Below the pieces are notes generated by a model, which saw only the letters and a list, made by a program, of their open reading frames with translations, had not been told where the DNA came from and ran no database searches. Position numbers and translations under genes: made by a program. Of a DNA stretch of 64,000 nt, positions 1 to 64,000 are shown piece by piece (positions within the stretch are counted from its first letter, which is position 1; every line of letters starts with the position of its first letter). The stretch comes from Blastopirellula marina DSM 3645. Lineage in GTDB: Bacteria; Planctomycetota; Planctomycetia; Pirellulales; Pirellulaceae. The stretch covers positions 1,104,989-1,168,988 of the forward strand of contig NZ_CH672377.1 in the NCBI RefSeq assembly GCF_000153105.1, read 5' to 3'.

Positions 1-1
1 G

Positions 2-286
2 CAAAAGAAGCGTCGCGGCAAGTGCGTACGGCCCATGGCGATCGTGTTTTCGAAAGCGGATCAGTGCGATCCCTGTTTCGCTAATCCAGATCGTTACGCG
101 CGAGATCGGACGCCGAACCTTTGGCAGCAAATCGGCGAACGATTTGAAACGGTCGGCTTCTTCGCTTCCAGCGTAACTGGCGCGTGTACGCAGAAGATGG
201 ACCATGGCTCAAGGGTAAACATTCCGCTGCGAATCGAACCGCGCGGCATTGTCGAACCATTCGAATGGCTAATTCGCAAAGTTTAA
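2..286 (+). CDS. C-terminal part of a double-GTPase (DO-GTPase2)-like P-loop GTPase, cut by the window edge
   Basis: The reading frame is open to the left edge and ends in TAA, so only about the last 94 residues are visible. The segment AIVFSKADQC looks like the beta-strand plus (N/T/S)KxD guanine-specificity motif of a TRAFAC-type GTPase. The tail LRIEPRGIVEPFEWL resembles the end of proteins I know as double-GTPase (DO-GTPase2) members from bacterial NTP-driven conflict systems; this assignment is from memory of the family and not from a search. The next gene, 53 bp downstream on the same strand, resembles GAP1, the usual partner of these GTPases, which supports the call. The P-loop and the rest of the GTPase lie outside the window. 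Confidence 0.6.
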   Translation, partial: QKKRRGKCVRPMAIVFSKADQCDPCFANPDRYARDRTPNLWQQIGERFETVGFFASSVTGACTQKMDHGSRVNIPLRIEPRGIVEPFEWLIRKV

Positions 287-339
287 CCTCGTTTGCTCAC
301 TGCTTGTCTCCAAATTCTCCTCGCAGGTTCTTATCCTTT

Positions 340-1719
340 ATGGGCGTCACGATCCAACAAGCGATTTTCACCTCGGCGCAAACTTCGCGTCTCGACGGCT
401 ATCAACTGGTCGCCGCTAGTCGCGGAGTCTCCACCGAAGACTCACGCGAATTAGCGACCTGGTGCCCTGCGCACGATGCGATGCTACGTGACGATTTCGC
501 CGCCTACAGCGTCAATTTTCATCCGATTGGCGCCGGTAGATATTGCGTCTCGCGCACCATCAATGGGCAGACCGAATACAGCGGCCGCGGCGGTCGCCAG
601 GTGTATACCCACTGCCTGCTGATTGACGCACCGCAGTTTGCGTTATTCGCTAACAACCCTTTTCATCTGCTAACAGCTGCTACGGTCGACGCCAATCTCA
701 GTTGGCAAAGTTCGCTACCGTCTGAGCTTTCCGAAATCAAGCTCGTGCCCGCCAGCAAAGGGGTTGACTTGGCGTTGTTCAAACAATCGCAGAAAGAACG
801 GACCCCTTACCTGCTGACCGCCTGGTTTCAAGAGGCGCTCGATAAGCCTCGCTTGGCACTGACCGGCTATGGGGGAGATGAAAGTCTCTTCGCCCAGTTT
901 TTCAATCTGGTGCCGGTAAGTCTGCGTCCGCAATTCTCGTTCTCGACCGGGCTCCGCTATTCGCAGCGCCGTCCGTTCCGATTTCTCGGACTAGAGAGCA
1001 ACCATGAAGAGCAACGCCGAGCCGTTCGCAGCGAAGGGCTGACCCTGCTTGATCTGGCGAATCCGCCGATGAATGGGGATCGCCTGCGAAACGCGTGGGC
1101 GACATGGATCTTGGTCGCATTGCGAACCAATTTGCCGGCTTCGGCGGTCAAGCTGCTTGGTCAGGCAGATCCCCACCTCGACGCGTCGCAACTCAATATC
1201 TTGGGCCAACAATTGCGACTGAAGTTGCTCTCGATGGAAGAAGACGAAACGCAAATCGCGGCCGAAATGGAGCGGGACGACGTGGTCGCCGCCGCGTTCA
1301 CTGGGGTCGACGCTCCCAGCCAAGGAAAAGGACAACGCAAAATTGTCCGGAGCCACGCGCCGCATCCGGCTCACTCACGCGCCGCTAGCTCGGCTCGTCT
1401 GGTGCAGATCGCCGGGCCATTGCCATCGACGCAAATCGCCGGGATCTCCATTCATGAGCAGCAGCGATTGGCGCAGTTGGATGAGTTAGTCGCCGGAGCA
1501 TTGACCGGCAGCATCGAGTCGCTCGCCCAATTGCAGAACGTTTGGCCTGAGATTGCATGCGAGCTTCCACCGGCGCTGCGCAGTGACGTGCAAGAGCGGT
1601 ATCTTGCCTACGCCGTGATCGCTTGGAAGCGGCTCAACGACCGACGCGTCAGCCGCAATCCGCAAACGGCGGCGAGCTTGCTCGACGTCCTCTCGCTGAT
1701 ATTCACGTCCGCGGCCTAA
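340..1719 (+). CDS. GTPase-associated protein 1 (GAP1-N2)-like protein
   Basis: 459 residues from the ATG at 340. The frame is open further upstream, but the stretch before 340 overlaps the GTPase gene and looks non-coding. The start MGVTIQQAIFTSA followed by LDGYQLVAASRGV matches the N-terminal GAP1-N2 domain (about residues 1-135), which typically opens with QAIFTSA...GYQLVA. A middle region (about 150-260) contains FSFSTGLRYSQRRPFRF, typical of the GAP1 middle domain. There is no signal peptide or membrane segment, so the protein is probably cytoplasmic. GAP1 proteins are coded beside DO-GTPases in predicted conflict or regulatory systems; their biochemical action is not established. The upstream neighbour is such a GTPase. 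It ends 6 bp from the convergent fliM. Confidence 0.65.
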   Translation: MGVTIQQAIFTSAQTSRLDGYQLVAASRGVSTEDSRELATWCPAHDAMLRDDFAAYSVNFHPIGAGRYCVSRTINGQTEYSGRGGRQVYTHCLLIDAPQFALFANNPFHLLTAATVDANLSWQSSLPSELSEIKLVPASKGVDLALFKQSQKERTPYLLTAWFQEALDKPRLALTGYGGDESLFAQFFNLVPVSLRPQFSFSTGLRYSQRRPFRFLGLESNHEEQRRAVRSEGLTLLDLANPPMNGDRLRNAWATWILVALRTNLPASAVKLLGQADPHLDASQLNILGQQLRLKLLSMEEDETQIAAEMERDDVVAAAFTGVDAPSQGKGQRKIVRSHAPHPAHSRAASSARLVQIAGPLPSTQIAGISIHEQQRLAQLDELVAGALTGSIESLAQLQNVWPEIACELPPALRSDVQERYLAYAVIAWKRLNDRRVSRNPQTAASLLDVLSLIFTSAA

Positions 1720-1725
1720 AGAAAC

Positions 1726-2856
1726 TTACTTGCGGCCCGGCGGTTTCGCCGGCGCCGGCGGCGGGTTGTTCGTGGGCATTTTCGGTTGCGGAGGCTTTTG
1801 CAACTTCGGCGGCAAAATCGCGTCCACCTGGATCGCTTTGCGGCCTTTGAACGCACCGGGAAATGCGAGAAACTTGGTCACGCCGTTGACGCTGACTTTC
1901 AGCGGCTCGCGTGAATCTTTGGGCGTGGTGATCACATCCCCCACGCGCAGTTCCAGCAGGTCCTCGGTCGTAATCTTGGTCTCGGCCAGCGTCACGCCAA
2001 CTTCGACCGAAGCGCCGTCGATTTGCGTACTAAGCGCCTGTCGCGACTCTTCGCTCACTTCCGAAGTGCCATAGGCGAACCAGGTATTGGCGGTCAATTT
2101 GCCGCCGATTCGTTCGATCGAATTGAACGGGATACACAAGTTCATCATCCCGCGCACGTCACCGATCGTCAGTTCAAAACTGATTAGCACGATCACTTCG
2201 TTCGGCGGGACGATCTGCACCAACTGCGGGTTACTCTCGACGCGGACGACGCTCAACTGCAAGTCCAGGACGTTCTCCCAGGCAATCCGAAGCTCACGCA
2301 GAAATAGGTTGGTGATCCGTGCGACAAGCGTCAGTTCGATCTCGGTCAGCGGACGGCGTGAAACCGGGCTGCTCTCTTTGCCGCCCCCCAGTAAACGATC
2401 GATGATCGGATACAGGATCGACGGATTGATGTCGAGAATCAGGTTCCCTTCCAGCGGGCTGGCGGTCAACAGATTGAAGCAGCTCGGATTCTCAAGACTG
2501 AAAATGAACTCGCTATAGGTCAGCTGATCGACGCTGGTCAGTTTCACTTCGACGATGTTGCGAAGCAGCCCCGAAAGCGCGGCGCCAAAGTTACGACCAA
2601 AGCCTTCGTGCATCGATTGTAGAGCCCGCATCTGCTCTTTGCCGACGCGTTCTGGACGTTTGAAGTCGTAGGGGGTGATCTTCTCGCGTGGGCGCGCAGG
2701 CTTCGTAATGTCGTCGCCGGCGGATACCGACGCGACGACGTTCTGGATGTTGGCTTGCGGAGGCGGAGGGGCTTCGGACTTCTTTGGCCCGCTCGCCTCC
2801 ATCGCGTTCAGCAGGCTTTCGACCTCCGCCTGGCTTAGCACATTGTCGTTGCCCAT
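1726..2856 (-). CDS. fliM: Flagellar motor switch protein FliM
   Basis: 376 residues; the ATG follows a strong GGGAGGG ribosome site. The N-terminus (DNVLSQAEVESLLNAME) is the conserved FliM tail that binds phospho-CheY. A proline-rich linker (about 24-60) follows, then the CheC-like middle domain (about 65-260, with IIDRLLGGG), then the FliN-like SpoA domain (about 265-345). The last 30 residues are an unusual proline/lysine-rich extension. FliM forms the C-ring of the flagellar motor with FliG and FliN. No other flagellar gene lies in the window, so fliM stands alone downstream of proA with a gap of 42 bp. Isolated flagellar genes are common in planctomycetes, whose swarmer cells swim. Confidence 0.95.
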   Translation of the reverse strand: MGNDNVLSQAEVESLLNAMEASGPKKSEAPPPPQANIQNVVASVSAGDDITKPARPREKITPYDFKRPERVGKEQMRALQSMHEGFGRNFGAALSGLLRNIVEVKLTSVDQLTYSEFIFSLENPSCFNLLTASPLEGNLILDINPSILYPIIDRLLGGGKESSPVSRRPLTEIELTLVARITNLFLRELRIAWENVLDLQLSVVRVESNPQLVQIVPPNEVIVLISFELTIGDVRGMMNLCIPFNSIERIGGKLTANTWFAYGTSEVSEESRQALSTQIDGASVEVGVTLAETKITTEDLLELRVGDVITTPKDSREPLKVSVNGVTKFLAFPGAFKGRKAIQVDAILPPKLQKPPQPKMPTNNPPPAPAKPPGRK

Positions 2857-2898
2857 GAATCCCTCCCTGAATTCAATCGGATCGTATCGAACGAGCCG

Positions 2899-4173
2899 TT
2901 ACGAGCGTATTTGGCCGTCGCCGTAAACCACGTATTTGTAACAAGTGAGCGCCTCAAGACCGCACGGTCCCCGAGCATGGAACTTGTCGGTGCTAATTCC
3001 AATTTCGGCGCCCAGTCCAAACTCGCCGCCGTCGTTGAATCGCGTGCTGGCGTTCACCATCACCGCCGAACTATCGATCCGCGAAGCGAATTCACGAGCC
3101 GCCGCCAGATTGCGGGTGACGATCGATTCGGTATGTTTCGAGCTGTAGAGATTGATATGGCGAATCGCCGCATCAAGCGACTCGACTACTTTCACACTGA
3201 TGATCGGCCCCAGGTACTCGGCGGCGAAATCCTCATCGGTCGCAGTCTTCGCTTTCAGGATCAACGACTGCGTGATCGAATCTCCCCGAATTTCGACTCC
3301 TCGCTCAATCAACGCCGCGCCGATCGCTGGTAAAAACTGATCGGCCACGTCTTGATGGACGACCAGCGACTCAGCGGCGTTGCAGACGCCGTAGCGATGG
3401 CACTTGCTGTTGACCGTGATCGACATCGCCATGTCGAGATCGGCGTCACGATCGACATAAACATGGCAGTTGCCGTTGAAGTGCTTGATCACCGGCATTG
3501 TCGCTTCGTCAGCGACGCGGCGAATCAGCCCTTCGCCGCCGCGCGGAATCGCGACGTCGATGTATTGATTCAGTTTCAAAAAGTGCCCAACCGCGGCTCG
3601 ATCGGTCGTGTTGACCAACTGCACCGCCGACGAGGGAATATCAAAGTCGAGCGCCGTCTCTTGCATTACTTCGACAATCGCCCGCGACGAATGGGCCGCT
3701 TCTTTACCGCCGCGCAAGATCACGGCGTTGCCGCTCTTCACGCAGATCGCGGCGGCGTCGGCGGTCACGTTGGGGCGCGACTCGTAGATGAAGAAAACCA
3801 CTCCCAGCGGGACGCGGATTTTTTGAATGTCGAGCCCGTTGGGACGAACCGTCGAGTCGATCACCGAACCAATCGGATCGGCCAACATCGCGATTTCTTC
3901 TAGACCGGCCGCGATTCCTTCGATCCGCTTGCTGTCAAGTTTCAACCGGTCGATCTCGGCCGCGGTCAGACCATATTCGGGCGCCGCCGCCAGGTCGATC
4001 GCATTGGCCGCGATGATCGCTTTTTCCGCCGCTCGTAGTTGCTTCGCCGATTCTCGCAGCCAGCCGTTCTTCTGTGCGCCGGAGACCAAAGCCAAAGCGG
4101 CCGAAGCCTCTTTCGCTCGGAGCGCGGTTTCCAGACAGTACTGGGCCAGATCTTGGTTCTCGAGAATCGACAT
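2899..4173 (-). CDS. proA: Glutamate-5-semialdehyde dehydrogenase (gamma-glutamyl phosphate reductase)
   Basis: 424 residues, the usual ProA length. ProA reduces gamma-glutamyl phosphate with NADPH to glutamate-5-semialdehyde in proline biosynthesis. Visible family marks are ESRPNVTADAAAICVKSGNA (about 128-147), the GGKEA loop, and the catalytic cysteine in YGVCNAAESLVVH (near residue 270). The C-terminus with GLGAEIGISTDKFHARGP is typical. The ATG is preceded by AAGG. The kinase gene proB is not in the window. The gene lies directly upstream of fliM on the same strand; I see no functional link between the two. Confidence 0.96.
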   Translation of the reverse strand: MSILENQDLAQYCLETALRAKEASAALALVSGAQKNGWLRESAKQLRAAEKAIIAANAIDLAAAPEYGLTAAEIDRLKLDSKRIEGIAAGLEEIAMLADPIGSVIDSTVRPNGLDIQKIRVPLGVVFFIYESRPNVTADAAAICVKSGNAVILRGGKEAAHSSRAIVEVMQETALDFDIPSSAVQLVNTTDRAAVGHFLKLNQYIDVAIPRGGEGLIRRVADEATMPVIKHFNGNCHVYVDRDADLDMAMSITVNSKCHRYGVCNAAESLVVHQDVADQFLPAIGAALIERGVEIRGDSITQSLILKAKTATDEDFAAEYLGPIISVKVVESLDAAIRHINLYSSKHTESIVTRNLAAAREFASRIDSSAVMVNASTRFNDGGEFGLGAEIGISTDKFHARGPCGLEALTCYKYVVYGDGQIRS

Positions 4174-4333
4174 GAAACCTTGAATTGGTAATGGGTTAGC
4201 GAGCCGACAGCGCGTAGCTATCCAACTCGGTAGTATCGAGGGATTCGCCGTTTAAGTCAATGGAAACGCAACGGCGAACAAGGTTCGCAATGTTAACGCA
4301 AAGTGTTTTACTGCAAACACTTACAGACGAGCA

Positions 4334-4897
4334 CTACGCTTTGCGGGATTCGCTCTCGAGACGAGACAGCAGATATTTGTGAATATTGCCGTTCATCCGC
4401 CACCCGATTAGTAGGCAGCCCAAGCAAAATGCTGCGCCGGCCGAAAGCTTCCAGATCAACGGCAGTCCCTGTTGAAGCGGCAGGATGTAGAGAATCGGTC
4501 CCCCAAGAATCACCAGCGGAAAAACGTATCCCAAAACGGCAATGGTCGTTCGTTGTCGGCGAGCATTTCGCAGCGTGAAAGCAAGACTGCCGTGACAAAG
4601 TCCGCTCATCCCGCCAAACAATCCACCAAAGAGGGAGAGTTGCAGCAATTGAGCCCCCAGCGCGGTTCGTCCCCCGGATGAATAGACAAACTCGCCCAAT
4701 GCCCCCACCGAGAGATAGAACAAGCAGACCAGCGAGAAGCCGACGATCCCGATAACGCCAGCGCCGTTCAGAGCGCCAGAGATCATCGGCAGCGCCAACC
4801 AGCGACCGATCCGATCTCCATCAATCAACGGCGCATCGGCCGGATCTTCATCTTCGATCGGCGGACTGGCGAACGGGTTGTGGTCTGGCTCAGTCAC
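4334..4897 (-). CDS. NPxASP-motif membrane protein, third gene of a paralogous trio
   Basis: 187 residues from a GTG start that overlaps the stop of the upstream paralogue as GTGA, which indicates translational coupling. The short hydrophilic N-terminus contains HNPFASPP, and is followed by about four hydrophobic segments (roughly residues 30-65, 80-110, 118-145, 150-168). It shares this layout with the two genes before it. Short N-terminal NP(F/Y)ASP motifs recur in planctomycete membrane proteins of unknown role. I do not recognise a catalytic motif. It is probably an inner-membrane protein. Confidence 0.75.
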   Translation of the reverse strand: MTEPDHNPFASPPIEDEDPADAPLIDGDRIGRWLALPMISGALNGAGVIGIVGFSLVCLFYLSVGALGEFVYSSGGRTALGAQLLQLSLFGGLFGGMSGLCHGSLAFTLRNARRQRTTIAVLGYVFPLVILGGPILYILPLQQGLPLIWKLSAGAAFCLGCLLIGWRMNGNIHKYLLSRLESESRKA

Positions 4898-5490
4898 GAT
4901 GACGACGACTCTTGCGAATGAATGAGCACCGTACTATCTCGACTTCGAAACAGCGTGCCCGTGATGCGTGAAAAGATGGAAATCCCAACTCCGACCGAAA
5001 TGAGGAAGATGGCGAACAGTGAGATCAGCCCCAACCCATCGTTGATCGTTTCACCTGCGACTATAGAAAAGATCACCATCGTCAGCATTGGGAGCGTCGG
5101 CAGGATCAAGCAGAGCAGAAATAGCATCCACTCACGATAGCGAAACTTCTGCAAACCATAGGCGATTAGCCCCAAAAAAAACGCAATCGCACCGAAAACC
5201 GCACCACCGAAAAGAACCCCGAGCAAGAACACCTGGAAGACAGATCTCAGATGCGACCAACCGGTGAACATCTCCCCTACGACAGACCATTCATTGCGAA
5301 TCACCGAGACGACCACGCCCACCAAAAACAGGAAGCACCCAGCTACGACGCCGCCGATGATTCCGCGACGAGCGGACCACCAAAGCCATATTCGCAGCGG
5401 CTGCGGTGCGCCGCTAACCGGCGATTGGACTTCGGCGTGAGACCGAACCTCGCGCGGACTGGCGTACGGGTTGGTGTCGTTATTGGTCAA
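4894..5490 (-). CDS. NPxASP-motif membrane protein, second gene of a paralogous trio
   Basis: 198 residues from a TTG at 5490. This start is chosen because it overlaps the upstream stop as TTGA, has AAGGA about 9 bases before it, and puts the motif TNPYASP at residues 6-12 as in the paralogues. The frame stays open upstream to 5832, but that part lies antisense-like over the neighbouring gene in another frame and is not credible. About four membrane segments follow (roughly residues 40-62, 75-108, 120-145, 153-175). The tail SQESSSS is polar. Function unknown. Confidence 0.72.
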   Translation of the reverse strand: MTNNDTNPYASPREVRSHAEVQSPVSGAPQPLRIWLWWSARRGIIGGVVAGCFLFLVGVVVSVIRNEWSVVGEMFTGWSHLRSVFQVFLLGVLFGGAVFGAIAFFLGLIAYGLQKFRYREWMLFLLCLILPTLPMLTMVIFSIVAGETINDGLGLISLFAIFLISVGVGISIFSRITGTLFRSRDSTVLIHSQESSSS

Positions 5491-6047
5491 AACGTCGGTT
5501 CCTTCTGCAGTCGCCGCCGTGGACTTCCCTCCGTCGACAACCGAAGCAATCCGCGAAACGAATAGATGCCGGCGCCAAGCCCAACCAGCAACATAACGCA
5601 GGAGAAGCCGATGTATGCAAGCGGAGTCATCTCGCGCACTGGCCCGGCAAGTACCAGAAAAGAGCCGACAAACACGACAGGGCAAACCAAGCCGCTCGCC
5701 AGAAGATGGGCGACCGTCCGCCAAGAAGTGCGGCGGACGAATATCGCAACGAAGCCCACAATATTTCCGGCGATGACGCCGACCATCATGCCGGCGGCGA
5801 CCCCAACCAGAAAATGAAGGATCGAAGCCCACGGCTCATCAACAACTCCAATGCGGCTGACGACATACATCCCAGGGCTAACGAAGGCGAGAAACAAGAG
5901 ACCACCGACGACTCCTCCGACCAACATACTACGGCGTACTGGCAAAGCGTACCAGTCAACCAATTCGCCCCGCGGCGTGGTCGCCACATGTGCATTCGCG
6001 ACGGGACTGGCGAACGGATTACTTTCAGCGTTATTCACGTCGTCCAT
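5487..6047 (-). CDS. NPxASP-motif membrane protein, first gene of a paralogous trio
   Basis: 186 residues, ATG start. The N-terminus carries SNPFASPVA at residues 9-17, then about four hydrophobic segments (residues 38-65, 78-112, 120-142, 150-172) with many glycines (for example GGVVGGLLFL). It lies 23 bp downstream of folP on the same strand and is coupled to the next two paralogues by 4-bp overlaps. It is an integral membrane protein of unknown function, probably cotranscribed with folP. Confidence 0.75.
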   Translation of the reverse strand: MDDVNNAESNPFASPVANAHVATTPRGELVDWYALPVRRSMLVGGVVGGLLFLAFVSPGMYVVSRIGVVDEPWASILHFLVGVAAGMMVGVIAGNIVGFVAIFVRRTSWRTVAHLLASGLVCPVVFVGSFLVLAGPVREMTPLAYIGFSCVMLLVGLGAGIYSFRGLLRLSTEGSPRRRLQKEPTF

Positions 6048-6070
6048 GTTGACCGCCCAGTGTTAAAGTC

Positions 6071-6973
6071 TTACGAAGGAATCGTACCCGCAATTCCATC
6101 GACTCCGCCGCACGCAACAAACAGCCGTAGCGCCTCGAAGTTCGCACGCACATCGTGCACGCGGATGACCTGCACGCCTAAGCGGGCCAAAGCCAATGTT
6201 CCGCCGACGCTACCGTAAGTCCGGGCTATCTCTTTGTCTTCCAGCAGTTTGCCGATGAATCCCTTGCGGGAATGTCCCACGAGCAGCGGTCGCTCTAGTT
6301 CATGATAACGCCCACAGCCGGCCATCAAGTCGAGATTGTGCTGATGCGTTTTGCCGAACCCCACGCCGGGATCGAGACAGATTCGCTCTTGTTCAATTCC
6401 CGCCGCGATCAACGCGTCGCGCCGCTCTGTTAGGTACGCGAAGATGTCTTCGACCACATCGTCGTACTGCGGATCATCCTGCATCGTTTGCGGCGTTCTC
6501 TGCATGTGCATCGCGCAGACGCCGGCGCCGCACTCGCGCGCAGCGTCAATCATCCGCGGATCGCCCGAGAGACCGGTCACGTCATTGATGATCTCGGCTC
6601 CGGCTTCGATTGCTTCTCGGGCGACAACCGCTTTGGACGTATCGATCGAGATCGGTACGTTGGTCACTTCGCTAAGATGCCGAATTACCGGAATCACGCG
6701 GCGCAGTTCTTCCGATACGTCGATCGGCTCTGAATAGGGGCGCGTGCTTTCGCCGCCGATGTCCAAGATCGCGGCGCCTTCGTCAATGCACCGCAGCGCG
6801 TGTTCGACCGCCTGCATGGGATCAAAGAAAGCACCGCCATCCGAAAAGCTGTCAGGCGTGACGTTGACGATCGCCATCAACAGCGGGGTGCGATCGAATG
6901 AAAGCGTGCGACGACGCAGCTTCCAAGTAAGAGCGCGGGTAGGAAATCGGGCGGATAGTTCGTCGTGCGGCAT
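6071..6973 (-). CDS. folP: Dihydropteroate synthase
   Basis: 300 residues. FolP condenses 4-aminobenzoate with hydroxymethyl-dihydropterin diphosphate to dihydropteroate in folate synthesis. Both signatures of the TIM-barrel family are present: IVNVTPDSFSDGG (about residues 36-48) and GGESTRP with DPGVGFGKT and VGHSRKGFIG further on. The ATG follows GAGGGG at very short spacing. The gene sits 32 bp downstream of lptE and 23 bp upstream of the NPxASP membrane trio. The N-terminal 30 residues are basic and poorly conserved, so a slightly later start is possible. Confidence 0.96.
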   Translation of the reverse strand: MPHDELSARFPTRALTWKLRRRTLSFDRTPLLMAIVNVTPDSFSDGGAFFDPMQAVEHALRCIDEGAAILDIGGESTRPYSEPIDVSEELRRVIPVIRHLSEVTNVPISIDTSKAVVAREAIEAGAEIINDVTGLSGDPRMIDAARECGAGVCAMHMQRTPQTMQDDPQYDDVVEDIFAYLTERRDALIAAGIEQERICLDPGVGFGKTHQHNLDLMAGCGRYHELERPLLVGHSRKGFIGKLLEDKEIARTYGSVGGTLALARLGVQVIRVHDVRANFEALRLFVACGGVDGIAGTIPS

Positions 6974-7005
6974 CCCCTCAGTTTACCAGGGGGCCAAGCC
7001 GTGAA

Positions 7006-7539
7006 TCACCAGGGCGCCTGCATGTTTCGGACGATTTGCACCGCCAAATCGCGGATCGCCTCTTCTTGGGCGATCGCCATGGTTTGCCCCGATTCGGGCA
7101 CATACTTGCTCGCCACGTTAAGCGTATCGGCCGAAAGCGGCGGCGCCAGCGTCAGTGACAGCGGCTGCTGCAACACATTGCCGCGAGAATCGGTCCAGCG
7201 ATAGACGACCGTTAGATTCTCTTGGATGATACGAGCTTCGTCCAAGCCGTTGCCGGCGATGACGGACTTTTGATCGCCGATCAATTCGCCGCTCAGCGTG
7301 CTGTCGGCCATCTCCTTCGACACCACTTTGTAGGGCGTCGTCGCATGGATCTCGCGGACAACCGCTTCCGTCAGACGTTCGCCCAGTCCAAATCGAAACG
7401 ATTCTGAAGCGAACATCGGTACATAGACCGTCTGAATGTCAGGCCGATAAAGGGTGCGCGCTCCAATTTGATAGCAAGCGCAGCCTCCGCTGAACAGCGC
7501 GGCCAACAGCGGCATCCATATCCAGCGACGATCGATCAT
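7006..7539 (-). CDS. lptE: LptE-like outer-membrane lipopolysaccharide assembly lipoprotein
   Basis: 177 residues from the ATG at 7539, which overlaps the stop of the TPR gene as ATGA. The N-terminus MIDRRWIWMPLLAALFSGGC is a lipoprotein signal with its cysteine at residue 20. The rest (YQIGARTLYRPDIQTVYVPMF, then LTEAVVREIHATTPYKVV and YRWTDSRGNVL) follows the LptE pattern: a short alpha/beta plug that forms the LPS translocon with LptD. The family is weakly conserved, so this rests on layout and context beside a BamD-like lipoprotein. Its presence implies an LPS-type outer membrane. Confidence 0.8.
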   Translation of the reverse strand: MIDRRWIWMPLLAALFSGGCACYQIGARTLYRPDIQTVYVPMFASESFRFGLGERLTEAVVREIHATTPYKVVSKEMADSTLSGELIGDQKSVIAGNGLDEARIIQENLTVVYRWTDSRGNVLQQPLSLTLAPPLSADTLNVASKYVPESGQTMAIAQEEAIRDLAVQIVRNMQAPW

Positions 7540-8849
7540 GGGGCCTGAACGTTTGCGGTGCGTGGAGTCGAATCTTCCGGAGCAATCTTCGGCATGTCCT
7601 TGTCCTCGTCGTAGTCGATCAAATCGACCAGCCATTTCGCCTTTTGCGGCGCATGATCGGGACGATCGGCGATTTCGACCATCCGCTGACGAGCGGCGTC
7701 GGCCATGTTCGAGTTCGGAAATTCTTGAATGACCTGGTCGTAGTAAAAACGAGCTCCGCCGTATTGCTGTCGGCCTTCAAAGAAGGTCGCCAGATGCCAT
7801 AAGCGTTCGGCCTGCTTGGCCCGAACTTCTTTTTTCGCGGCGTCGATCGCTTCACGATGTTCGACAACCCGATCAGGGAACTGCCGCTCCATTCGCTCGG
7901 CCAGCTTACCGGCTTCTTCGAGCGACTGCCCATCATAGGAGGGCCCCTGGTACATCTTCAGCTTGCAGAACATGCCGAGATAGTGCCCGATGAATTGATG
8001 TTCGCTAGACGGGAAGTTCTGTCGCAGATCGGTATAAAACCGGTCCGCCGCTTCGTACTTGCCCCGTTTGAAGTTGGCGTTGGCCGCGGCCAAGGTAGCG
8101 TCATCCGCCAATTTTCCGGTCGGATCGTCCAGTCGGATCATGTCATACAACTTGATCGCATTGCCGAATCGGTCGAATAGGGGTCGCTCTTCGTCGGTAA
8201 AGTTCGGCGCCAACGTCCAATCGGGATTCTCGGCGTATCGATCAACCCAGTAGCGGGCCAGCTTGAATCGACGATTGCCGACCTGATCCAGGTATTTGGT
8301 GTTCGGGTACTTCTTGACCAGCTTCCCGTACATCTCAACGGCGTCGGGATACTCGTCCAAAAAGTAATAGCACTCGGCTGCGTACATCAGCGAGTTTTCT
8401 TCGAGGTCCGATTCACCGTAGTACTTGCCTGCCAAGATGAAGTTGTCCGCCGCTTTGTGCAGCGCGTTGTCACGCTGGCCGACCGGCGCTTTGATCCCTT
8501 GTTCGTACTGCGCTTCCGCTTCGGCGTAAAGTCGCTTCGCACGCGCTTTGTCTTGGGCAACTTTGCCGGTCGTTTCGCGGATCGATCGTTCGACGGCGTC
8601 GCCGCCCAAAGATCGCCACCACGACTTTTTCTCGACCTCGACAGGCTCGACTTCAGCGCCTGGCGGCTGGTTTTCTTCAAAGGAAACCTGGCGAACGCCT
8701 GGCGACATTACAGGGGTTTGGGCGACAGTCTCGGCGCCGCCTGGTCGCCATGAAGCGCAGCCCAACACCGCCGCCATGCAGGCCAGAACCGCAACGCGTC
8801 CTGGCTGCGGCGATCGACGGGGGCATCCATGTCCCGGCATTCGTGTCAT
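7536..8849 (-). CDS. BamD-like TPR lipoprotein of outer-membrane assembly
   Basis: 437 residues. The N-terminus has a basic start, a hydrophobic stretch and the lipobox VLGCAS (cysteine near residue 31), so it should be anchored as a lipoprotein. Several tetratricopeptide-like repeats follow, with paired helices such as AAECYYFLDEYPDAVEMYGKL, ANFKRGKYEAADRFYTDLRQ and FYYDQVIQEFPNSNMADAAR, matching the YfiO/BamD pattern (repeats ending in YPNTKY, FPSSEH, FPNSNM). BamD is the essential lipoprotein of the beta-barrel assembly machine; this one is longer than E. coli BamD, which is about 245 residues. It is coupled by ATGA overlaps both to recO upstream and to lptE downstream. Confidence 0.8.
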   Translation of the reverse strand: MTRMPGHGCPRRSPQPGRVAVLACMAAVLGCASWRPGGAETVAQTPVMSPGVRQVSFEENQPPGAEVEPVEVEKKSWWRSLGGDAVERSIRETTGKVAQDKARAKRLYAEAEAQYEQGIKAPVGQRDNALHKAADNFILAGKYYGESDLEENSLMYAAECYYFLDEYPDAVEMYGKLVKKYPNTKYLDQVGNRRFKLARYWVDRYAENPDWTLAPNFTDEERPLFDRFGNAIKLYDMIRLDDPTGKLADDATLAAANANFKRGKYEAADRFYTDLRQNFPSSEHQFIGHYLGMFCKLKMYQGPSYDGQSLEEAGKLAERMERQFPDRVVEHREAIDAAKKEVRAKQAERLWHLATFFEGRQQYGGARFYYDQVIQEFPNSNMADAARQRMVEIADRPDHAPQKAKWLVDLIDYDEDKDMPKIAPEDSTPRTANVQAP

Positions 8850-9598
8850 TCGCTAAGCATTCCCAGCTTGTCGTGCATCTTGAGCCGATGGCCGGCTTGA
8901 TGCGTGATGTATCGGTTGATTACGCCGCGGCATTCGCCGCGACGACTGGCCGGAATCTCCGTTTCCCGCCAGCTTTCTCCCGGTTCGGCCAGCCGACGGA
9001 AGATCTCTATCGTTTCTGCAGTGACGTCGATCACCTGCCGATGTCCGGCTCTGGCCTCGCGAGACAAAACGCCTCCTGCCAACAGCCCCAACGGCACGCG
9101 ACCCGTTTTAGGAGCAGGTCTTCCGGTATCGACGCAAAACGACAATTCCGGCAGTTGCCCCAATAATCTCAGCAGCGAAAGCTCGAAATGAAGCACTAGC
9201 TTCGGTACGTTTCCGCCGCCATCCAGTTCGGCCAAAGTTTGATCCGCGATGTGGAACAACTCCGCATACGGATCGGACTCGTGCGTAAACTCTCCAAGCA
9301 ACTCGGCGATGTAGTAGCCCGCGTACAAATGGGGCAAACTACGCTGAGCCGAGCGAAACTTACGTAGTAACTTCGCTTCGGTCAGGATGTCGAGGGAGTC
9401 GCTCGTTTTGTGGAGGAACACTATGCGACAGAGCGACAACAGGTCAATAGCAGACTCGAACGCACTTTTGGGTCGGCGGCACCCCTTGGCGATCCCCGAG
9501 ATTTTACCGAAGTCCTCAGTAAACAGCGTCGTAATGCAACTGCTCTCGCTGAATTCGACAATGCGAATCACGATCCCCGTTGTTTTTTCGCTCGACAT
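8846..9598 (-). CDS. recO: DNA repair protein RecO
   Basis: 250 residues. RecO loads RecA with RecR onto SSB-coated single-stranded DNA in gap repair. The N-terminal OB fold (VIRIVEFSESSCITTLFTED followed by GKISGIAKGCRRPKS) and the helical domain (YAGYYIAELLGEFTHESDPYAELF, then FELSLLRLLGQLPELSFC) match the family. Its cysteine region retains C in LSFCVD but not a full four-cysteine zinc site. Its stop overlaps the TPR lipoprotein start. In many bacteria recO lies at the end of the phoH-ybeY cluster, as it does here. Confidence 0.93.
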   Translation of the reverse strand: MSSEKTTGIVIRIVEFSESSCITTLFTEDFGKISGIAKGCRRPKSAFESAIDLLSLCRIVFLHKTSDSLDILTEAKLLRKFRSAQRSLPHLYAGYYIAELLGEFTHESDPYAELFHIADQTLAELDGGGNVPKLVLHFELSLLRLLGQLPELSFCVDTGRPAPKTGRVPLGLLAGGVLSREARAGHRQVIDVTAETIEIFRRLAEPGESWRETEIPASRRGECRGVINRYITHQAGHRLKMHDKLGMLSE

Positions 9599-9649
9599 AG
9601 AAGGTAGTGCTAGCTGGCGGCGTGTTGACGTTTGTGGGGGTGTAACGCC

Positions 9650-9714
9650 GTAGGGTCCGTTGTGCGGACCAAGAATTGCCGAGCGGCATGATTGGTCCGC
9701 AAAGCGGACCCTAC
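9650..9714. repeat. BIME-like pair of inverted REP hairpins starting with GTAG
   Basis: The first arm (9650-9672) is GTAG followed by GGTCCG-TTGTG-CGGACC; the second arm (9692-9714) is its reverse complement with two mismatches out of 23 and ends in CTAC. Each arm is itself a hairpin. A GTAG tetranucleotide at the foot of a hairpin is the signature of REP elements handled by RAYT (TnpA-REP) transposases, and an opposed pair is a BIME. It occupies the gap between the CBS membrane protein gene and recO and may also act as an RNA structure there. The assignment to the REP family is inferred from structure only. Confidence 0.65.
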
Positions 9715-9745
9715 GACTTCAGAAGTAGACCTAGGATACCCGACA

Positions 9746-11038
9746 TCACGTCGAAGGAGATTCAGCTGGATCGAGTTTCGTCAGTTGCAATTTTTGAATT
9801 CGCCGGCGATCGGCTGCTATCACCACGATCTCGACATCGTCGACCCGAATGCGATCACCAGTCTTGGGGATTTTTTGCAAGCGACTGATCACCATTCCGG
9901 CGAGCGTGTCATAATCGTCGCCGACCGGCAAGTCGAGTCCTAGCTCTTCGTTCACATCGTCGATGTGGGCGCGCCCTTGCACTTCGGCTTGATCGCGGCT
10001 GATGCGGACAATTTCTTCTTCTTCATTCTGATCGTGTTCGTCGACAATCTCGCCGACGATTTCTTCTAGGATGTCCTCAATCGTGATCAGCCCGGCGACG
10101 GCGTGGTATTCGTCAATCACGATCGCCATGTGATTTCGTTCCCGCAAAAATTGCTTCAGCAGTTCGTCAATCGGCATCGACTTGGGGACCATCGCCGCTT
10201 TGCGGGCCAAATCACGCAGCGACTTGCGGTCCGCGGCCGGCTTGACCAGTTCCGACAGCATATCTTTCACATACAGGACGCCGACAATCTGATCGAGCCC
10301 CTCGTGATAGGCCGGAATCCGCGTGCGCCCCGTCTCATGGACGAACTTCACGACATCTTCCCACGACGTTTCGATCGGTAACGCGTCGACCTCGCTGCGT
10401 GAAGTCATCACGTCAGCGACGTCGATATCTCCCAGTTCGATCACGCTTTCGATCATTTCACGCGCATCTTCTTCGAGCAGGCCTTCCCGCAGCCCCTCGG
10501 TGACGATCGTGCGGATCTCGTCTTCAAACTCTTCTTCTTCGTCGACTACTTCGTGGGGAATATTCGCCAAGCGGCGGAGAAATCCTTCGACAAAGCGAAC
10601 GCCCCAGGCGAGCGGCGAAAAGATGATGCTCGCCACGGCCCAAAAACGCCAGGTGTAGTAAATAAACTGCGGTGCGAAATGCTCGGCGACCGCCCAAGGT
10701 AGCCAGACCGTCGACGCGAGCAAAACAAACGCAACCGCTAGTACGTCCGTTGCAAAACCCGCCGGGGTCAACGTGCTAGTCTTGCCAAGGCCAAGTAACC
10801 AGGCCTGACCGGCGACCAGAAAGAAGGCGGTTCCTAGCACTTGCAGGCACTGGGCGGCGAACCCGGCGTCTTCGTGATTCTCGTGAATGATCCGAAACCA
10901 GCGAATTTGTCGGCGGCGATCACAGAACTCTTCCAGTTCGTGCCAACTCAGGTCATGCAGCACACGACCCGTCACGGCCGCCAAAATCATGAACGCGGCG
11001 CCAGCACAGGAGGTCCAAAATAAGAGCGACGCATTCAT
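9746..11038 (-). CDS. CNNM/HlyC-CorC family membrane protein with paired CBS domains
   Basis: 430 residues. The first 160 residues hold about four hydrophobic segments (around 5-25, 62-85, 93-115, 128-150) in the place of the CNNM transmembrane domain. A strongly acidic linker (VVDEEEEFEDE) leads to two CBS domains (about 200-325, with MTSRSEVDALP and MAIVIDEYHAVAGLITIEDILEE) and a C-terminal CorC/HlyC domain (about 340-420, with LDLPVGDDYDTLAGMV). Members are linked to magnesium or cobalt efflux; the CBS pair binds adenosine nucleotides. In proteobacteria the corC homologue ybeX also follows ybeY, as it does here with an ATGA overlap. Confidence 0.88.
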   Translation of the reverse strand: MNASLLFWTSCAGAAFMILAAVTGRVLHDLSWHELEEFCDRRRQIRWFRIIHENHEDAGFAAQCLQVLGTAFFLVAGQAWLLGLGKTSTLTPAGFATDVLAVAFVLLASTVWLPWAVAEHFAPQFIYYTWRFWAVASIIFSPLAWGVRFVEGFLRRLANIPHEVVDEEEEFEDEIRTIVTEGLREGLLEEDAREMIESVIELGDIDVADVMTSRSEVDALPIETSWEDVVKFVHETGRTRIPAYHEGLDQIVGVLYVKDMLSELVKPAADRKSLRDLARKAAMVPKSMPIDELLKQFLRERNHMAIVIDEYHAVAGLITIEDILEEIVGEIVDEHDQNEEEEIVRISRDQAEVQGRAHIDDVNEELGLDLPVGDDYDTLAGMVISRLQKIPKTGDRIRVDDVEIVVIAADRRRIQKLQLTKLDPAESPST

Positions 11039-11532
11039 CGGGCGGCGCCTCGCGGGGTCTGGGGAGTCTCTAAATGGCGATGCGACTCTGGCGGCTCCAG
11101 TCCGACTTGTTCGAGATAAACCCGCTCGAGCCGACGCATCGTTAGGCGATCTTCGTCCTCATGGTCGTCATACCCGACCAGGTGCAAAGCGCCATGGATG
11201 ACATAGAGGAGCGTTTCGTGCTTGGCCGGCCACTGGTACTTTTCGGCCTCGGCCGCCGCATATTGGCAGCTGATGACGATTTCCCCTTCCAGCAGATCGT
11301 CGTCCGCCGAAAGATTGAACGTCACGACGTCGGTGGGGTAATCATGTTGGAGAAAACGGCGATTCACCTCGTGAATCTCCGCATCGTCGACTAGCGCGAC
11401 GCTGACTTCGTACGCTTCAATAGACTCGCCGGCAAAAACCGCCGCTATCGCTTGGCGAACCGCTTCGTCGGTCGGCGCCGCATATTGCGTGCGACGCGTG
11501 ATTTCGACCGCCTCGTCGGGCTCATCATCCAT
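11035..11532 (-). CDS. ybeY: Endoribonuclease YbeY, 16S rRNA maturation factor
   Basis: 165 residues. YbeY is a zinc-dependent RNase used in 16S rRNA 3'-end maturation and ribosome quality control. The zinc motif is present as HGALHLVGYDDHED near residues 114-127; there is one extra D before the third histidine relative to E. coli HGxLHLxGYDH, a variant I believe occurs in other lineages. The conserved N-half shows VNRRFLQHDYPTDVVTFNL. The gene follows pgpH by 8 bp and overlaps the CBS protein start, giving the conserved order phoH-pgpH-ybeY. Confidence 0.94.
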   Translation of the reverse strand: MDDEPDEAVEITRRTQYAAPTDEAVRQAIAAVFAGESIEAYEVSVALVDDAEIHEVNRRFLQHDYPTDVVTFNLSADDDLLEGEIVISCQYAAAEAEKYQWPAKHETLLYVIHGALHLVGYDDHEDEDRLTMRRLERVYLEQVGLEPPESHRHLETPQTPRGAAR

Positions 11533-11540
11533 GAGATGTT

Positions 11541-13829
11541 CTAGGCTCGCTGTTGACTAGGGTATTTTACGCGACCGTGATAAACGGCCGTCAGGCTCTT
11601 CGTAACGCTGTCTTGAATCTTCCGCAATTCGGATAAGGTCAAACCCGATTCGTCAAACTGACCATCGAGCAGACGCTTCATCGTCAACTCTTCGACCAGG
11701 TTCTCGATACGCGCCGGAGTCGGATCAACCAGCGTACGACTGGCGCTCTCGATCATATCGGCGATCATCATTACCCCGGCCTCTTTCGACTGCGGTTTGG
11801 GACCGGGATATCGATAGCTGCTTTCGTCCACTTCCTCCGAGCTGGAAGGATCGTTTTCGTTGCGGCGGCTCGCTTCGCGATAGAAATACTCGACCAGCGT
11901 AGTCCCGTGGTGTTGTTCGATAAAGTCGATAATCGCCCGAGGCAACTTGTGCTTGCGCGCAAGGTCGGCGCCATCTTTCACGTGGGCGATGATAATCAAA
12001 GTACTCATCGCCGGCAGCAATGTAGCGTGACGGTTTCCTTCGCCAGACTGATTTTCGATGAAGTACTCCGGCTTCATCATCTTGCCAATGTCGTGAAAAT
12101 AAGCGCCGACGCGGGCCAAGAGTCCGTTGGCGCCGATCGCATCCGAGGCCGCTTCGGCGATCGATGCGACGTTGATCGAGTGGTTATAGGTGCCGGGCGC
12201 ACGGCGGACCAACTCTTGCAACAGCGGGTGAGCGGCGTCTCCCAGCTCCAGCAAACTGATATCGGTCAACACGCCGTAGCTTTTTTCGATGAACGGCAAC
12301 AGGCCGGTCATTAAGAAGCCGGTCACAATCGCCCATCCTGCTTGCCAAGCGGCGATTTCTAACAGGCGCAGTCCCAGCGGTTGACCAACGACGACTCCTA
12401 CGCCCAATTGCGTTGCGAAAGCGGCGACGCCAGCCCAAACGCCCACAAAAATCAACTTGGTGCGACTGCGGATCCGCACGGTCATCAAGATCGCGGTCGC
12501 GGTCGCCGCCGCGATCGTTACGAAAGTTGCGAGTCCTTCGCCGACCAAAAAGACCGCCGCCAACATAGCGCAGGCCGAAACCAACAGCGCCAACTCTTGG
12601 CGATAGACGATCGCTAGCAACATGCCAAGCGCCATCAGCGGCACCAGCTCGGCGCGCCACGCGTCGTCGATCCAGTACGCCAGCACGACAGAGCCGGCGA
12701 CCGGAGTCAAAAACATCAAGAAGTCATGAACCGAATGCAGGACCTGGGGAGACTTGAACGCGAGATAGACGCCGGACAAAGTCGCCAAGGCGATAAACAT
12801 GCCAAAGATCGATAACGATCGCGATAGTTGCTTGATCAACGGCAGACTATCGCAAAATGCAACGTGCTCGCTACGAAGCAGCTTCAGCGATTCCCCTTCA
12901 AGCGGCACTCCTCCCTTGGCGAGAGCTTCGCCGGAGGGAATATGCCGCATAACCGGCTCGACCTTGTCGATGGTCGCTTGTCGTTGCGTGTTTGTGGCGA
13001 TTTCGTTTTTTGTCAGCGTGCTGGGCAAGTTGGAACTCATCCAGTAGTAGATCGGGTCGATCACCTCGGCGTTCGACTCTTCTTCTTGGAGCTGGCTCAG
13101 CTCGATTTCTAGATTTTTTTTCAGATTGTTGCGGGCCTGGGCAATCAGCAAGTCCGAGATCGAAACGGTCCGCCGCGCATCGGGTTCTCCCTTGCGATAG
13201 ACGATGACTTCGGCCTTGTTCCCTTTGTTCTCGGCCTGGTCGTTGTTGTCCATCAGGCCGTTTTTAGTGAAGTTCGTCAGCGCGGCGGCGACTCCTTGTT
13301 CTAGCGCCGTCAGCTTTCCTTCTTTGGCGTAGAAAGCGTGAAACTTATCAAAGTGGCGGCGCTTTTCGGTTTCTGGAATCGCTTGATCCGGAGCGCTGGG
13401 CGTTTTCAGAAACTCGTCCCAAGCGGCTGCGATTTCGGGTGTGAATTCATTGGCCGATACAATCCGCGCCAGGGCGGACTGTAATTTCCCCCGCATTTGT
13501 TCGAGCGGCGCCGGATCATTTTCATAGACCGTCAGCGCATTGGCGGCGGCGGCGTCACGCGCACGCTGATCACCGGCAGGGTCAGGCACGGCGAAATCAA
13601 TGCGGGAAACGACATCGCGCGGAGGGACAAAATCCTCGCGAAAAGAGAACGGCGGCATCCAAGAGATCGTCACCGCCCACAGGATCAGCGCCGTCACGGC
13701 GGTGAGCGCTACCATCGCCGCATTCTCGGGGCGCTGCAGCTGCGCGATCCAGCGACGCATCGCGCCTGGTTTCAGGACGATGCTGCTAACGTGATCGGAA
13801 CGAGTTTTGGATTTGATATGGGGAGGCAT
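11541..13829 (-). CDS. pgpH: PgpH-like 7TM-HD phosphodiesterase (predicted cyclic di-AMP hydrolase)
   Basis: 762 residues. One N-terminal membrane segment (about 38-57) is followed by a periplasmic 7TMR-HDED-type domain (about 60-330), about seven membrane segments (about 335-530), and a cytoplasmic HD domain (about 555-750). Metal-binding marks are RRAPGTYNHSINVASIAEAA, AYFHDIGKMMKPEYF and the later HHGTTLVEYFY. PgpH hydrolyses cyclic di-AMP in Listeria; the function here is by homology. Its start lies 13 bp after phoH and its stop 8 bp before ybeY, the arrangement known from Firmicutes (phoH-yqfF-yqfG). Confidence 0.92.
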   Translation of the reverse strand: MPPHIKSKTRSDHVSSIVLKPGAMRRWIAQLQRPENAAMVALTAVTALILWAVTISWMPPFSFREDFVPPRDVVSRIDFAVPDPAGDQRARDAAAANALTVYENDPAPLEQMRGKLQSALARIVSANEFTPEIAAAWDEFLKTPSAPDQAIPETEKRRHFDKFHAFYAKEGKLTALEQGVAAALTNFTKNGLMDNNDQAENKGNKAEVIVYRKGEPDARRTVSISDLLIAQARNNLKKNLEIELSQLQEEESNAEVIDPIYYWMSSNLPSTLTKNEIATNTQRQATIDKVEPVMRHIPSGEALAKGGVPLEGESLKLLRSEHVAFCDSLPLIKQLSRSLSIFGMFIALATLSGVYLAFKSPQVLHSVHDFLMFLTPVAGSVVLAYWIDDAWRAELVPLMALGMLLAIVYRQELALLVSACAMLAAVFLVGEGLATFVTIAAATATAILMTVRIRSRTKLIFVGVWAGVAAFATQLGVGVVVGQPLGLRLLEIAAWQAGWAIVTGFLMTGLLPFIEKSYGVLTDISLLELGDAAHPLLQELVRRAPGTYNHSINVASIAEAASDAIGANGLLARVGAYFHDIGKMMKPEYFIENQSGEGNRHATLLPAMSTLIIIAHVKDGADLARKHKLPRAIIDFIEQHHGTTLVEYFYREASRRNENDPSSSEEVDESSYRYPGPKPQSKEAGVMMIADMIESASRTLVDPTPARIENLVEELTMKRLLDGQFDESGLTLSELRKIQDSVTKSLTAVYHGRVKYPSQQRA

Positions 13830-13842
13830 AATTTGCGTTCGA

Positions 13843-14787
13843 CTAGGTCGTGTTCGGTCCCCGTTCGTAAGCGTTCACAATTTCTTGCACCAGCGCGTGC
13901 CGGACGATGTCGGCTTGCGTCAGCTGCACTTGGCCAATTCCCTGGATATCCTTCAGGCGCAGGATCGCGTCGCTCAAGCCGCTGCTTACGTTATGCGGCA
14001 AGTCATTTTGCGTCGCGTCGCCAGAGATCACCATGCGTGAGTTCTTCCCCATGCGGGTCAAAAACATCTTCATTTGTGAAATCGTCGTGTTTTGCGCTTC
14101 ATCCAAAATGATGAACGCATCGTTCAGGGTCCTTCCCCGCATGAACGCCAGCGGAATTACTTCGATAACGTTTTGCTCCATGTACCGCGCGACCTGATCG
14201 CGCTCGATCATTTCGCCTAGCGAATCGAGCATCGGCTGCAGGTAAGGATTGATCTTTTCGTGCAGCGTGCCAGGGAGAAACCCAAGTTGCTCTCCCGCTT
14301 CGACCGCGGGACGAACCAAGACGATTTTGCGGATACGTTGTTCTAACAGGGATTCAACCGCCAATGCGACCGCCAAAAAGGTCTTACCGGTACCGGCAGG
14401 GCCCAACGCGAACACCATTTCATGTTCGCGCATCGTCTCGACATAGACGGCCTGACCTGGGGTCATCGGCGTGACCCGCTGCGTCTTCTTGAAGACGGCG
14501 ATCGGCAGCGTCTTGGGTTTGGTCGTTTCGCCGGTCACATCGGCCAACGAGTCTTCCACCTCGTCCAGCGTAATCAGCCCTTGGCGTTCCACTTTTTTTC
14601 GCAGCGCCTCAATCACCTTGGTCGCCTGGGCGACGGCGACTTCACGACCGGAAATGCGCACTTGGCCATCACGATGCGTAATCGTCACGCCCAGTGATTC
14701 GCGGATACGGCGAACATGTTGATCGCGTGCGCCAAATAGCTGGAGAACGGACGAGTTGTCGAGAAATCGGATAGTCGCTTCGTACAT
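13843..14787 (-). CDS. phoH: PhoH-family ATPase
   Basis: 314 residues, ATG start. An N-terminal KH-like segment (about 1-65, with FGARDQHVRRIRESLGV) precedes the RecA-like ATPase domain with Walker A GPAGTGKTFLA (near 130), the arginine-bearing stretch VRPAVEAGEQLGFLPG, and Walker B AFIILDEAQN. PhoH/YbeZ proteins are predicted RNA-linked ATPases working with YbeY in rRNA processing. It is the first gene of the tight phoH-pgpH-ybeY run and is separated from cdsA by 170 bp, where a promoter probably lies. Confidence 0.95.
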   Translation of the reverse strand: MYEATIRFLDNSSVLQLFGARDQHVRRIRESLGVTITHRDGQVRISGREVAVAQATKVIEALRKKVERQGLITLDEVEDSLADVTGETTKPKTLPIAVFKKTQRVTPMTPGQAVYVETMREHEMVFALGPAGTGKTFLAVALAVESLLEQRIRKIVLVRPAVEAGEQLGFLPGTLHEKINPYLQPMLDSLGEMIERDQVARYMEQNVIEVIPLAFMRGRTLNDAFIILDEAQNTTISQMKMFLTRMGKNSRMVISGDATQNDLPHNVSSGLSDAILRLKDIQGIGQVQLTQADIVRHALVQEIVNAYERGPNTT

Positions 14788-14957
14788 GCAGAAAGCGCTG
14801 ACCGCAAAGGCCCTCGCAGGAAGAATGATTTCAACACCACTAAAAATATAGACAATCTTTCGTCGGACGAAATCGAAATTCCGCCGCCGATGCGCTAACT
14901 TATTTCATGATAGCACTTTACATTCCTTTAGATCGTCTTAATCGGGTTGAAAGCTGG

Positions 14958-15869
14958 TTACCGGGGCCCTACCAGGCCGATTTCCCAGAAAAATAGCGCC
15001 ATCGGCGCGGCGACCAATATCGAATCCATCACGTCGAGCACACCCCCCAGTCCTATTAGCCAAGTGCTGGAATCCTTGCTTTCCATGTCCCGCTTAAACA
15101 GCGACTCGGCCAAATCGCCGATCATGCCGGCGATCGCTACGCAGACCGCATACAGACAGAGACGCCAAAACGCTGGGGGTTCACTCGTTGTCAGCTGCGG
15201 CGCCACCACGGCGAATACGATCCAGGCGCCAAACATGGCCGCGATCAATCCGCCGATCGCTCCTTCGACCGTTTTGCCAGGACTTAAATTGGGCGCTAGT
15301 TTTGTGCGGCCCATGAATCGTCCGGTGAAATAAGCGCCGGCATCCGACGTTTTGGTCACGACGATCATCGAGAGCAGCGCAATCATTCCCCACGCGTTGC
15401 CATCGGGCAAATCGCTATGCATCAGGCGCAGCCGCAAAACAAAGCTCATCAGGCCGCCGACATAGGCGATCGTAAAGATTGTCAAACCGACATGCACGAT
15501 CGCCCAGCCTGGCTTTTCGTACCGGCGCATTTCGCTAATCATCGACAGAACCATGCTAGCGGCGAGCGCGAACAAGATCCACTTGGACGAATCTGCAGGC
15601 AGCGTCGCCGGAGCAAAGGGCCAAAAGATCGAGAGCCCAGCGCTTCCCATCACCAGCAAGGTACCGACGTGGCAAGCCCATCCGGCGGGACGCAACTGTT
15701 TTGCGCGCAGCAGCCCTAGCACTTCTTCCGACGCGGCGATTGCAATCAAAATCGCCAACGGTAAGAGCCAAATTCCAGGGCGGTCAAAGTTCCAGCTATA
15801 GTCCAACCAGCAAAGCAGGACGACCGGAACGATGATCGCCACAGCGCCGATCAATCGCCATCTCAGCAC
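14958..15869 (-). CDS. cdsA: Phosphatidate cytidylyltransferase
   Basis: 303 residues from a GTG that starts 3 bases after the uppS stop. CdsA makes CDP-diacylglycerol from phosphatidic acid and CTP. The protein has about eight hydrophobic segments. The signature near the C-terminus keeps SLFKRDMESKDSSTW, then GLGGVLDVMDS: the core K, D and D residues of the family remain, but the canonical PGHGG reads IGLGG and LDR reads LDV. I believe similar variants occur in other planctomycetes, so this is likely a lineage feature and not loss of activity. SPGKTVEGAIGG earlier in the protein is typical of the family. Confidence 0.92.
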   Translation of the reverse strand: MLRWRLIGAVAIIVPVVLLCWLDYSWNFDRPGIWLLPLAILIAIAASEEVLGLLRAKQLRPAGWACHVGTLLVMGSAGLSIFWPFAPATLPADSSKWILFALAASMVLSMISEMRRYEKPGWAIVHVGLTIFTIAYVGGLMSFVLRLRLMHSDLPDGNAWGMIALLSMIVVTKTSDAGAYFTGRFMGRTKLAPNLSPGKTVEGAIGGLIAAMFGAWIVFAVVAPQLTTSEPPAFWRLCLYAVCVAIAGMIGDLAESLFKRDMESKDSSTWLIGLGGVLDVMDSILVAAPMALFFWEIGLVGPR

Positions 15870-15872
15870 AGG

Positions 15873-16652
15873 CTAAGTCGCTCCTTCCGCAGAATCGACC
15901 TTTAACCCGCCAAATCGCCGATCTCGTCCGGCAAAGTCGCGTATCGCTTGGTGCAACGTTTCTTCACAAAACTCGGGCCAGCATTGCTGCGTAACCCAAA
16001 GTTCGGCGTAACTAATCTGCCACAGCAAGAAGTTGCTGATCCGCATTTCGCCGGCGGTGCGAATCAACAGGTCGGGATCCGGCATGCCGGCGGTGTACAA
16101 ATGGGCGGCGATGGCGTCTTCGGTGATCTTCGCCGGCTCAAGAGTTCCGGCAGCGGCTGCAGTCGCCATCTTCCGGACCGCATCGACCATTTCGCCGCGA
16201 CCGCCATAGTTAATCGCCAGGCAAAGGGTCGTCCCGGTATTGGCGGCGCTCAGCTCGATCGTGCGATCCATCTCGTGCTGCACTTGCTCTGGAATGCCGT
16301 CGCGGCGACCGATGATGCGCACTTGGATATTGTTGGCCATGATCGTGCTCCGCTCTTCGATCATGTACTGCTCCAGCAGATGCATGAGAAAGTCGAGCTC
16401 GTACTGCGGCCTTTTCCAGTTTTCACTCGACAGGCAGTAAAGAGTCAGTTGTTGAATGCCCAACCTCGCGCATTCTTCCGTGGTGCGTCGCACCGACGTC
16501 ACTCCCCGACGGTGCCCTTCTACACGCGGCAAGCCTTGTCGCTGCGCCCAGCGGCCATTGCCATCCATGATCACGGCAATATGACGCGGCAGACGTTCGG
16601 CAGCGACGCCTAGGTCAGATTGCACAGATTGACTGGACGATTCAGAATTCAT
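15873..16652 (-). CDS. uppS: Isoprenyl transferase (undecaprenyl diphosphate synthase)
   Basis: 259 residues. UppS builds the C55 lipid carrier for peptidoglycan and O-antigen from farnesyl-PP and isopentenyl-PP. Family marks are IMDGNGRWAQRQGLPRVEGH (about 28-47, catalytic Asp in MDGNGRW), TLYCLSSENWKRP, and the C-terminal RTAGEMRISNFLLWQISYAE. It is followed after 3 bases by cdsA, a widespread bacterial pairing (often with frr and dxr, absent here). Confidence 0.96.
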   Translation of the reverse strand: MNSESSSQSVQSDLGVAAERLPRHIAVIMDGNGRWAQRQGLPRVEGHRRGVTSVRRTTEECARLGIQQLTLYCLSSENWKRPQYELDFLMHLLEQYMIEERSTIMANNIQVRIIGRRDGIPEQVQHEMDRTIELSAANTGTTLCLAINYGGRGEMVDAVRKMATAAAAGTLEPAKITEDAIAAHLYTAGMPDPDLLIRTAGEMRISNFLLWQISYAELWVTQQCWPEFCEETLHQAIRDFAGRDRRFGGLKVDSAEGAT

Positions 16653-16776
16653 GGCGAACAGCGGGAGCGATCAATGCGATACCGGTCGAACGACGACGAC
16701 CGCGAAAACCAGGTCAGGCTTTCGCTTCGTGTCGCGTTATTGTAACGACTCGTCCCCTCGCCATGCGAGCGGAGAA

Positions 16777-18093
16777 TTACGACGCGGCGCCCGCCAACAT
16801 GGCCATCGGCTCGGTAAAAATCGTCTGCTTGCGGTCGGGACCGACCGAAACGACGCCTACTTCGCAGCCAACCAGTTCCGAAATTCGCTCAATGTAGGCG
16901 AGTGCGTTGGCCGGCAAATCCTCGAGGCTCCGAGCGCCCGTAATTTCTTCCGCCCAACCGGGTAGCGTCTCGTAAATCGGCTTGACCTGGCGAATGTCAT
17001 CGACGTGACTAGGGAAGTGCGTCAGACGCTCTCCATTCAGGTCGTAGGCGACGCAGATCTTGATCTCGTCCAACGTCGACAGCACGTCCAACATCATCAG
17101 CGCCAGCGTATCGACGCCGCTGATCCGCGCGGTGTAGCGAACGGCGACCGCGTCAAACCAGCCGCAGCGACGCGGGCGACCGGTGGTGGTCCCAAATTCG
17201 TTGCCGCGATTACGGATCTTTTCGCCAAGCTCGTTTTCCTGCTCGGTCGGAAAAGGGCCGCCGCCGACGCGCGTGCTGTACGCTTTGATGACGCCGATCA
17301 CTTGGGTGATGAACTTGGCGGGAACGCCTGACCCGGCCGAAGCGCCGACGCCAGAGCTGTTGCTGCTGGTCACAAATGGGTAGGTTCCGTGATCCACGTC
17401 CAACAGCGCCCCTTGGGCGCCTTCAAACAAAATGCGTTTGTCCTCATCGGCCGCATCGAGCAGATAGGCGGTTGAATCGGTCACATATTCGCGCATTCGA
17501 TCGGCGTACGCCGCGTATTCGGTATAGATCGCATCGGCGTCAAGCGGCGTAAATGCTCCGCTGTCGTACATGCTGGCGATCGTCTTGTTTTTGGCGGCCG
17601 TAATCAGCGCGATCTTTTCTTTCAGACCGGGACGAACCAAATCGCCGAGTCGAATCGCATGGGCGCGGCCGACTTTATCACGATAGCAGGGCCCAATACC
17701 GCGCATCGTGGTGCCGATGTTCTCCCCGTCGGCGGTTGCTTGATTCATGGCCCGATCTTCGGCCATGTGCCAAGGGAAAATGATGTGGGCGCGATCGCTG
17801 AGCTGCAGGTTGTTCACCGGCACTCCGCGAGCTTTTAGCCCATCAATCTCTTGCAAAAGAATCGGCGGATTGATGACGACGCCCGCCGTGACGACGTTGG
17901 CGACGTCGAGGCTGAGAATCCCGCTCGGAATATGGTGCAGTTTATAGGTGTTTTCTCCGTCGACGACGGTATGGCCGGCATTCGCGCCTCCCAAAAACCG
18001 AGCGACCACATCGTGGCGCTTCGTCAACAAATCGACGAGCTTGCCTTTGGCCTCGTCTCCCCACTGCAAGCCGATGACGCACGTTCCAGGCAC
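16777..18093 (-). CDS. purA: Adenylosuccinate synthetase
   Basis: 438 residues from a GTG with GGAG about 11 bases before it. PurA joins IMP and aspartate using GTP, the first committed step to AMP. The GTP-binding start reads [16 protein letters not shown], with alanine where most bacteria have glycine (GDEGKGK). Other marks include HIIFPWH (about 88), [38 protein letters not shown], and [20 protein letters not shown]. The gene is monocistronic-looking; the next plus-strand gene starts 151 bp beyond its start. Confidence 0.96.
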
Positions 18094-18243
18094 CGGATTC
18101 GCTCCGCTATATCAAGTCGATGAACCAACACACAAACTTCCCATGTTACGGCGGCTTGATCCGCTCGGTCAACCAGTAAGAGGGTAAACCGCTGGCGAGG
18201 GGGATCTGGCAAGCTCTTTTCCGCCGGACCAAGCGGCGGCGGA

Positions 18244-19011
18244 ATGACTTCGCACGGCAACTGCGGTACCATTAACGACGGGAAACGCCGCTGCAGGCAA
18301 GTCGCCCAGTCTCCAGCCGCCGAGAATTTTTTGTCTGAAGATGACCCCCGAAACGAGCCGGAAATCGACGAAGCGCCGCCGCTAAGTCCTCGCGAGCATG
18401 CAGAATACTTTGTTCGCTCGGTTGTTTTGCTCGAAGCGGCGCTGCTGGGCGTCGCCATCTTTTTGGGCTGGATGTTTGGCGTTTCTCCCTGGCAAAGCGC
18501 CAGTTGGACAGCGGAACAACCGCTGGCGGCCGCTTGGGCATTTGGGATTGGCGCCGTCGCAACTTTGCCGCTCATCGCTTTTTTCTTCTTTCTCCGCTTC
18601 AACAAAAGCGCCGCGTCGCTTGATTTGCGGCGTGTGATGGAAACGCAAGTTGTCCCTCAGTTCTCCTCGGCCACCGTGTTTGAATTGGGAATTGTGGCGT
18701 TTGCCGCGGGACTATGCGAAGAGGCGCTTTTTCGCGGCTTTCTGCAATCTGGCTTGACGTCGATCTTGTCCGAGTCGTTTGGGGGCGCTGCGACGGCGAT
18801 CATTGCCGCTAGCGTCTTATTTGGCCTGGCCCACTATCTATCGCCTGAATATGCCGCCGCCGCGACCACAATGGGCTGCTACTTTGGGCTGCTGTTCTAT
18901 TGGACGGAGGACTTAATCGCGCCGATCACCACGCACTTTCTGTATGATTGGTTCGCGTTGGTTTACATGCGCAGCCGCGGCGCAACTTCCGTCGATTCTG
19001 GCGACGACTAG
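18244..19011 (+). CDS. CPBP-family intramembrane metalloprotease
   Basis: 255 residues if the ATG at 18244 is used. The first 29 residues look non-native, and a TTG at 18331 giving an acidic start (MSEDDPRNEPEIDEAPP) is an equally good choice; no clear ribosome site decides it. About six membrane segments follow. The three CPBP (Abi/RCE1) motifs are present: EEALFRGFLQ, FGLAHYLS, and HFLYDWFAL. RCE1 relatives are glutamate/histidine-based membrane proteases; some bacterial members are tied to bacteriocin immunity, but the substrate here is unknown. Confidence 0.85.
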   Translation: MTSHGNCGTINDGKRRCRQVAQSPAAENFLSEDDPRNEPEIDEAPPLSPREHAEYFVRSVVLLEAALLGVAIFLGWMFGVSPWQSASWTAEQPLAAAWAFGIGAVATLPLIAFFFFLRFNKSAASLDLRRVMETQVVPQFSSATVFELGIVAFAAGLCEEALFRGFLQSGLTSILSESFGGAATAIIAASVLFGLAHYLSPEYAAAATTMGCYFGLLFYWTEDLIAPITTHFLYDWFALVYMRSRGATSVDSGDD

Positions 19012-19099
19012 CCGCGCGACGGCGATTGTAGATTCTCCCCTGTTTCTCTAAAAATAGAGAATGCAGACGCATGTCCGACCGCAAGCCGAAAGACGCCCG

Positions 19100-20659
19100 A
19101 TGGAAACGCTGGATCTGAAGGATTTTGAGTGGAAAACCGTCATCCGTAATCTGACGATCGATGACTTTGACCAGTTGGTCGAAATGCAAGGTCGCTGCTT
19201 TCCGGGGATGAAGCCCTGGAGTCGCGAACATATCGAGAGTCAGATCAAGACCTTCCCCGACGGACAGATCTGCATCGAAATTGACGGCAAACTAGCCGCG
19301 TCCAGCAGCAGTTTGATCGTCGACTACAACCCGAACATGGCCTGGCACAACTGGTCTGCAGTCGCCGACAACGGATATATTCGGAATCATAATCCGAAGG
19401 GAGACACGCTCTACGGGATCGAAATCATGGTCGACCCCGAGTTCCGCGGCATGCGACTTTCGCGGCGTCTCTATGACGCTCGCAAAGAAGTTTGCCGGCA
19501 TTACAACCTCTCGCGGATCATCATCGGCGGCCGCATTCCCGGCTATCACAACCATGCCGATTCGCTTTCGGCCCGAGAATACATCGAGAAAGTGGTCGAC
19601 CGGGCCCTGTTTGACCCGGTGTTAACCGCCCAACTGGCCAACGGATTCGCCCTGCAAGGTTTGATTCCCAATTATTTTCCTGGCGACGAAGCGTCACGGG
19701 GCTACGCGACGTTTCTGGAGTGGCTCAATCTCGACTATCAACGGGGCGCCAAACGTCGCTACCACCACGTGGTCGAACCGATTCGCCTGGCGGTGGTGCA
19801 ATACGAAATGCGCCCCGTGAAAGACTTCAGCGAATTCGCGACCCAGTGCGAGTTCTTCATCGACGTCGCGTCGGATTACAAAAGCGACTTTGTGGTCTTT
19901 CCAGAGCTCTTCACGACCCAATTGCTCTCGTGCGTCGCAGGCTCGCGTCCCGGCCAAGCGGCTCGACGTCTGGCCGAGTTCACGCCGCAATATCTCGACC
20001 TGTTCACTGAAATGGCGGTCAAGCACAACGTCAACATCATCGGCGGTTCGCAGTTTGTGATCGAAGATGAGACCCTTTACAACGTCTCGTATCTATTCCG
20101 TCGCGACGGGACGCTTGGCAAACAATACAAGATCCACATTACCCCTAGCGAACGCAAATGGTGGGGCGTTTCGCCCGGGGACAAGGTCGAAGTGTTTGAC
20201 ACCGACTGCGGCAAAATCTCGATTCTGGTTTGCTACGACATCGAGTTTCCGGAGCTTGTCCGCATCGCGGCCCAGAAGGACGCCGGAATCGTCTTTGTTC
20301 CCTTCAATACCGACACGCGACAAGGCTATCTGCGAATTCGGCATTGCGCGTTGGCTCGTTGCGTCGAAAATCACGTTTATGTCGCCGTCTCGGGCTGCAC
20401 CGGCAACTTGCCTTTCGTTGAAAACTCGGACCTGCACTACGCCCAATCAGCAATTTTTACGCCGGCCGACGCCGAGTTCGCTCGCGATGCGATCGCCGCC
20501 GAGTGCAATCCGAACATCGAGACGATGATTATCCATGACGTAGATGTCGAGCAACTACGCCGGCACCGAGAAAGCGGCAATGTGCAAAACTGGAACGATC
20601 GCCGCCGCGACCTCTATAAGGTCGTCTACAAGGAAGACGGCGCCGAGCGAGAGATTTAA
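19100..20659 (+). CDS. GNAT acetyltransferase fused to a carbon-nitrogen hydrolase
   Basis: 519 residues from the ATG at 19100; an in-frame ATG at 19061 would add 13 residues. The N-terminal GNAT domain spans about 10-205 with the acetyl-CoA loop region [20 protein letters not shown]. The C-terminal nitrilase domain (about 215-480) has the Glu-Lys-Cys triad in [23 protein letters not shown] and [13 protein letters not shown]. Such fusions occur in several bacterial phyla and are annotated as amidohydrolases of unknown substrate. It converges with lhgO and the two genes share 4 bp at their ends. Confidence 0.9.
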
Positions 20660-21837
20660 AGCGTATCCACGATCGTTTTCGCAATTTGCAGCGCAGACGT
20701 CGCGGCAGGGCTCGGCGCATTGAGCACGTTCACCATGCGCCCTGCCCGCTGAATCAAAAAGTCGTCGACCAGATCGCCGCTCGGAGCGATCGCTTGGGCG
20801 CGAATGCCGGCCGGCGCCGTGGAGATGTCAGACGCTTGAATCTCCGGCACCAGACGCTGTAGCGACCTTAAAAAAGCGGTCCGTGAGCAAGACCGATACA
20901 GCTCTTGCAGGCCTGCTTTCCAGTGCCGCCCGGCTAATTTCCGAAAACCGCCGTACGAAATCGACTCCCACAAATCACGCAAGTTGACATCGAATTTTCC
21001 ATATCCTTCGCGGGCCAGCGCCAGCACTGCGTTGGGACCGCACTCGACGCCGCCGTGGATCATCCGCGTGAAGTGAACGCCCAAAAACGGAAAGCTAAGA
21101 TCGGGAACGGGGTAAATCAGGTTGCGGCAGAGTCGCTCTGATTCCGAGCTCAGCTCGAAGTATTCTCCCCGAAACGGCACAATCTGGGCCTCGGGCCTGG
21201 CGCCGGAAAGTTGCGCAACTCGATCGCTGTAGAGCCCGCAGCAGTTGATTGCAATCTCGCCGATCAATGATCCGGCGGTTGTTTCGATCGCAATTTCACT
21301 TTCGTGTTCGATAATCGAAAGGACTTTTGCGTTCAGGCGAATTTCGCCGCCGCGCTGGCGAATCAAATCGGCCAGCTTTTCACTCACTTGGCGATAATCG
21401 ACGATTCCGGCGTCCGGCACATGAATCGCCTCGATCCCGGCGCAATACGGTTCCAACTCGAGCAGTCGCTCACGGCTGATCCGCTCGCAGCGGACGCCGT
21501 TGGCTTGCCCCCGCTGGTAGATCTTCTGCAGTTGCGGCAACTCGGCTGGTTCGACGGCGACGATGACTTTTCCGCAGATGTCATACGGGATCGACTGCTC
21601 GCGACAAAACTGTTCCATCAACGCTTTGCCGGCGCGGCAGTTGGTCGCTTTCAGCGAACCAGGCTTGTAATAAATGCCCGAGTGGAGCACGCCTGAGTTG
21701 CGTCCCGTTTGATGCGTCGCTAACGCGACCTCTTTTTCGCAGACGATGACGCGACGATCGGGATCACGTTGCAGTATTTCGTAGGCGGTTGCGAGCCCGA
21801 CGATTCCTCCCCCCAAAACGATAGCATCGTAGCGCAT
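20656..21837 (-). CDS. lhgO: L-2-hydroxyglutarate oxidase
   Basis: 393 residues. An FAD-dependent oxidase of the DAO fold that converts L-2-hydroxyglutarate to 2-oxoglutarate. The dinucleotide-binding start [18 protein letters not shown] (residues 5-22), the [18 protein letters not shown] stretch and the later [20 protein letters not shown] and PAGIRAQAI are characteristic of LhgO/YgaF. Its ATG shares one base with the stop of the thiamine-binding protein gene (TAATG), so the two are probably cotranscribed and coupled. Confidence 0.93.
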
Positions 21838-22175
21838 TACGAATCTTGCTCGCTGCTAGCTGAACCAAGGGTTTTCAGTTTGCGTCCCAGCTTCTGCTCG
21901 ACCGCATCGACTTTTGTTTGCAGGCGGCCTGAATAGCCAGCTCGATAATCAAGTTTTGCTGTGCATGTAACACGGTCGCAATCGGCGGCCATCGCCTCTA
22001 AACAGGCTTTGAGAACTGCTAGCACCTGATCAATCTCGCCTTCAATGATCGTTCCCATGGCATGAAGTCGATATTCGAGACCACTTTTGTCGATAATATC
22101 GAGACTGCGGGCAACGTACTCGCTGACACTGTCCCCTTTATTAAGGGGCGACATGCTGAATTCCAACAGGACCAT
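21837..22175 (-). CDS. MTH1187/YqgV-family thiamine-binding protein
   Basis: 112 residues. The small ferredoxin-like protein starts MVLLEFSMSPLNKGDSVSEYV and contains YRLHAMGTIIEGEIDQVL, both hallmarks of the MTH1187/YkoF-like family, some members of which bind thiamine or hydroxymethylpyrimidine. It is followed directly by lhgO (one-base overlap). No riboswitch-like structure was recognised upstream (22176-22363). The role with lhgO is not clear; co-expression is inferred from the overlap. Confidence 0.85.
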   Translation of the reverse strand: MVLLEFSMSPLNKGDSVSEYVARSLDIIDKSGLEYRLHAMGTIIEGEIDQVLAVLKACLEAMAADCDRVTCTAKLDYRAGYSGRLQTKVDAVEQKLGRKLKTLGSASSEQDS

Positions 22176-22363
22176 GGCTCAATCAATGTTTCGCTAGCGG
22201 AAATATTTTTGCAATTCGTGAACCGGTTCACCTTTGAGACGAAAAGTGCTCTAGAGCCGGCCAGGACCAATCACTAGACTACGCCCCCTCAAGTTTCACC
22301 GCGAGAGACAGTTGAACTCCCTGATCGCGCTGAAGTTTTAACGGCAAGAGCGGAAGTAGAACG

Positions 22364-23428
22364 ATGAATTTCGGAACAGGCGACAGAACGAATCTCCGTT
22401 ACGCGGTTTGCGTCGCCGTAGGGATGATTGCCTGGCTGCTCTTCGGCATTGGATCAGCGCTGGCTCAATATCCAGAAGCCTACCAGCGCGATCTCGATAC
22501 CTTAATACCCGGTGACGAATATACCGGCCCTCGTCCAACTTTTGCTATTTCGCATCTCGAAGCAGGCAACCAGGAAGCGTTGCCCTTTCCGGACCGGCCG
22601 ATTGAAGTTTCCGAATACGAACTGAACAATCAACCATGGTACGACGCTTCAGGCGACTACGATGATTGGCAAGTCTTGCCCACCGGGCATATCTACAAAG
22701 CACATCTGGCGAACGTCAAAGAATCTCGCATGGCGGTGAAGATTGTCGATCTCACCGGCGACACGACCATTTTGGACGGCAACCTCGGCGGACGCTTTGG
22801 CGTCTTCCGCTATGGCAATCATGATCCCTATATGCCGCAAGGCATCCAGTGGGACGTCGAAGGTTCGGCGCATGTGCGACTCGACATTCCGGAAGAAGTG
22901 GACGTTCGCGCCGTCGACTTTCGCGCCGGTAATCAGTTGACTTGGAGCTACGACCAGGCGCCCAATCACCGTTCGCGCTTCGGTTACTATCACCTCAGTT
23001 CGCATCTGGGGGACGAGTTCCTGATCAAGAATCCCGGCTATAACCGGCTAAACTACTCACGTGACGTGCTGATCTTTGGACACTCGATTTATCTGCGCGA
23101 AAAGATTCGCATCTATGGACAAATCGGCTGGGCGTTTTATACGACCAGCCTCTCCAAGCCGTGGGAACTGGACTTCGGATTCGAATGGTCACCGATCTAC
23201 GCTACAGGCCCCTGGGGAGAACCCTTTTTCGCGATCGATGGGCATCTTCGCGAAGACGTCAATTGGGGCGGAACGGTTACCGTACAAACCGGCTGGGCCT
23301 GGGTCGGCGATGATTCCGGTCATCTCTTGCGAATCGGTTTGCAATATCTGAATGGAGCGAGCAGTCAATACTCGTTCACCGGTTATTCAGAACAGCAAAT
23401 CGGCTTCGGCATCTGGTACGACTACTAG
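22364..23428 (+). CDS. DUF1207 family exported protein
   Basis: 354 residues. A signal peptide (about residues 1-35) ends in IGSALAQ. The mature part matches DUF1207 proteins as I know them: LPTGHIYKAHLANVKESRMAV, then a region rich in alternating aromatic residues (FGYYHLSSHLGDEF, GHSIYLREKIRIYGQIGWAFY), ending in FGIWYDY. The alternating pattern and terminal aromatic residue suggest an outer-membrane beta-barrel. Function unknown. A hairpin follows at 23436-23457 before a convergent lipoprotein gene. Confidence 0.85.
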   Translation: MNFGTGDRTNLRYAVCVAVGMIAWLLFGIGSALAQYPEAYQRDLDTLIPGDEYTGPRPTFAISHLEAGNQEALPFPDRPIEVSEYELNNQPWYDASGDYDDWQVLPTGHIYKAHLANVKESRMAVKIVDLTGDTTILDGNLGGRFGVFRYGNHDPYMPQGIQWDVEGSAHVRLDIPEEVDVRAVDFRAGNQLTWSYDQAPNHRSRFGYYHLSSHLGDEFLIKNPGYNRLNYSRDVLIFGHSIYLREKIRIYGQIGWAFYTTSLSKPWELDFGFEWSPIYATGPWGEPFFAIDGHLREDVNWGGTVTVQTGWAWVGDDSGHLLRIGLQYLNGASSQYSFTGYSEQQIGFGIWYDY

Positions 23429-23435
23429 TCGTCAA

Positions 23436-23457
23436 GCAAGCGGAAGGGTCCGCTTGC
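23436..23457. terminator. Hairpin between convergent genes
   Basis: A perfect 9-bp stem (GCAAGCGGA / TCCGCTTGC) with the loop AGGG lies 8 bp after the DUF1207 stop and 19 bp before the end of the convergent lipoprotein gene. There is no clear T-run, so it could be a bidirectional weak terminator or 3'-end stabiliser. Confidence 0.45.
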
Positions 23458-23475
23458 CTGCGATTCTTTGGCGTT

Positions 23476-23886
23476 CTACTTGGCTCGTTCAACGGTGAAA
23501 GTCGGCGTATTCATGCCGGCGGTCACTTCGAGTTCCAATCCTGAAGTTTCGTAGCTTTGGAACTTCGCTTCGATCACTTTGCCAACGCGTTCATCGCCGG
23601 TGGCCTGACGCGGCACGATCAGCACGCGATGCTTTCCTGGCAATGCGCCATCTTCGGCCTCGAAGGTCGAAATGACGAACTTCCCCTCGTCATCGATCGA
23701 ACCGCGTGCGCTGACATCTTGTTCCAGAGAATCGAACTCGACGGCGCCGCCTCTAAGTTCTCTTGCCGGTGCGCCATCGGGATAAACGATCGATCCGTGC
23801 ACCGGATAGGTTCCGTTTCCGCAGCCGGCGGTAACGCCCAGAATCGCGAAACAGCTAAAAGCAAACAGCGCATGTCGATATTCCAT
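23476..23886 (-). CDS. Small lipoprotein with a transthyretin/carboxypeptidase-regulatory-like fold
   Basis: 136 residues. The N-terminus holds a hydrophobic stretch and the lipobox VTAGC (cysteine at residue 22). The remainder is a predicted beta-sandwich: YPVHGSIVYPDGAPARELRGG, then GSIDDEGKFVISTF, DGALPGKHRVLIVP. Planctomycetes encode many such short lipoproteins, often beside DUF1559 genes, as here. Their function is unknown; a surface or periplasmic structural role is a guess. Confidence 0.7.
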   Translation of the reverse strand: MEYRHALFAFSCFAILGVTAGCGNGTYPVHGSIVYPDGAPARELRGGAVEFDSLEQDVSARGSIDDEGKFVISTFEAEDGALPGKHRVLIVPRQATGDERVGKVIEAKFQSYETSGLELEVTAGMNTPTFTVERAK

Positions 23887-24198
23887 AAATATCCCTGTAA
23901 TTATGTAAAATAACGCTTTTAATCCCCCTCTATTCTAGTACATTTGTCATGAAACGGAAAGAGTTTGAGATCTATTGCAGCTTTTTAGGAATTTTCGCAA
24001 TCAACCCTCTCCCCCACAGAAAAGGGGCAACGTCCCTCGCTCATTCCGAAGACTGTTTCTCCCCATCCTGCAAACTAACACGACCGCATTTCGCCTTTAA
24101 GTCGCCCCGAAATGGCGCTGATGCGTGCAATCCGCTCCCTCTCATGCCTGAGATCGGATTAATCCATTTCCTGGTTTGTACTGCCAAAGGGCGAACTC
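23887..24198. other. Intergenic region between divergent genes
   Basis: 312 bp between the lipoprotein gene (minus) and the first DUF1559 gene (plus). It must hold both promoters, and an AT-rich stretch lies at about 23886-23950. An open frame from 23949 runs into the DUF1559 gene in a different frame and is not convincing. No structured RNA was recognised. Confidence 0.5.
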
Positions 24199-25098
24199 AT
24201 GACGTATCCCATTTCCACTCGTCGCGAAGGACGAGCCGCTTTCACCTTGGTGGAACTTCTTGTCGTGATTGCGATTATCGGCGTGTTAATCGCTTTGCTG
24301 TTGCCAGCAGTTCAACAGGCGCGTGAAGCAGCCCGCCGAATGAGCTGTAGCAACAATCTAAAACAGATGGGACTGGCGCTGCACAATCACCACGATACCT
24401 ACGGACACTTGCCCAATAGTCGTCGCGACGCCTATCCCAACTGGATCGTCGATACCCTGAAGTTCCTCGAGCAAAACAACTTGTCGGAACAATGGGACCG
24501 CAGCAAGAACTACTATCACGCAGATAACCAAACGGCCCGAGAAACTGCGGTCGAACAGTTATATTGCCCCTCACGTCGCGGGCCCATGCTGAGCGAACCA
24601 GAGTCGCTACAAAACTCCGGCTCAACTTTCGTGGTCGGCATGGTCGCGGATTATGCCGCCAACGTTGGCACCGGCACGAATGACTATGCCAATAGCGCGA
24701 CATTCACCGGTTTGTTCCGACTCTTCGGAACCAGCGGCAGTGGAGCGCCGCAAGGCCTGTCGTTCCGAGACGTCACCGACGGCACGAGCAACACGTTTCT
24801 TGTCGGCGAGAAGCATGTCGACATCCAAAAGTTCGGAGTCGGAGGACTCGACTTCACCGACGGCGGCGCCTACAACGGCGACGGCTTCAACTCGATGCGC
24901 TTCGCTGGCCCCAGCAAAACGCTGGCCCGCTCTCCCGCCGACACGGCTTCCAACATCTTCGGAAGCTACCATCCCGGCATCTGCCAATTCGTATTCGTGG
25001 ACGGCAGCGTTCGCAATATTCCTGTGACGATTAATGCAACGACCCTCGGCTATCTGGCGGCTCGCAACGACGGCGAAGTGGTCAACACCGATTGGTAG
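24199..25098 (+). CDS. DUF1559 pseudopilin-like protein, tandem copy 1
   Basis: 299 residues. The N-terminus is a type IV pilin/type II secretion pseudopilin signal: basic leader, G at residue 13-14 region, then [16 protein letters not shown], continuing into the helix [16 protein letters not shown]. The planctomycete DUF1559 part follows with [36 protein letters not shown], and the C-terminal [19 protein letters not shown]. The H-x-G-x-x-x-x-x-x-DGSVR end is typical. It is presumably processed by a prepilin peptidase and placed at the cell surface; the function of this very expanded family is not known. First of three tandem paralogues. Confidence 0.93.
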
Positions 25099-25120
25099 TT
25101 TGAAGCGGCATGCCATCTAC

Positions 25121-25150
25121 AGCCGGGCTCGTATCTATGCGACCCGGCTT
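25121..25150 (+). terminator. Possible terminator hairpin after DUF1559 copy 1
   Basis: AGCCGGG (25121-25127) pairs with CCCGGCT (25143-25149), 22 bp after the stop codon. The following sequence is T-rich (TTGCCTTTAT) but has no uninterrupted T-run. Confidence 0.5.
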
Positions 25151-25415
25151 GCCTTTATCAAACACAAATGGCAATTCTTGGGCGATATCTTCCCCATTCC
25201 GTTAGTTTATTCTTGACTAGCGACGCCACCGAATCATGAGCGTAGATATCTTGTTTGGAATTATCTGCACCGCAAACCACTTGCAATGCCGATAAATCTT
25301 CTACAATAAAGCGCAGCGGCTTTGAGTGTTTTTTTAAAGTCGTTATTTTCATCTGATTTCAGATATTTACTTAGATCTCTTATCCACTTTTCTTCTTTAC
25401 GAAGGCGGCCGCAGA
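25151..25415. other. Intergenic region before DUF1559 copy 2
   Basis: About 265 bp, AT-rich relative to its surroundings, with TTTTTTTAAA near 25328-25338 and a T-rich stretch up to 25400. It probably carries the promoter of the second DUF1559 gene. No open frame with coding character was seen. Confidence 0.4.
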
Positions 25416-26294
25416 ATGCAGATCTCCTCTCAGCGAACTCGTTTCCGGACCGGGTTTACCTTGGTCGAGTTGTTGGTCGTTATTGCGATCATCGGCGTTT
25501 TGATCGCCCTATTGCTCCCCGCCGTCCAACAAGCTCGCGAAGCGGCGCGGCGCATGAGTTGCTCCAACAATTTGAAACAGTTGGGACTAGCGATGCACAA
25601 CCACCACGACACGTTCGGTTCGCTCCCCTGCAGCCGCAAAGACTTCCACCAGACTTGGCTCGTCGATATCTTGCCGTTCATTGAACAGACAAATGTCTAC
25701 GATCAGTGGGACCTAACCAAAAACATTTACCACGCCGACAATCAAGTCGCCCGGGAAATCTCGGTCGAAGCGTACTTCTGCCCTTCGCGGCGCGACGGCT
25801 CGGAACTGAGCCAAGACACCAAGAGCGATGGTGATGCCTACACGATTAAAGGAGCGCTCGCGGACTACGCTTGTAACGCTGGAACCGGCGTAAACGACTA
25901 CTTCAACGAACCTACGTTTAACGGCGTCTTCTGCCTGAACGGGCAAGGAGCGACCAAAGGACTTGGACTACGGGATGTTACCGACGGAACGAGTAATACC
26001 TTCATGGTCGGTGAAAAGCATGTCAACCTGGATCATTTCGGCGAGAAAGCCTACGGCGACAGCCCTGCCTATAACGGGGATCACGGTCAGTCGAATCGGT
26101 ACACAGGCTCCGGCCGCTCTTTAGCTCGCACGAACCGCGACACGAGCGCTAATATCTTTGGAAGCTATCACCCTGGCATTTGCCAGTTTGTCTTCGTCGA
26201 TGGAAGCGTCCGCAATGTGAACATCACGACTAGCACCACGATCCTTGGTCGTCTGGGGGCGCGAAATGACGGTGAAGTCGTGAGTCTCGATTAG
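25416..26294 (+). CDS. DUF1559 pseudopilin-like protein, tandem copy 2
   Basis: 292 residues from ATG. The leader MQISSQRTRFRTG is followed by the pseudopilin helix [16 protein letters not shown], identical to that of its neighbours, and by [19 protein letters not shown]. The middle shows YFCPSRRDG, GTGVNDYFNEPTFNGVF and DGTSNTFMVGEKHVN. The end [20 protein letters not shown] is shared with copy 1. The middle third is clearly diverged from both neighbours, so the tandem array is old enough for divergence outside the signal and tail. Its stop codon overlaps the foot of a hairpin. Confidence 0.93.
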   Translation: MQISSQRTRFRTGFTLVELLVVIAIIGVLIALLLPAVQQAREAARRMSCSNNLKQLGLAMHNHHDTFGSLPCSRKDFHQTWLVDILPFIEQTNVYDQWDLTKNIYHADNQVAREISVEAYFCPSRRDGSELSQDTKSDGDAYTIKGALADYACNAGTGVNDYFNEPTFNGVFCLNGQGATKGLGLRDVTDGTSNTFMVGEKHVNLDHFGEKAYGDSPAYNGDHGQSNRYTGSGRSLARTNRDTSANIFGSYHPGICQFVFVDGSVRNVNITTSTTILGRLGARNDGEVVSLD

Positions 26295-26311
26295 CTAGGC
26301 ATTTGCCTAGC
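26294..26311 (+). terminator. Hairpin at the stop codon of DUF1559 copy 2
   Basis: GCTAGGCA (26294-26301) and TGCCTAGC (26304-26311) form a perfect inverted repeat beginning at the last base of the stop codon. No T-run follows, so it may be a 3'-end stabilising structure. Confidence 0.4.
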
Positions 26312-26519
26312 CCTAATCTGGTAAAGGAATTCTGGAACGCTAGGAGTTATGGGACTTAATCGCCAGAACTCCCTTAAGCCCCCCCAGCAGGCAAGATTCC
26401 TACCGAAATCGAGCTCAGAGCATTTGAGAATCTATTAATTTCTGTTATTTTGCAATAATATCCCGCCTATCCGGGATTGATCTTATCTTTTCATCGAAGT
26501 TCTCCTGGAATGCTTGTCT

Positions 26520-27416
26520 ATGTTCGCACCTCGTCGCGACCGATCTCGGATCGGGTTCACCCTAGTTGAGTTGCTGGTCGTCATTGCGATTATCGGCGTC
26601 TTAATCGCGCTGTTGCTTCCCGCTGTCCAACAAGCTCGAGAAGCGGCGCGACGCATGAGCTGCTCCAATAATTTGAAGCAGATCGGCTTGGCGATGCACA
26701 ATCACCATGACACTTTCGGAAATCTGCCCAATGGCCGTGTCGACCTCCGTCAGACTTGGCTCGTGGATATTTTGCCGTTTGCGGAACAGCAAGTCTTGTT
26801 CGATAAGTGGGACCTGACGAAACAGTACTATGATTCCGCAAATCAACTGGCTCGTGAAACCCCCTTTTCCGCCTACTTCTGCCCTTCGCGCCGTTCTCCC
26901 GAAGAATTGAGCGACGGCGACGTGCGTGACAACTCATCCCCGGAAGTTGTTGTCAACGGTGCGCTGGCGGACTATGCGGCGAATGCCGGAACCACCGGCA
27001 CTGACTACTGGACCTCGACTTCCTTCAACGGCGTGTTTTACCGCCTCCAAGGAGACCCGTCGAGTTCCGGCAATCGAGGCGGTTTGGCATTCCGCGACAT
27101 CACCGATGGTCTCAGCAACACGTTCCTGATCGGTGAGAAGCACGTTCACATCGATCACTTCGGGGAAAAGGGATATGGTGACAGCGGCGCCTATGACGGC
27201 GACCACGGCAGTTCTGTTCGCAAGGCGGGCACAGGGAATGCGTTAGTTCGTACGATTCGCGATACCAGCGGCGGCCTGTTTGGCAGTTACCATCCGGGGA
27301 TTTGCCAGTTCGTCTTTGGCGACGGCAGCGTGCGTAACATCAATGTCACCATCAACACGACCACGCTCGGCAACATGGCCGCGCGCAATGATGGCCAAGT
27401 CATCACCTTCGATTAA
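26520..27416 (+). CDS. DUF1559 pseudopilin-like protein, tandem copy 3
   Basis: 298 residues from the ATG at 26520; a TTG two codons earlier is also possible. Leader [12 protein letters not shown], then [16 protein letters not shown] and [22 protein letters not shown]. Later motifs are [39 protein letters not shown] and [18 protein letters not shown]. It is closer to copy 2 than to copy 1 by eye (for example HFGEKxYGDSxAYxGDHG is shared by 2 and 3). A terminator follows at 27449-27483. Confidence 0.93.
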
Positions 27417-27448
27417 CGGTCCCGCGGCAACACCCCATCTGCCGTCGA

Positions 27449-27483
27449 AAAGCTCGGCGAGCTTTGGTTCGCAGAGCTTTTTT
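27449..27483 (+). terminator. Terminator after DUF1559 copy 3
   Basis: AAAGCTC pairs with GAGCTTT at 27459-27465 (loop GGC), and a second GAGCTTTTTT at 27474-27483 offers an alternative pairing ending in a T-run. It lies about 33 bp after the stop and just before the convergent NUDIX gene. Confidence 0.6.
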
Positions 27484-27499
27484 GTGCGCGGAACGGCGC

Positions 27500-28000
27500 T
27501 TAGGACCGGCGTCCAAAACGCTCGTAATACAGCAGGCCCGCGATGGTCTTGCCATCTTTGATGCGGCCATCGCCGATCATCGCGATCGCGTCGGCAAGCG
27601 GCACGATCAGGTTTTCGATTTCTTCACCCGCTTCACGTTCGGGAGGCCCCTCGGTGAGTCCCGTGGCGACGTAAACAAACATCCGCTCATCCATGATTCC
27701 CGGCGATGGATAGAACTGGACCAGTAGTTCGACCGATTCGGCGGAATAGCCGGTCTCTTCGGTCAGCTCGCGGGCGGCGGTCACCTCGGGCGGCTCATTC
27801 GGTTCGAGCGTGCCGGCCGGTAGTTCGATCAACGTTTCGTCGACGGCAACTCGATAGTTGCGAATCAAACAAATCTGATCGGCGTCAACAATCGGCAATA
27901 TTACCGCGGCGCCGGGATGACGGACGATATCGCGCTGGCGTCCGTCGTGCACTACCCGATCCACCGCGAAACGAATTCCTTCATAGCGACGATCGACCAT
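27500..28000 (-). CDS. NUDIX hydrolase (ADP-ribose pyrophosphatase-like)
   Basis: 166 residues from the ATG at 28000, chosen because AAGGGA precedes it. The frame stays open to 28225, but that part covers the terminator of the next gene and cannot be coding. The NUDIX box is complete: G-x5-E (GTLEPNE) and RELTEETGY near residues 74-97. The surroundings (VILPIVDADQICLIRNYR, QFYPSPGIMDERMFVYVA) match the ADP-ribose pyrophosphatase (NudF/YqkG) subfamily, which hydrolyses ADP-ribose to AMP and ribose 5-phosphate. The substrate is inferred from subfamily resemblance. Confidence 0.9.
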   Translation of the reverse strand: MVDRRYEGIRFAVDRVVHDGRQRDIVRHPGAAVILPIVDADQICLIRNYRVAVDETLIELPAGTLEPNEPPEVTAARELTEETGYSAESVELLVQFYPSPGIMDERMFVYVATGLTEGPPEREAGEEIENLIVPLADAIAMIGDGRIKDGKTIAGLLYYERFGRRS

Positions 28001-28184
28001 CCATTTCCCTTTGCGAAAAACCTGCTGGATCTGCGCGTGATGTTCGACACATTGCCGAAAAAAACCTGAGAGTCTGCGCACACCAAGGGCGAGCATACCA
28101 ACGTCACCCACCAACGTTAACCAGAGGGCGATGGTTGTTTCGTGCCTATGCTGCCGCAACATCGCATCTGGACGCTCGGCGCAT

Positions 28185-28215
28185 AAAAAAAGGGACGAGC
28201 GCTGCGGCTCGTCCC
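28185..28215 (-). terminator. Rho-independent terminator of the EF-hand gene operon
   Basis: On the minus strand a perfect 9-bp stem (GGGACGAGC / GCTCGTCCC, positions 28192-28215) is followed by seven T (28185-28191). It lies 23 bp after the stop at 28238 and ends the esterase-dioxygenase-EF-hand run. Confidence 0.85.
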
Positions 28216-28237
28216 CTTCTGACATGATTCGCGCTGA

Positions 28238-28951
28238 TTAGCGATTCCCGCCCTGGCCTCCCTGCCCGCGAGGTCCGCTTTGACCGCCACCCTGACCGCG
28301 TGGGCCACGTTCGCCGCGAGGGCCGCCTTGTTGACCATCAGGGCTCTGTCCACCGCGTTGACCGCCGGGGACGCCCTGCATCATTTGAGCGCATTGCTCT
28401 TCTTGCTCATCGGTCAAAATATTCGCCAATTCGGCGTTCACCTTTTGTTGCAGCGCGGCCATTTGGGCCTGTTGCTGCGGAGTTAGTTTCAACATCTGCT
28501 GCAGGAAGCTAGGCATCACTTCGCCGATGCGCGGAGGTCCCATCATGCCGCCCGGTCCCATACCAGGTCCACCTTGGCCCATGCCGGGTCCACCTTGGCC
28601 CCCTTGCTGTCCGCGGGCGTTGCTCACTTGGCTGGCGAAATGTGTTTTCAACTCATCGGCAGTCACGACGTCGTCTTTGTTGGCGTCCGCCGCCGTGAAC
28701 AAGCGAAGTAAGCGACGATCGGTTACTTCGGCCTTGGAGAGCTGGCCATCTTGATCAGCGTCGAGCTTCATCAGTCGGGCCAGCATCTCGTCGGGCGCAC
28801 CGCCCCGTTGCTGGTTGCCGCCCCGTTGACCTCCGGGACCACCAGGTCCTCCCTGTCCGCCTGGACCACCGGGGCCTTGCGCCCAAAGTGAGGTCGTCGC
28901 CAATCCCAATGCCGCGGCGATTGCCAGCGACGCTATGTTTTGCCATCTCAT
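28238..28951 (-). CDS. Exported Gly/Gln/Pro-rich protein with EF-hands
   Basis: 237 residues; ATG after AGGAG. A signal peptide (residues 1-24, ending LWAQ) leads to a low-complexity GPGGQGG region (25-52), then two EF-hand calcium loops (DADQDGQLSKAE near 65 and DANKDDVVTADE near 91). A second low-complexity run (GQGGPGMGQGG) and a short helical part with LQQMLKLTPQQQAQM and LTDEQEEQCAQMMQ follow, before a Gly/Arg/Gln-rich tail. It is probably exported and calcium-binding. It is the last gene of a run with the intradiol dioxygenase (32 bp upstream) and the EF-hand esterase. Function unknown. Confidence 0.8.
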   Translation of the reverse strand: MRWQNIASLAIAAALGLATTSLWAQGPGGPGGQGGPGGPGGQRGGNQQRGGAPDEMLARLMKLDADQDGQLSKAEVTDRRLLRLFTAADANKDDVVTADELKTHFASQVSNARGQQGGQGGPGMGQGGPGMGPGGMMGPPRIGEVMPSFLQQMLKLTPQQQAQMAALQQKVNAELANILTDEQEEQCAQMMQGVPGGQRGGQSPDGQQGGPRGERGPRGQGGGQSGPRGQGGQGGNR

Positions 28952-28983
28952 GTTCCAAGCTCCTGAAGAAAAGAAAGACCGCC

Positions 28984-29682
28984 TTAGCGTGAACCGCGGC
29001 GATTGGAAGGGAAATCTCGATCGTTCGGAGTACGTCCGATGACGAAATCAAAAGAGGCCGTCAGCTCGCCGATTTTGGAATCAGCGATCGGCGTAAAGTC
29101 GGTTGTCACCAATTCGCGATCAATCAGGTCGCCTGCACTGCGGTAAACGCCGTCGCGAGCATTTCCTTCTGCTCCGGCCACAAAGATCTGCGTCGTCAGC
29201 ACTTCTCGTCCACCGACCTTCACTTTCGCGTGAATGTGACCGGCCGGACGCCCTGGATAGGGAACCGGCTTGATCGTGCGAAAGCGATATTCGCCGGTCG
29301 ACGCCGTTTCAAATCGACCGAACCCCTGGAAGTGTTTGTCTTGTTGGCTCTGCTTGCGTCCGCTATCAGCAGTATGCAGATAAACGGCGTTCGCGTCGCA
29401 TTGCCAGATCTCGACGGTTGCGTTGCGAATTGGTTCGCCGCTGCTCGACAACACGCGCCCCGTCAAATGCGTGATCTCGCCCACGGCCGGCGTGATGCTG
29501 TCTTGGATCAAGATCAGGTCGTTATCCTGATCAAGCGGCATCTTATCGGGATAGAACGGCCCTTCGGTCAACGCAGGAGAGGGCATCAGATAGTCGGCGA
29601 AAAACCCACGGGTCGAAAAACAGGCGATGCCGAAAGCGCCCGCTATCCAGCGGCGGCGAGAAAGCGAAGTCGAAGGATTCAT
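28984..29682 (-). CDS. Intradiol ring-cleavage dioxygenase-like protein
   Basis: 232 residues from the ATG at 29682 (a TTG three codons earlier is less likely). A Tat-like leader SRRRWIAGAFGIACF suggests export. The catalytic-type domain shows LTEGPFYPD, HLTGRVLSSSGEPIRNATVEIWQCDANAVYLH and PYPGRPAGHIHAKV; tyrosines and the HxH supply the Fe(III) ligands of protocatechuate/catechol 1,2-dioxygenases. Exported members with a twin-arginine leader are common in planctomycetes, but their substrates are unknown. It lies between two EF-hand-bearing genes on the same strand. Confidence 0.87.
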   Translation of the reverse strand: MNPSTSLSRRRWIAGAFGIACFSTRGFFADYLMPSPALTEGPFYPDKMPLDQDNDLILIQDSITPAVGEITHLTGRVLSSSGEPIRNATVEIWQCDANAVYLHTADSGRKQSQQDKHFQGFGRFETASTGEYRFRTIKPVPYPGRPAGHIHAKVKVGGREVLTTQIFVAGAEGNARDGVYRSAGDLIDRELVTTDFTPIADSKIGELTASFDFVIGRTPNDRDFPSNRRGSR

Positions 29683-29808
29683 AGCTCTCAAATTCCTGGG
29701 GACAAATCGATGCGGATCGGGCGTTCGGCGTCACCCGGCGACATCTGATACAACCGATTTAACAGTAGAATGTGTCGTCGGTGGTGAAAAATGTCGAAAA
29801 AACGCGGC

Positions 29809-30939
29809 TTACTTGAAATCTTTCCGGTCCAATAAGCCATCCTTATTGCGGTCCAAAACTGGAAACATGCGGGGAGGACCGTCGAACTCTTCCTTGGTCA
29901 CCTGGCCATCTTTATTGCGATCGGCGCGAGCCATCACTTGCTCGTAGGTGAGCCGACGTTCGCGACCCATTGGCGAACCTTGGCCCGAACGCGACTCGCT
30001 GGCTTTGCTGGTCGAAGTCACGGCTACGTTCTTCACGGCCTCGTCGCTCTTCAATGTACGCTCGAAAAATTGATTGACCATTTCGGTCACTTCGACGCCG
30101 CCAAAACCCTTTCCATGTCCGCCCCCTTCGATGGTATGCAAATGAACCGGAAGGTCCGCTTTTTTCAGCGCATCAAACAGCAATTCACTTTGATAGTGGG
30201 CGACGGTCGGATCGGCGTCTCCGTGCACGATCAAAAACGGGGGAGTCTTTTCGCTGATATACTCAATGGGGTTCGCCTTGGCCGCTTTTTCTTTGTTTTC
30301 GAGAATCGGTCCGCCGATCAACTTCGACTCCGGCGAGTTGGGATCGAGATGTTTCCGCGCCCGGGGAATCGCTTTCACGTCCATCTGAAGCAGGTCGGTC
30401 GGACCATAGTAGTCGCAAACGGCCTGGACTCGGCTGGAAACGTCGAGATGCTCACCGACATCAAACTGTCCGCTGTCACTGGTCGTCCCTAACAACGACA
30501 CCAGATGCCCACCGGCCGAGCTTCCCCAGACGCCAAACTGATCGGGCTGGATGCCGTACTTTCCAGCGTTGGCTCGTAACCAGCGAACTGCCGCTTTGCA
30601 GTCTTCGATCTGGGCCGGGAAAATCGCCTCACCGCTTAGTCGATATTCGACGCTCGCAACGGCATAGCCTTCTGATGTCAGCCGCCGCGCGGGACAACCA
30701 GCTTTGCTTCCCCCCATCCAGCCGCCGCCGTGAATCCAGATGACCAGCGGCAACGGTTCCTTCGCTTTCTCGGGCAGATAGAGATCGAGTTTTAGCTCGC
30801 GATCCCCAATTTTGGCGTAGGTCAAATCCTTTTTCATCTCGACTCCAGGAGGAAGCTGTCGGGACGGTTGCCCTAGCGCCGCCGTCGATACGATTGTCGC
30901 CAAAATCAGCGATGCCGCACTCATCACTTTGGTAATCAT
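29809..30939 (-). CDS. Exported alpha/beta-hydrolase (esterase) fused to two EF-hands
   Basis: 376 residues. A signal peptide (1-23, STAALG) precedes a BD-FAE/esterase-lipase domain (about 35-290) with the oxyanion motif IHGGGW, the nucleophile elbow GSSAGG, an aspartate in HGDADPTV and the histidine in GGGHGKG. Two EF-hands sit at the C-terminus: DRNKDGQVTKEEF and DRNKDGLLDRKDF. The fusion suggests calcium-dependent folding or anchoring outside the cytoplasm. It is the first gene of the run ending at the 28185 terminator; the gap to the dioxygenase is 126 bp, so an internal promoter is possible. Confidence 0.88.
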   Translation of the reverse strand: MITKVMSAASLILATIVSTAALGQPSRQLPPGVEMKKDLTYAKIGDRELKLDLYLPEKAKEPLPLVIWIHGGGWMGGSKAGCPARRLTSEGYAVASVEYRLSGEAIFPAQIEDCKAAVRWLRANAGKYGIQPDQFGVWGSSAGGHLVSLLGTTSDSGQFDVGEHLDVSSRVQAVCDYYGPTDLLQMDVKAIPRARKHLDPNSPESKLIGGPILENKEKAAKANPIEYISEKTPPFLIVHGDADPTVAHYQSELLFDALKKADLPVHLHTIEGGGHGKGFGGVEVTEMVNQFFERTLKSDEAVKNVAVTSTSKASESRSGQGSPMGRERRLTYEQVMARADRNKDGQVTKEEFDGPPRMFPVLDRNKDGLLDRKDFK

Positions 30940-31189
30940 GGAGAATATCTCCCTCGATTTGATGTGAAACCGTTTTTGCCGTTATCTACCGAACGCGTGA
31001 GAGATAGAGAAGTTTCGCGTGTTGCTGAAAGTACTGGCATATATCCCAGTGAACCGGAAAGAATCCGTAAGCTTTATTCAGGTCGGACAGTGACGCAGAA
31101 AATCGGCTGGCGTCGCCTTTATCAACGAAAAGTCATTTCGAGGCAAATTGCATCACGATTTCCCTAAATTTCTCCCGTCCAGCTTGCCG

Positions 31190-31215
31190 ATTATTTTTAC
31201 CCGGGTAAAAATAAT
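31190..31215. promoter_or_regulatory. Perfect 26-bp palindrome, probable operator of the DUF2239 gene
   Basis: The half-site ATTATTTTTACCC (31190-31202) is followed directly by its exact reverse complement (31203-31215), centred on CCCGGG. It ends 29 bp before the DUF2239 ATG and is much more AT-rich than its surroundings, where the promoter is expected. A perfect dyad of this length in this place is most simply a binding site for a dimeric regulator. The rest of the gap (30940-31189) shows no gene. Confidence 0.7.
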
Positions 31216-31244
31216 ACCGCACCCGAGCTTCCTAGGAGAGAAAC

Positions 31245-31865
31245 ATGCAAGCGACCGCTAGAACTGCGTGCACCGCGTTTGAGGGCTTTCGACTGATCGG
31301 CTCTGGAGAGTTGGCCGCGATCGCACCGGCGATCCACCAGTCGCTTCATATAGAGGACCATGCGCCGATTCTGATCTTCGACGACGCGTCGGCACATCAA
31401 GTGGAAGTTGACTTTCGTGGAGATCTGGCCGACGTGCTGGATCGACTGGAAACAGCGGCCCAATGGGCGCTCGAAGATGCGCCGCCAACTTCAGCGCCCC
31501 GCGGTCGCGGACGTCCCAAATTGGGCGTGGTCGCTCGCGAAGTGACGCTGTTGCCGCGGCATTGGGATTGGCTCGACACGCAATCAGGCGGCGCTTCTGC
31601 GGCTTTGCGCCGCTTGGTTGAGGAAGCGAAGCGCGTCAGCGGACCGGCCGATCGTATCCGGCGCTCCCAAGAGGTCGCCTATCGCTTTATGTCGACCATG
31701 GCCGGCGATATGGCGGGATTTGAAGAAGCGTCGCGAGCGCTGTTCGCGGCGGAAGAAACGCGATTTGACGAGATGTCGGCGACTTGGCCGGCGGATGTTC
31801 GCAACTACGCCAAACGGTTGGCCGAAGCGGCGTTTCATCCCGAGCCGGCGCCCAGCGTTTCGTAG
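31245..31865 (+). CDS. DUF2239 family protein, possible ribbon-helix-helix regulator
   Basis: 206 residues; the ATG follows CTAGGAGAG. The N-half (FEGFRLIGSGELAAIAPAIH, FDDASAHQVEVDFRG) and the centre GRGRPKLGVVAREVTLLPRHWDWLD then GASAALRRLVEEA match DUF2239 proteins. The centre (about residues 84-130) has the pattern of a ribbon-helix-helix: a basic arm, a short strand (REVTLLP) and two helices. The C-terminal part (VAYRFMSTMAGDMAGFEEASRALFA) is helical. Function is not established; DNA binding is my inference, supported by the perfect palindrome 29 bp upstream, which could make it autoregulatory. Confidence 0.82.
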   Translation: MQATARTACTAFEGFRLIGSGELAAIAPAIHQSLHIEDHAPILIFDDASAHQVEVDFRGDLADVLDRLETAAQWALEDAPPTSAPRGRGRPKLGVVAREVTLLPRHWDWLDTQSGGASAALRRLVEEAKRVSGPADRIRRSQEVAYRFMSTMAGDMAGFEEASRALFAAEETRFDEMSATWPADVRNYAKRLAEAAFHPEPAPSVS

Positions 31866-31904
31866 ATCGAGGATTTTCGGCCTTGGTCGGTCGAAACCAA
31901 GAAA

Positions 31905-31946
31905 CAAAAAAGCCGAAGACAAGTCACCCTGTCTTCGGCTTTCTTT
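31905..31946. terminator. Bidirectional terminator between DUF2239 and the helicase gene
   Basis: AAAGCCGAAGACA (31909-31921) and TGTCTTCGGCTTT (31930-31942) form a perfect 13-bp stem, with A-rich sequence on the left and T-rich on the right. It serves both convergent genes. Confidence 0.85.
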
Positions 31947-31961
31947 GATTTCAACTGACGA

Positions 31962-33329
31962 CTACTCAGGGCGCTTCGACTTGGCGCCGAACGGACGCTT
32001 GCCGCCGGTTCGTTTAGCTCCGCCGCTGCGACCGCCGCCGTAAGTTTTCGGACGTTCGCTCGAATCGCCGCCACCTTGCGAATATCCGCCGCTGCGACCA
32101 CCGCCATTGCCGGCGGGACGTCCCGACGACTTGCCGTAGCTACGACGCGGACCGCCGCCGCCTGAACGCGGGCCACGCGAACGCGGCTCGACATGGAACG
32201 GATGATCGGCGTCGACCGTGATCGTGGTCCGAATCAAACGTTCGATCGCACGCAACGTGCCGTGTTCGCTGAAATCGCAGAACGACAAAGCGATCCCTTC
32301 TTTGCCGGCGCGACCGGTACGACCAATGCGATGGACGTAGCTTTCCGGGTCGATCGGCAGATCGAAGTTGACGACATGCGTTACGCCATCGACATCAATA
32401 CCGCGAGCGGCGACATCCGTGGCGACCAACACTTGCAAGCGACCGCTACGGAAGCTTTCCAAGGCGCGATTTCGCTTGTTCTGCGTCTTGTTGCCATGGA
32501 TCGCGTCGGTGCGAATCCCCGAGGCGTTCAACTCTTTAGCCAAACGATCGGCGCCATGCTTGGTCTTGGTGAAGACGAGCGTACGGCCAACCCCTTCGGC
32601 CTGCAGTGAGTGTTCGAGCAACGCTCGCTTGTCACCCTGGCTGACGTACATCAGGCGTTGTTCGACCCGTTCGGCCGTGGTCGATTCGGGCGCGACTTCA
32701 ATTCGGACCGGATTGTTGAGCAGGCCGGAAGCCAACTGCGCCACTTTCGGCGGCATCGTCGCCGTGAAGAAAATGGTCTGACGCTGTTTTGGCAACTTCG
32801 AGACGATCGTCTTGAGCGCCGGCATGAAACCCATATCGAGCATGCGGTCCGCTTCGTCCAGGACAAACGTCTTGGCCTGGCTCAGATCGACGTAACCCTG
32901 ATCCATCAGATCGAGCAAACGACCCGGCGTCGCGATCGCGACATGCACGCCGCGTTTCAAAGCGCGAACTTGCGGATTTTGACCGACGCCGCCAAAGATG
33001 GTGGTCAAACGGAACTTGACGTTACGTCCGTAGACGTTGAAGCTTTGGGCGATTTGCACCGCCAATTCGCGGGTCGGCGACAACACCAACACCTGCGGAG
33101 CACACGCATCAGCGCGACTGCGGTCGAGATCCAGTTGATTCAAAATCGGCAATGCGAACGCGGCGGTTTTGCCGGTTCCGGTCTGGGCGCAACCGATTAG
33201 GTCGCTCCCTTCCAGCAAATGAGGAATCGCTTGGCCTTGAATCGGGGTAGGCGTGTGATACTTCTCGGTGGCCAAGGCTTCTTGGATCGCTTCGCTAAGC
33301 TGCAAATCGCGAAAACTAGTGATACTCAA
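31962..33329 (-). CDS. DEAD-box RNA helicase, RhlE type
   Basis: 455 residues from the TTG at 33329, which has AGGAA 5-6 bases before it; the frame is open to 33479, but that part is not helicase-like. Helicase motifs in order: TPTPIQ (Q motif), AQTGTGKT, PTRELA, TPGRLLD, LDEADRMLDMGF, TAT (in place of the usual SAT), ATDVAARGID and HRIGRTGRAG. After about residue 380 the protein is a Gly/Arg/Ser-rich tail with repeated GGGRSGG and PKTYGG, typical of RhlE-type RNA-binding extensions. Such helicases act in ribosome assembly and RNA turnover and are often cold-induced. The long upstream region contains several inverted repeats. Confidence 0.93.
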   Translation of the reverse strand: MSITSFRDLQLSEAIQEALATEKYHTPTPIQGQAIPHLLEGSDLIGCAQTGTGKTAAFALPILNQLDLDRSRADACAPQVLVLSPTRELAVQIAQSFNVYGRNVKFRLTTIFGGVGQNPQVRALKRGVHVAIATPGRLLDLMDQGYVDLSQAKTFVLDEADRMLDMGFMPALKTIVSKLPKQRQTIFFTATMPPKVAQLASGLLNNPVRIEVAPESTTAERVEQRLMYVSQGDKRALLEHSLQAEGVGRTLVFTKTKHGADRLAKELNASGIRTDAIHGNKTQNKRNRALESFRSGRLQVLVATDVAARGIDVDGVTHVVNFDLPIDPESYVHRIGRTGRAGKEGIALSFCDFSEHGTLRAIERLIRTTITVDADHPFHVEPRSRGPRSGGGGPRRSYGKSSGRPAGNGGGRSGGYSQGGGDSSERPKTYGGGRSGGAKRTGGKRPFGAKSKRPE

Positions 33330-33968
33330 ATCATTCCTAACGTAGTTAAGTGCAATGCGACCGCAACGGGCGCAGTCCTCGAGCGCTCGAGGATATAGGT
33401 GTATGCTCCGGCGGCTACTGGCGGCGTCAATGACAATACAAATTGGTGCAATGACCAATTCGCGCGACATGACGCTCATGTCGAGAGACGCAAAGATCCG
33501 CTACCTGCAGATCGGCCGCGAGCCAGTCGCGTTCATTCGGCCTGTCATTTCAGATTCGCAAGCTAGTAGGCGAGCGGCCGAATGAAAGGAAGCGATATAT
33601 GCCAGTCTGAATAATCTTGAACGCCGAGCAAATCCGAAGAAGCTAGGCCAAAAGATCGAAGTAGATCAAACCAACGCCGCTTACGACGTTGGTGCGTGCT
33701 CAACTCTTAAACCGATGAGATATCCATCTGATCGGTTCAGTGGGAAATTGTAGCTGCTAACGTGATTTTGGATAGGGGGAAAATACATTCCCTCCAGCGG
33801 ATTGCCGAAGTAAGTCCCTCCCGCCCGGAAAGTCGGCGTAATTCCTCGATAGTGAGGAGAAAAAAGCGGACAATGCTATCAAATTCAAGCGACTCTCCTG
33901 CGGTTGGCGGCCGCGCCCAGTAGCGTACAATCGACCCTGTCGCATCCACAGGGAACGGGGAGAAACGT
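33330..33968. other. Long gap with three inverted repeats between divergent genes
   Basis: About 640 bp without a credible gene. It holds CCTCGAGC followed by its exact complement (33377-33392), a 7-bp stem ACCAACG/CGTTGGT (33670-33693), and a 12-bp stem with one mismatch (33710-33737, AACCGAT...ATCGGTT). The first lies about 50 bases upstream of the helicase start and could be in its 5' leader. The others could belong to an unrecognised small RNA or to regulatory sites of the plus-strand genes. Confidence 0.4.
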
Positions 33969-34133
33969 TTGAATACGCCGCTGCTGATCGCCGCCAGCGT
34001 GATTATTCCGCTTTTCTGGGGATGGGGTACGCACCTGCTCTTCGCCTGGATTTGGCCTCCTCAATCGGCTCGCCGCGTTGATCACAACGATCCGCAGCGC
34101 CCGCAGGGACCTCCGTTCGACTTTCAGATCTAA
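33969..34133 (+). CDS. Small single-pass membrane protein upstream of TauE/SafE
   Basis: 54 residues from a TTG at 33969 with GGGGAG 7 bases before it, ending in TAA 10 bp before the transporter gene. The sequence starts MNTPLLIAASVIIPLFWGWG, continues THLLFAWIWPPQ and ends in a polar, proline-rich tail (DPQRPQGPPFDFQI). One membrane segment spans about residues 4-33, and the tail would be cytoplasmic. I do not know a function. The ribosome site, composition and tight spacing argue that it is real and cotranslated with the next gene. Confidence 0.7.
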   Translation: MNTPLLIAASVIIPLFWGWGTHLLFAWIWPPQSARRVDHNDPQRPQGPPFDFQI

Positions 34134-34143
34134 GGTCCATGTG

Positions 34144-34932
34144 ATGATCTCTCCCGAAATCCAAGAGTTCCTGCGTTACGCGCCGATCGGTTTTTTGGTC
34201 GGCGGATACGGAACATTGGTCGGCGCCGGAGGCGGATCGGTATTGGTGCCGATCCTGCTGATGATGATGCCGGATGAATCCCCCGCCAAGATTACGGCGA
34301 TCTCGCTGGCGGTCGTCTTCTTCAACGCCTACTCCGGTACGGTCGCCTACATGCGCATGGGGCGCATCGACTATCGCGCCGGCACGATCTTCACCGTGGC
34401 AGGCATCCCCGGCGCAATCCTCGGAACGATGCTCGTGCGAGAAATGCCGCGGGAATTATTCGATCCGATCTTCGGCACGTTGCTGGTTCTGATCGGCGCC
34501 TGGTTATTCTCCAATCCTCTCGGATCGACCAGTGAGACGGACAATACGAACCAGCCGATCGCTGGGACGCGGATGTTGATCGGCTCGCTCGGCAGCGCCT
34601 ATATCGGCGTCGTTTCTAGTTTGCTCGGGATCGGCGGCGGGATCATCCACGTGCCGTTTTTGATCCGCGCCTTGAAGATGCCGCCCCACTTCGCCACGGC
34701 GACCTCTCATTTTGTGCTCACCTTTATTGCGTTGACCGCGACAATTACGCATGTCAGCATGGGCGAGTTTCAGGGAGAACTTTCGACCACCATGTATCTG
34801 GCGGTCGGCGTCATGATGGGCGCTCCGATCGGCGCGGCCGTTTCGACCAAACTGAAGGGTTCGCTGATCGTGAAGATGCTCGCCCTGGCGCTCTGCTTTG
34901 TCGGCATCCGACTGCTCGTGCGGATGTTCTAA
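34144..34932 (+). CDS. TauE/SafE-family sulfite/anion exporter
   Basis: 262 residues from the ATG at 34144 (a GTG one codon earlier is possible). About eight membrane segments in two halves, each with the glycine-rich family signature: GYGTLVGAGGGSVLVPILL (near 18-36) and SSLLGIGGGIIHVPFLI (near 160-176), followed by FATATSHFVL. TauE/SafE proteins export sulfite, sulfoacetate or related anions. The substrate cannot be told from the sequence. A 54-residue membrane protein gene lies 10 bp upstream. Confidence 0.9.
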   Translation: MISPEIQEFLRYAPIGFLVGGYGTLVGAGGGSVLVPILLMMMPDESPAKITAISLAVVFFNAYSGTVAYMRMGRIDYRAGTIFTVAGIPGAILGTMLVREMPRELFDPIFGTLLVLIGAWLFSNPLGSTSETDNTNQPIAGTRMLIGSLGSAYIGVVSSLLGIGGGIIHVPFLIRALKMPPHFATATSHFVLTFIALTATITHVSMGEFQGELSTTMYLAVGVMMGAPIGAAVSTKLKGSLIVKMLALALCFVGIRLLVRMF

Positions 34933-34941
34933 AGCGTCCGA

Positions 34942-36519
34942 CTACAGGAAGAGTCGATAGGCCGGATTGTTGGTTTCATCCACGCACGGATAGGCCAGCC
35001 CGCTCAAGAATTCCTCGAACCCGGCCATCTCGCTATCGGGTACTTGCAGCCCGGCCAAGATCCGCCCTACATCGCCTCCTTGGCTGCGATAGTGGAACAG
35101 GCTGATATTCCAACTAGGCGGCATGTGCGACAGAAACTTCATCAGCGCACCGGGGCGTTCCGGAAAATCAAAGCGATACAGCCGTTCGTTTTGGACGTGC
35201 GGACTTCGCCCGCCGACCATGTATCGAACATGCATTTTCGAGAGTTCGTCATTGGTCAGGTCGACCGCAGCAAACGCATGCCGATTCAGCTTCTCGATCA
35301 TATCGGCGGTATCTTGCCGGTTCGACGTCGTTAGCCCGACAAAGACATGCGCCTGGGTTTTGTCCGACATGCGGTAATTGAATTCCGTAATCCCGCGGGT
35401 TCCCAGCAACTCACACAAGCGTTTGAAACTCCCTGGTTGCTCCGGAATCGAAACAGCGATCAGCGCCTCGCGCTGCTCACCCACTTCGGCCCGCTCGGCG
35501 ACAAACCGCAGTCGATCAAAGTTCATGTTGGCGCCGCACGTGACCGCGATCAGGTTCGAATTCGTCAGCTTGTTCTCGGCCGCGTATTGCTTCAGACCGG
35601 CGACGCTCAATGCGCCCGCAGGCTCCAAAATGCTGCGCGTATCCTCAAACACATCCTTGATCGCCGCGCACACGGCGTCGTTGTCGACCACCACAAACGC
35701 GTCGACCAGCGCCTGCGTCATCCGAAAGGTTTCTTCGCCGACCAACTTCACCGCCGTGCCGTCAGAGAAGAGCCCGACCTCGCTCAGTTGGACGCGTCGA
35801 CCTGCTGCGACCGATTGAACCATCGCATTGGAATCGGCGATCTGCACGCCGATCACTTTGATCTCAGGCCGGACCGCTTTGACATAGGCGGCGACGCCGG
35901 AGATCAAACCGCCTCCGCCGATCGCGCAAAAGATCGCATGAATCGGCTGTTGCAATTGCTGTAAGATCTCCATTGCGATCGTCCCCTGACCGGCAATTAC
36001 GTCCGGATCATCGAACGGATGAACGAAGGTCAGCCCTTGCTCGAGAGCGATCTCGATCGCAAAGGCGTAGGCGTCCGAGTAGCTTTCGCCGTGCAACGTG
36101 ACCTCGCCATGAAACGAGCGCACCGCTTCAATTTTCAGCTGGGGAGTCGTCACCGGCATGACGATCATCGCGCGACATCCCAAACGGTGGGCGCTGAGCG
36201 CCACTCCTTGCGCGTGATTTCCGGCCGAGGCGCAAATGACGCCGCGCGACAGTTGTTCCGGCGTCAGATGGGCCATCTTGTTGTAAGCGCCGCGCAGCTT
36301 AAAGCTGAATGACGGTTGATTGTCTTCCCGCTTGAACCAGACCGCGTTGCCAATTCGCTTCGACAGCCGGGCCGCTTGTTCCAGCGGCGATTCGATCGCG
36401 ACGTCATAAACCCGCGCATTCAAAATCTTCAGCAGATAGTCGGTCAGACCAAGCGTCTGGCCGTCGGAGGCCGCAGCGGGCGAAAGTTGATCGTGGGGAG
36501 TTTGGCCAGGGCCCAGCAT
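34942..36519 (-). CDS. ilvA: Threonine ammonia-lyase (biosynthetic threonine deaminase)
   Basis: 525 residues, close to E. coli IlvA. The PLP-dependent catalytic domain spans about 25-340, with the Schiff-base lysine in PSFSFKLRGAYNKM and the phosphate-binding loop CAIGGGGLISGV. Two ACT-like regulatory domains follow (about 345-430 with SIPEQPGSFKRLCELL, and 440-515 with FPERPGALMKFLSHM), so feedback control by isoleucine is expected. It makes 2-oxobutanoate, the first intermediate of isoleucine. It stands alone between TauE/SafE (convergent) and the aldo/keto reductase (divergent). Confidence 0.95.
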   Translation of the reverse strand: MLGPGQTPHDQLSPAAASDGQTLGLTDYLLKILNARVYDVAIESPLEQAARLSKRIGNAVWFKREDNQPSFSFKLRGAYNKMAHLTPEQLSRGVICASAGNHAQGVALSAHRLGCRAMIVMPVTTPQLKIEAVRSFHGEVTLHGESYSDAYAFAIEIALEQGLTFVHPFDDPDVIAGQGTIAMEILQQLQQPIHAIFCAIGGGGLISGVAAYVKAVRPEIKVIGVQIADSNAMVQSVAAGRRVQLSEVGLFSDGTAVKLVGEETFRMTQALVDAFVVVDNDAVCAAIKDVFEDTRSILEPAGALSVAGLKQYAAENKLTNSNLIAVTCGANMNFDRLRFVAERAEVGEQREALIAVSIPEQPGSFKRLCELLGTRGITEFNYRMSDKTQAHVFVGLTTSNRQDTADMIEKLNRHAFAAVDLTNDELSKMHVRYMVGGRSPHVQNERLYRFDFPERPGALMKFLSHMPPSWNISLFHYRSQGGDVGRILAGLQVPDSEMAGFEEFLSGLAYPCVDETNNPAYRLFL

Positions 36520-36767
36520 AGATGTCTCGTCGCGAAAGGGGAATACGTCGATTCAATTATAACGAGCGGTCTCCATTTCTCCTGTAGGCCGCCCCCAATG
36601 TGCGCAGGGAAGTTTCCGTTGAAATCTTTCTTTCTTCAAAAGGACCTTGGCCAACTTGCCTCGAACCGGCAGTTCGCGTTAATAGGTAAAAGGGCGCAAT
36701 ACCCGAGCGAAAGCCAAACAGCGCCACTCGGTATGATACTTCACGAACCACCAAGGAGGCGATGACC

Positions 36768-37799
<1,032 letters not shown>

Positions 37800-37827
37800 A
37801 GGCCACCTTCAGGCGACCAACCAGGAA

Positions 37828-37863
37828 AGCCATCGCCGCTACACGCTCTTTGCGGCGATGGCT
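37828..37863. terminator. Hairpin between convergent genes
   Basis: AGCCATCGCCGC (37828-37839) and GCGGCGATGGCT (37852-37863) form a perfect 12-bp stem between the aldo/keto reductase and DUF421 stops. No long T-run; probably a shared terminator. Confidence 0.6.
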
Positions 37864-37869
37864 GCTAAT

Positions 37870-38445
37870 CTAAGCGGAAGGGTTCGAAATCGCAAGCAGG
37901 TCCGGCGGCAGCGCTTCTTTTCCCGCGACCCCTTCCAATAGTTCAGGCGCAAGCTTGGCATCTGGATCTTTGGAATGAAGAACAGAAATATCGCCGGTCG
38001 TTTCAAATATGACGGCGAGCACCTCATCAAGGTTAATTGCGTTCGCCTCGCGTAATTTTCCATAGATGTCCGCGCGGGTCACGTTCGACTTCCGCATATT
38101 GTCTTCCAGCATTCGCCCTTTCGACATTAATAGAATGGGTTGATTGTCGACAATTTGACCCACAGTCGACGAACTTCGCCGGAGAAACGCCACCAACCAC
38201 TGTCCGCCGAAGAGCGTAGCAATCGCGACTAACCCCACAGACAAAGTCGGCGTCGAGCCAGACATGGTGGACGCAAAGAGCGAGCCGACGGCAATCGTCA
38301 TCGCAAAGTCGGCCGCCGATATTTTGGAGAAGCTGCGCAAGCCGACAATTCGCGTGTACGCGAGGATCGCCCCATAGGTGACGGTCCCCGAGAGCACCAC
38401 CATCGCCAGTTCGCTCCATGCCGAGGTGATCCATTCGTCGATCAT
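37870..38445 (-). CDS. DUF421 (YetF-like) membrane protein
   Basis: 191 residues. Three hydrophobic segments (about 12-32, 45-62, 66-86) come before a soluble part with VDNQPILLMSKGRMLEDNMRKSNVTRADIYGKLREAN, the DUF421/YetF signature, and DEVLAVIFETTGDISVL. B. subtilis YetF relatives are membrane proteins of unclear function, some spore-linked; nothing here tells more. It has its own ATG and is divergent from the HXXEE gene. Confidence 0.88.
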   Translation of the reverse strand: MIDEWITSAWSELAMVVLSGTVTYGAILAYTRIVGLRSFSKISAADFAMTIAVGSLFASTMSGSTPTLSVGLVAIATLFGGQWLVAFLRRSSSTVGQIVDNQPILLMSKGRMLEDNMRKSNVTRADIYGKLREANAINLDEVLAVIFETTGDISVLHSKDPDAKLAPELLEGVAGKEALPPDLLAISNPSA

Positions 38446-38759
38446 TTGGATATCTTCTTTCCGGATAACATCCGATAGTTCGCGCTAAAACTAATAAAAC
38501 TGAGTATCGAGGCAATTATCGCAACTCTCGACTGGCAAGCAAAACTTCGCCCCCGGATGATCGTAACCAATCATCCTCCTGTTTGACGAATGACAAGGCG
38601 AATCAACTCACCAAAATCATCGCCGCCGGGTGACGTCGAGCGCAGAACCAGTGACTCTGATCCTACGAACAGCACGTCATTTGACAACCTTTCTCCACGA
38701 CGTAGATTTGCGAGATTTCTCTCGGCAATTCTCCCTTTCGACGCAGAGGCTTGTGGTCT
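38446..38759. other. Divergent intergenic region
   Basis: 314 bp that must hold promoters for DUF421 (minus) and the HXXEE protein (plus). An open frame at 38590-38793 has poor composition and overlaps the HXXEE start. No structure was recognised. Confidence 0.4.
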
Positions 38760-39362
38760 ATGTCCATCCCTGAAAAAACGCCTGCTCCGCTGAAATGGCT
38801 GGATGACAATTGGCCGTTTGCTGGCGCGGTGACGATGATTTTTCTGCTGGGACTATTGCCGCTCGTCGCCGGCGCTTGGTCGTTTGCGCTCGTCCTGGTT
38901 TTGTTGCAACTGATCGTCTATTTAGCGCACCAATTGGAAGAACATCTGGGAGATCGATTTCGCCGCTTTGTCAATGAGAACGTCGCAGGCGGGTACGAAG
39001 CGCTGACGCCGCGGGCCACGATGTGGATCAACGTGGGCGGCGTGTGGGTCGTCTATTTTGCGGCGCTGTTGATGGCCGGACTATTCGATGTCGGCTGGGG
39101 CTTGATCGCCGTTTACACGATGCTGCTCAACGCGTTGGCCCACATCGCCGCCACCTTGGCGATGCACCGCTACAATCCCGGCCTCTGGACAGCGATCTTC
39201 TTGTTTTTGCCGGTCGGCGGTTTTACCTGGATCATCCTGAGCGAAAGCAACGGCATGGGCATGCTGGCCCATGTGGTCGGCCTAGCGACTGCGCTCGCGA
39301 TCCATATTGGGATCGTGCTGAGCGTCAAACATCGCCAGCAACTGCTGATGCAAACGGCGTAA
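38760..39362 (+). CDS. HXXEE-domain membrane protein
   Basis: 200 residues from the ATG at 38760. About six membrane segments. The second ends in LAHQLEEHLGD, the His-x-x-Glu-Glu pattern that names the HXXEE family; further histidines and the NALAHIAATLAMHRYNPG stretch are in the expected places. The pattern resembles a membrane metal site, but no activity is known for this family. A plus-strand gene with no clear partner. Confidence 0.8.
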   Translation: MSIPEKTPAPLKWLDDNWPFAGAVTMIFLLGLLPLVAGAWSFALVLVLLQLIVYLAHQLEEHLGDRFRRFVNENVAGGYEALTPRATMWINVGGVWVVYFAALLMAGLFDVGWGLIAVYTMLLNALAHIAATLAMHRYNPGLWTAIFLFLPVGGFTWIILSESNGMGMLAHVVGLATALAIHIGIVLSVKHRQQLLMQTA

Positions 39363-39430
39363 GGCGCAGCCCGCGATTTGTCGGATCTGCAAATTTGTCT
39401 CTTGCTGCGAAATTCAAAACCCGATACAAC

Positions 39431-39446
39431 GTGAACATAGGTTCAC
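39431..39446. promoter_or_regulatory. SOS-like (LexA) operator before the Y-family polymerase gene
   Basis: GTGAAC-ATAG-GTTCAC is a perfect inverted repeat with a 4-base spacer, ending 21 bp before the ATG at 39468. It contains GAAC-N4-GTTC, the core of the LexA box of Gram-positive bacteria. Its place before a translesion polymerase gene fits SOS control. Whether planctomycete LexA uses this box is not known to me. Confidence 0.65.
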
Positions 39447-39467
39447 TATCAGTATTGGAGGCGCGCC

Positions 39468-40691
39468 ATGGAAGCCATGAACTGGCTTTGGATGGACATG
39501 AATTCGTACTTCGCCTCGGTGGAGCAACAATTGCGGCCGGAGTTGCGCAAGCAGCCGGTCGGCGTTGTCCCGCTCGATACCGATAGCACCTGTATCATCG
39601 CGGCCAGCTACGACGCCAAACGTTCCGGCGTTAAAGTCGGAACCAAGGTTTATGACGCGCGGCGACTTTGTCCCGGAATTCAGCTGATCAAAGCACGGCC
39701 CGACGTCTATGTAAGGATGCACCATCGGTTGCTTGCGTCGGTGGAGAAGTGCGCTCCGATCGAGCGTATTTATTCGATCGATGAGTGGACGATTCGCCTT
39801 CTTGGCGCGGATCGCCAGCTCGAGCAAGCTCGTCGCTTGGCCTATCGCATCAAGCGCCACGTCGCTCATGAAATCGGCCTGTGGATGTCATGCTCGATCG
39901 GGATTGCGGCGACGCGTCTGCTGGCCAAGATCGCCGCTGGTCTGGAAAAGCCGCATGGTCTCACCGCTTTGCCGCAGGAAGCGCTGCCAGAGCGGATTGA
40001 ACATTTGCCGCTGACCAAGCTCAACGGCGTCAACGTTGGAATCGAGCGCCGCTTGCACCAACATGGGGTAACCAACATTCGTGAACTCTGGAATCTCAAC
40101 CGAGACGAAATGACGCGCGCGTGGGGATCGATCTCCGGCTCGCGTTGGTGGGCAGGCCTGCACGGCGTCGATGAGCCGGAACCGCCCACGCGGCGACAAT
40201 CGATGAGTCACGGCAACGTGCTTGATCCGCAGTTTCGCACCGCCGACGGCGCTCATTGCATCTTGGTGAAGCTGATCTGCAAACTGGCCCAGCGCCTGCG
40301 CCGCTCCGGCTACTACGCCAATGTGCTGCAGCTTTCGCTCAAGGATGTTCGCGGCGGACGGTTTGAAACCAAGACGCCGATTCCTTGCCTGCAAGATACC
40401 CCTTCGCTGCTGCTGCAGTTTGAAAAGCTCTGGAAGAGTCGCCCGCTGAGTAACACGCCGCTCCTAAAGGTCGATGTCTGCGTCAGCGATCTGCGTCTGG
40501 CGTCGCAGGTGACGCGTTCGCTGTTTGAAGAGCTGGAGCAGCCGTGCAAATTGTCGGCCGTGCTCGATGAGATCACCGATCGCTGGGGACCATCGGCCCT
40601 CTTCTTCGGTTCGATCCATCGCTATCAGCACGCGATGGAAGAGAAGATCGCCTTCGGCCGGATCCCCGAAAGCCGCTCCTCCACATCTTAG
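39468..40691 (+). CDS. Y-family (DinB/UmuC-like) DNA polymerase
   Basis: 407 residues; ATG after GGAGG. The palm/finger domains start WMDMNSYFASVEQQLRPELR (catalytic Asp, and the aromatic steric-gate position) and AASYDAKRSGVKVGTKVYDA. The second catalytic pair is present in IYSIDEWTIRLL (SIDE). SCSIGIAATRLLAKIAAGLEKP and the HhH region (LNGVNVGIERRLHQHGVTNI) follow, then a little-finger domain (about 250-370). It should be an active translesion polymerase. The SOS-like box 39431-39446 suggests damage induction. No imuA-, imuB- or dnaE2-like partner lies beside it. Confidence 0.92.
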   Translation: MEAMNWLWMDMNSYFASVEQQLRPELRKQPVGVVPLDTDSTCIIAASYDAKRSGVKVGTKVYDARRLCPGIQLIKARPDVYVRMHHRLLASVEKCAPIERIYSIDEWTIRLLGADRQLEQARRLAYRIKRHVAHEIGLWMSCSIGIAATRLLAKIAAGLEKPHGLTALPQEALPERIEHLPLTKLNGVNVGIERRLHQHGVTNIRELWNLNRDEMTRAWGSISGSRWWAGLHGVDEPEPPTRRQSMSHGNVLDPQFRTADGAHCILVKLICKLAQRLRRSGYYANVLQLSLKDVRGGRFETKTPIPCLQDTPSLLLQFEKLWKSRPLSNTPLLKVDVCVSDLRLASQVTRSLFEELEQPCKLSAVLDEITDRWGPSALFFGSIHRYQHAMEEKIAFGRIPESRSSTS

Positions 40692-40862
40692 TCGGCTACG
40701 CTTTTTCACGGAAAGAAAAAAGTAAAACACGGCAGACAGTCGGGCGCCCAAGCAGGGAATAGCGTAAGGTCAAGTGCGAAGCGCGTTCGAAATGGGTAAA
40801 ATCGCCGACAACCCTAATCTCGCGGTCGCTAGACGACTTTCATCGTGACGGAGTCCATGCCC

Positions 40863-41663
40863 ATGAAGTTTTCAATCATTCCTACATTTCTGATTGCAAG
40901 TCTCGGCGCAGCATTATTGACGATCGGCTGCGCACCTGCGGACCAGACTCCCCAAGCAACTGTCGACAAAAAATCGCTCACCGTTGCGATCTCGCCCGAC
41001 ATTCCGCCGTATGTGCTCGACAAAGCGACCAGCGGATTGGAAGTCGAACTGCTCCGGGCCGCCTTGCCCGACTACGAGCTGAACTTCGTCCAAATGCCGT
41101 ACGAAGCGTTAGAGAAGGCCGTGCCGGAAAAGCAAGCGGCGATTTCCGTCGGCATTCGGCAAGAGAATGACAACGAATTTGACTCCCACGATTTCATCGC
41201 CTTCTCCAACGTGGCCATCGTCAAGAAGGGAGCCGAGATGCAAGTCGCCAGCGTCAGCGATCTCGGCAAGTACGAAGTTTTGACCTGGCAAAACGCCTAT
41301 ACCGAATTGGGAGACCAATTCAATGCGAAGTTCGCTCCCGGCGGTCCGGATCACGCCAACTACAAAGAAGTCGCCGATCAAAAGGAGCAAGTCGAGCAGT
41401 TCTGGAAATCGGACAACGCCGTGATCGTGATCGACCGCAATATTTTCGATCATTTTTCCAAGTCGCTTGGACATTCGCTCGATGCCGTCCGCAATATCGA
41501 ACTCTTCCCCGGCGTCACCAGTTTCAAAGTTGGTTTTGCCGAAGAGTCATTGCGAGACAAGTTCAATGATCGCCTGATCGAACTATGCGGCAGCGGAGAG
41601 TACCAGAAGTTGCTGCACAAATACCAGGTTCACCTTCCGGAAACTCCATGCGACGCCAAATAG
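40863..41663 (+). CDS. Solute-binding (ABC transporter family 3) lipoprotein
   Basis: 266 residues from the ATG at 40863, about 9 bases after ACGGAG; an ATG two codons earlier and a GTG at 40845 are also in frame. The leader ends with the lipobox LLTIGC (cysteine at residue 23), so the protein is a lipoprotein. The rest follows the type-3 extracellular solute-binding fold: LTVAISPDIPPYVLDKATSGLEVELLRAAL, MPYEALEKAVPEKQAAISVGI and a C-terminal helix with LCGSGEYQKLLHKY. Such proteins bind amino acids or feed sensor kinases. No permease or ATPase is near. Confidence 0.85.
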   Translation: MKFSIIPTFLIASLGAALLTIGCAPADQTPQATVDKKSLTVAISPDIPPYVLDKATSGLEVELLRAALPDYELNFVQMPYEALEKAVPEKQAAISVGIRQENDNEFDSHDFIAFSNVAIVKKGAEMQVASVSDLGKYEVLTWQNAYTELGDQFNAKFAPGGPDHANYKEVADQKEQVEQFWKSDNAVIVIDRNIFDHFSKSLGHSLDAVRNIELFPGVTSFKVGFAEESLRDKFNDRLIELCGSGEYQKLLHKYQVHLPETPCDAK

Positions 41664-41671
41664 GGTGACCA

Positions 41672-42382
41672 CTAATCACGACTAGGCGAACTCGCCAGTT
41701 TCGCGCCTAACAAGCGCAACCGGCGCAGATGTTCGGCAGGCGGCGAAGGATCGCAATGATTGGGTAAGACGCCGTCCAGTTGCAAGCGGAGCGCCGCGGC
41801 GACGCTGGTAGGGATTTGCGGTGGATCGGAGTTAAAGATATCAGGCGGCAAACGAGCCGCTCCGCGATAACTGACAAACAGGTCGCCGCTAAAGAGCAAT
41901 CGCCGCTCTGGCGAGTACAAACCGAGATGACCTGCCGTGTGCCCCGGCAGGTGCACCGCCTGAAGTCCTTGCCAAACGTCGAGCATGTCGCCGTCGTCCA
42001 ACAGACGATCCGGCGTGAACCGTTGAAAGCCGAGCAACGGTCGCCCGAAGGTTTCTAACCATTGTGCGACGCGCGCCTGACCGGGATAGTTCGATCGGCC
42101 TGCGTACTGCTCGGCATCCAACCGCGGTGCAGCGATCCAAGCGCCGTAGCGACGCGCGATCGTCTTCACATTCAAAATATGATCGAGATGACCGTGCGTG
42201 ACGATGATTCCGCGGATCGGAAACTGGTTCCAATTGCGACGGACCAGCGCACGCTGCATCAGCCGCAAACCGCCGATAAAACCGGCGTCGATCAGGTAGA
42301 GTTCTTCCTGATCGCGCAGCACGTAAAAGTTGATCGCCGGAGCGCGAACCTGCAGAATGTGCCCTGGATACGCGAGATTCAT
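41672..42382 (-). CDS. Metallo-beta-lactamase-fold hydrolase
   Basis: 236 residues. The zinc motifs are complete: THGHLDH (near 63-69), LPGHTAGH (near 143), FSGD (near 165) and a late histidine in LPNHCDPS. Glyoxalase-II-like proteins of this size hydrolyse thioesters or related bonds, but the substrate cannot be told here. It converges with the solute-binding lipoprotein gene (8 bp between stops). Confidence 0.9.
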   Translation of the reverse strand: MNLAYPGHILQVRAPAINFYVLRDQEELYLIDAGFIGGLRLMQRALVRRNWNQFPIRGIIVTHGHLDHILNVKTIARRYGAWIAAPRLDAEQYAGRSNYPGQARVAQWLETFGRPLLGFQRFTPDRLLDDGDMLDVWQGLQAVHLPGHTAGHLGLYSPERRLLFSGDLFVSYRGAARLPPDIFNSDPPQIPTSVAAALRLQLDGVLPNHCDPSPPAEHLRRLRLLGAKLASSPSRD

Positions 42383-42584
42383 GATACGACTCGATCGACT
42401 CCGTTAATTTTCCTTGACGCCTTCCGGCACTTTCGATCGTGCGGCGCGCCAAAAAATTGATCTCCGACGCTATTGCTATTAGGATACGGTACATTCTCGC
42501 CTTCTACATCTTGCCCTCCCTTTTGACGCGTGCCGCCGCTTGTTTGCTGCAGCGTGCATGCCTCCTTGAAACGCAATCGTCCCC

Positions 42585-43730
42585 ATGCCGGCCAATCCAA
42601 AACTGTGGTTGATGATTGTTCTCAGCCTGGTTACTATCCGCTCCGCCAAGTCAGAAGTCATAGACATTCGTACTGCACCCTATTCGGCGGTCGGCGATGG
42701 CGAGACCGACAATCGTCAGGCGTTTGCAAAAGTCTTTGCGGCGCTGCAGCCGAACGACACGCTCCTCATTCCGCCGGGCGACTACCGGATATCTCTGACC
42801 AAGTCGCCGCTGCGAGTCCCGCCGGGGGTGACGATTTGGGGACAGGGAGACAACTCGAGACTCTTGCTTACTTCAGACGGCGATCGTCGCGATCATCGCG
42901 AGTTCCTCCGTCTTGCAAGTGACGTCGTGTTGGACGGGATCACCCTGGAACGTGACCAAGAGTTCCCCGCCGTCCTGCTGTCGATGTTCGGCGAGATCTC
43001 GAATGTCACGTTGCAAAATTGTCGTATCAACGGCAATGCCGCCCGATTTCCTCAAGCGTACTGCCATGCGATCCAACTTGGCGTCGGAGATTTAAAGAAT
43101 CTCGCGATTAAGAGCATGACCATCCAAGATTGCTTTTACGGCCTGTTTCAGGCCAACGGAGCAACCGGCGGAGTGGATGGGGTTGTGGTCGAATATTCCC
43201 GTTTCGAGAGAAACAGGGCGTCCGATCTCGAGTTCAATTCGCCGAATGGAAAAATGCAAAACATCGTCGTCCGCGATTCGCAGTTTCGCGACAATCAATG
43301 CAACTCGGCCTCCGCAGGGTTTGCGGTGGGATTCGCGAATGTGACCCATGGTCGAGTCGAAAACTGCGACATCCGCAACTATGGATCCGAGGCCTTGCAC
43401 GTTGAAGACCGGTCGACGAATATCGAACTTGTCGGCAATACGATCATCGGCGGATCGCTGACGCAGCCCAACGGCGTCATCATGGTGGTCAACCATTCGC
43501 AGGGAGTTTCGATCGATCGCAACTTCATTGACGCGCGAGCAAATACGAACCGCCCGCATTTGATTTTGGTCACTGCCGGAGGTTCTTCCTTCGCGAATCC
43601 AACGGAGGTTTCGGTGGCGAACAACATCTTGGTCAACGGCCCCACGACGAAGACTTGGTATTTGCAACCAGGCAGCGGCCCCGAGCCGACCGGCAACGAA
43701 GTGATCACCCCAAAAACAGCGGTGAAATAG
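42585..43730 (+). CDS. Exported right-handed beta-helix protein (pectate-lyase-3 type)
   Basis: 381 residues. A signal peptide (about 1-23, ending in AKS) is followed by VIDIRTAPYSAVGDGETDNRQAF, the (GDGxxDDxxA-like) start of the pectate-lyase-3/GH28-type beta-helix family. Repeated helix turns then run to the end: VTLQNCRINGNAARF, VVRDSQFRDNQCNSAS, GRVENCDIRNYGSEALHVED and VSIDRNFIDAR. Such proteins cleave or bind acidic polysaccharides, but no catalytic triad is obvious. It starts the hydrolase cluster that runs to 49.9 kb. Confidence 0.85.
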   Translation: MPANPKLWLMIVLSLVTIRSAKSEVIDIRTAPYSAVGDGETDNRQAFAKVFAALQPNDTLLIPPGDYRISLTKSPLRVPPGVTIWGQGDNSRLLLTSDGDRRDHREFLRLASDVVLDGITLERDQEFPAVLLSMFGEISNVTLQNCRINGNAARFPQAYCHAIQLGVGDLKNLAIKSMTIQDCFYGLFQANGATGGVDGVVVEYSRFERNRASDLEFNSPNGKMQNIVVRDSQFRDNQCNSASAGFAVGFANVTHGRVENCDIRNYGSEALHVEDRSTNIELVGNTIIGGSLTQPNGVIMVVNHSQGVSIDRNFIDARANTNRPHLILVTAGGSSFANPTEVSVANNILVNGPTTKTWYLQPGSGPEPTGNEVITPKTAVK

Positions 43731-43821
43731 TCCGCATCGCCACGTCCGTCGATCTCCTGTTTCGATCAAGCTTTTCCTACCTGTCCTTTCGATTTCATTC
43801 CCGCCATCCTGAGTGAACACC

Positions 43822-44961
43822 ATGACAAATCCCTTCAATCGCCGCCAGTTTCTTGCTCTTTCTTCGCTGTCGGCCGCAGCCGCCGCGTTGCCCGCTTGGT
43901 CGTTCGCCCAAGATCTGACGCCGGAAGTCGCGGACGGCGTTGACTGGTACAACGTGCAAGACTGGGGGGTGGAAGGAAAAGGCTGGAACGATACGACGCG
44001 CTACTTTGATCGCTTGCCAAGTCGCGCCGAAGGTAAAGTTCGCGCCGCCGTTTGGAATCTCAGTCGCCACTCGGCTGGCATGCTCGTGCGGTTTGAAACC
44101 GATGCGCCGAAAATTTGCGCACGCTACAAATTGCTCAGCGCCAATCTCGCGATGCCGCACATGCCTGCGACCGGCGTGAGCGGCGTCGACCTGTACGCTC
44201 GCAACGAGCAGGGACAGGATCGCTGGCTGGCCGTCGCCAAACCGGCGTCGCAATCGGTTAACACGGTCTTGACCAATGACATCGATCCGCGGCCCAACGG
44301 AGAGCGACGACTCTACACGCTTTATTTGCCGCTCTACAACGGCGTCGAATCGCTGGAAATCGGCGTTCCGACCGGCAGCGACTTCGCCGCGGTCGCTCCG
44401 CGCACAGAAAAGCCGCTCGTCTTCTACGGCACGTCGATCATGCATGGCGCCTGTGCTTCGCGTCCCGGGATGTCGATCACCGGCATCGTCGGCCGCCGCA
44501 TGAATCGCCCGGTCATCAATCTCGGCTTCTCGGGAAATGGTCGCTTAGAAGCGGAAGTAGGCGAGTTTCTCTGCGAACTTGACCCCGCCGTCTTCATTAT
44601 TGATTGCCTGCCGAATGTCGACGGCCCGGTCGTCGCCGAAAAGACCGGACCGCTGGTTCTACAACTGCGCAAAGCTCATCCCGAGACGCCGATCTTGCTG
44701 GTCGAAGATCGCACCTACACGTTTGCGCCGTTTCGTCAGTCATCACGAGAACGCCACGCCGGAAGTCGCGCGGCCTTCAAAACGGCCTTCGAGAATCTGC
44801 AAACCGCAGGCGTCAAAAACCTCCATTACCTGCCTGGCGATGATCTGCTGGGAAGTGACGGCGAGGCGGCGACCGACGGTTCGCATCCCAATGATCTGGG
44901 GATGATGCGCTACGCCGACGCTTATGTTCCGGCGCTGCAAAGGATTTTGGGCGACGGGTAA
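43822..44961 (+). CDS. Exported SGNH/GDSL hydrolase with Tat-like leader
   Basis: 379 residues from the ATG at 43822; a GTG at 43813 is in frame. A twin-arginine leader (NRRQFLALSSLSAAAAALPAW) ends at AFAQ-like WSFAQ. An N-terminal jelly-roll-like part (about 35-190) is followed by the esterase core: FYGTSIMHGACASRPG (block I serine near 205), LGFSGNGR (block II), DCLPN (block III) and DGSHPNDLG (block V Asp-x-x-His). This is the layout of SGNH enzymes of planctomycetes linked to sugar acyl esters. It follows the beta-helix protein by 91 bp. Confidence 0.88.
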   Translation: MTNPFNRRQFLALSSLSAAAAALPAWSFAQDLTPEVADGVDWYNVQDWGVEGKGWNDTTRYFDRLPSRAEGKVRAAVWNLSRHSAGMLVRFETDAPKICARYKLLSANLAMPHMPATGVSGVDLYARNEQGQDRWLAVAKPASQSVNTVLTNDIDPRPNGERRLYTLYLPLYNGVESLEIGVPTGSDFAAVAPRTEKPLVFYGTSIMHGACASRPGMSITGIVGRRMNRPVINLGFSGNGRLEAEVGEFLCELDPAVFIIDCLPNVDGPVVAEKTGPLVLQLRKAHPETPILLVEDRTYTFAPFRQSSRERHAGSRAAFKTAFENLQTAGVKNLHYLPGDDLLGSDGEAATDGSHPNDLGMMRYADAYVPALQRILGDG

Positions 44962-45000
44962 CCCAAACTCTCGACAGTCAAACCGGCAAACCGCTGACGT

Positions 45001-45483
45001 TCAAATGGACTTCACATACTCGACCAGCTGATCGAGCACCGTGCTCCAGCCTTCGTGAAATCCCATTTCTTCGTGCTGTTTGCGCGTCGCGACGTCGGCG
45101 TGGAGCGCGACGGCCTTGTAACGAGTCCCTCCCTCCACGGTTTCCAGCGTAATTATCCCGGTCATGAACCCCTGCTCCGCCGGGCGAAACCCTGGTAACA
45201 GCATGTCGGTCCAGATCAATCGCTCGCCGGGAATCACTTCCAGGTAACAACCGACGTTCGGAAACTTTTCTCCTTCTGGAGAGCACATCGTCGTCCGAAA
45301 AATTCCACCGGGGCGCAGGTCGATTTCGCAGTCGGTCACGGTCCAAGGACGCGGACAAAACCAATGGCAAACTTGCTCCGGCGTCGTCCAGGCGGTCCAG
45401 ATTAACTCGCGGGGTACGTCCACAATCCGCTCTAGCACCAAGTCGAGCTGTGGATTTAGATCCAGATTGAACGATCGATTCAT
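45001..45483 (-). CDS. SRPBCC/AHSA1-family protein
   Basis: 160 residues from the ATG at 45483; the frame is open further upstream but the extra part is not family-like. The START-like fold of the Aha1-C family is evident: [33 protein letters not shown], then [35 protein letters not shown] and the C-terminal helix [21 protein letters not shown]. The role in polyketide or stress response is not determined. It is divergent from the esterase gene at 45597. Confidence 0.88.
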
Positions 45484-45596
45484 GCTTGCTTTCTTTCCTT
45501 TGAGGAGGTGAAACTCCGAACAGTAGAACATGGGCGCCGCGGCATGTTACTATGAGAAGTCTCCCAGATCCATCTCCCCTCCACGATGGCCCCAGC

Positions 45597-46661
45597 ATGC
45601 AAAACCAAGCCGAGTTCCGCTCTGTTTTCCTCCGCTATCTATCGATCGTGTTTTTGATCGCAACCACTACGGCGGCGTCTGCGGACGAGACCTATACCGA
45701 AAATCCCGGCGCAGCGGGGAACGGCGACTTTGTCATCGGTCCCGACTACAAAATTGACCTCGATTTGACCGACCAGGGAAACCCCAAGGGGAAATACTTT
45801 ACGTTCAGCATGCCGCTGGCTGAGAGCAAGATCTATCGCGGCGACGACAAGACGCTCGATCCGCACAAACCGGTCCGCGTGGCGCGCAAGATTTTCGTTT
45901 ACATTCCGGCCGCCTACAAAGATGGAGCCCAAGCGCCGATTCTGGTGACGTTGGACGGCCCGAGTCGCTTGAATCTGGTTCGTAACGCGCTCGACAATCT
46001 GACGATCTCGCCAGATCCGGCGCGACGACTGCCGGCCTTCATCGCGATCGCGGTCGAAAACGGCGGCAACGACAGCTATGGAAGCCAGCGAGGCTTAGAA
46101 TACGACACCATGTCGGACCGGTTCGCGCGCTTCATCAACGACGAAGTGTTGCCGGCCGTGCTGAACGATCCGCAGATCAAAGCCGTCTATCCCCACATCG
46201 CGTTCACTGACAATCCCTGGGGCAAAGCGATTATGGGCTGCAGCTCTGGCGGCGCGGCCGCATTGACGGTCGGTTGGTTTCGGCCGGACCTGTTTCGTCG
46301 CTTGATCACTTACAGCGGCACCTTCGTCGATCAGCAAGACGACGATGCGGCTGAAGAAGAGGAATATCCGCTAGGCGCGTGGGAATATCATTCGGGCAAA
46401 AAGCTGATCGAAACGAGCAAGAAGAAGCCGCTGCGAATCTTCACACACGTTTCCGAGTTCGACAATCGCGCCCAAGACCCAGCAGAGACTTATCACAACT
46501 GGGTGATGGCCAACCAGCGAACCGCCGCCGCGCTGAAAGCGAAAGACTACGACTATCGCTTCGTCTACAGCAAAGCGACGCGACACTGCGACGGGAAAGT
46601 CTTTGAAGCAACCTTGGCCGACACGTTAATCTGGACTTGGCGCGGCTACCATGCGGAGTAG
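45597..46661 (+). CDS. Exported alpha/beta-hydrolase-fold esterase (esterase D/IroE-like)
   Basis: 354 residues from the ATG at 45597; an ATG at 45552 would lengthen the leader by 15 residues. A signal peptide (residues 1-29, ending TTAASA) is followed by a putative-esterase fold: RKIFVYIPAAYKDGAQAPILVTLDG, IAIAVENGGND, the nucleophile elbow GCSSGGAAALTVGWFRPDLF, an acid in the FTHVSEFDNR stretch and the histidine in SKATRHCDGKVFE. It fits a secreted carbohydrate esterase such as feruloyl or acetyl xylan type. Confidence 0.85.
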   Translation: MQNQAEFRSVFLRYLSIVFLIATTTAASADETYTENPGAAGNGDFVIGPDYKIDLDLTDQGNPKGKYFTFSMPLAESKIYRGDDKTLDPHKPVRVARKIFVYIPAAYKDGAQAPILVTLDGPSRLNLVRNALDNLTISPDPARRLPAFIAIAVENGGNDSYGSQRGLEYDTMSDRFARFINDEVLPAVLNDPQIKAVYPHIAFTDNPWGKAIMGCSSGGAAALTVGWFRPDLFRRLITYSGTFVDQQDDDAAEEEEYPLGAWEYHSGKKLIETSKKKPLRIFTHVSEFDNRAQDPAETYHNWVMANQRTAAALKAKDYDYRFVYSKATRHCDGKVFEATLADTLIWTWRGYHAE

Positions 46662-46682
46662 GCTAGGCAGTGCTTCAATGAT

Positions 46683-47621
46683 TTAGTCGGCTCGCACCAG
46701 CTCCGAGTTCTCGACAATCGTATTCAGAAACACCCGGCGAATCGCATCATACCCACGGTCGTTGGGGTCTTCGACGTTTTCATAGAACCAATAGTGCGGA
46801 TCGTCCGCGACGTAGGTCGCTCTCCAAAACTGTCCGCTATGCGCCCCGTGACCTAGAAAGGTTTTGTAAAGCGGGACGATGTGGACATTGGGATGCGAAG
46901 CCGCGACCTCGTAGATCGCTTCGTTGTACTTTGCATGAATCGCCAGTCCGTCGTTCCAATTGGGGAGATAGATGCTCGGTGCGTCTCCGATGCCGTCGGT
47001 TGGATCATAAATATCGGCGAGATAGATCTCGCAACCGCCGGGAAAGCTGGCCTCGATTTTGACCAGCATCTCTTCCAAGCGAGTACGAAACGCGTCAATC
47101 CAAGGTTTGGCTTCAGCCAGCGTCGCGCCGTACATAGCGCATTCTTTGGGCGCCGCTCGACCGTAACTATGGATCAAGTCGTTCCCGCCGCTCGTCATCA
47201 CCACCAGGCCAAATTCTTCCGAAGCATGCGTCTCGAGCCGGTCTTCAAGCACATGCAGATGATCGCGGGAAGTAGAGCCTGAGATCGCGAAATTGTCCTC
47301 TTCCAGATTTGGCAACACCTTCGACAGACAGAGCCCCTGCAGTTCAGGAAACTCATCGTCTGGATTAGCGATCAAACGATTGAAGTAGGTATGACTCGGC
47401 GAGTCGGCCCCAAGCCCCGCGGTGACGCTGTCGCCGATTCCAATCAAGCGAACGGGCCGATCGGTCCAAACGCGCGCGAAAGGCGCTGGATCAACCGGGG
47501 GTCCGGCCGGTCCGCTGCCAATCGATCGCAGCATGAAGTATTGCACGTAAAAGATGGCGCAGCTGACAAGTAACAGTCCTGCCGCCGAGATCGCTACGAG
47601 TCGCTTGCCGCGCAACTTCAT
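46683..47621 (-). CDS. Membrane-anchored SGNH/GDSL hydrolase
   Basis: 312 residues; the ATG follows AGGAG. A single hydrophobic segment near residues 10-30 (VAISAAGLLLVSCAIFYVQYF) anchors it; VSC could also be a lipobox. The catalytic serine lies in IGIGDSVTAGLGA (block I), followed by FAISGSTSRDHL (block II) and VVMTSGGNDLIHS (block III). The block V Asp-x-x-His is not obvious at the very end, where the sequence reads DPNDRGYDAIRR; DPHYW earlier is a candidate. It is the second gene of a minus-strand pair with the GH76-like gene (23 bp upstream). Confidence 0.85.
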   Translation of the reverse strand: MKLRGKRLVAISAAGLLLVSCAIFYVQYFMLRSIGSGPAGPPVDPAPFARVWTDRPVRLIGIGDSVTAGLGADSPSHTYFNRLIANPDDEFPELQGLCLSKVLPNLEEDNFAISGSTSRDHLHVLEDRLETHASEEFGLVVMTSGGNDLIHSYGRAAPKECAMYGATLAEAKPWIDAFRTRLEEMLVKIEASFPGGCEIYLADIYDPTDGIGDAPSIYLPNWNDGLAIHAKYNEAIYEVAASHPNVHIVPLYKTFLGHGAHSGQFWRATYVADDPHYWFYENVEDPNDRGYDAIRRVFLNTIVENSELVRAD

Positions 47622-47644
47622 CGAGCTCTCCTAAAATCATTCGA

Positions 47645-48745
47645 TCATTTCTCGAATTTATCCGCATTTCGCCAGAACGCTTTTCCGGGTTCGGTCTCCG
47701 CTTCCGACATCAGCCACAATGCGCGGGCGATGCAGGCGCTCGACATCATGTCGTCCGGCGTATTCGCTTTCCAGTTGGTGTAGATCGCGTCAACGTTCCG
47801 CTGGGCCCGCTCCAGCAGGTACGGCTCGTTGGTCGCGCGGTAGAGTTCAAGATCGGCTTCGATCATGAAGTGCGAATATCGCACGGCGTCACGATAAAGG
47901 CCGGTATTCTTATCCAAGAACCAGTCGGCCGCTTCGCCGATTCGCTTGGCTTCGTCCAGGTAAGCTGACTCGCCGGTCGCCCGATATAGTCCCAAGTTGG
48001 CCCGCAACATCAAAGCGCTGTTGTAGGTCAGCTTGCCCCGTTTGATCTCGCCGGTCGCGACCACTTTGCGATCATCAAACAAGCCGTCGTCATCCTGCAA
48101 CGCAGAATTTGTCCAAGCGACAATCTCCCGCGCCTTCTGGATTAGCGCCGGAGCTTCTGCTGTTTCAAACTTCGCCAACTGCAAACAACCGACCGCCGCC
48201 GGGCCGTTGGCGCAGGTGTTCTTGGTTCCATCCTTGTGGCGCTCATGCCACCAGATTCCTCCGCCGATCTCCTCGTCCCAACCGCTCAGCACAAACCTTT
48301 GCGTCTCGTCGGCTCGCTGCAGATAGCGCGGGTCATGATTCGTTTCGTACGCTTCCAGGAAGGTAATCACCAACCAGGCGTTGTCGTCGTAATACTTATC
48401 GTTCCCATTGCCGCGGGTCGGCGCCGCTTCATAGCCGGGAATCTTCGCCTTTGCGTCCCAATAACCGTCGAGGGCCGTGAAGTAGGCGTCCAACGGCAGC
48501 GCGTATTTATCGGGTTCAATCCTCGCGGCGGCGGTAAGGTTGGCGAACATCACGCTCTGCAGCCAAACATAGTCGAGCCGGTCGTGCTTCACCGTTTTGA
48601 AATAGACTCCGCTTTGAGCGTCGAAGAAGTTCTTTTGGATAAAGCCGGTGACTTCTTCGGCGCGCTCTGCGTATTGGTTCGGCTCAGCAGACTGAACCGC
48701 GGTGGACGTTACAAGCAGAATGGTGATCGTCAGAACTTTGGTCAT
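47645..48745 (-). CDS. Exported GH76-like glycoside hydrolase
   Basis: 366 residues from the ATG at 48745; the six residues before it are also open but not needed. A signal peptide (1-20, ending QSA) is followed by a mostly helical (alpha/alpha)6 barrel. KYYDDNAWLVITFLEAY shows the tandem aspartates typical of GH76 endo-alpha-1,6-mannanases, and GGIWWHERHKDGTKNTCANGPAAV is a family stretch. GH76 cleaves alpha-mannan; substrate here is inferred. It is followed after 23 bp by the SGNH hydrolase gene. Confidence 0.8.
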   Translation of the reverse strand: MTKVLTITILLVTSTAVQSAEPNQYAERAEEVTGFIQKNFFDAQSGVYFKTVKHDRLDYVWLQSVMFANLTAAARIEPDKYALPLDAYFTALDGYWDAKAKIPGYEAAPTRGNGNDKYYDDNAWLVITFLEAYETNHDPRYLQRADETQRFVLSGWDEEIGGGIWWHERHKDGTKNTCANGPAAVGCLQLAKFETAEAPALIQKAREIVAWTNSALQDDDGLFDDRKVVATGEIKRGKLTYNSALMLRANLGLYRATGESAYLDEAKRIGEAADWFLDKNTGLYRDAVRYSHFMIEADLELYRATNEPYLLERAQRNVDAIYTNWKANTPDDMMSSACIARALWLMSEAETEPGKAFWRNADKFEK

Positions 48746-48934
48746 GGAGCATTTTCTTCGCACGGTAAGGCGGCAATCCAGATGACTATCGTCGGCGAGC
48801 GTGGCTACGCGCCGCGCCGCAAGATATCATGATAGTTCACCGCAATGCCTGCGACGACAAAATGCAGCGTGCCGTCGAGATGCATTTCCCGCAAAGCCCC
48901 CCTGCTCGATCACTACTTCTCCAGGAATTGGACC

Positions 48935-49936
48935 ATGAAAGACTTGCTCACCCCATGCTTGGTCTTGGCTATTTTCTTACTAGCAAATCCCGCATATTCT
49001 TCCGCCGCTGAACCCTATCAGCCGCAACCGATCGTGCCAGGCGGCATCCTACTGTCGCTTTATCCAGCTGATTCGCCGCAGTTGAATCAAGATCGCGTCC
49101 ATGAAGCGGAGAACTACAACTCGACATTCGAGAAGAAGCCTGCAAACATTCTCAACGTAATTAACATTCACAATCCGTCGATCGAGGTCCATCTAGCGAC
49201 CGACGAGCCCAACAACACCGGCGCGGCCGTTATTGTCGCACCCGGGGGCGGCCATAAGATTTTGTGGGTCGGACCGGAAGGCGCCGACTGCGTTCCCTTC
49301 TTCAAACAGCTGGGAGTCTCGACCATCATTCTGCGCAATCGCCTGCGCGTGGATGGCTACGTGGCTGAGGTCGACGCCGTGAATGACGCGTTTCAAGCAA
49401 TTCGCTTGGTTCGCGCTCACGCCGCCGAGTGGAAGCTAGATCCGGCGAAAATCGGGATCATGGGATTTTCGGCCGGCGCCGAACTCTCGGCGCCGACGGC
49501 TGTGCTGTACGAACAATTTGCAAGCAACAACCGAGGCGCTGGCGATCCGTTGGCCAAGATTTCGGCGCGCCCTGATTTTGTCGGCGTGATCTATCCGGGA
49601 CCGACTCCGTTTACCGCCGATCCAGAGACCCGCATTCCCGGCGACGTTCCTCCCAGCTTTATCGCTTCGGCCGGATCAGGCGACAAGGTCCATGCACTTT
49701 GGGCGACCGACTACTTCACGGCGATGCTAAAAGCAGGCGTTCCGAATCTGGAAATGCACATCTACGGCAACGGCGGTCACGGCGGAGGCTTGAGAGATCG
49801 CGGAGGCATTCCGTTTGGCACGTGGACGGCGCGATATGCCGAATGGCTAAAAGATCTCGGCTTTCTCAACAAGCCTGGCGTACCCACCAAAGCGGCCGCC
49901 GATGTCGCCGCGCATGCGAAGAAATCGCAGCGCTAA
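48935..49936 (+). CDS. Exported alpha/beta-hydrolase (acetyl-xylan-esterase-like)
   Basis: 333 residues from the ATG at 48935, preceded by CCAGGAA. A signal peptide (1-25, ending YSSAA) leads to the fold with oxyanion-type VAPGGGHKILW, the nucleophile elbow GFSAGAEL (near 170), and the catalytic histidine in YGNGGHGGG. FVGVIYPGPTPF precedes the acid region. It is related to BD-FAE/lipase-like enzymes found next to sugar hydrolases. The GH76-like gene is divergent and 190 bp away. Confidence 0.87.
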   Translation: MKDLLTPCLVLAIFLLANPAYSSAAEPYQPQPIVPGGILLSLYPADSPQLNQDRVHEAENYNSTFEKKPANILNVINIHNPSIEVHLATDEPNNTGAAVIVAPGGGHKILWVGPEGADCVPFFKQLGVSTIILRNRLRVDGYVAEVDAVNDAFQAIRLVRAHAAEWKLDPAKIGIMGFSAGAELSAPTAVLYEQFASNNRGAGDPLAKISARPDFVGVIYPGPTPFTADPETRIPGDVPPSFIASAGSGDKVHALWATDYFTAMLKAGVPNLEMHIYGNGGHGGGLRDRGGIPFGTWTARYAEWLKDLGFLNKPGVPTKAAADVAAHAKKSQR

Positions 49937-49989
49937 AAGCGGTCAATCGCGCCGCGCGCCCTAGCATCATCGTAAACCAAGCGGCTAAG

Positions 49990-50028
49990 AAAATAGCTCG
50001 TCGCAATTCTCTGCGGCGAGCTATTTTT
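49990..50028. terminator. Strong bidirectional terminator
   Basis: AAAATAGCTCGTCGCA (49990-50005) pairs with TGCGGCGAGCTATTTT (50012-50027) over 16 bp with one G-T pair and a 6-base loop, with an A-run on the left and a T-run on the right. It lies between the convergent hydrolase and desaturase genes. Confidence 0.9.
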
Positions 50029-50056
50029 GATTCGATATCAAGTGACTTGCGCTCGT

Positions 50057-50995
50057 CTATGCCCGGGCTTTGGTCGCCAACTTCTGATCGGGCCGCGCGA
50101 CATTCCAGGCTAGCCCCACCGCTTCCAGGCTACAGATGACCCGATACGAAAGATCCAGTTCCCACCAGCGTCGTCCATGGGCCGCGGCGGTCGGAAGCGC
50201 ATGGTGATTGTTGTGCCAGCCTTCGCCGTGCGACAACAAGCCGATCAGCCAATTGTTGCGGCTGTCGTCGCTCGTTTGATAACTGCGATAGCCAAACATG
50301 TGCGTCAGTGAGTTGACCGCCCAGGTGATGTGCCAGACGAAGACGGTCCGGACAAAGACTCCCCAAATCAACAAGCTCCAGCTCATCCGCCAGGCTTCGC
50401 TCCATCCGCCGGTGAAATAGCCGATAGCGCCGCCGATCAGATAAATGACGAAAGCGTGAGCGACAAATACAAGCAAGCCGTTTTGGCCGCGCTCTAACCA
50501 CAGATAGAGCGGGTCGCGGACAACGTCGCGGGCGTATCGGTCCAGGTGCGCCATCTTGCCGAAGTTGCGATCTTTCACCATCAGCCAGCCCACCTGACTC
50601 CAGAAGAAGTTTACCAGCGGCGTGTGCGGATCTTCTTGTTCATCCGAGTGTTGGTGATGCACGCGGTGCGTTGCAACCCAACGAGCCGGAGTATCTTGCA
50701 AACAACAAACGCCGAGGATAGCGAAGGTATGCTCAAGCCAAAGCGGACACTGAAAACTGCGGTGCGTGAGCAGACGGTGATAGCCAACCGTCATTCCAAA
50801 CATGCCGAACAAATGGTGGCCGACGAAAACCGAGACGACACCGGTCCAGCTGAATAGCCAGGGCCAGAAAGCATATAACGCAAACAGATGCATCAGGCCG
50901 ATGACGCCTACGTACTCCCACCAGACGCGAATAGGCGTTACGCCGGGAGGCTTTTCCAGACGTTGGCGTTTCGGCGGTGATGCGATTTTGAGCAC
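50057..50995 (-). CDS. Acyl-lipid/acyl-CoA delta-9 desaturase
   Basis: 312 residues if the GTG at 50995 is used, which has GGAAGAA 8 bases before it; a TTG at 51010 would add five residues. The three histidine boxes of membrane di-iron desaturases are present: HRLLTH (near 80), HRVHH (near 117) and HNNHH (near 265). Several membrane segments separate them. These enzymes place a double bond in fatty-acyl chains to adjust membrane fluidity. No electron donor gene is adjacent. It is convergent with the alpha/beta hydrolase gene. Confidence 0.93.
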   Translation of the reverse strand: MLKIASPPKRQRLEKPPGVTPIRVWWEYVGVIGLMHLFALYAFWPWLFSWTGVVSVFVGHHLFGMFGMTVGYHRLLTHRSFQCPLWLEHTFAILGVCCLQDTPARWVATHRVHHQHSDEQEDPHTPLVNFFWSQVGWLMVKDRNFGKMAHLDRYARDVVRDPLYLWLERGQNGLLVFVAHAFVIYLIGGAIGYFTGGWSEAWRMSWSLLIWGVFVRTVFVWHITWAVNSLTHMFGYRSYQTSDDSRNNWLIGLLSHGEGWHNNHHALPTAAAHGRRWWELDLSYRVICSLEAVGLAWNVARPDQKLATKARA

Positions 50996-51653
50996 GTCAA
51001 ATTCTTCCAATTAGAACTTCTGATCCGCAACCGATGCCGGCGCCGAGGGGGGGATTATACTGATCCCGCGTTTTTAGTGGAACATCGACATCTTCTGACT
51101 CAACAGGCCATCTCGCCTGCGTTGGATGACGTCTGCTGCTTGACCAATCGCGATATTTGAGAGCTTGGCGGCGACTAGACAGAATGCGAGATGTAGCGCA
51201 TCTGGGAACTTCAGCACGGCCAGTTTAAACTACTTTCTGGGGGCATGCAGCCTAGATCTCGCCCCAAAAAGGCGACATAAGCCAGTTTCTTAGCTGGTTT
51301 ACCTGGCGAAACTGATCAGCGGATCAACCTGTACTTATGTAAGCAGAGCCACCCTAATGTGCGAAACACTCACCGTCAAGCAGGGTAATTTGCGGCAAGA
51401 ATATCGACTTTAGAATATTGGAAGAAATTAATGAATATCGCCCCTTGAGCTCCAGCTTGCCGCTGAGATCTCGGCACGAGTTGCCCTCAACACGCTGCGA
51501 GAAATAAGAGATCCACGGGGCGTTCCAGACAGAAACGTCGCTGTTCACGAATGTTTCGGGCGAACTGACTTCGTATCGCGACGGATTGCTGCAGCGGCTC
51601 ACAGCGCCGTAGCGCCCCAAGCTTTGGGCGCTACAGGCGAGAACGATGACCGT
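50996..51653. other. Long gap without a credible gene
   Basis: About 650 bp between the desaturase and the DUF1254 gene. An open frame on the minus strand (51354-51620) has no recognisable features and no ribosome site. No structured RNA or repeat other than the palindrome at 51609-51634 was recognised. Confidence 0.4.
51609..51634. repeat. GTAG...CTAC palindrome (possible single REP-like element)
   Basis: A 26-base palindrome with one mismatched pair (GTAGCGCCC...GGGCGCTAC) lies 20 bp beyond the stop of the DUF1254 gene (minus). It begins with GTAG and ends with CTAC, like the pair at 9650-9714. It could be a small REP-like element or a transcription end structure; no T-run follows. Confidence 0.4.
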
Positions 51654-53171
51654 CTACTTCACTTGCTGAACGCCCGGCGGTTGCCAGGTCCCTTCGCCTG
51701 CCGGCAAGACCGAGGGCGTTTCCGTCTTCGGCCAATAGAGGCGCATCACCAGATAAATCGGACCGTTGGGGGCCGGCAACCAGTTGGCTTCTTTGTCCTT
51801 GCCGGGGTTATCCTTTTGGATGTAGAGGGTTAGCGAGCCATCCTCATTCAATTGCATTTCTGGCAGCATCGGCGAGTTGATCAAGTAGCGGTTGATCGGG
51901 TTCTCAATCAACAATTGACTTTCGCCGTCATACATCGTCACCGACCAAAAGGCGTTGACCGGCGGAAATTCTCCTTTGGCGAACGTCAACGTGTAGTCGT
52001 GTTTGCTCCCGTCAAGCGTTTCTCCATCGACATCGACGCGAGTGATCGGATAAGTCGCTTCGACCGAATCGTTTCCGCAAATCCCCGCCTTGGCGCCGGC
52101 GGCGCGAAGTAGCCAATTACCAGCAAAGAATTTTCGATCGCCAAACGGGGAGGCGATTTTCCAACCGTTGACGTCCTTCAACGCACCTTCCAGATACTTC
52201 TGGACCTTTTCATCACCCTGCTTCATCGCGGTTGCGACGGTCGCTTGATGTTCAGGCGAGAGTTCCTTCATGCTGAACTTCTTGTCTGGCCCAATGCCGA
52301 TGCTGGCAAGTTTGCCGCGGATTTCTTTTTCTTCTGGACCCGCCGGAGCAAACTGCAAACAGAAGTCGAGATAGCCGAAAAAGCCGGTCTCCAACATTGC
52401 TTTGTCGATCTTCGGAAAATCAATCTTGGGCGCCGCAGGCGGCGCCGGTTGGCCCAGAAAAGCGGAGAGCGGCTGAACTTTGTACCCCGACTGAATCTTC
52501 ACGACATTCGGCATGTCTTCAGCGTTAAACAGTTGAGTGCGAAACCCAGCGATCGAAAACTGCGTTGTGGAGCGGAACACCCCTTTGACGCCCGGCGGCT
52601 TTTCACCTTTCCAGTCAGGTCCAACCACCAGAAAATCACCAGGCTCATTGCCGGTGGTGCGACTGCCGATGTAACCGTAGTTGAAGGTGTTGCCATCTTC
52701 CAGCTGCACGGCGTAGTAGCGATCTTTCTCGACCGCCGGGACCGAAATTACTTGCGGCTCGGCCCGTAGGTCCATCCAGAGAAACGAATACGGCGTGTCG
52801 CTATTGGGCGTGACAATGGCCGTGTCTTTGTAGGTAAAGACGCGCGATTCGTTTTTGATCTCGTTGAAAGGCGCTTTGTACTGTCCAGAATCTGGATCGA
52901 CCGAATACTCGTACATCACTGCGTAGTTCATCACGATCGGCAGACCGTAGATGTAACCCTCTTCCAAGATCGCTTTGGTCTCTTCGATACTTGGCGCGGC
53001 GACGTCCGAACTTGGCGCAGCGACGTCCGGCGTCTCGTTTGTCGTCTCGCCGCCGGAGATTGCCTCTTGCTTCCCGCCACACCCGGTTAAACAGGTGATT
53101 GTGATCGCGCCGGCTAGAATTCCGCTCAGCAAGTACGCCTTATTTATCTCAAATCTCATTGCGTTTCTCAT
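51654..53171 (-). CDS. DUF1254/DUF1214-type lipoprotein
   Basis: 505 residues from the ATG at 53171; a second ATG lies four codons later. The leader ends with the lipobox LTGC (cysteine near 31), followed by a short acidic linker with a direct repeat SDVAAPS. The DUF1254 part (about 60-190: YIYGLPIVMNYAVMYEYS, ESRVFTYKDTAIVTPNSDTPYSFLWMDLRAEP) and the DUF1214 part (about 390-490: FWSVTMYDGESQLLIENPINRYLI and GPIYLVMRLYWPK) are clear. Such proteins are of unknown function, probably periplasmic and substrate-binding. Monocistronic. Confidence 0.88.
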   Translation of the reverse strand: MRNAMRFEINKAYLLSGILAGAITITCLTGCGGKQEAISGGETTNETPDVAAPSSDVAAPSIEETKAILEEGYIYGLPIVMNYAVMYEYSVDPDSGQYKAPFNEIKNESRVFTYKDTAIVTPNSDTPYSFLWMDLRAEPQVISVPAVEKDRYYAVQLEDGNTFNYGYIGSRTTGNEPGDFLVVGPDWKGEKPPGVKGVFRSTTQFSIAGFRTQLFNAEDMPNVVKIQSGYKVQPLSAFLGQPAPPAAPKIDFPKIDKAMLETGFFGYLDFCLQFAPAGPEEKEIRGKLASIGIGPDKKFSMKELSPEHQATVATAMKQGDEKVQKYLEGALKDVNGWKIASPFGDRKFFAGNWLLRAAGAKAGICGNDSVEATYPITRVDVDGETLDGSKHDYTLTFAKGEFPPVNAFWSVTMYDGESQLLIENPINRYLINSPMLPEMQLNEDGSLTLYIQKDNPGKDKEANWLPAPNGPIYLVMRLYWPKTETPSVLPAGEGTWQPPGVQQVK

Positions 53172-53637
53172 GGGAAGTTCGGCCAAACCGATCGGTGTCG
53201 ATTCGCGGGCCGAATTTGGGAACAGACCAGAAGAGCGCCCCTTATGGTAATGGAAATCCACACCCGCCATTTGAGTGGATTTCATTCTGTTGTCGAGATT
53301 CTATCCGCGCGTCAAGGGAACGGCGACCAGCGATTTCAGAAAGACCGTAACTTCCTGGGGTCGAACGCTATTTGCAACAGGAGCGCCAATCCGCGAAGGT
53401 TGGCAATTGGGCTGAAATTTGTTGCGATTTTCCCGAAATTTTTCCGCGATGACGCTATCCCGCAGCAGAAATAAGAGGATCGCGCGGCGCGAACCATCTA
53501 GAATGAAGGGCCCCAGGTGATGATCTCTTCGCCAAGAGTCGTACTTGATTGCCGCACGCAACTCAAGTGTTTTCTCCCCCGCAAGGCGCCGCAGTCATGA
53601 CCGACTTGCCTGCCGATGTCTATTTAGGAACGGACGA
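53172..53637. other. Divergent gap
   Basis: About 470 bp between the DUF1254 gene (minus) and the cytochrome/SUMF1 gene (plus). It has open frames only in non-coding-like frames. Promoters for both genes are expected; none was identified. Confidence 0.35.
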
Positions 53638-55056
53638 TTGATCAGCTATCTCAAGACAAGTATCCAGCTCTTCAGCTATTTCTCGATTGCCTGTCTAGGC
53701 GTCTCGGCGACCGCGGCCAAAGTTGATTTCAGCAAAGAGATCGCGCCGATTCTGGAAACCAACTGCGTCTCTTGCCATTCTGGCGAGTCGCCGGAAGGGG
53801 ATTTCAATCTGACGACCAAGACGCTTGCCAACGAAACGAGCTATGACAGCGCGATCGTCGCCGAGTCTCCGGAAGAGAGTTCGATTTACAGCTTGACGGT
53901 CCTGGATCGTACTGACGATCAACTGATGCCGCCGCTGCATTCTGGCGGCCCGCTTCCCAAAGCCAGCACCGAGCTGCTGCGCCGCTGGATCGCCGAAGGC
54001 GCCGAGTGGCCGGAAGGGACGACTCTCACGGCCAAGCCCAAGCCCGCCGGCAGTTTTGTTTCGGCCGACGACTTCGACCTGGTGAAAAAGATCCACGCCA
54101 AGATTGTCGCCCAGGCGAAAGCCGAAGCCGGCGATCCGCAGGATTACGCAAAAGTAATTCCGCTGACCGAAGTTGAGTTTCACATGGTTGCGACGCCTGG
54201 CGGCGAATTTCTGATGGGGAGTCCGGCTGATGAAGAGCTTCGCCATGCCGACGAAGGACCGCAAACCAAGGTAACCGTCGATCCCTTCTGGATCGGCAAA
54301 TACGAAGTGACCTGGGACGAGTACGAACCGTTCATGATCACCCAGATCGACCGCCGCAAAGATGGGGGACGCATCGATTATGACGCCCAGACGCACACCA
54401 TTATCGATGCGGTCAGTCAGCCGACTCCTCCCTACACCGAGATGAGCTTTGGCATGGGGCAACATGGCTATCCTGCGATCAGCATGACGCAGCACGCGGC
54501 CAACAAGTATTGCCAGTGGTTGAGCGCCCAAACCGGTCATTTCTATCGACTGCCGACCGAAGCCGAATGGGAATTCGCTTGCCGCGCCGGCACTTCGACC
54601 GCCTATTCGTTTGGCGATGATCCCGAACAGCTAAAGCAGTACGGTTGGTTCTATGACAACGCGAACGAAAAGTACCAAAAGGTTGGCCTAAAGAAGCCGA
54701 ATCCCTGGGGCCTACATGACATGCATGGCAACGTGATGGAGTGGACCGCTGACCAATACCTGCCTGACTACTTTGACAAGATCCAAGGCCACGCGAACAA
54801 TCCCTACATCAAACCGGTCACCCTTTATCCGCGCACAGCTCGCGGCGGCGGCTGGGACGATGATCCAGATCGACTTCGATCGGCGGCGCGGCGCGGATCG
54901 GACCCCTCCTGGAAACAGCAAGATCCGCAGTTACCCAAAAGCGTCTGGTATCACACCAACGCGACCCAACTAGGCTTTCGCATCGTACGACCAGTAAAGG
55001 TTCCCTCTCCGGAAGAGATGTACTTCTACTGGAACAGCGCTCGCGACGTTTACTAG
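53638..55056 (+). CDS. Planctomycete cytochrome c (PSCyt1)-type domain fused to a SUMF1/formylglycine-generating-enzyme-like domain
   Basis: 472 residues from the TTG at 53638, preceded by AGGA; an earlier in-frame TTG at 53545 gives an unlikely N-terminus. A signal peptide (about 1-26) leads to KVDFSKEIAPILETNCVSCHSGESPEGDFNL, where CVSCH is a haem-c-type motif as in the planctomycete cytochrome family, with a likely methionine ligand in DQLMPPLHSGG. The second half (about 180-455) is SUMF1-like: GGEFLMGSPADE, RLPTEAEWEFACRAGTSTAYSFGDD, NPWGLHDMHGNVMEWTADQY and RGGGWDDDPDRLRSAARRG. The fusion suggests an exported electron-carrying or structural protein; the haem is not proven. It is followed 46 bp later by a Gfo/Idh/MocA gene. 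Confidence 0.87.
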   Translation: MISYLKTSIQLFSYFSIACLGVSATAAKVDFSKEIAPILETNCVSCHSGESPEGDFNLTTKTLANETSYDSAIVAESPEESSIYSLTVLDRTDDQLMPPLHSGGPLPKASTELLRRWIAEGAEWPEGTTLTAKPKPAGSFVSADDFDLVKKIHAKIVAQAKAEAGDPQDYAKVIPLTEVEFHMVATPGGEFLMGSPADEELRHADEGPQTKVTVDPFWIGKYEVTWDEYEPFMITQIDRRKDGGRIDYDAQTHTIIDAVSQPTPPYTEMSFGMGQHGYPAISMTQHAANKYCQWLSAQTGHFYRLPTEAEWEFACRAGTSTAYSFGDDPEQLKQYGWFYDNANEKYQKVGLKKPNPWGLHDMHGNVMEWTADQYLPDYFDKIQGHANNPYIKPVTLYPRTARGGGWDDDPDRLRSAARRGSDPSWKQQDPQLPKSVWYHTNATQLGFRIVRPVKVPSPEEMYFYWNSARDVY

Positions 55057-55102
55057 CCCCTCTCTATTCCCCGCAACACTTCCCGTTATCACAGGACTGA
55101 TC

Positions 55103-56482
55103 ATGAGCGAACGAATCGAAACGACAGAAAACCGCCGCAACTTTATCAAAGTCGCCGGTACGGCTTCGGCATTGGCCGCCTTCGCTGTTCCGCATGTCCA
55201 TGCCGAAGAAAAAGAGATCAACACGATTCAAGTCGCTCTGGTTGGCTGTGGCGGTCGTGGAACCGGCGCCGCGGCGAACTGCCTAGACGTACCGGGCGCT
55301 CGCACCAAGTTGGTCGCGATGGCTGACGTGTTTGATCATCGCTTGGCGGGCAGCCACAAAACGCTCGAACGCTTGTACCAAGAGAAAGAAGACAAATTCG
55401 ACGTCCCCCAAGAACGTCAGTTTGTCGGCTTTGAAGCCTACAAGAACGCGATGGACGCACTCAACCCAGGCGACATCGTCATTCTCGCGACGCCGCTGGC
55501 GTTTCGCTGGGTCCACTACACCTATGCGATCGACAAAGGCTTGAACGTCTTCATGGAGAAGCCGCTCATCGCCGATGGCCCGAGCGCCAAGCGAATGCTG
55601 GCGTTGTCAGAAAAAGCGGACGCGAAAAACTTGAAGTCGGCCGTCGGCCTGATGGTTCGTCACTGCCGCGGACGCCAAGAGTTGCACAAGCGCATCCAAG
55701 ATGGCGAAATCGGCGACATCATCATGATGCGGGCCTATCGCATGCATGGGCCGGTCGCCTCGGCGTTCTCGACCCGCAAACCGGCCGAAACGCCGGAAGT
55801 GATGTTCCAGATCGAACGCTTCCACAGCTTCCTGTGGGCCAGCGGCGGTTGCTTCAGCGACTTCTACATCCACCAAATCGACGAAACGTCGTGGATGAAA
55901 AACTCGTGGCCGGTCAAAGCGCAAGCGCTCGGCGGGCGACATCATCGCGATGACTTCATCGATCAAAACTTTGACTCGTACGCCGTCGAGTACACCTATG
56001 ACGACGGGTCGAAGCTCTTCTTTGACGGTCGCACGATGCTCGGTTGCCGCAACGACATGTCAAGCACCGTCCACGGCAGCAAGGGTTCGGCGATTGTCAG
56101 CACTTCGGGTCACACTCCCGGTAAGGTGCGCACCTTCAGCGGCCAAAACCAAAATCGCCGCGAAGTGACGTGGGCCTGGCCGCAACCCGAAGAAAACCCC
56201 TACCAATTGGAATGGAACGACTTCATCGACGCGATCGTCAAGGACACGCCGTACAACGAAGTCCCTCGCGGCGTCGAAGCGAGTCTGGTCACCAGCATGG
56301 GTCGCATGGCGGCTCACACCGGCCAGGAAATCACCTACGACCAAATGCTCCACTGCGAGCACGAGTTCGCGCCGAACGTCGACAAACTAACGGTCGATGG
56401 CCCGGCCCCGATCATGCCCGACGAAAACGGCCGCTACGCCGTGCCGATGCCGGGCAAAAATCGCGACGTTGAGTTCAGCTAG
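55103..56482 (+). CDS. Exported Gfo/Idh/MocA-family oxidoreductase
   Basis: 459 residues. A Tat leader (NRRNFIKVAGTASALAAFAVPHVHA) makes export likely. The Rossmann core follows: VALVGCGGRGTGAAANCLDVP and VAMADVFDHR. Then come GLNVFMEKPLIADGPSAKRML (the EKP motif) and SAVGLMVRHCRGRQELHKR. Such Tat-exported members are abundant in planctomycetes and act on unknown sugars or polyols with NAD(P). It is downstream of and on the same strand as the cytochrome/SUMF1 fusion; a perfect terminator follows. Confidence 0.93.
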   Translation: MSERIETTENRRNFIKVAGTASALAAFAVPHVHAEEKEINTIQVALVGCGGRGTGAAANCLDVPGARTKLVAMADVFDHRLAGSHKTLERLYQEKEDKFDVPQERQFVGFEAYKNAMDALNPGDIVILATPLAFRWVHYTYAIDKGLNVFMEKPLIADGPSAKRMLALSEKADAKNLKSAVGLMVRHCRGRQELHKRIQDGEIGDIIMMRAYRMHGPVASAFSTRKPAETPEVMFQIERFHSFLWASGGCFSDFYIHQIDETSWMKNSWPVKAQALGGRHHRDDFIDQNFDSYAVEYTYDDGSKLFFDGRTMLGCRNDMSSTVHGSKGSAIVSTSGHTPGKVRTFSGQNQNRREVTWAWPQPEENPYQLEWNDFIDAIVKDTPYNEVPRGVEASLVTSMGRMAAHTGQEITYDQMLHCEHEFAPNVDKLTVDGPAPIMPDENGRYAVPMPGKNRDVEFS

Positions 56483-56513
56483 TCGTTCGACGGCGATTGG
56501 AATGGTAACATCG

Positions 56514-56550
56514 AAGCCCGGCGTCTGAGTTCAGACGCCGGGCTTTCTTC
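56514..56550 (+). terminator. Rho-independent terminator after the oxidoreductase gene
   Basis: A perfect 15-bp stem (AAGCCCGGCGTCTGA, 56514-56528, with its complement at 56531-56545), loop GT, then TCTTC. It lies 31 bp after the stop. Confidence 0.85.
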
Positions 56551-56582
56551 ATAGTTAGCGTCGACCGCGGCCGAACCTAGAC

Positions 56583-58304
56583 TTACTGCGGTATCACCTG
56601 ACCATCATTCCGCTGAAAAAGCAGTTGCAGCGTTTTGGCAGGCGTATCCATGTTGATGAAGCGGACGCTGCCGTCGCAATAGGCGGCGTTGAATCCGCCC
56701 AGTTGCGCTTTCCCCAAATTCTTCCAGACGTTCATCAGGTCGACCTCCAGATCGCTCGGCTGCGTCCAGATCACCGCGGCGTCTTCGTTGGTTTCAACGC
56801 ACATCAGGGTGTTAGACGTGCCGTCGGTGAAGTTACGGAAGCTAAGCCCCGGTGCGAACGGCTGGCCTTCCGGCGGCGCCGTCGGTTGCTCGAAAAACAT
56901 ACCTTTGCCGAGTGATCCCACATAGTTGGCGTATCCTTCCGGCGTCGTGCTATTGGGATTGTTGTAAATCGCCGGCATCCGCGGAATCAATTTTCGATTG
57001 TGCTCGCTATCCCAGGGCTCATCGAGATGAAACTGCTCGTACAACGCGTGCTGTTCGATGAACGGTAAAATCATTACGCGCCAAGAGAGCAGTTTTTTTC
57101 CTTCCTTGTCGGTGATCGCCTGGGGAGGAAACGTGCGGTACGTGTCATGGAACATGTGCATCGCCAGTGCAATCTGCTTTAAATTATTGGCAGAAGCCGC
57201 GCGCCGCGCCGCCGTTCTCGCCGATTGAACCGCCGGCAACAGCAGCGCGACCAAAACTCCCACGATCGCCACATTGGTCGCGGCGATCTTGTCTTCGCTT
57301 TGTTCAAATCGGATCACTAGCGCGTCGCCGTCTCGTTTTGGCTGCAGCAGTTTGAGCATCGATTCGGCCATGCGAGTTTGATACTGCCCCATCGCGGCTT
57401 CGATTTCGTCTTTGCTATCCGCCAACTTTTGGGCTTCGCCCAACATCGCCGCTTTGGCCATTTCCATGGTGAAGCCGGCCATGTACTCCAGCTTTTGCGC
57501 CGCTTCTTTGTCGACCGCGTCGATTTTCAACGTCAGGGCCATCTTGTTGGTGAAATGACCACTCAATGTGATCGACTTGGTCGAATCCGGAATCTGCTTA
57601 TAAACGGCGAACGGAAACGGAATCTCTTGCTGCGCGATGATCCCATTGATTTGGTCTCGCACCGGCGCCATGTTGAGCATCAAGACGACGTCGGCATCAT
57701 CGCCGGCGTCCGCCAACATTTGGGCTGGCTGCGTGAGCTGCGCATGGGGACCGTTGGTTACGACCGCGGCGACGGCGGTGAGTGAACCGAGCAGAAACGT
57801 ATGCTCGTCCAGTTGATGCGCCGCGAGGTAATCGAGCGGATACGCTTCGGTGAAAAAGGCTTTCCCTTTCAACCCCGCAAAGACTTCGTTCACCGTTTCT
57901 TGGTCGGCCATCTCCTCGACCAACTCACCGATGTTGGCGAAGAAGGTTTCCCCTTGCAGCGTCTCGGACGTCTTCACCACGGCGACCACGTCAGGCGTCG
58001 GATTCTCCGGCGTCGGCAGAGTCGCGATTAACAGGATTGAAGTGATCCGCATCGGATCAAATCCGAGGTACTTCGCGCCGAACGCCTGCGCCACTTCCAC
58101 GGGATAGTTTTTTACGACCGACGAGGTCAACAGCGGTTCCGCACGTAGAAAGCCAACGCCGACCGCGTTGTCCGGAACATATTCCAGACCCAAGCTCCCT
58201 TTCTCGACCGTCGCGGCCTCTTGGGCCATTAACGCCCACTGCGGCGAAAACGCCATCGTCGCCGTCAGAAAACCAACCAGGATTGCCTTGAGATACGAGG
58301 TCAT
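56583..58304 (-). CDS. Long DUF1559-domain protein with an N-terminal extension
   Basis: 573 residues from the ATG at 58304, preceded by AAGGAG. A signal peptide (1-29) is followed by about 300 residues unlike the short paralogues (GLEYVPDNAVGVGFLRAEPLL, QLDEHTFLLGSLTAV, SITLSGHFTNKMALTLKIDA). The pseudopilin-type helix then lies inside the protein: [24 protein letters not shown], with SANNLKQIALAMHMFHDTYRTFPPQAI and DGTSNTLMCVETNE, ending in FNAAYCDGSVRFINM. Because the helix is internal it cannot be a normal prepilin substrate and probably spans or associates with a membrane. Similar long proteins occur in other planctomycetes. Confidence 0.88.
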   Translation of the reverse strand: MTSYLKAILVGFLTATMAFSPQWALMAQEAATVEKGSLGLEYVPDNAVGVGFLRAEPLLTSSVVKNYPVEVAQAFGAKYLGFDPMRITSILLIATLPTPENPTPDVVAVVKTSETLQGETFFANIGELVEEMADQETVNEVFAGLKGKAFFTEAYPLDYLAAHQLDEHTFLLGSLTAVAAVVTNGPHAQLTQPAQMLADAGDDADVVLMLNMAPVRDQINGIIAQQEIPFPFAVYKQIPDSTKSITLSGHFTNKMALTLKIDAVDKEAAQKLEYMAGFTMEMAKAAMLGEAQKLADSKDEIEAAMGQYQTRMAESMLKLLQPKRDGDALVIRFEQSEDKIAATNVAIVGVLVALLLPAVQSARTAARRAASANNLKQIALAMHMFHDTYRTFPPQAITDKEGKKLLSWRVMILPFIEQHALYEQFHLDEPWDSEHNRKLIPRMPAIYNNPNSTTPEGYANYVGSLGKGMFFEQPTAPPEGQPFAPGLSFRNFTDGTSNTLMCVETNEDAAVIWTQPSDLEVDLMNVWKNLGKAQLGGFNAAYCDGSVRFINMDTPAKTLQLLFQRNDGQVIPQ

Positions 58305-58738
58305 GCGCCTGTCTCCTTGATTGCAGCGGTGCGTCACGGTTGAAAAGATGGAAATAGCAGCCGAAGATTATAGCCCGCCGAGAGAGGGGGAGCGAGCATT
58401 TCCTAGGTAAATGTTCCGTGAGCCATCACAACCGATCTATGACATGCGGATTCAGAAGTCGCGCCGATCAGAATTCAGGAATTCTTCGCCACCGGAAGAG
58501 AAGGAGCAGCAGGAAGAGATCAGACTGCTAGCTGAAACCGGTTACTTTCGCATGACGCTTCCATCGCAGTTGCAGTTGAACGCAGTAAGTGCGCCTAGTT
58601 CAATCCGACTCTCCCTTGTATTCGCTCGCCGCTTTACAACAACTTCTCTGAGAGAGCCGGATTATCCAGCTGCGCGAAAAATGGAATCTAAGCTTCTACG
58701 AGAACCGATTTCCCTTTCGCAATGTACAGGAGACTCCT
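58305..58738. other. Divergent gap
   Basis: About 430 bp between the long DUF1559 gene (minus) and the TIGR03067 gene (plus). An open frame from 58411 has no coding character. Promoters for both are expected here; none was identified. Confidence 0.35.
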
Positions 58739-59179
58739 ATGGGATTCCCAATTATGATGCTGTTGGCCGCCAGCGCGCTATTCTGTGACGAAGCAACCCA
58801 AACCAACGTCGCGCCCACCGGCGACGCGCTGCAAGGCGTCTGGTACCTGAGCGGCGGCGAAGCCGATGGCAATGTGCTCTCCCAAGCCGAACTCAAAGAT
58901 GGCAAGCTGGAAATCCAGGGAGACCATTACACCGTCATGCTGGCCGAAATCGGCAAGCTCGAGGGAACGCAAAAGCTGGGCGTGGCGGAAGACGTCAAGA
59001 CGATCGACGCGACGAACGAGACCAACGGCGAAAAGGAAAAAACTTGCCTTGGCATCTACGAAGTCAACGGGGATGAATTCCGCGTGATCTTGGCTCCGGC
59101 CGGCGAAGCTCGCCCGACCAAATTTGAAACGGCGCCCGGCAGTGGGCAGTGGATGCATGTTTGGAAGCGAGTGAAGTAG
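58739..59179 (+). CDS. TIGR03067-type small exported protein
   Basis: 146 residues; the ATG follows AGGAG. After a short hydrophobic start (MGFPIMMLLAASALFCDEA) comes GDALQGVWYLSGGEADG, then KLEIQGDHYTVML, and C-terminal TCLGIYEVNGDEFRVILAPAGEARPTKFETAPGS. This is the layout of the planctomycete TIGR03067 family (lipocalin-like, about 110-140 residues) of unknown function. The start is probably a signal peptide but is short. An 11-bp hairpin follows the stop. Confidence 0.85.
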   Translation: MGFPIMMLLAASALFCDEATQTNVAPTGDALQGVWYLSGGEADGNVLSQAELKDGKLEIQGDHYTVMLAEIGKLEGTQKLGVAEDVKTIDATNETNGEKEKTCLGIYEVNGDEFRVILAPAGEARPTKFETAPGSGQWMHVWKRVK

Positions 59180-59206
59180 GCGACGCGGGATCTAATTCGA
59201 GAAACA

Positions 59207-59235
59207 GCCGATCACCACATCTGTTGGTGATCGGC
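59207..59235 (+). terminator. Hairpin after the TIGR03067 gene
   Basis: GCCGATCACCA (59207-59217) and TGGTGATCGGC (59225-59235) form a perfect 11-bp stem, 27 bp after the stop. No T-run. Confidence 0.6.
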
Positions 59236-59279
59236 CACGAGCGAACATCGATTCGCTATCGCAAGGGTTCCCACCTCCA

Positions 59280-59642
59280 TCAGACGGCACGATTCTCTAG
59301 GCCGTTGACCAAGCCCAATAGCATCTAAGCGATATCCTCTAGCTGAGCTTTCCGCTCACCATGCTCGGCATCATCAAACAAGCTACGACGCCGGGCCAAC
59401 TCCAACAACGGCACGCATTCCTGTACCGAGCCGTAGGTGATCATGAAAAAATTCCTGCGGTCAAGCTTTGGTAAAGCGGCCGTTACCTTCGGCGCTGTTG
59501 GCGGCAAGGGAAAGGGCGGCGCTGTTAGTTGATCAACGAGGAAGCCATAGCCGCGGGGAAAGGATTCAGTCGCCGAACAGATCGGATCGGCGAAATCGAT
59601 CGCCTTCGGGTAGACGAACAGTTTCTCGAACTGGAACGTCAC
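59280..59642 (-). pseudogene. Decayed four-helix-bundle (S23/IVS-type) protein gene
   Basis: From the GTG at 59642 the frame gives MTFQFEKLFVYPKAIDFADP and FPRGYGFLVDQL, as in four-helix-bundle (23S intervening-sequence, S23) proteins. After DQL the frame yields a proline-rich stretch (APPFPLPPTAPK) unlike the family; the neighbouring frame instead gives NSAALSLAANSAEGNGRFTKA, the expected helix. The original frame returns as DRRNFFMI...SVQECVPLLELARRR. So two compensating single-base shifts lie about 65 bases apart. A TAG then replaces an expected lysine after QLEDIA, beyond which MLLGLVNGLENRAV stays in frame up to 59280. Three lesions make a functional gene unlikely. Confidence 0.8.
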
Positions 59643-59678
59643 TTGGCTACTCAGAAGAAGTGAGTAGAAAGAAGAACC

Positions 59679-59789
59679 GTAGACCGAGCAGAGAGGGAGA
59701 AAGCTAAGCAGTAGTGAGAATCTTCGCCCTTGAGAAAACCCTAGGCCTGTAACGCTCTACTGCTCTACTTTCTCCCCTCTACTCTCTAC
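59679..59789. repeat. Imperfect inverted repeat of purine-rich arms
   Basis: A purine-rich arm (59679-59718, containing GAGAGGGAGAAAG and GCAGTAGTGAG) and a pyrimidine-rich arm (59755-59789, containing CTCTACTGC and CTTTCTCCCCTCT) are approximate complements, separated by about 36 bases. It lies between the tRNA gene and the start of the four-helix-bundle pseudogene. It may be the foot of a mobile hairpin element or a remnant of flanking sequence; this is a guess. Confidence 0.5.
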
Positions 59790-59791
59790 TA

Positions 59792-59808
59792 CTGAGGCTT
59801 CGCCTCAG
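59792..59808 (-). terminator. Hairpin directly after tRNA-Pro
   Basis: CTGAGGC / GCCTCAG (loop TTC) starts 1 base from the tRNA 3' end on the minus strand. It may act in 3'-end processing or termination; no T-run follows. Confidence 0.45.
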
Positions 59809-59809
59809 T

Positions 59810-59883
59810 CGGGGTGACAGGATTCGAACCTGCGACCCTCTGCTCCCAAAGCAGATGCGCTAGCCAGGCTGCGCCACACCCCG
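59810..59883 (-). tRNA. tRNA-Pro (anticodon TGG)
   Basis: On the minus strand the 74-base sequence starts CGGGGTGTGGCGCAGCCTGG and ends with GTTCGAATCC in the T-arm and CCCCG at the acceptor. The acceptor arms CGGGGTG / CACCCCG pair over 7 bp. The anticodon stem-loop is TCTGC-TTTGGGA-GCAGA, with anticodon TGG for proline. CCA is not encoded. It lies upstream of the purine-rich repeat and parB, on the same strand as the parAB genes. Confidence 0.97.
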
Positions 59884-59968
59884 AACATTAGTCCCCGATC
59901 TTATCCGCCGAGCGGGGACCTGACAATGATACCTGTACTATACATCCATTCACAAGAGGGGCAAAATT

Positions 59969-60982
59969 TTAGCCCGCTTTGCGAAGTTCGACCTGACCGC
60001 CGATCAGATAGTCTCGCAAACGATCGAATTCTTCATTTCCCTTGAAATGCAGGACGATCTTCCCTCCCCGGGCCGTCTGTTTGATGTCGACCTTGGTTCC
60101 CAGGGCCATACGGAATTCCTGCTCTAAGGACGCAACTTGATCGCTTGCGGTTCGCCCTTTTTTGACCGGCTTCTTGATGGTCGCAGGTCCATCCTCCGCA
60201 TGAATGAAATCCTGCACCGCTTCTTCAGCAGCGCGGACGCTCCAACCTTCGTCGAAGATCCGACGCGCAAACTCGACTTGGATTCCTTCTTCGCCCAGCG
60301 GCAACAACGCCCGCGCATGTCCGGCGGTCAGCTCTCCCATCATCACGGAGGTCAGCACCGGCTCGGGCAGCTCCAACAATCGGACCAAGTTGGCCACGGT
60401 CGAACGATCGATGCCGATCCGCTCGGCCAGTTCGCTTTGCGAACAGCCGTTTTCGTGCATATAGCGCTCAAACGACATCGCTTTTTCGATCGCGTTCAGA
60501 TCTTTCCGCTGCAAGTTCTCAACGATCGCCAATTCGGCGACGGTCTGGTCGTCAGCTTCAAAGACCCGAACCGGCACGTGGTCCCAACCGGCGACGATCG
60601 CGGCGCGCAGGCGGCGTTCGCCCGAGATCAGTTGATAGCGCCCGTCGATCTGACGAACTGCGATCGGCTGCAGCATATCGTGCTGCCGCAGGCTTTGTGC
60701 TAGTTCGGCGATCTCTTCGTCGTTGAACTCTTGTCGCGGTTGATAGGGGTTCGCTTCGATCTCTTCGACCGGCAGCTTGATCAGCCGTTCGCCTACGAAC
60801 TCTTCGGGAGCCGGCGCGGCGCTGGGGATCGGTTCGTTGTGCTGATCGGCGTCACCGTCATCAGGGTTGAAGACCCGCGGTGAGCCTGCTTCGATCGGTG
60901 CGTCGATCATGCCGCCGGTTTCGTCCATCGGCCCGCCCAACAACGCCGCCAATCCACGTCCCAGACGTTTTTGCTTAGTCAC
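59969..60982 (-). CDS. parB: Chromosome-partitioning protein ParB (CTPase, parS binding)
   Basis: 337 residues from the GTG at 60982, which overlaps the parA stop by 8 bases; the frame stays open further upstream but only within parA. The N-terminus starts TKQKRLGRGLAALLGG, typical of the ParA-interacting tip. The linker (about 20-80) is acidic. LIKLPVEEIEANPYQPRQEF, then SGERRLRAAIVAGWDHVPV and the HTH region SQSELAERIGIDRSTVANLVRLLELP are the ParB/Spo0J core, with the C-terminal dimer domain at 265-337. ParB loads at parS and slides as a CTP clamp. The matching parS sites lie just upstream of parA. Confidence 0.96.
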   Translation of the reverse strand: MTKQKRLGRGLAALLGGPMDETGGMIDAPIEAGSPRVFNPDDGDADQHNEPIPSAAPAPEEFVGERLIKLPVEEIEANPYQPRQEFNDEEIAELAQSLRQHDMLQPIAVRQIDGRYQLISGERRLRAAIVAGWDHVPVRVFEADDQTVAELAIVENLQRKDLNAIEKAMSFERYMHENGCSQSELAERIGIDRSTVANLVRLLELPEPVLTSVMMGELTAGHARALLPLGEEGIQVEFARRIFDEGWSVRAAEEAVQDFIHAEDGPATIKKPVKKGRTASDQVASLEQEFRMALGTKVDIKQTARGGKIVLHFKGNEEFDRLRDYLIGGQVELRKAG

Positions 60983-61727
60983 GCTCGAGTACCTCCATGC
61001 ATAGTTCAATGTAAGCGCGCGCTCCTCGTGAGCGGGGCGCATGATCAATCACAGAACGACCGTGGCTGGGCGCCTCGCTGACGAGGACATCCCGCGGCAC
61101 CACGGTGTCAAACACTACTTCGCCAAAGAAGTCGCGGACTTCGTCCTCGACCTCAGCGGTTAACTCTAGTCGGGGATCGTGCATGGTCAGCACGATCCCG
61201 CCGAACGCCAGGCGATCGGGCTTCTGTTGCATCACGCCGCGAATCACCTGGATCATCTGCGTCAGCCCTTCCATCGCGAAATACTCGCATTGGATCGGCA
61301 TCAGCACTTCGGTCGACGCGGCCAGCGCTGTTTGCGTCAGCTTACCGACCGATGGCGGACAGTCGATCAACACAAAGTCGTAACCGGCCATGCCGCGTTC
61401 CAGGTGCGACTGCAGGACGGCGGCGTGGGGCTGCGACTGATCATCCGAAGCCAGGGTCTCGACATCCTGAAAGCTGCGGCTGCCGGGCAACAGGTCCAGA
61501 CCATCAATCGCCGTCGTTTGAATCGCGTCCCGCAGCGATTGCTGCAATACCAATGGATGTCGGTCCGTCGGCGCCAAATCCAATCCCGTGGTCGCGTTGC
61601 ACTGCGGGTCGAGATCGATCAGCAGCGTGCGCTGAGCGGCCTTGGCCAGAGCGACGGCTAGATTGATAGCCGTGGTCGTCTTGCCGACGCCTCCCTTTTG
61701 ATTCGCGATGCAGATGATTCGAGCCAC
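60975..61727 (-). CDS. parA: Chromosome-partitioning ATPase ParA
   Basis: 250 residues from a GTG. A ParA/Soj/MinD-type Walker ATPase: deviant Walker A KGGVGKTTTAINLA (residues 10-23), LIDLDPQCNATTGLDL, and the Walker B-like FVLIDCPPSVGKLT. Late conserved parts are VLTMHDPRLELTAEVEDEVRDFF and VVPRDVLVSEAPSHGRSVIDHAP. It drives segregation of ParB-parS complexes. Upstream lie three parS sites within about 250 bp of its start. It overlaps parB by 8 bases (GTGACTAA), so the two are coupled. Confidence 0.96.
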   Translation of the reverse strand: MARIICIANQKGGVGKTTTAINLAVALAKAAQRTLLIDLDPQCNATTGLDLAPTDRHPLVLQQSLRDAIQTTAIDGLDLLPGSRSFQDVETLASDDQSQPHAAVLQSHLERGMAGYDFVLIDCPPSVGKLTQTALAASTEVLMPIQCEYFAMEGLTQMIQVIRGVMQQKPDRLAFGGIVLTMHDPRLELTAEVEDEVRDFFGEVVFDTVVPRDVLVSEAPSHGRSVIDHAPRSRGARAYIELCMEVLERD

Positions 61728-61844
61728 GGTTCGCCTTGTCCTGGGGTCGCACGACTTCGGATGAGGTCGTGCGGGGTAGGGATTCTAGCGAGGAAGCGCA
61801 CAAACGAGGAATGTCATTTCCCCCGTGAAAAACGGAAATCGGCA

Positions 61845-61860
61845 TGTTTCACGTGAAACG
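61845..61860. promoter_or_regulatory. parS: parS site 1
   Basis: TGTTTCACGTGAAACG matches the bacterial parS consensus TGTTTCACGTGAAACA at 15 of 16 bases, 118 bp upstream of parA. Confidence 0.92.
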
Positions 61861-61881
61861 CACAGGCAGCCGAATCTCGCC

Positions 61882-61897
61882 TGTTTCACGTGAAACA
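61882..61897. promoter_or_regulatory. parS: parS site 2 (perfect consensus)
   Basis: TGTTTCACGTGAAACA is a perfect 16-base parS palindrome, 22 bases from the end of site 1. Confidence 0.95.
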
Positions 61898-61909
61898 CCC
61901 AAACTACGC

Positions 61910-61947
61910 AAAAAGGGCGTTCCGAACGATCGTCCGAAACGCCCTTT
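61910..61947 (-). terminator. Terminator after the DUF1015 gene, between parS sites
   Basis: AAAGGGCGTT (61912-61921) and AACGCCCTTT (61938-61947) form a perfect 10-bp stem with an AT/CG-rich loop; on the minus strand the stem is followed by TTTTT. It ends transcription from the DUF1015 gene before parA. Confidence 0.8.
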
Positions 61948-61958
61948 GGCGGAAGCAA

Positions 61959-61974
61959 TGTTTCACGTGAAACG
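61959..61974. promoter_or_regulatory. parS: parS site 3
   Basis: TGTTTCACGTGAAACG, 15 of 16 consensus bases. It lies beyond the terminator hairpin of the DUF1015 gene. The three sites lie within 130 bp, in the 310-bp gap between DUF1015 and parA that also carries the parA promoter. Confidence 0.92.
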
Positions 61975-62037
61975 GTAACGATTGACCGATCTGCGGCAGG
62001 TTGCAGCGTACGGTAAACGTCGCCAAGATCCCTGACT

Positions 62038-63360
62038 TCAGCTCAGCGGATTGAAGACCAGCCCGCTGAGCAGCTTGGGATAGAAGTAGGTGCTCTTGGC
62101 GGGCATTCGTTCGCCATGTTCGCTGATCGTGCGAATGTGGTCGATGGTCGCCGGCATCACGATCGCCGCCAGCGGATAAGGTTGGCCGCCGTTCTCGGGA
62201 TCGCCTTGCTGTATTCCTTCCACGACTTCGCTGACCAGGTGGACATAGTTGGCCTTCGGCAGTTCTTTGGCGTCGAGCAACGTTTCGATCACCAGGCGAT
62301 GCAAGATCGATACGCCGAGCGCTTGCCAGTCTCCGCTATGCTCGGCGGCGATCTCGGACATTTTCGCCTGACCTTCTTCGTTGAAGTTGGCCATCACCCA
62401 GGTATTGTCCACGGGGCAATAGAATCCGATCTTGCCTTGCTCGTCGCCGGTAGCGATGTCGGTCCAGATCGTATCGGCCAGTTCGGCCCCCTGGCCGACG
62501 ATGGCGACGTCAAAGTATTTGCCCAGTTTGGCGACCAGGTCGTCCGACTTCATCGCCGGCAGACCACGGAAGAGACGATGCGTCGGCAAGACGATCATTC
62601 CTTCATCGCTCATGCTGACCAGCATTGTCATGACATAATTGGCCGGATGAACCGGGGTCAACTCGCCCGACTCGGCTAGTTGATCTTTGTAATTACAGGC
62701 CGTCTCGTAGCGATGATGTCCGTCGGCGACATACATCGGCGCATTGGCGATTGCAGAGCTAACTTCGGAGATCAGCGACAAATCAGAAATCGGCCACAAG
62801 CGATGGACAACTCCCAAGTGATCCGTCGCGACCAGGGGAGTCTTGTCGATCACATAGTCGTCCAGCAGCCTTTGCGTCTTATTGCTCGGATCGGGGTAGA
62901 GCCCAAAGATCTGGCTCAAATTGGTTTTGGTCGCTTTGAACAACTTCAGACGATCGGCCTTGGCGGAAGAGTGGGTCTCTTCGTGCGGGTAAATGTTCCC
63001 TTCGCCGAAGCGGACCAGTTTGACGCCGGCCATAAATCCACGGCGAACATAGTGCGTACCTTCGACCTCGAACTCTTGATGGTAGACGTAGATCGCGGGG
63101 TCGGATTCCTGCGAAAGAATCCCTTCGCGCGTCCAATCTTTCAGGAGCCGCGCCGACCGCGTGTAGCGATTGTGGTTCTCATTGTCGCCGGGCTCTTCGC
63201 GATTCAAGATTAACCGCACGGTATTGGCGGGATGCTTTTGGTAGAGCTCCTCTTGAAGTTCCGTACCGATCACATCGTACGGCGGCGCGACCACATTGCT
63301 AAGCGAGCCGACATGGCCCAGGTCGTAACGGAGTCCGCGAATTGCTTGAATCTGTGGCAT
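62038..63360 (-). CDS. DUF1015 family protein
   Basis: 440 residues from the ATG at 63360; the 11 residues before it come from an unlikely upstream start. The start MPQIQAIRGLRYD and VVAPPYDVIG are the family's typical opening; later parts include GNIYPHEETHSSAKADRLKLFKATKTNLSQIFGLY, MYVADGHHRYETACNYKDQL and the C-terminal STYFYPKLLSGLVF. DUF1015 (SerC-linked) proteins are found in several phyla; their activity is uncertain and some are named phosphoserine-related kinases. It ends 91 bp before the third parS site. Confidence 0.9.
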   Translation of the reverse strand: MPQIQAIRGLRYDLGHVGSLSNVVAPPYDVIGTELQEELYQKHPANTVRLILNREEPGDNENHNRYTRSARLLKDWTREGILSQESDPAIYVYHQEFEVEGTHYVRRGFMAGVKLVRFGEGNIYPHEETHSSAKADRLKLFKATKTNLSQIFGLYPDPSNKTQRLLDDYVIDKTPLVATDHLGVVHRLWPISDLSLISEVSSAIANAPMYVADGHHRYETACNYKDQLAESGELTPVHPANYVMTMLVSMSDEGMIVLPTHRLFRGLPAMKSDDLVAKLGKYFDVAIVGQGAELADTIWTDIATGDEQGKIGFYCPVDNTWVMANFNEEGQAKMSEIAAEHSGDWQALGVSILHRLVIETLLDAKELPKANYVHLVSEVVEGIQQGDPENGGQPYPLAAIVMPATIDHIRTISEHGERMPAKSTYFYPKLLSGLVFNPLS

Positions 63361-63391
63361 TCGATGCTTACTCTTGACGTGCAAATAAAAC

Positions 63392-63424
63392 AAAAAGGGG
63401 CTGCGACTATTCCGTCGCAGCCCC
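63392..63424 (-). terminator. Terminator after ahcY
   Basis: GGGGCTGCGAC (63397-63407) pairs with GTCGCAGCCCC (63414-63424), loop TATTCC; on the minus strand it is followed by five T (63392-63396). It lies about 50 bp after the ahcY stop. Confidence 0.88.
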
Positions 63425-63473
63425 CCAAGCGTATCTCAGGTCAACTCGTCTCGCGATGAGTCGAACGTTCGGT

Positions 63474-64000
63474 TTAGTAGCGGTAGTGATCCGGCTTGAA
63501 CGGACCATCGACCGGCACGCCGATGTAATCCGCTTGCACCGGCGTCAGCTTGGTCATTTTCACGCCCAACTTGTCAAGATGCAACCGAGCGACTTCTTCG
63601 TCCAGATGCTTCGGCAAGACGTGCACGCCGATCGGGTATTCGTCGGAGTTTCGCCACAATTCGAGCTGAGCGATCACCTGGTTGGTGAACGAGCTCGACA
63701 TGACGAACGACGGGTGCCCTGTGGCGCAGCCCAGGTTGACCAAGCGGCCTTCGGCCAGAACCAGGATCGAATGACCGTCGGCGAACGTGAAACGATCCAG
63801 GGGTCCGCCAGGAACGGCGTCGCTCTTGATCGTGTCGCGCGAAATGCCCGGCGTCTTCGTCAGGTAGGCCATGTCGATCTCAAGATCGAAGTGACCAATG
63901 TTGCAGACGATCGCGTCGTTCTTCATCTGTTCCATGTGAGCGCCGGTGATGATGTCCCGGTTGCCCGTGGTGGTGACAAAGATGTCGGCGTAGCCAACGC
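63474..64000 (-). CDS. ahcY: Adenosylhomocysteinase, C-terminal part (cut by the window edge)
   Basis: About 175 residues up to the right edge. The frame is open to base 64000 and reads [36 protein letters not shown], then [32 protein letters not shown] and the C-terminus [11 protein letters not shown], the hallmark of S-adenosylhomocysteine hydrolase, which splits S-adenosylhomocysteine into adenosine and homocysteine using bound NAD. The N-terminal part is outside. The terminator at 63392-63424 closes the gene. Confidence 0.96.

Follow-up and report, generated by a model that had tools for sequence, protein, structure and literature searches.

Does a perfect DNA palindrome lying directly before a gene of the DUF2239 family serve as the binding site of that gene's own product? 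The question is raised by a locus in the window (the whole 64-kb stretch of DNA that was analysed), where ATTATTTTTACCCGGGTAAAAATAAT at 31190-31215 is its own reverse complement over 26 bp, with the flanking G and A unpaired, and where 29 bp separate the end of this dyad from the ATG of the DUF2239 gene at 31245. Both the dyad and its distance from the gene had been described in the original prediction and were borne out by these coordinates. The dyad is the longest loop-less perfect palindrome in the window, the runners-up having arms of 9 and 8, and when the window was simulated 60 times with a first-order Markov model, the longest such palindrome had an arm of 12 in three runs and of 13 in none. 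The second-longest perfect palindrome, TCCTCGAGCGCTCGAGGA at 33376-33393, lies near the start of a DEAD-box helicase frame. When up to three mismatches were permitted, TTTTTACCCGGGTAAAAA had a single match in the window; genome-wide it had a single exact match, and four sites with up to three mismatches against six for the reversed control. No second site was found in the window's genome by this mismatch scan or by a profile search (R1, see below). It is conservation across other genomes, and not palindrome length, that provides the evidence of dyad function. The features of the locus are as follows.

31184..31189, plus strand: putative -35-like element TTGCCG, weak, kept in the same-genus homologue L002
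31190..31215, no strand: candidate operator, the perfect 26-bp dyad, equivalent to site 2 (-10-proximal) of the two-site arrangement of homologues
31206..31212, plus strand: putative -10-like element TAAAAA/AAAAAT within the right half of the dyad, from the sequence and the alignment to R1
31234..31238, plus strand: ribosome-binding-site-like AGGAG, 6 nt ahead of the ATG, from the sequence
31245..31865, plus strand: DUF2239 gene (206 aa), proposed autoregulator, from the open reading frame and a Pfam match
31500..31520, plus strand: AT-hook-like basic segment RGRGRPK, residues 86-92, with G89, R90 and P91 invariant in 73 sequences
31527..31637, plus strand: strand-helix-helix-like core, residues 95-131, inside the most conserved stretch of the family
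31533..31538, plus strand: A97 and R98, the residues found to covary with the operator's two central base pairs
31906..31945, no strand: terminator-like hairpin in the gap between DUF2239 and the DEAD-box helicase gene, which converge

The encoded protein matches PF09998 over residues 9-193 (E 6.8e-75; 251 bits, cut-off 25), and DUF2239 is the sole Pfam family above cut-off, with no helix-turn-helix family among the matches. The gene stands by itself, the BD-FAE esterase frame upstream being on the opposite strand and starting at 30939, and the helicase frame downstream converging on it; two terminator-like hairpins were found against a shuffle mean of 1.8, a count no higher than chance. DUF2239 is single-copy in this genome and patchy in the Planctomycetota, where it was found in 7 of 294 genomes, with the planctomycetes L018 and L061 among the carriers; outside this phylum, Caulobacter vibrioides also encodes it. 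Elsewhere in the window, TGTTTCACGTGAAACA, which we take to be the canonical parS sequence, is located at 61882-61897, 154 bp upstream of frames recognised by eye as parA- and parB-like (59969-61727).

The 26-bp dyad is not a local oddity. Looking for it upstream of other DUF2239 genes had been proposed earlier, and related sites were found there in 80 of 80 loci and, in a wider set, in 123 of 125. The 80 loci (L012-L091), the top-ranking 80 among at least 583 matches, lie near the query; their record titles name Chloroflexi, Acidobacteria, Verrucomicrobia, Planctomycetes, Chlorobi and Armatimonadetes, as well as Melainabacteria, Actinomycetes, myxobacteria and several classes of Proteobacteria, many being metagenome bins. 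With at most three mismatches, TTTACCCGGGTAAA occurs upstream of DUF2239 in 80 of 84 loci (L027, L071 and L078 omitted) vs 4 of 1,045 control stretches from the same loci. A matrix scan of L012-L091, using a matrix derived from those very loci, gave two sites in 74, three in 3 and one in 3, and 64 of the 80 neighbouring site pairs were 27-29 bp apart, mostly 28 bp. The wider set comprised 125 of 130 loci (L146, L156, L157, L198 and L211 omitted); there, a site scoring >15 was present in all loci except L004 and L155 and two sites in 109, vs one control stretch with a site and none with two (n = 892). L004 appears frameshifted and was left unaltered and excluded from alignment A1. A site was also found in 43 of the 45 loci outside the matrix training, a few of which come from genomes already represented. 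The consensus of 55 site pairs is AATTTTACCCGGGTAATATTGACnnnnnAATTTTACCCGGGTAAAAT, with A/T flanks, and is drawn from those of the 80 loci that have a spacing of 27-29 and two sites both scoring >18 (alignment A3); the protein alignments A2 and A5 comprise 73 and 69 sequences, respectively.

Among matches to plasmid records, 6 of 24 were examined (two Deinococcus, Paenibacillus, Comamonas, Phyllobacterium and Acinetobacter), and all six carried two sites scoring >10. In the plasmid-labelled record of Acinetobacter baumannii (L243), DUF2239 is 34% identical, the centres have drifted to ACCCTGAT and ACCCCGAT, and the spacing is 19 bp. In three Chlorobiaceae loci (L029, L043 and L057), the spacing of the sites is 53-54 bp, almost double the usual distance; residue 97 is Pro there and the centres are mostly ATCCGGAT. 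A phage origin was considered and rejected, only two phage records having been found, both under one Acinetobacter phage name. Two unusual copies were also observed, namely a 367-aa DUF2239 frame in an actinomycete metagenome-assembled genome (L078, 3001-4101), nearly double the usual length and possibly a fusion, and a second DUF2239 match within one genome covering the C-terminal half of the profile only, positions 85-182 (L157, G490:C23:28585-28881).

As for promoter elements, TTGAC lies between the paired sites, and the right end of site 2 gives a -10-like hexamer. Across the 71 pairs spaced 25-31 bp apart, TTGA or TTGC was found by site 1 in 67, and a TATAAT-like hexamer (at least 4 of 6) followed 16-18 bp on in 61, a count made without a control where site 2 is itself A/T-rich. 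In most pairs, site 1 ends at the -35-like element and site 2 lies on the spacer and the -10-like element. A symmetric operator is therefore found on the gene's own promoter and is kept among orthologues, as is characteristic of an autoregulated transcription factor. At the window locus, site 1 is absent; what remains is the -10-proximal site, preceded by TTGCCG, and L002 retains both. A consensus sigma-70 scan called no promoter at the window locus and did not pick up the -10-like element.

A profile of the two-site promoter built from sequence only (R1, 55 sequences) was searched in whole genomes. It matched the DUF2239 promoter in 29 of 29 genomes encoding DUF2239 (E≤1; L016 omitted) and gave this promoter as the top match in 25, another place outscoring it in G295, G296, G309 and G319. 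In the window's genome, R1 positions 20-48 aligned to G000:C1:1136172-1136199 (E 0.0039). R1 and PF09998 were then run on identical genome sets, with stricter R1 filters for sets of more than 40 genomes. In the order of G304 (199 genomes), R1 (E≤1e-3) was found in 24 genomes and DUF2239 in 26, with an overlap of 24. In 15 of these genomes there are sites remote from every DUF2239 gene, located on a different contig or at a distance of hundreds of kb, as full two-site matches in 11 and as one-site matches in 4 (G630, G661, G689 and G712). All 15 encode DUF2239, so that such trans sites occur in 15 of 26 genomes with DUF2239 vs 0 of 173 without it (Fisher 5.7e-16, P values of this kind being too small because genomes of one order are related). 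In the order of G318 (200 genomes), R1 was found in 11 and DUF2239 in 14, with an overlap of 10 in which every site adjoins DUF2239. Among the 294 Planctomycetota genomes (E≤0.005), R1 was found in 5, of which 4 encode DUF2239. Genomes with DUF2239 and no R1 match numbered 4 of 14 in the order of G318, 2 of 26 in the order of G304 and 3 of 7 in the Planctomycetota (E 0.005). Sites elsewhere in the genome thus go with the presence of DUF2239 in the order of G304, the exceptions lying outside it: G360, in the order of G318, lacks DUF2239 and has a one-site match (E 4.5e-4), and the planctomycetote G088 lacks DUF2239 and has a weak match (E 7.7e-4). Since the trans sites are missing where DUF2239 is missing, a site merely travelling with the DUF2239 gene would not explain them. 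Together, these distributions suggest that in some bacteria DUF2239 most likely governs other genes besides its own through the dyad.

Eight extra places matched by R1 were inspected. Two Kaistia have one ahead of a GIY-YIG-like gene, Kaistia terrae has one ahead of an alpha/beta hydrolase gene, and Dyella and Pigmentiphaga each have one ahead of a DUF1330-like gene; the others precede a gene labelled by eye as carotenoid-oxygenase-like in Corallococcus (L126), a second DUF2239 in Microvirga that has a GIY-YIG-like gene as its neighbour, and one further gene in Ralstonia. For the Ralstonia trans site (L129), a GIY-YIG gene was considered and rejected, no such relative being present in G296. 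In 14 regions, the trans targets comprise GIY-YIG-like, DUF1330-like, alpha/beta hydrolase and SDR genes, of which the first two are often divergent with sites in common. The GIY-YIG-like proteins (L227-L240 and L281-L286) form a family of small proteins tied to DUF2239; at E≤1e-10 they were found in 14 of 199 genomes, all of which encode DUF2239 and each with at least one upstream site scoring >12, while no relative was found in the window's genome (E 1e-8). The tyrosine of the second motif (YVG) of I-TevI is W in 20 of 20 aligned sequences, and a column that differs between 1mk0 (R) and 1ln0 (A) is never R and is I or V in 17 of 20; it follows that the GIY-YIG-like protein may not be a nuclease. 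Eight of 199 genomes, 7 of them with DUF2239, have a member of the DUF1330-like subfamily (E<1e-60); six of these seven genes have two sites right upstream and the seventh follows DUF2239, the lone gene from a genome lacking DUF2239 (L257) has no site, and neither do 14 more distant DUF1330-like genes that were inspected. The label itself is weak, one of two proteins scanned having reached Pfam DUF1330 at 22.4 vs a cut-off of 23, and the Paenibacillus protein having no Pfam DUF1330 match, though so named in its record.

As for the neighbours of DUF2239 itself, at least 14 of the 80 loci have a MatE gene immediately downstream of it in the same orientation, 14 of 14 such frames matching MatE, and a GIY-YIG-like frame lies beside it in 11 of 80; when the neighbouring frames of these loci were clustered, no regulator gene was recognised in the 14 largest clusters. 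On the mobilizable Paenibacillus plasmid pJ45TS6 (L242), the DUF2239, DUF1330 and alpha/beta hydrolase genes are consecutive and downstream of a predicted tetracycline efflux gene. The MatE neighbours and this gene row suggest a connection with chemical stress, and no more than that.

A further line of evidence comes from the protein. In 123 loci (the siteless L004 and L155 omitted), an altered centre, meaning that one or both of the two best sites have a central dinucleotide other than CG, was found in 7 of 10 loci with Gly at residue 97 and in 3 of 113 with other residues. Column 97 ranks first of all protein columns for the operator centre (P 1.9e-7; nearer 1e-4 once corrected, as four operator features and about 200 columns were tried), and column 98 second (4.0e-4). 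With ATCCGGAT as the feature, column 97 (through Pro) was joint third at 1.05e-4, confounded by clade as this comes mostly from one Chlorobi group, and for two further operator features it did not stand out. The centres that accompany Gly97 are CCAAGG, CCTTGG, CCAGGG, CCCTGG and CCGGGG. On a tree built without columns 97-98, there were about nine changes of the Gly and about nine of the centre, the two coinciding in six lineages (L027, L037, L061, L078, L090 with L152, and L199); Gly97 lineages that keep the CG centre are L014, L074 and L200, and altered centres lacking Gly97 are found in L033, L149 and L205. None of 2,199 simulated pairs of independent traits overlapped in seven leaves, and a sign test has no power here because the well-supported branches form only 2-3 independent pairs. 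We read this covariation as residues 97-98 directly reading the dyad axis. Specificity residues just before helix A are typical of ribbon-helix-helix (RHH) proteins, and it is columns 97 and 98 that rank first and second here, on statistical and not structural grounds.

Taken together, DUF2239 is proposed to be a transcription factor that binds the dyad, represses its own promoter and, in some bacteria, controls a small regulon, a reading to which we assign a probability of about 0.85. We infer binding, repression, an inducing signal and the fold, whereas the site, its conservation, the distant-site association and the covariation were computed. DUF2239 would bind the dyad ATTTTACCCGGGTAAAAT as a symmetric oligomer. 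Residues 97-98, which immediately precede the two helices of the core, would read the base pairs on the dyad axis, and the adjacent GRGRPK segment may hold the A/T-rich flank. A pair of sites spaced by about 28 bp would, in most loci, embrace the gene's own sigma-70-like promoter, site 1 abutting the -35 and site 2 covering the spacer and the -10, and because of these positions binding most likely represses the gene. A signal would release the repressor from its own promoter. In some loci, repression may extend to the MATE efflux gene just downstream, and the wider regulon would consist of GIY-YIG-like, DUF1330-like, alpha/beta hydrolase or SDR genes preceded by the two-site layout or by one site. 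Since one perfect site is left in the window's genome, DUF2239 probably controls only itself there, and what is left of the circuit seems to be a single gene with a single site. The original proposal of an autoregulatory DNA-binding DUF2239 is thus well supported by the dyads found across phyla, by trans sites accompanying DUF2239 and by the covariation between residue and operator.

Three other readings of the dyad have been weighed. DUF2239 might bind it as an activator that recruits RNA polymerase from site 1, whose centre falls near -43 when reckoned on the consensus; class II activators bind next to the -35 element, and site 1 ends at a -35-like element in most pairs. That reading is unlikely, given that site 2 lies on the spacer and the -10-like element, that the window retains just site 2, and that with TTGA/TTGC in 67 of 71 pairs no helper seems needed. 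It is more improbable still that an unlinked transcription factor, such as a TetR-like repressor, binds the dyad and that DUF2239 is merely its most constant target. The dyad does resemble a classical repressor operator, other genes share it, and the neighbours are only partly identified; yet this factor would have to share the sporadic distribution of DUF2239, down to the contrast in trans sites between genomes with and without it, and would leave the covariation of residues 97-98 of DUF2239 itself to be accounted for. The GIY-YIG protein was rejected as the binder, being missing from 11 of the 24 genomes with R1 sites. As for a dyad that works as RNA, in a leader attenuator or terminator, a perfect inverted repeat just before the gene could fold (folding was not computed), but the sequence has neither loop nor T run, homologues have two short imperfect dyads fitted to -35/-10-like elements, and the same sites serve divergent gene pairs, so that an RNA attenuator was rejected as scarcely credible. 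Repression by DUF2239 through the dyad is accordingly the reading that we retain.

How DUF2239 would contact DNA is less settled. The original prediction had placed an RHH at residues 84-130, and here the two helices were found where predicted, whereas there was no confident strand and no Foldseek or hhalign match. The AlphaFold monomer (pLDDT 89) comprises an alpha/beta N-terminal domain (7-78), a linker with RGRGRPK, a helix at 104-111, a long helix at 116-152 and a helical end, residues 90-97 having a pLDDT <50. When segment 84-152 was modelled alone (pLDDT 70), strands were obtained at 94-96 and 99-101 and helices at 104-110 and 117-131. The strand of an RHH pairs solely in the dimer, and the segment model is compatible with an RHH whose strand needs the dimer. 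Foldseek gave no PDB match at E≤0.001 (best E 0.63 for the whole model and 3.6 for the segment); VIA-align of the whole model gave a best Z of 6.6, to a pectin methylesterase inhibitor, with helical or low matches and no RHH row, and of the segment a single row (Z 2.6) that was not an RHH. Against four RHH proteins, too small a set to decide the matter, hhalign gave probabilities of 0.7% for the segment and 2.1%, on an unrelated stretch, for the whole family. Of the PDB profile searches, one returned no match and another E 0.7 or worse, NCBIfam gave E 0.047 at best, and no Pfam RHH family is among those listed for 69 DUF2239 members. None of these negatives is decisive, and missing matches do not by themselves exclude an RHH fold.

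The alternative, that DNA is bound by an AT-hook-like arm together with a hairpin or helix pair of a fold of its own, falls just short of an even chance. It draws on the lack of RHH matches in Pfam, the PDB profiles, hhalign with four sequences and Foldseek, on the segment model having both strands within one chain, and on residue alternation ahead of the proline that, by inspection, departs from the usual RHH register. Against it, the order of basic arm, short strand, proline-capped helix, G-x-S turn and second helix is RHH-like, a dimer strand is beyond the reach of a monomer model, and a residue that covaries with the dyad axis suits a central beta ribbon more than two separated recognition helices. 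The covariation thus favours a central ribbon, and the odds of an RHH fold in DUF2239 are put at about even. More speculatively, and rather doubtful as a whole, DUF2239 may have founded its own repressor fold family, spread horizontally with its operator, with the GIY-YIG-like protein as a dedicated non-nuclease partner that acts as signal reader, anti-repressor or co-repressor; the two would belong to a chemical-stress circuit together with MATE pumps, the DUF1330-like protein and hydrolases.

If correct, these proposals would assign a role to a so far uncharacterised Pfam family, present in more than eight named bacterial groups, and would supply its operator, a candidate residue for DNA specificity and a set of target genes; the covariation also predicts how a change at residue 97 should shift DNA specificity. 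In the open-access literature searched (subscription papers and preprints lying outside the search), DUF2239, PF09998 and COG3644 are unnamed, in agreement with the earlier statement that no function is assigned to the family. The operator strings turned up there only in work on eggplant and on yeast, no relevant setting. Among the matches listed, none concerned a GIY-YIG/DUF1330 regulon of this kind, and those on RHH autoregulation were general. An autoregulator with a small regulon is of a known kind; the role of DUF2239, its operator and its regulon appear undescribed in that literature.

Among known systems, the local TetR/MarR regulators of efflux operons share with DUF2239 the proposed self-regulation and, through the MatE genes downstream in at least 14 of 80 loci, the efflux setting, and differ in that DUF2239 matches no helix-turn-helix family in Pfam. 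The GIY-YIG domain of I-TevI resembles the putative partner protein, whose profile A4 matches 1mk0 (E 2.7e-8), and differs from it at the YVG tyrosine, replaced by W, and at the differing column, which has no R. RHH autorepressors such as CopG, Arc, MetJ and ParD have in common with DUF2239 symmetric operators on their own promoters, paired sites, a strand-helix-helix-like conserved core, a basic arm and specificity residues before helix A; DUF2239 departs from them in the lack of a sequence or fold match, in the added N-terminal alpha/beta domain and in the helical C-terminal part. With AT-hook segments, to which we liken RGRGRPK, DUF2239 shares the GRP core, invariant in 73 sequences and flanked by basic residues from R86 to K92 ahead of the core, as well as the A/T flanks of the operator, the predicted difference being a single hook that adjoins a specific DNA-reading core.
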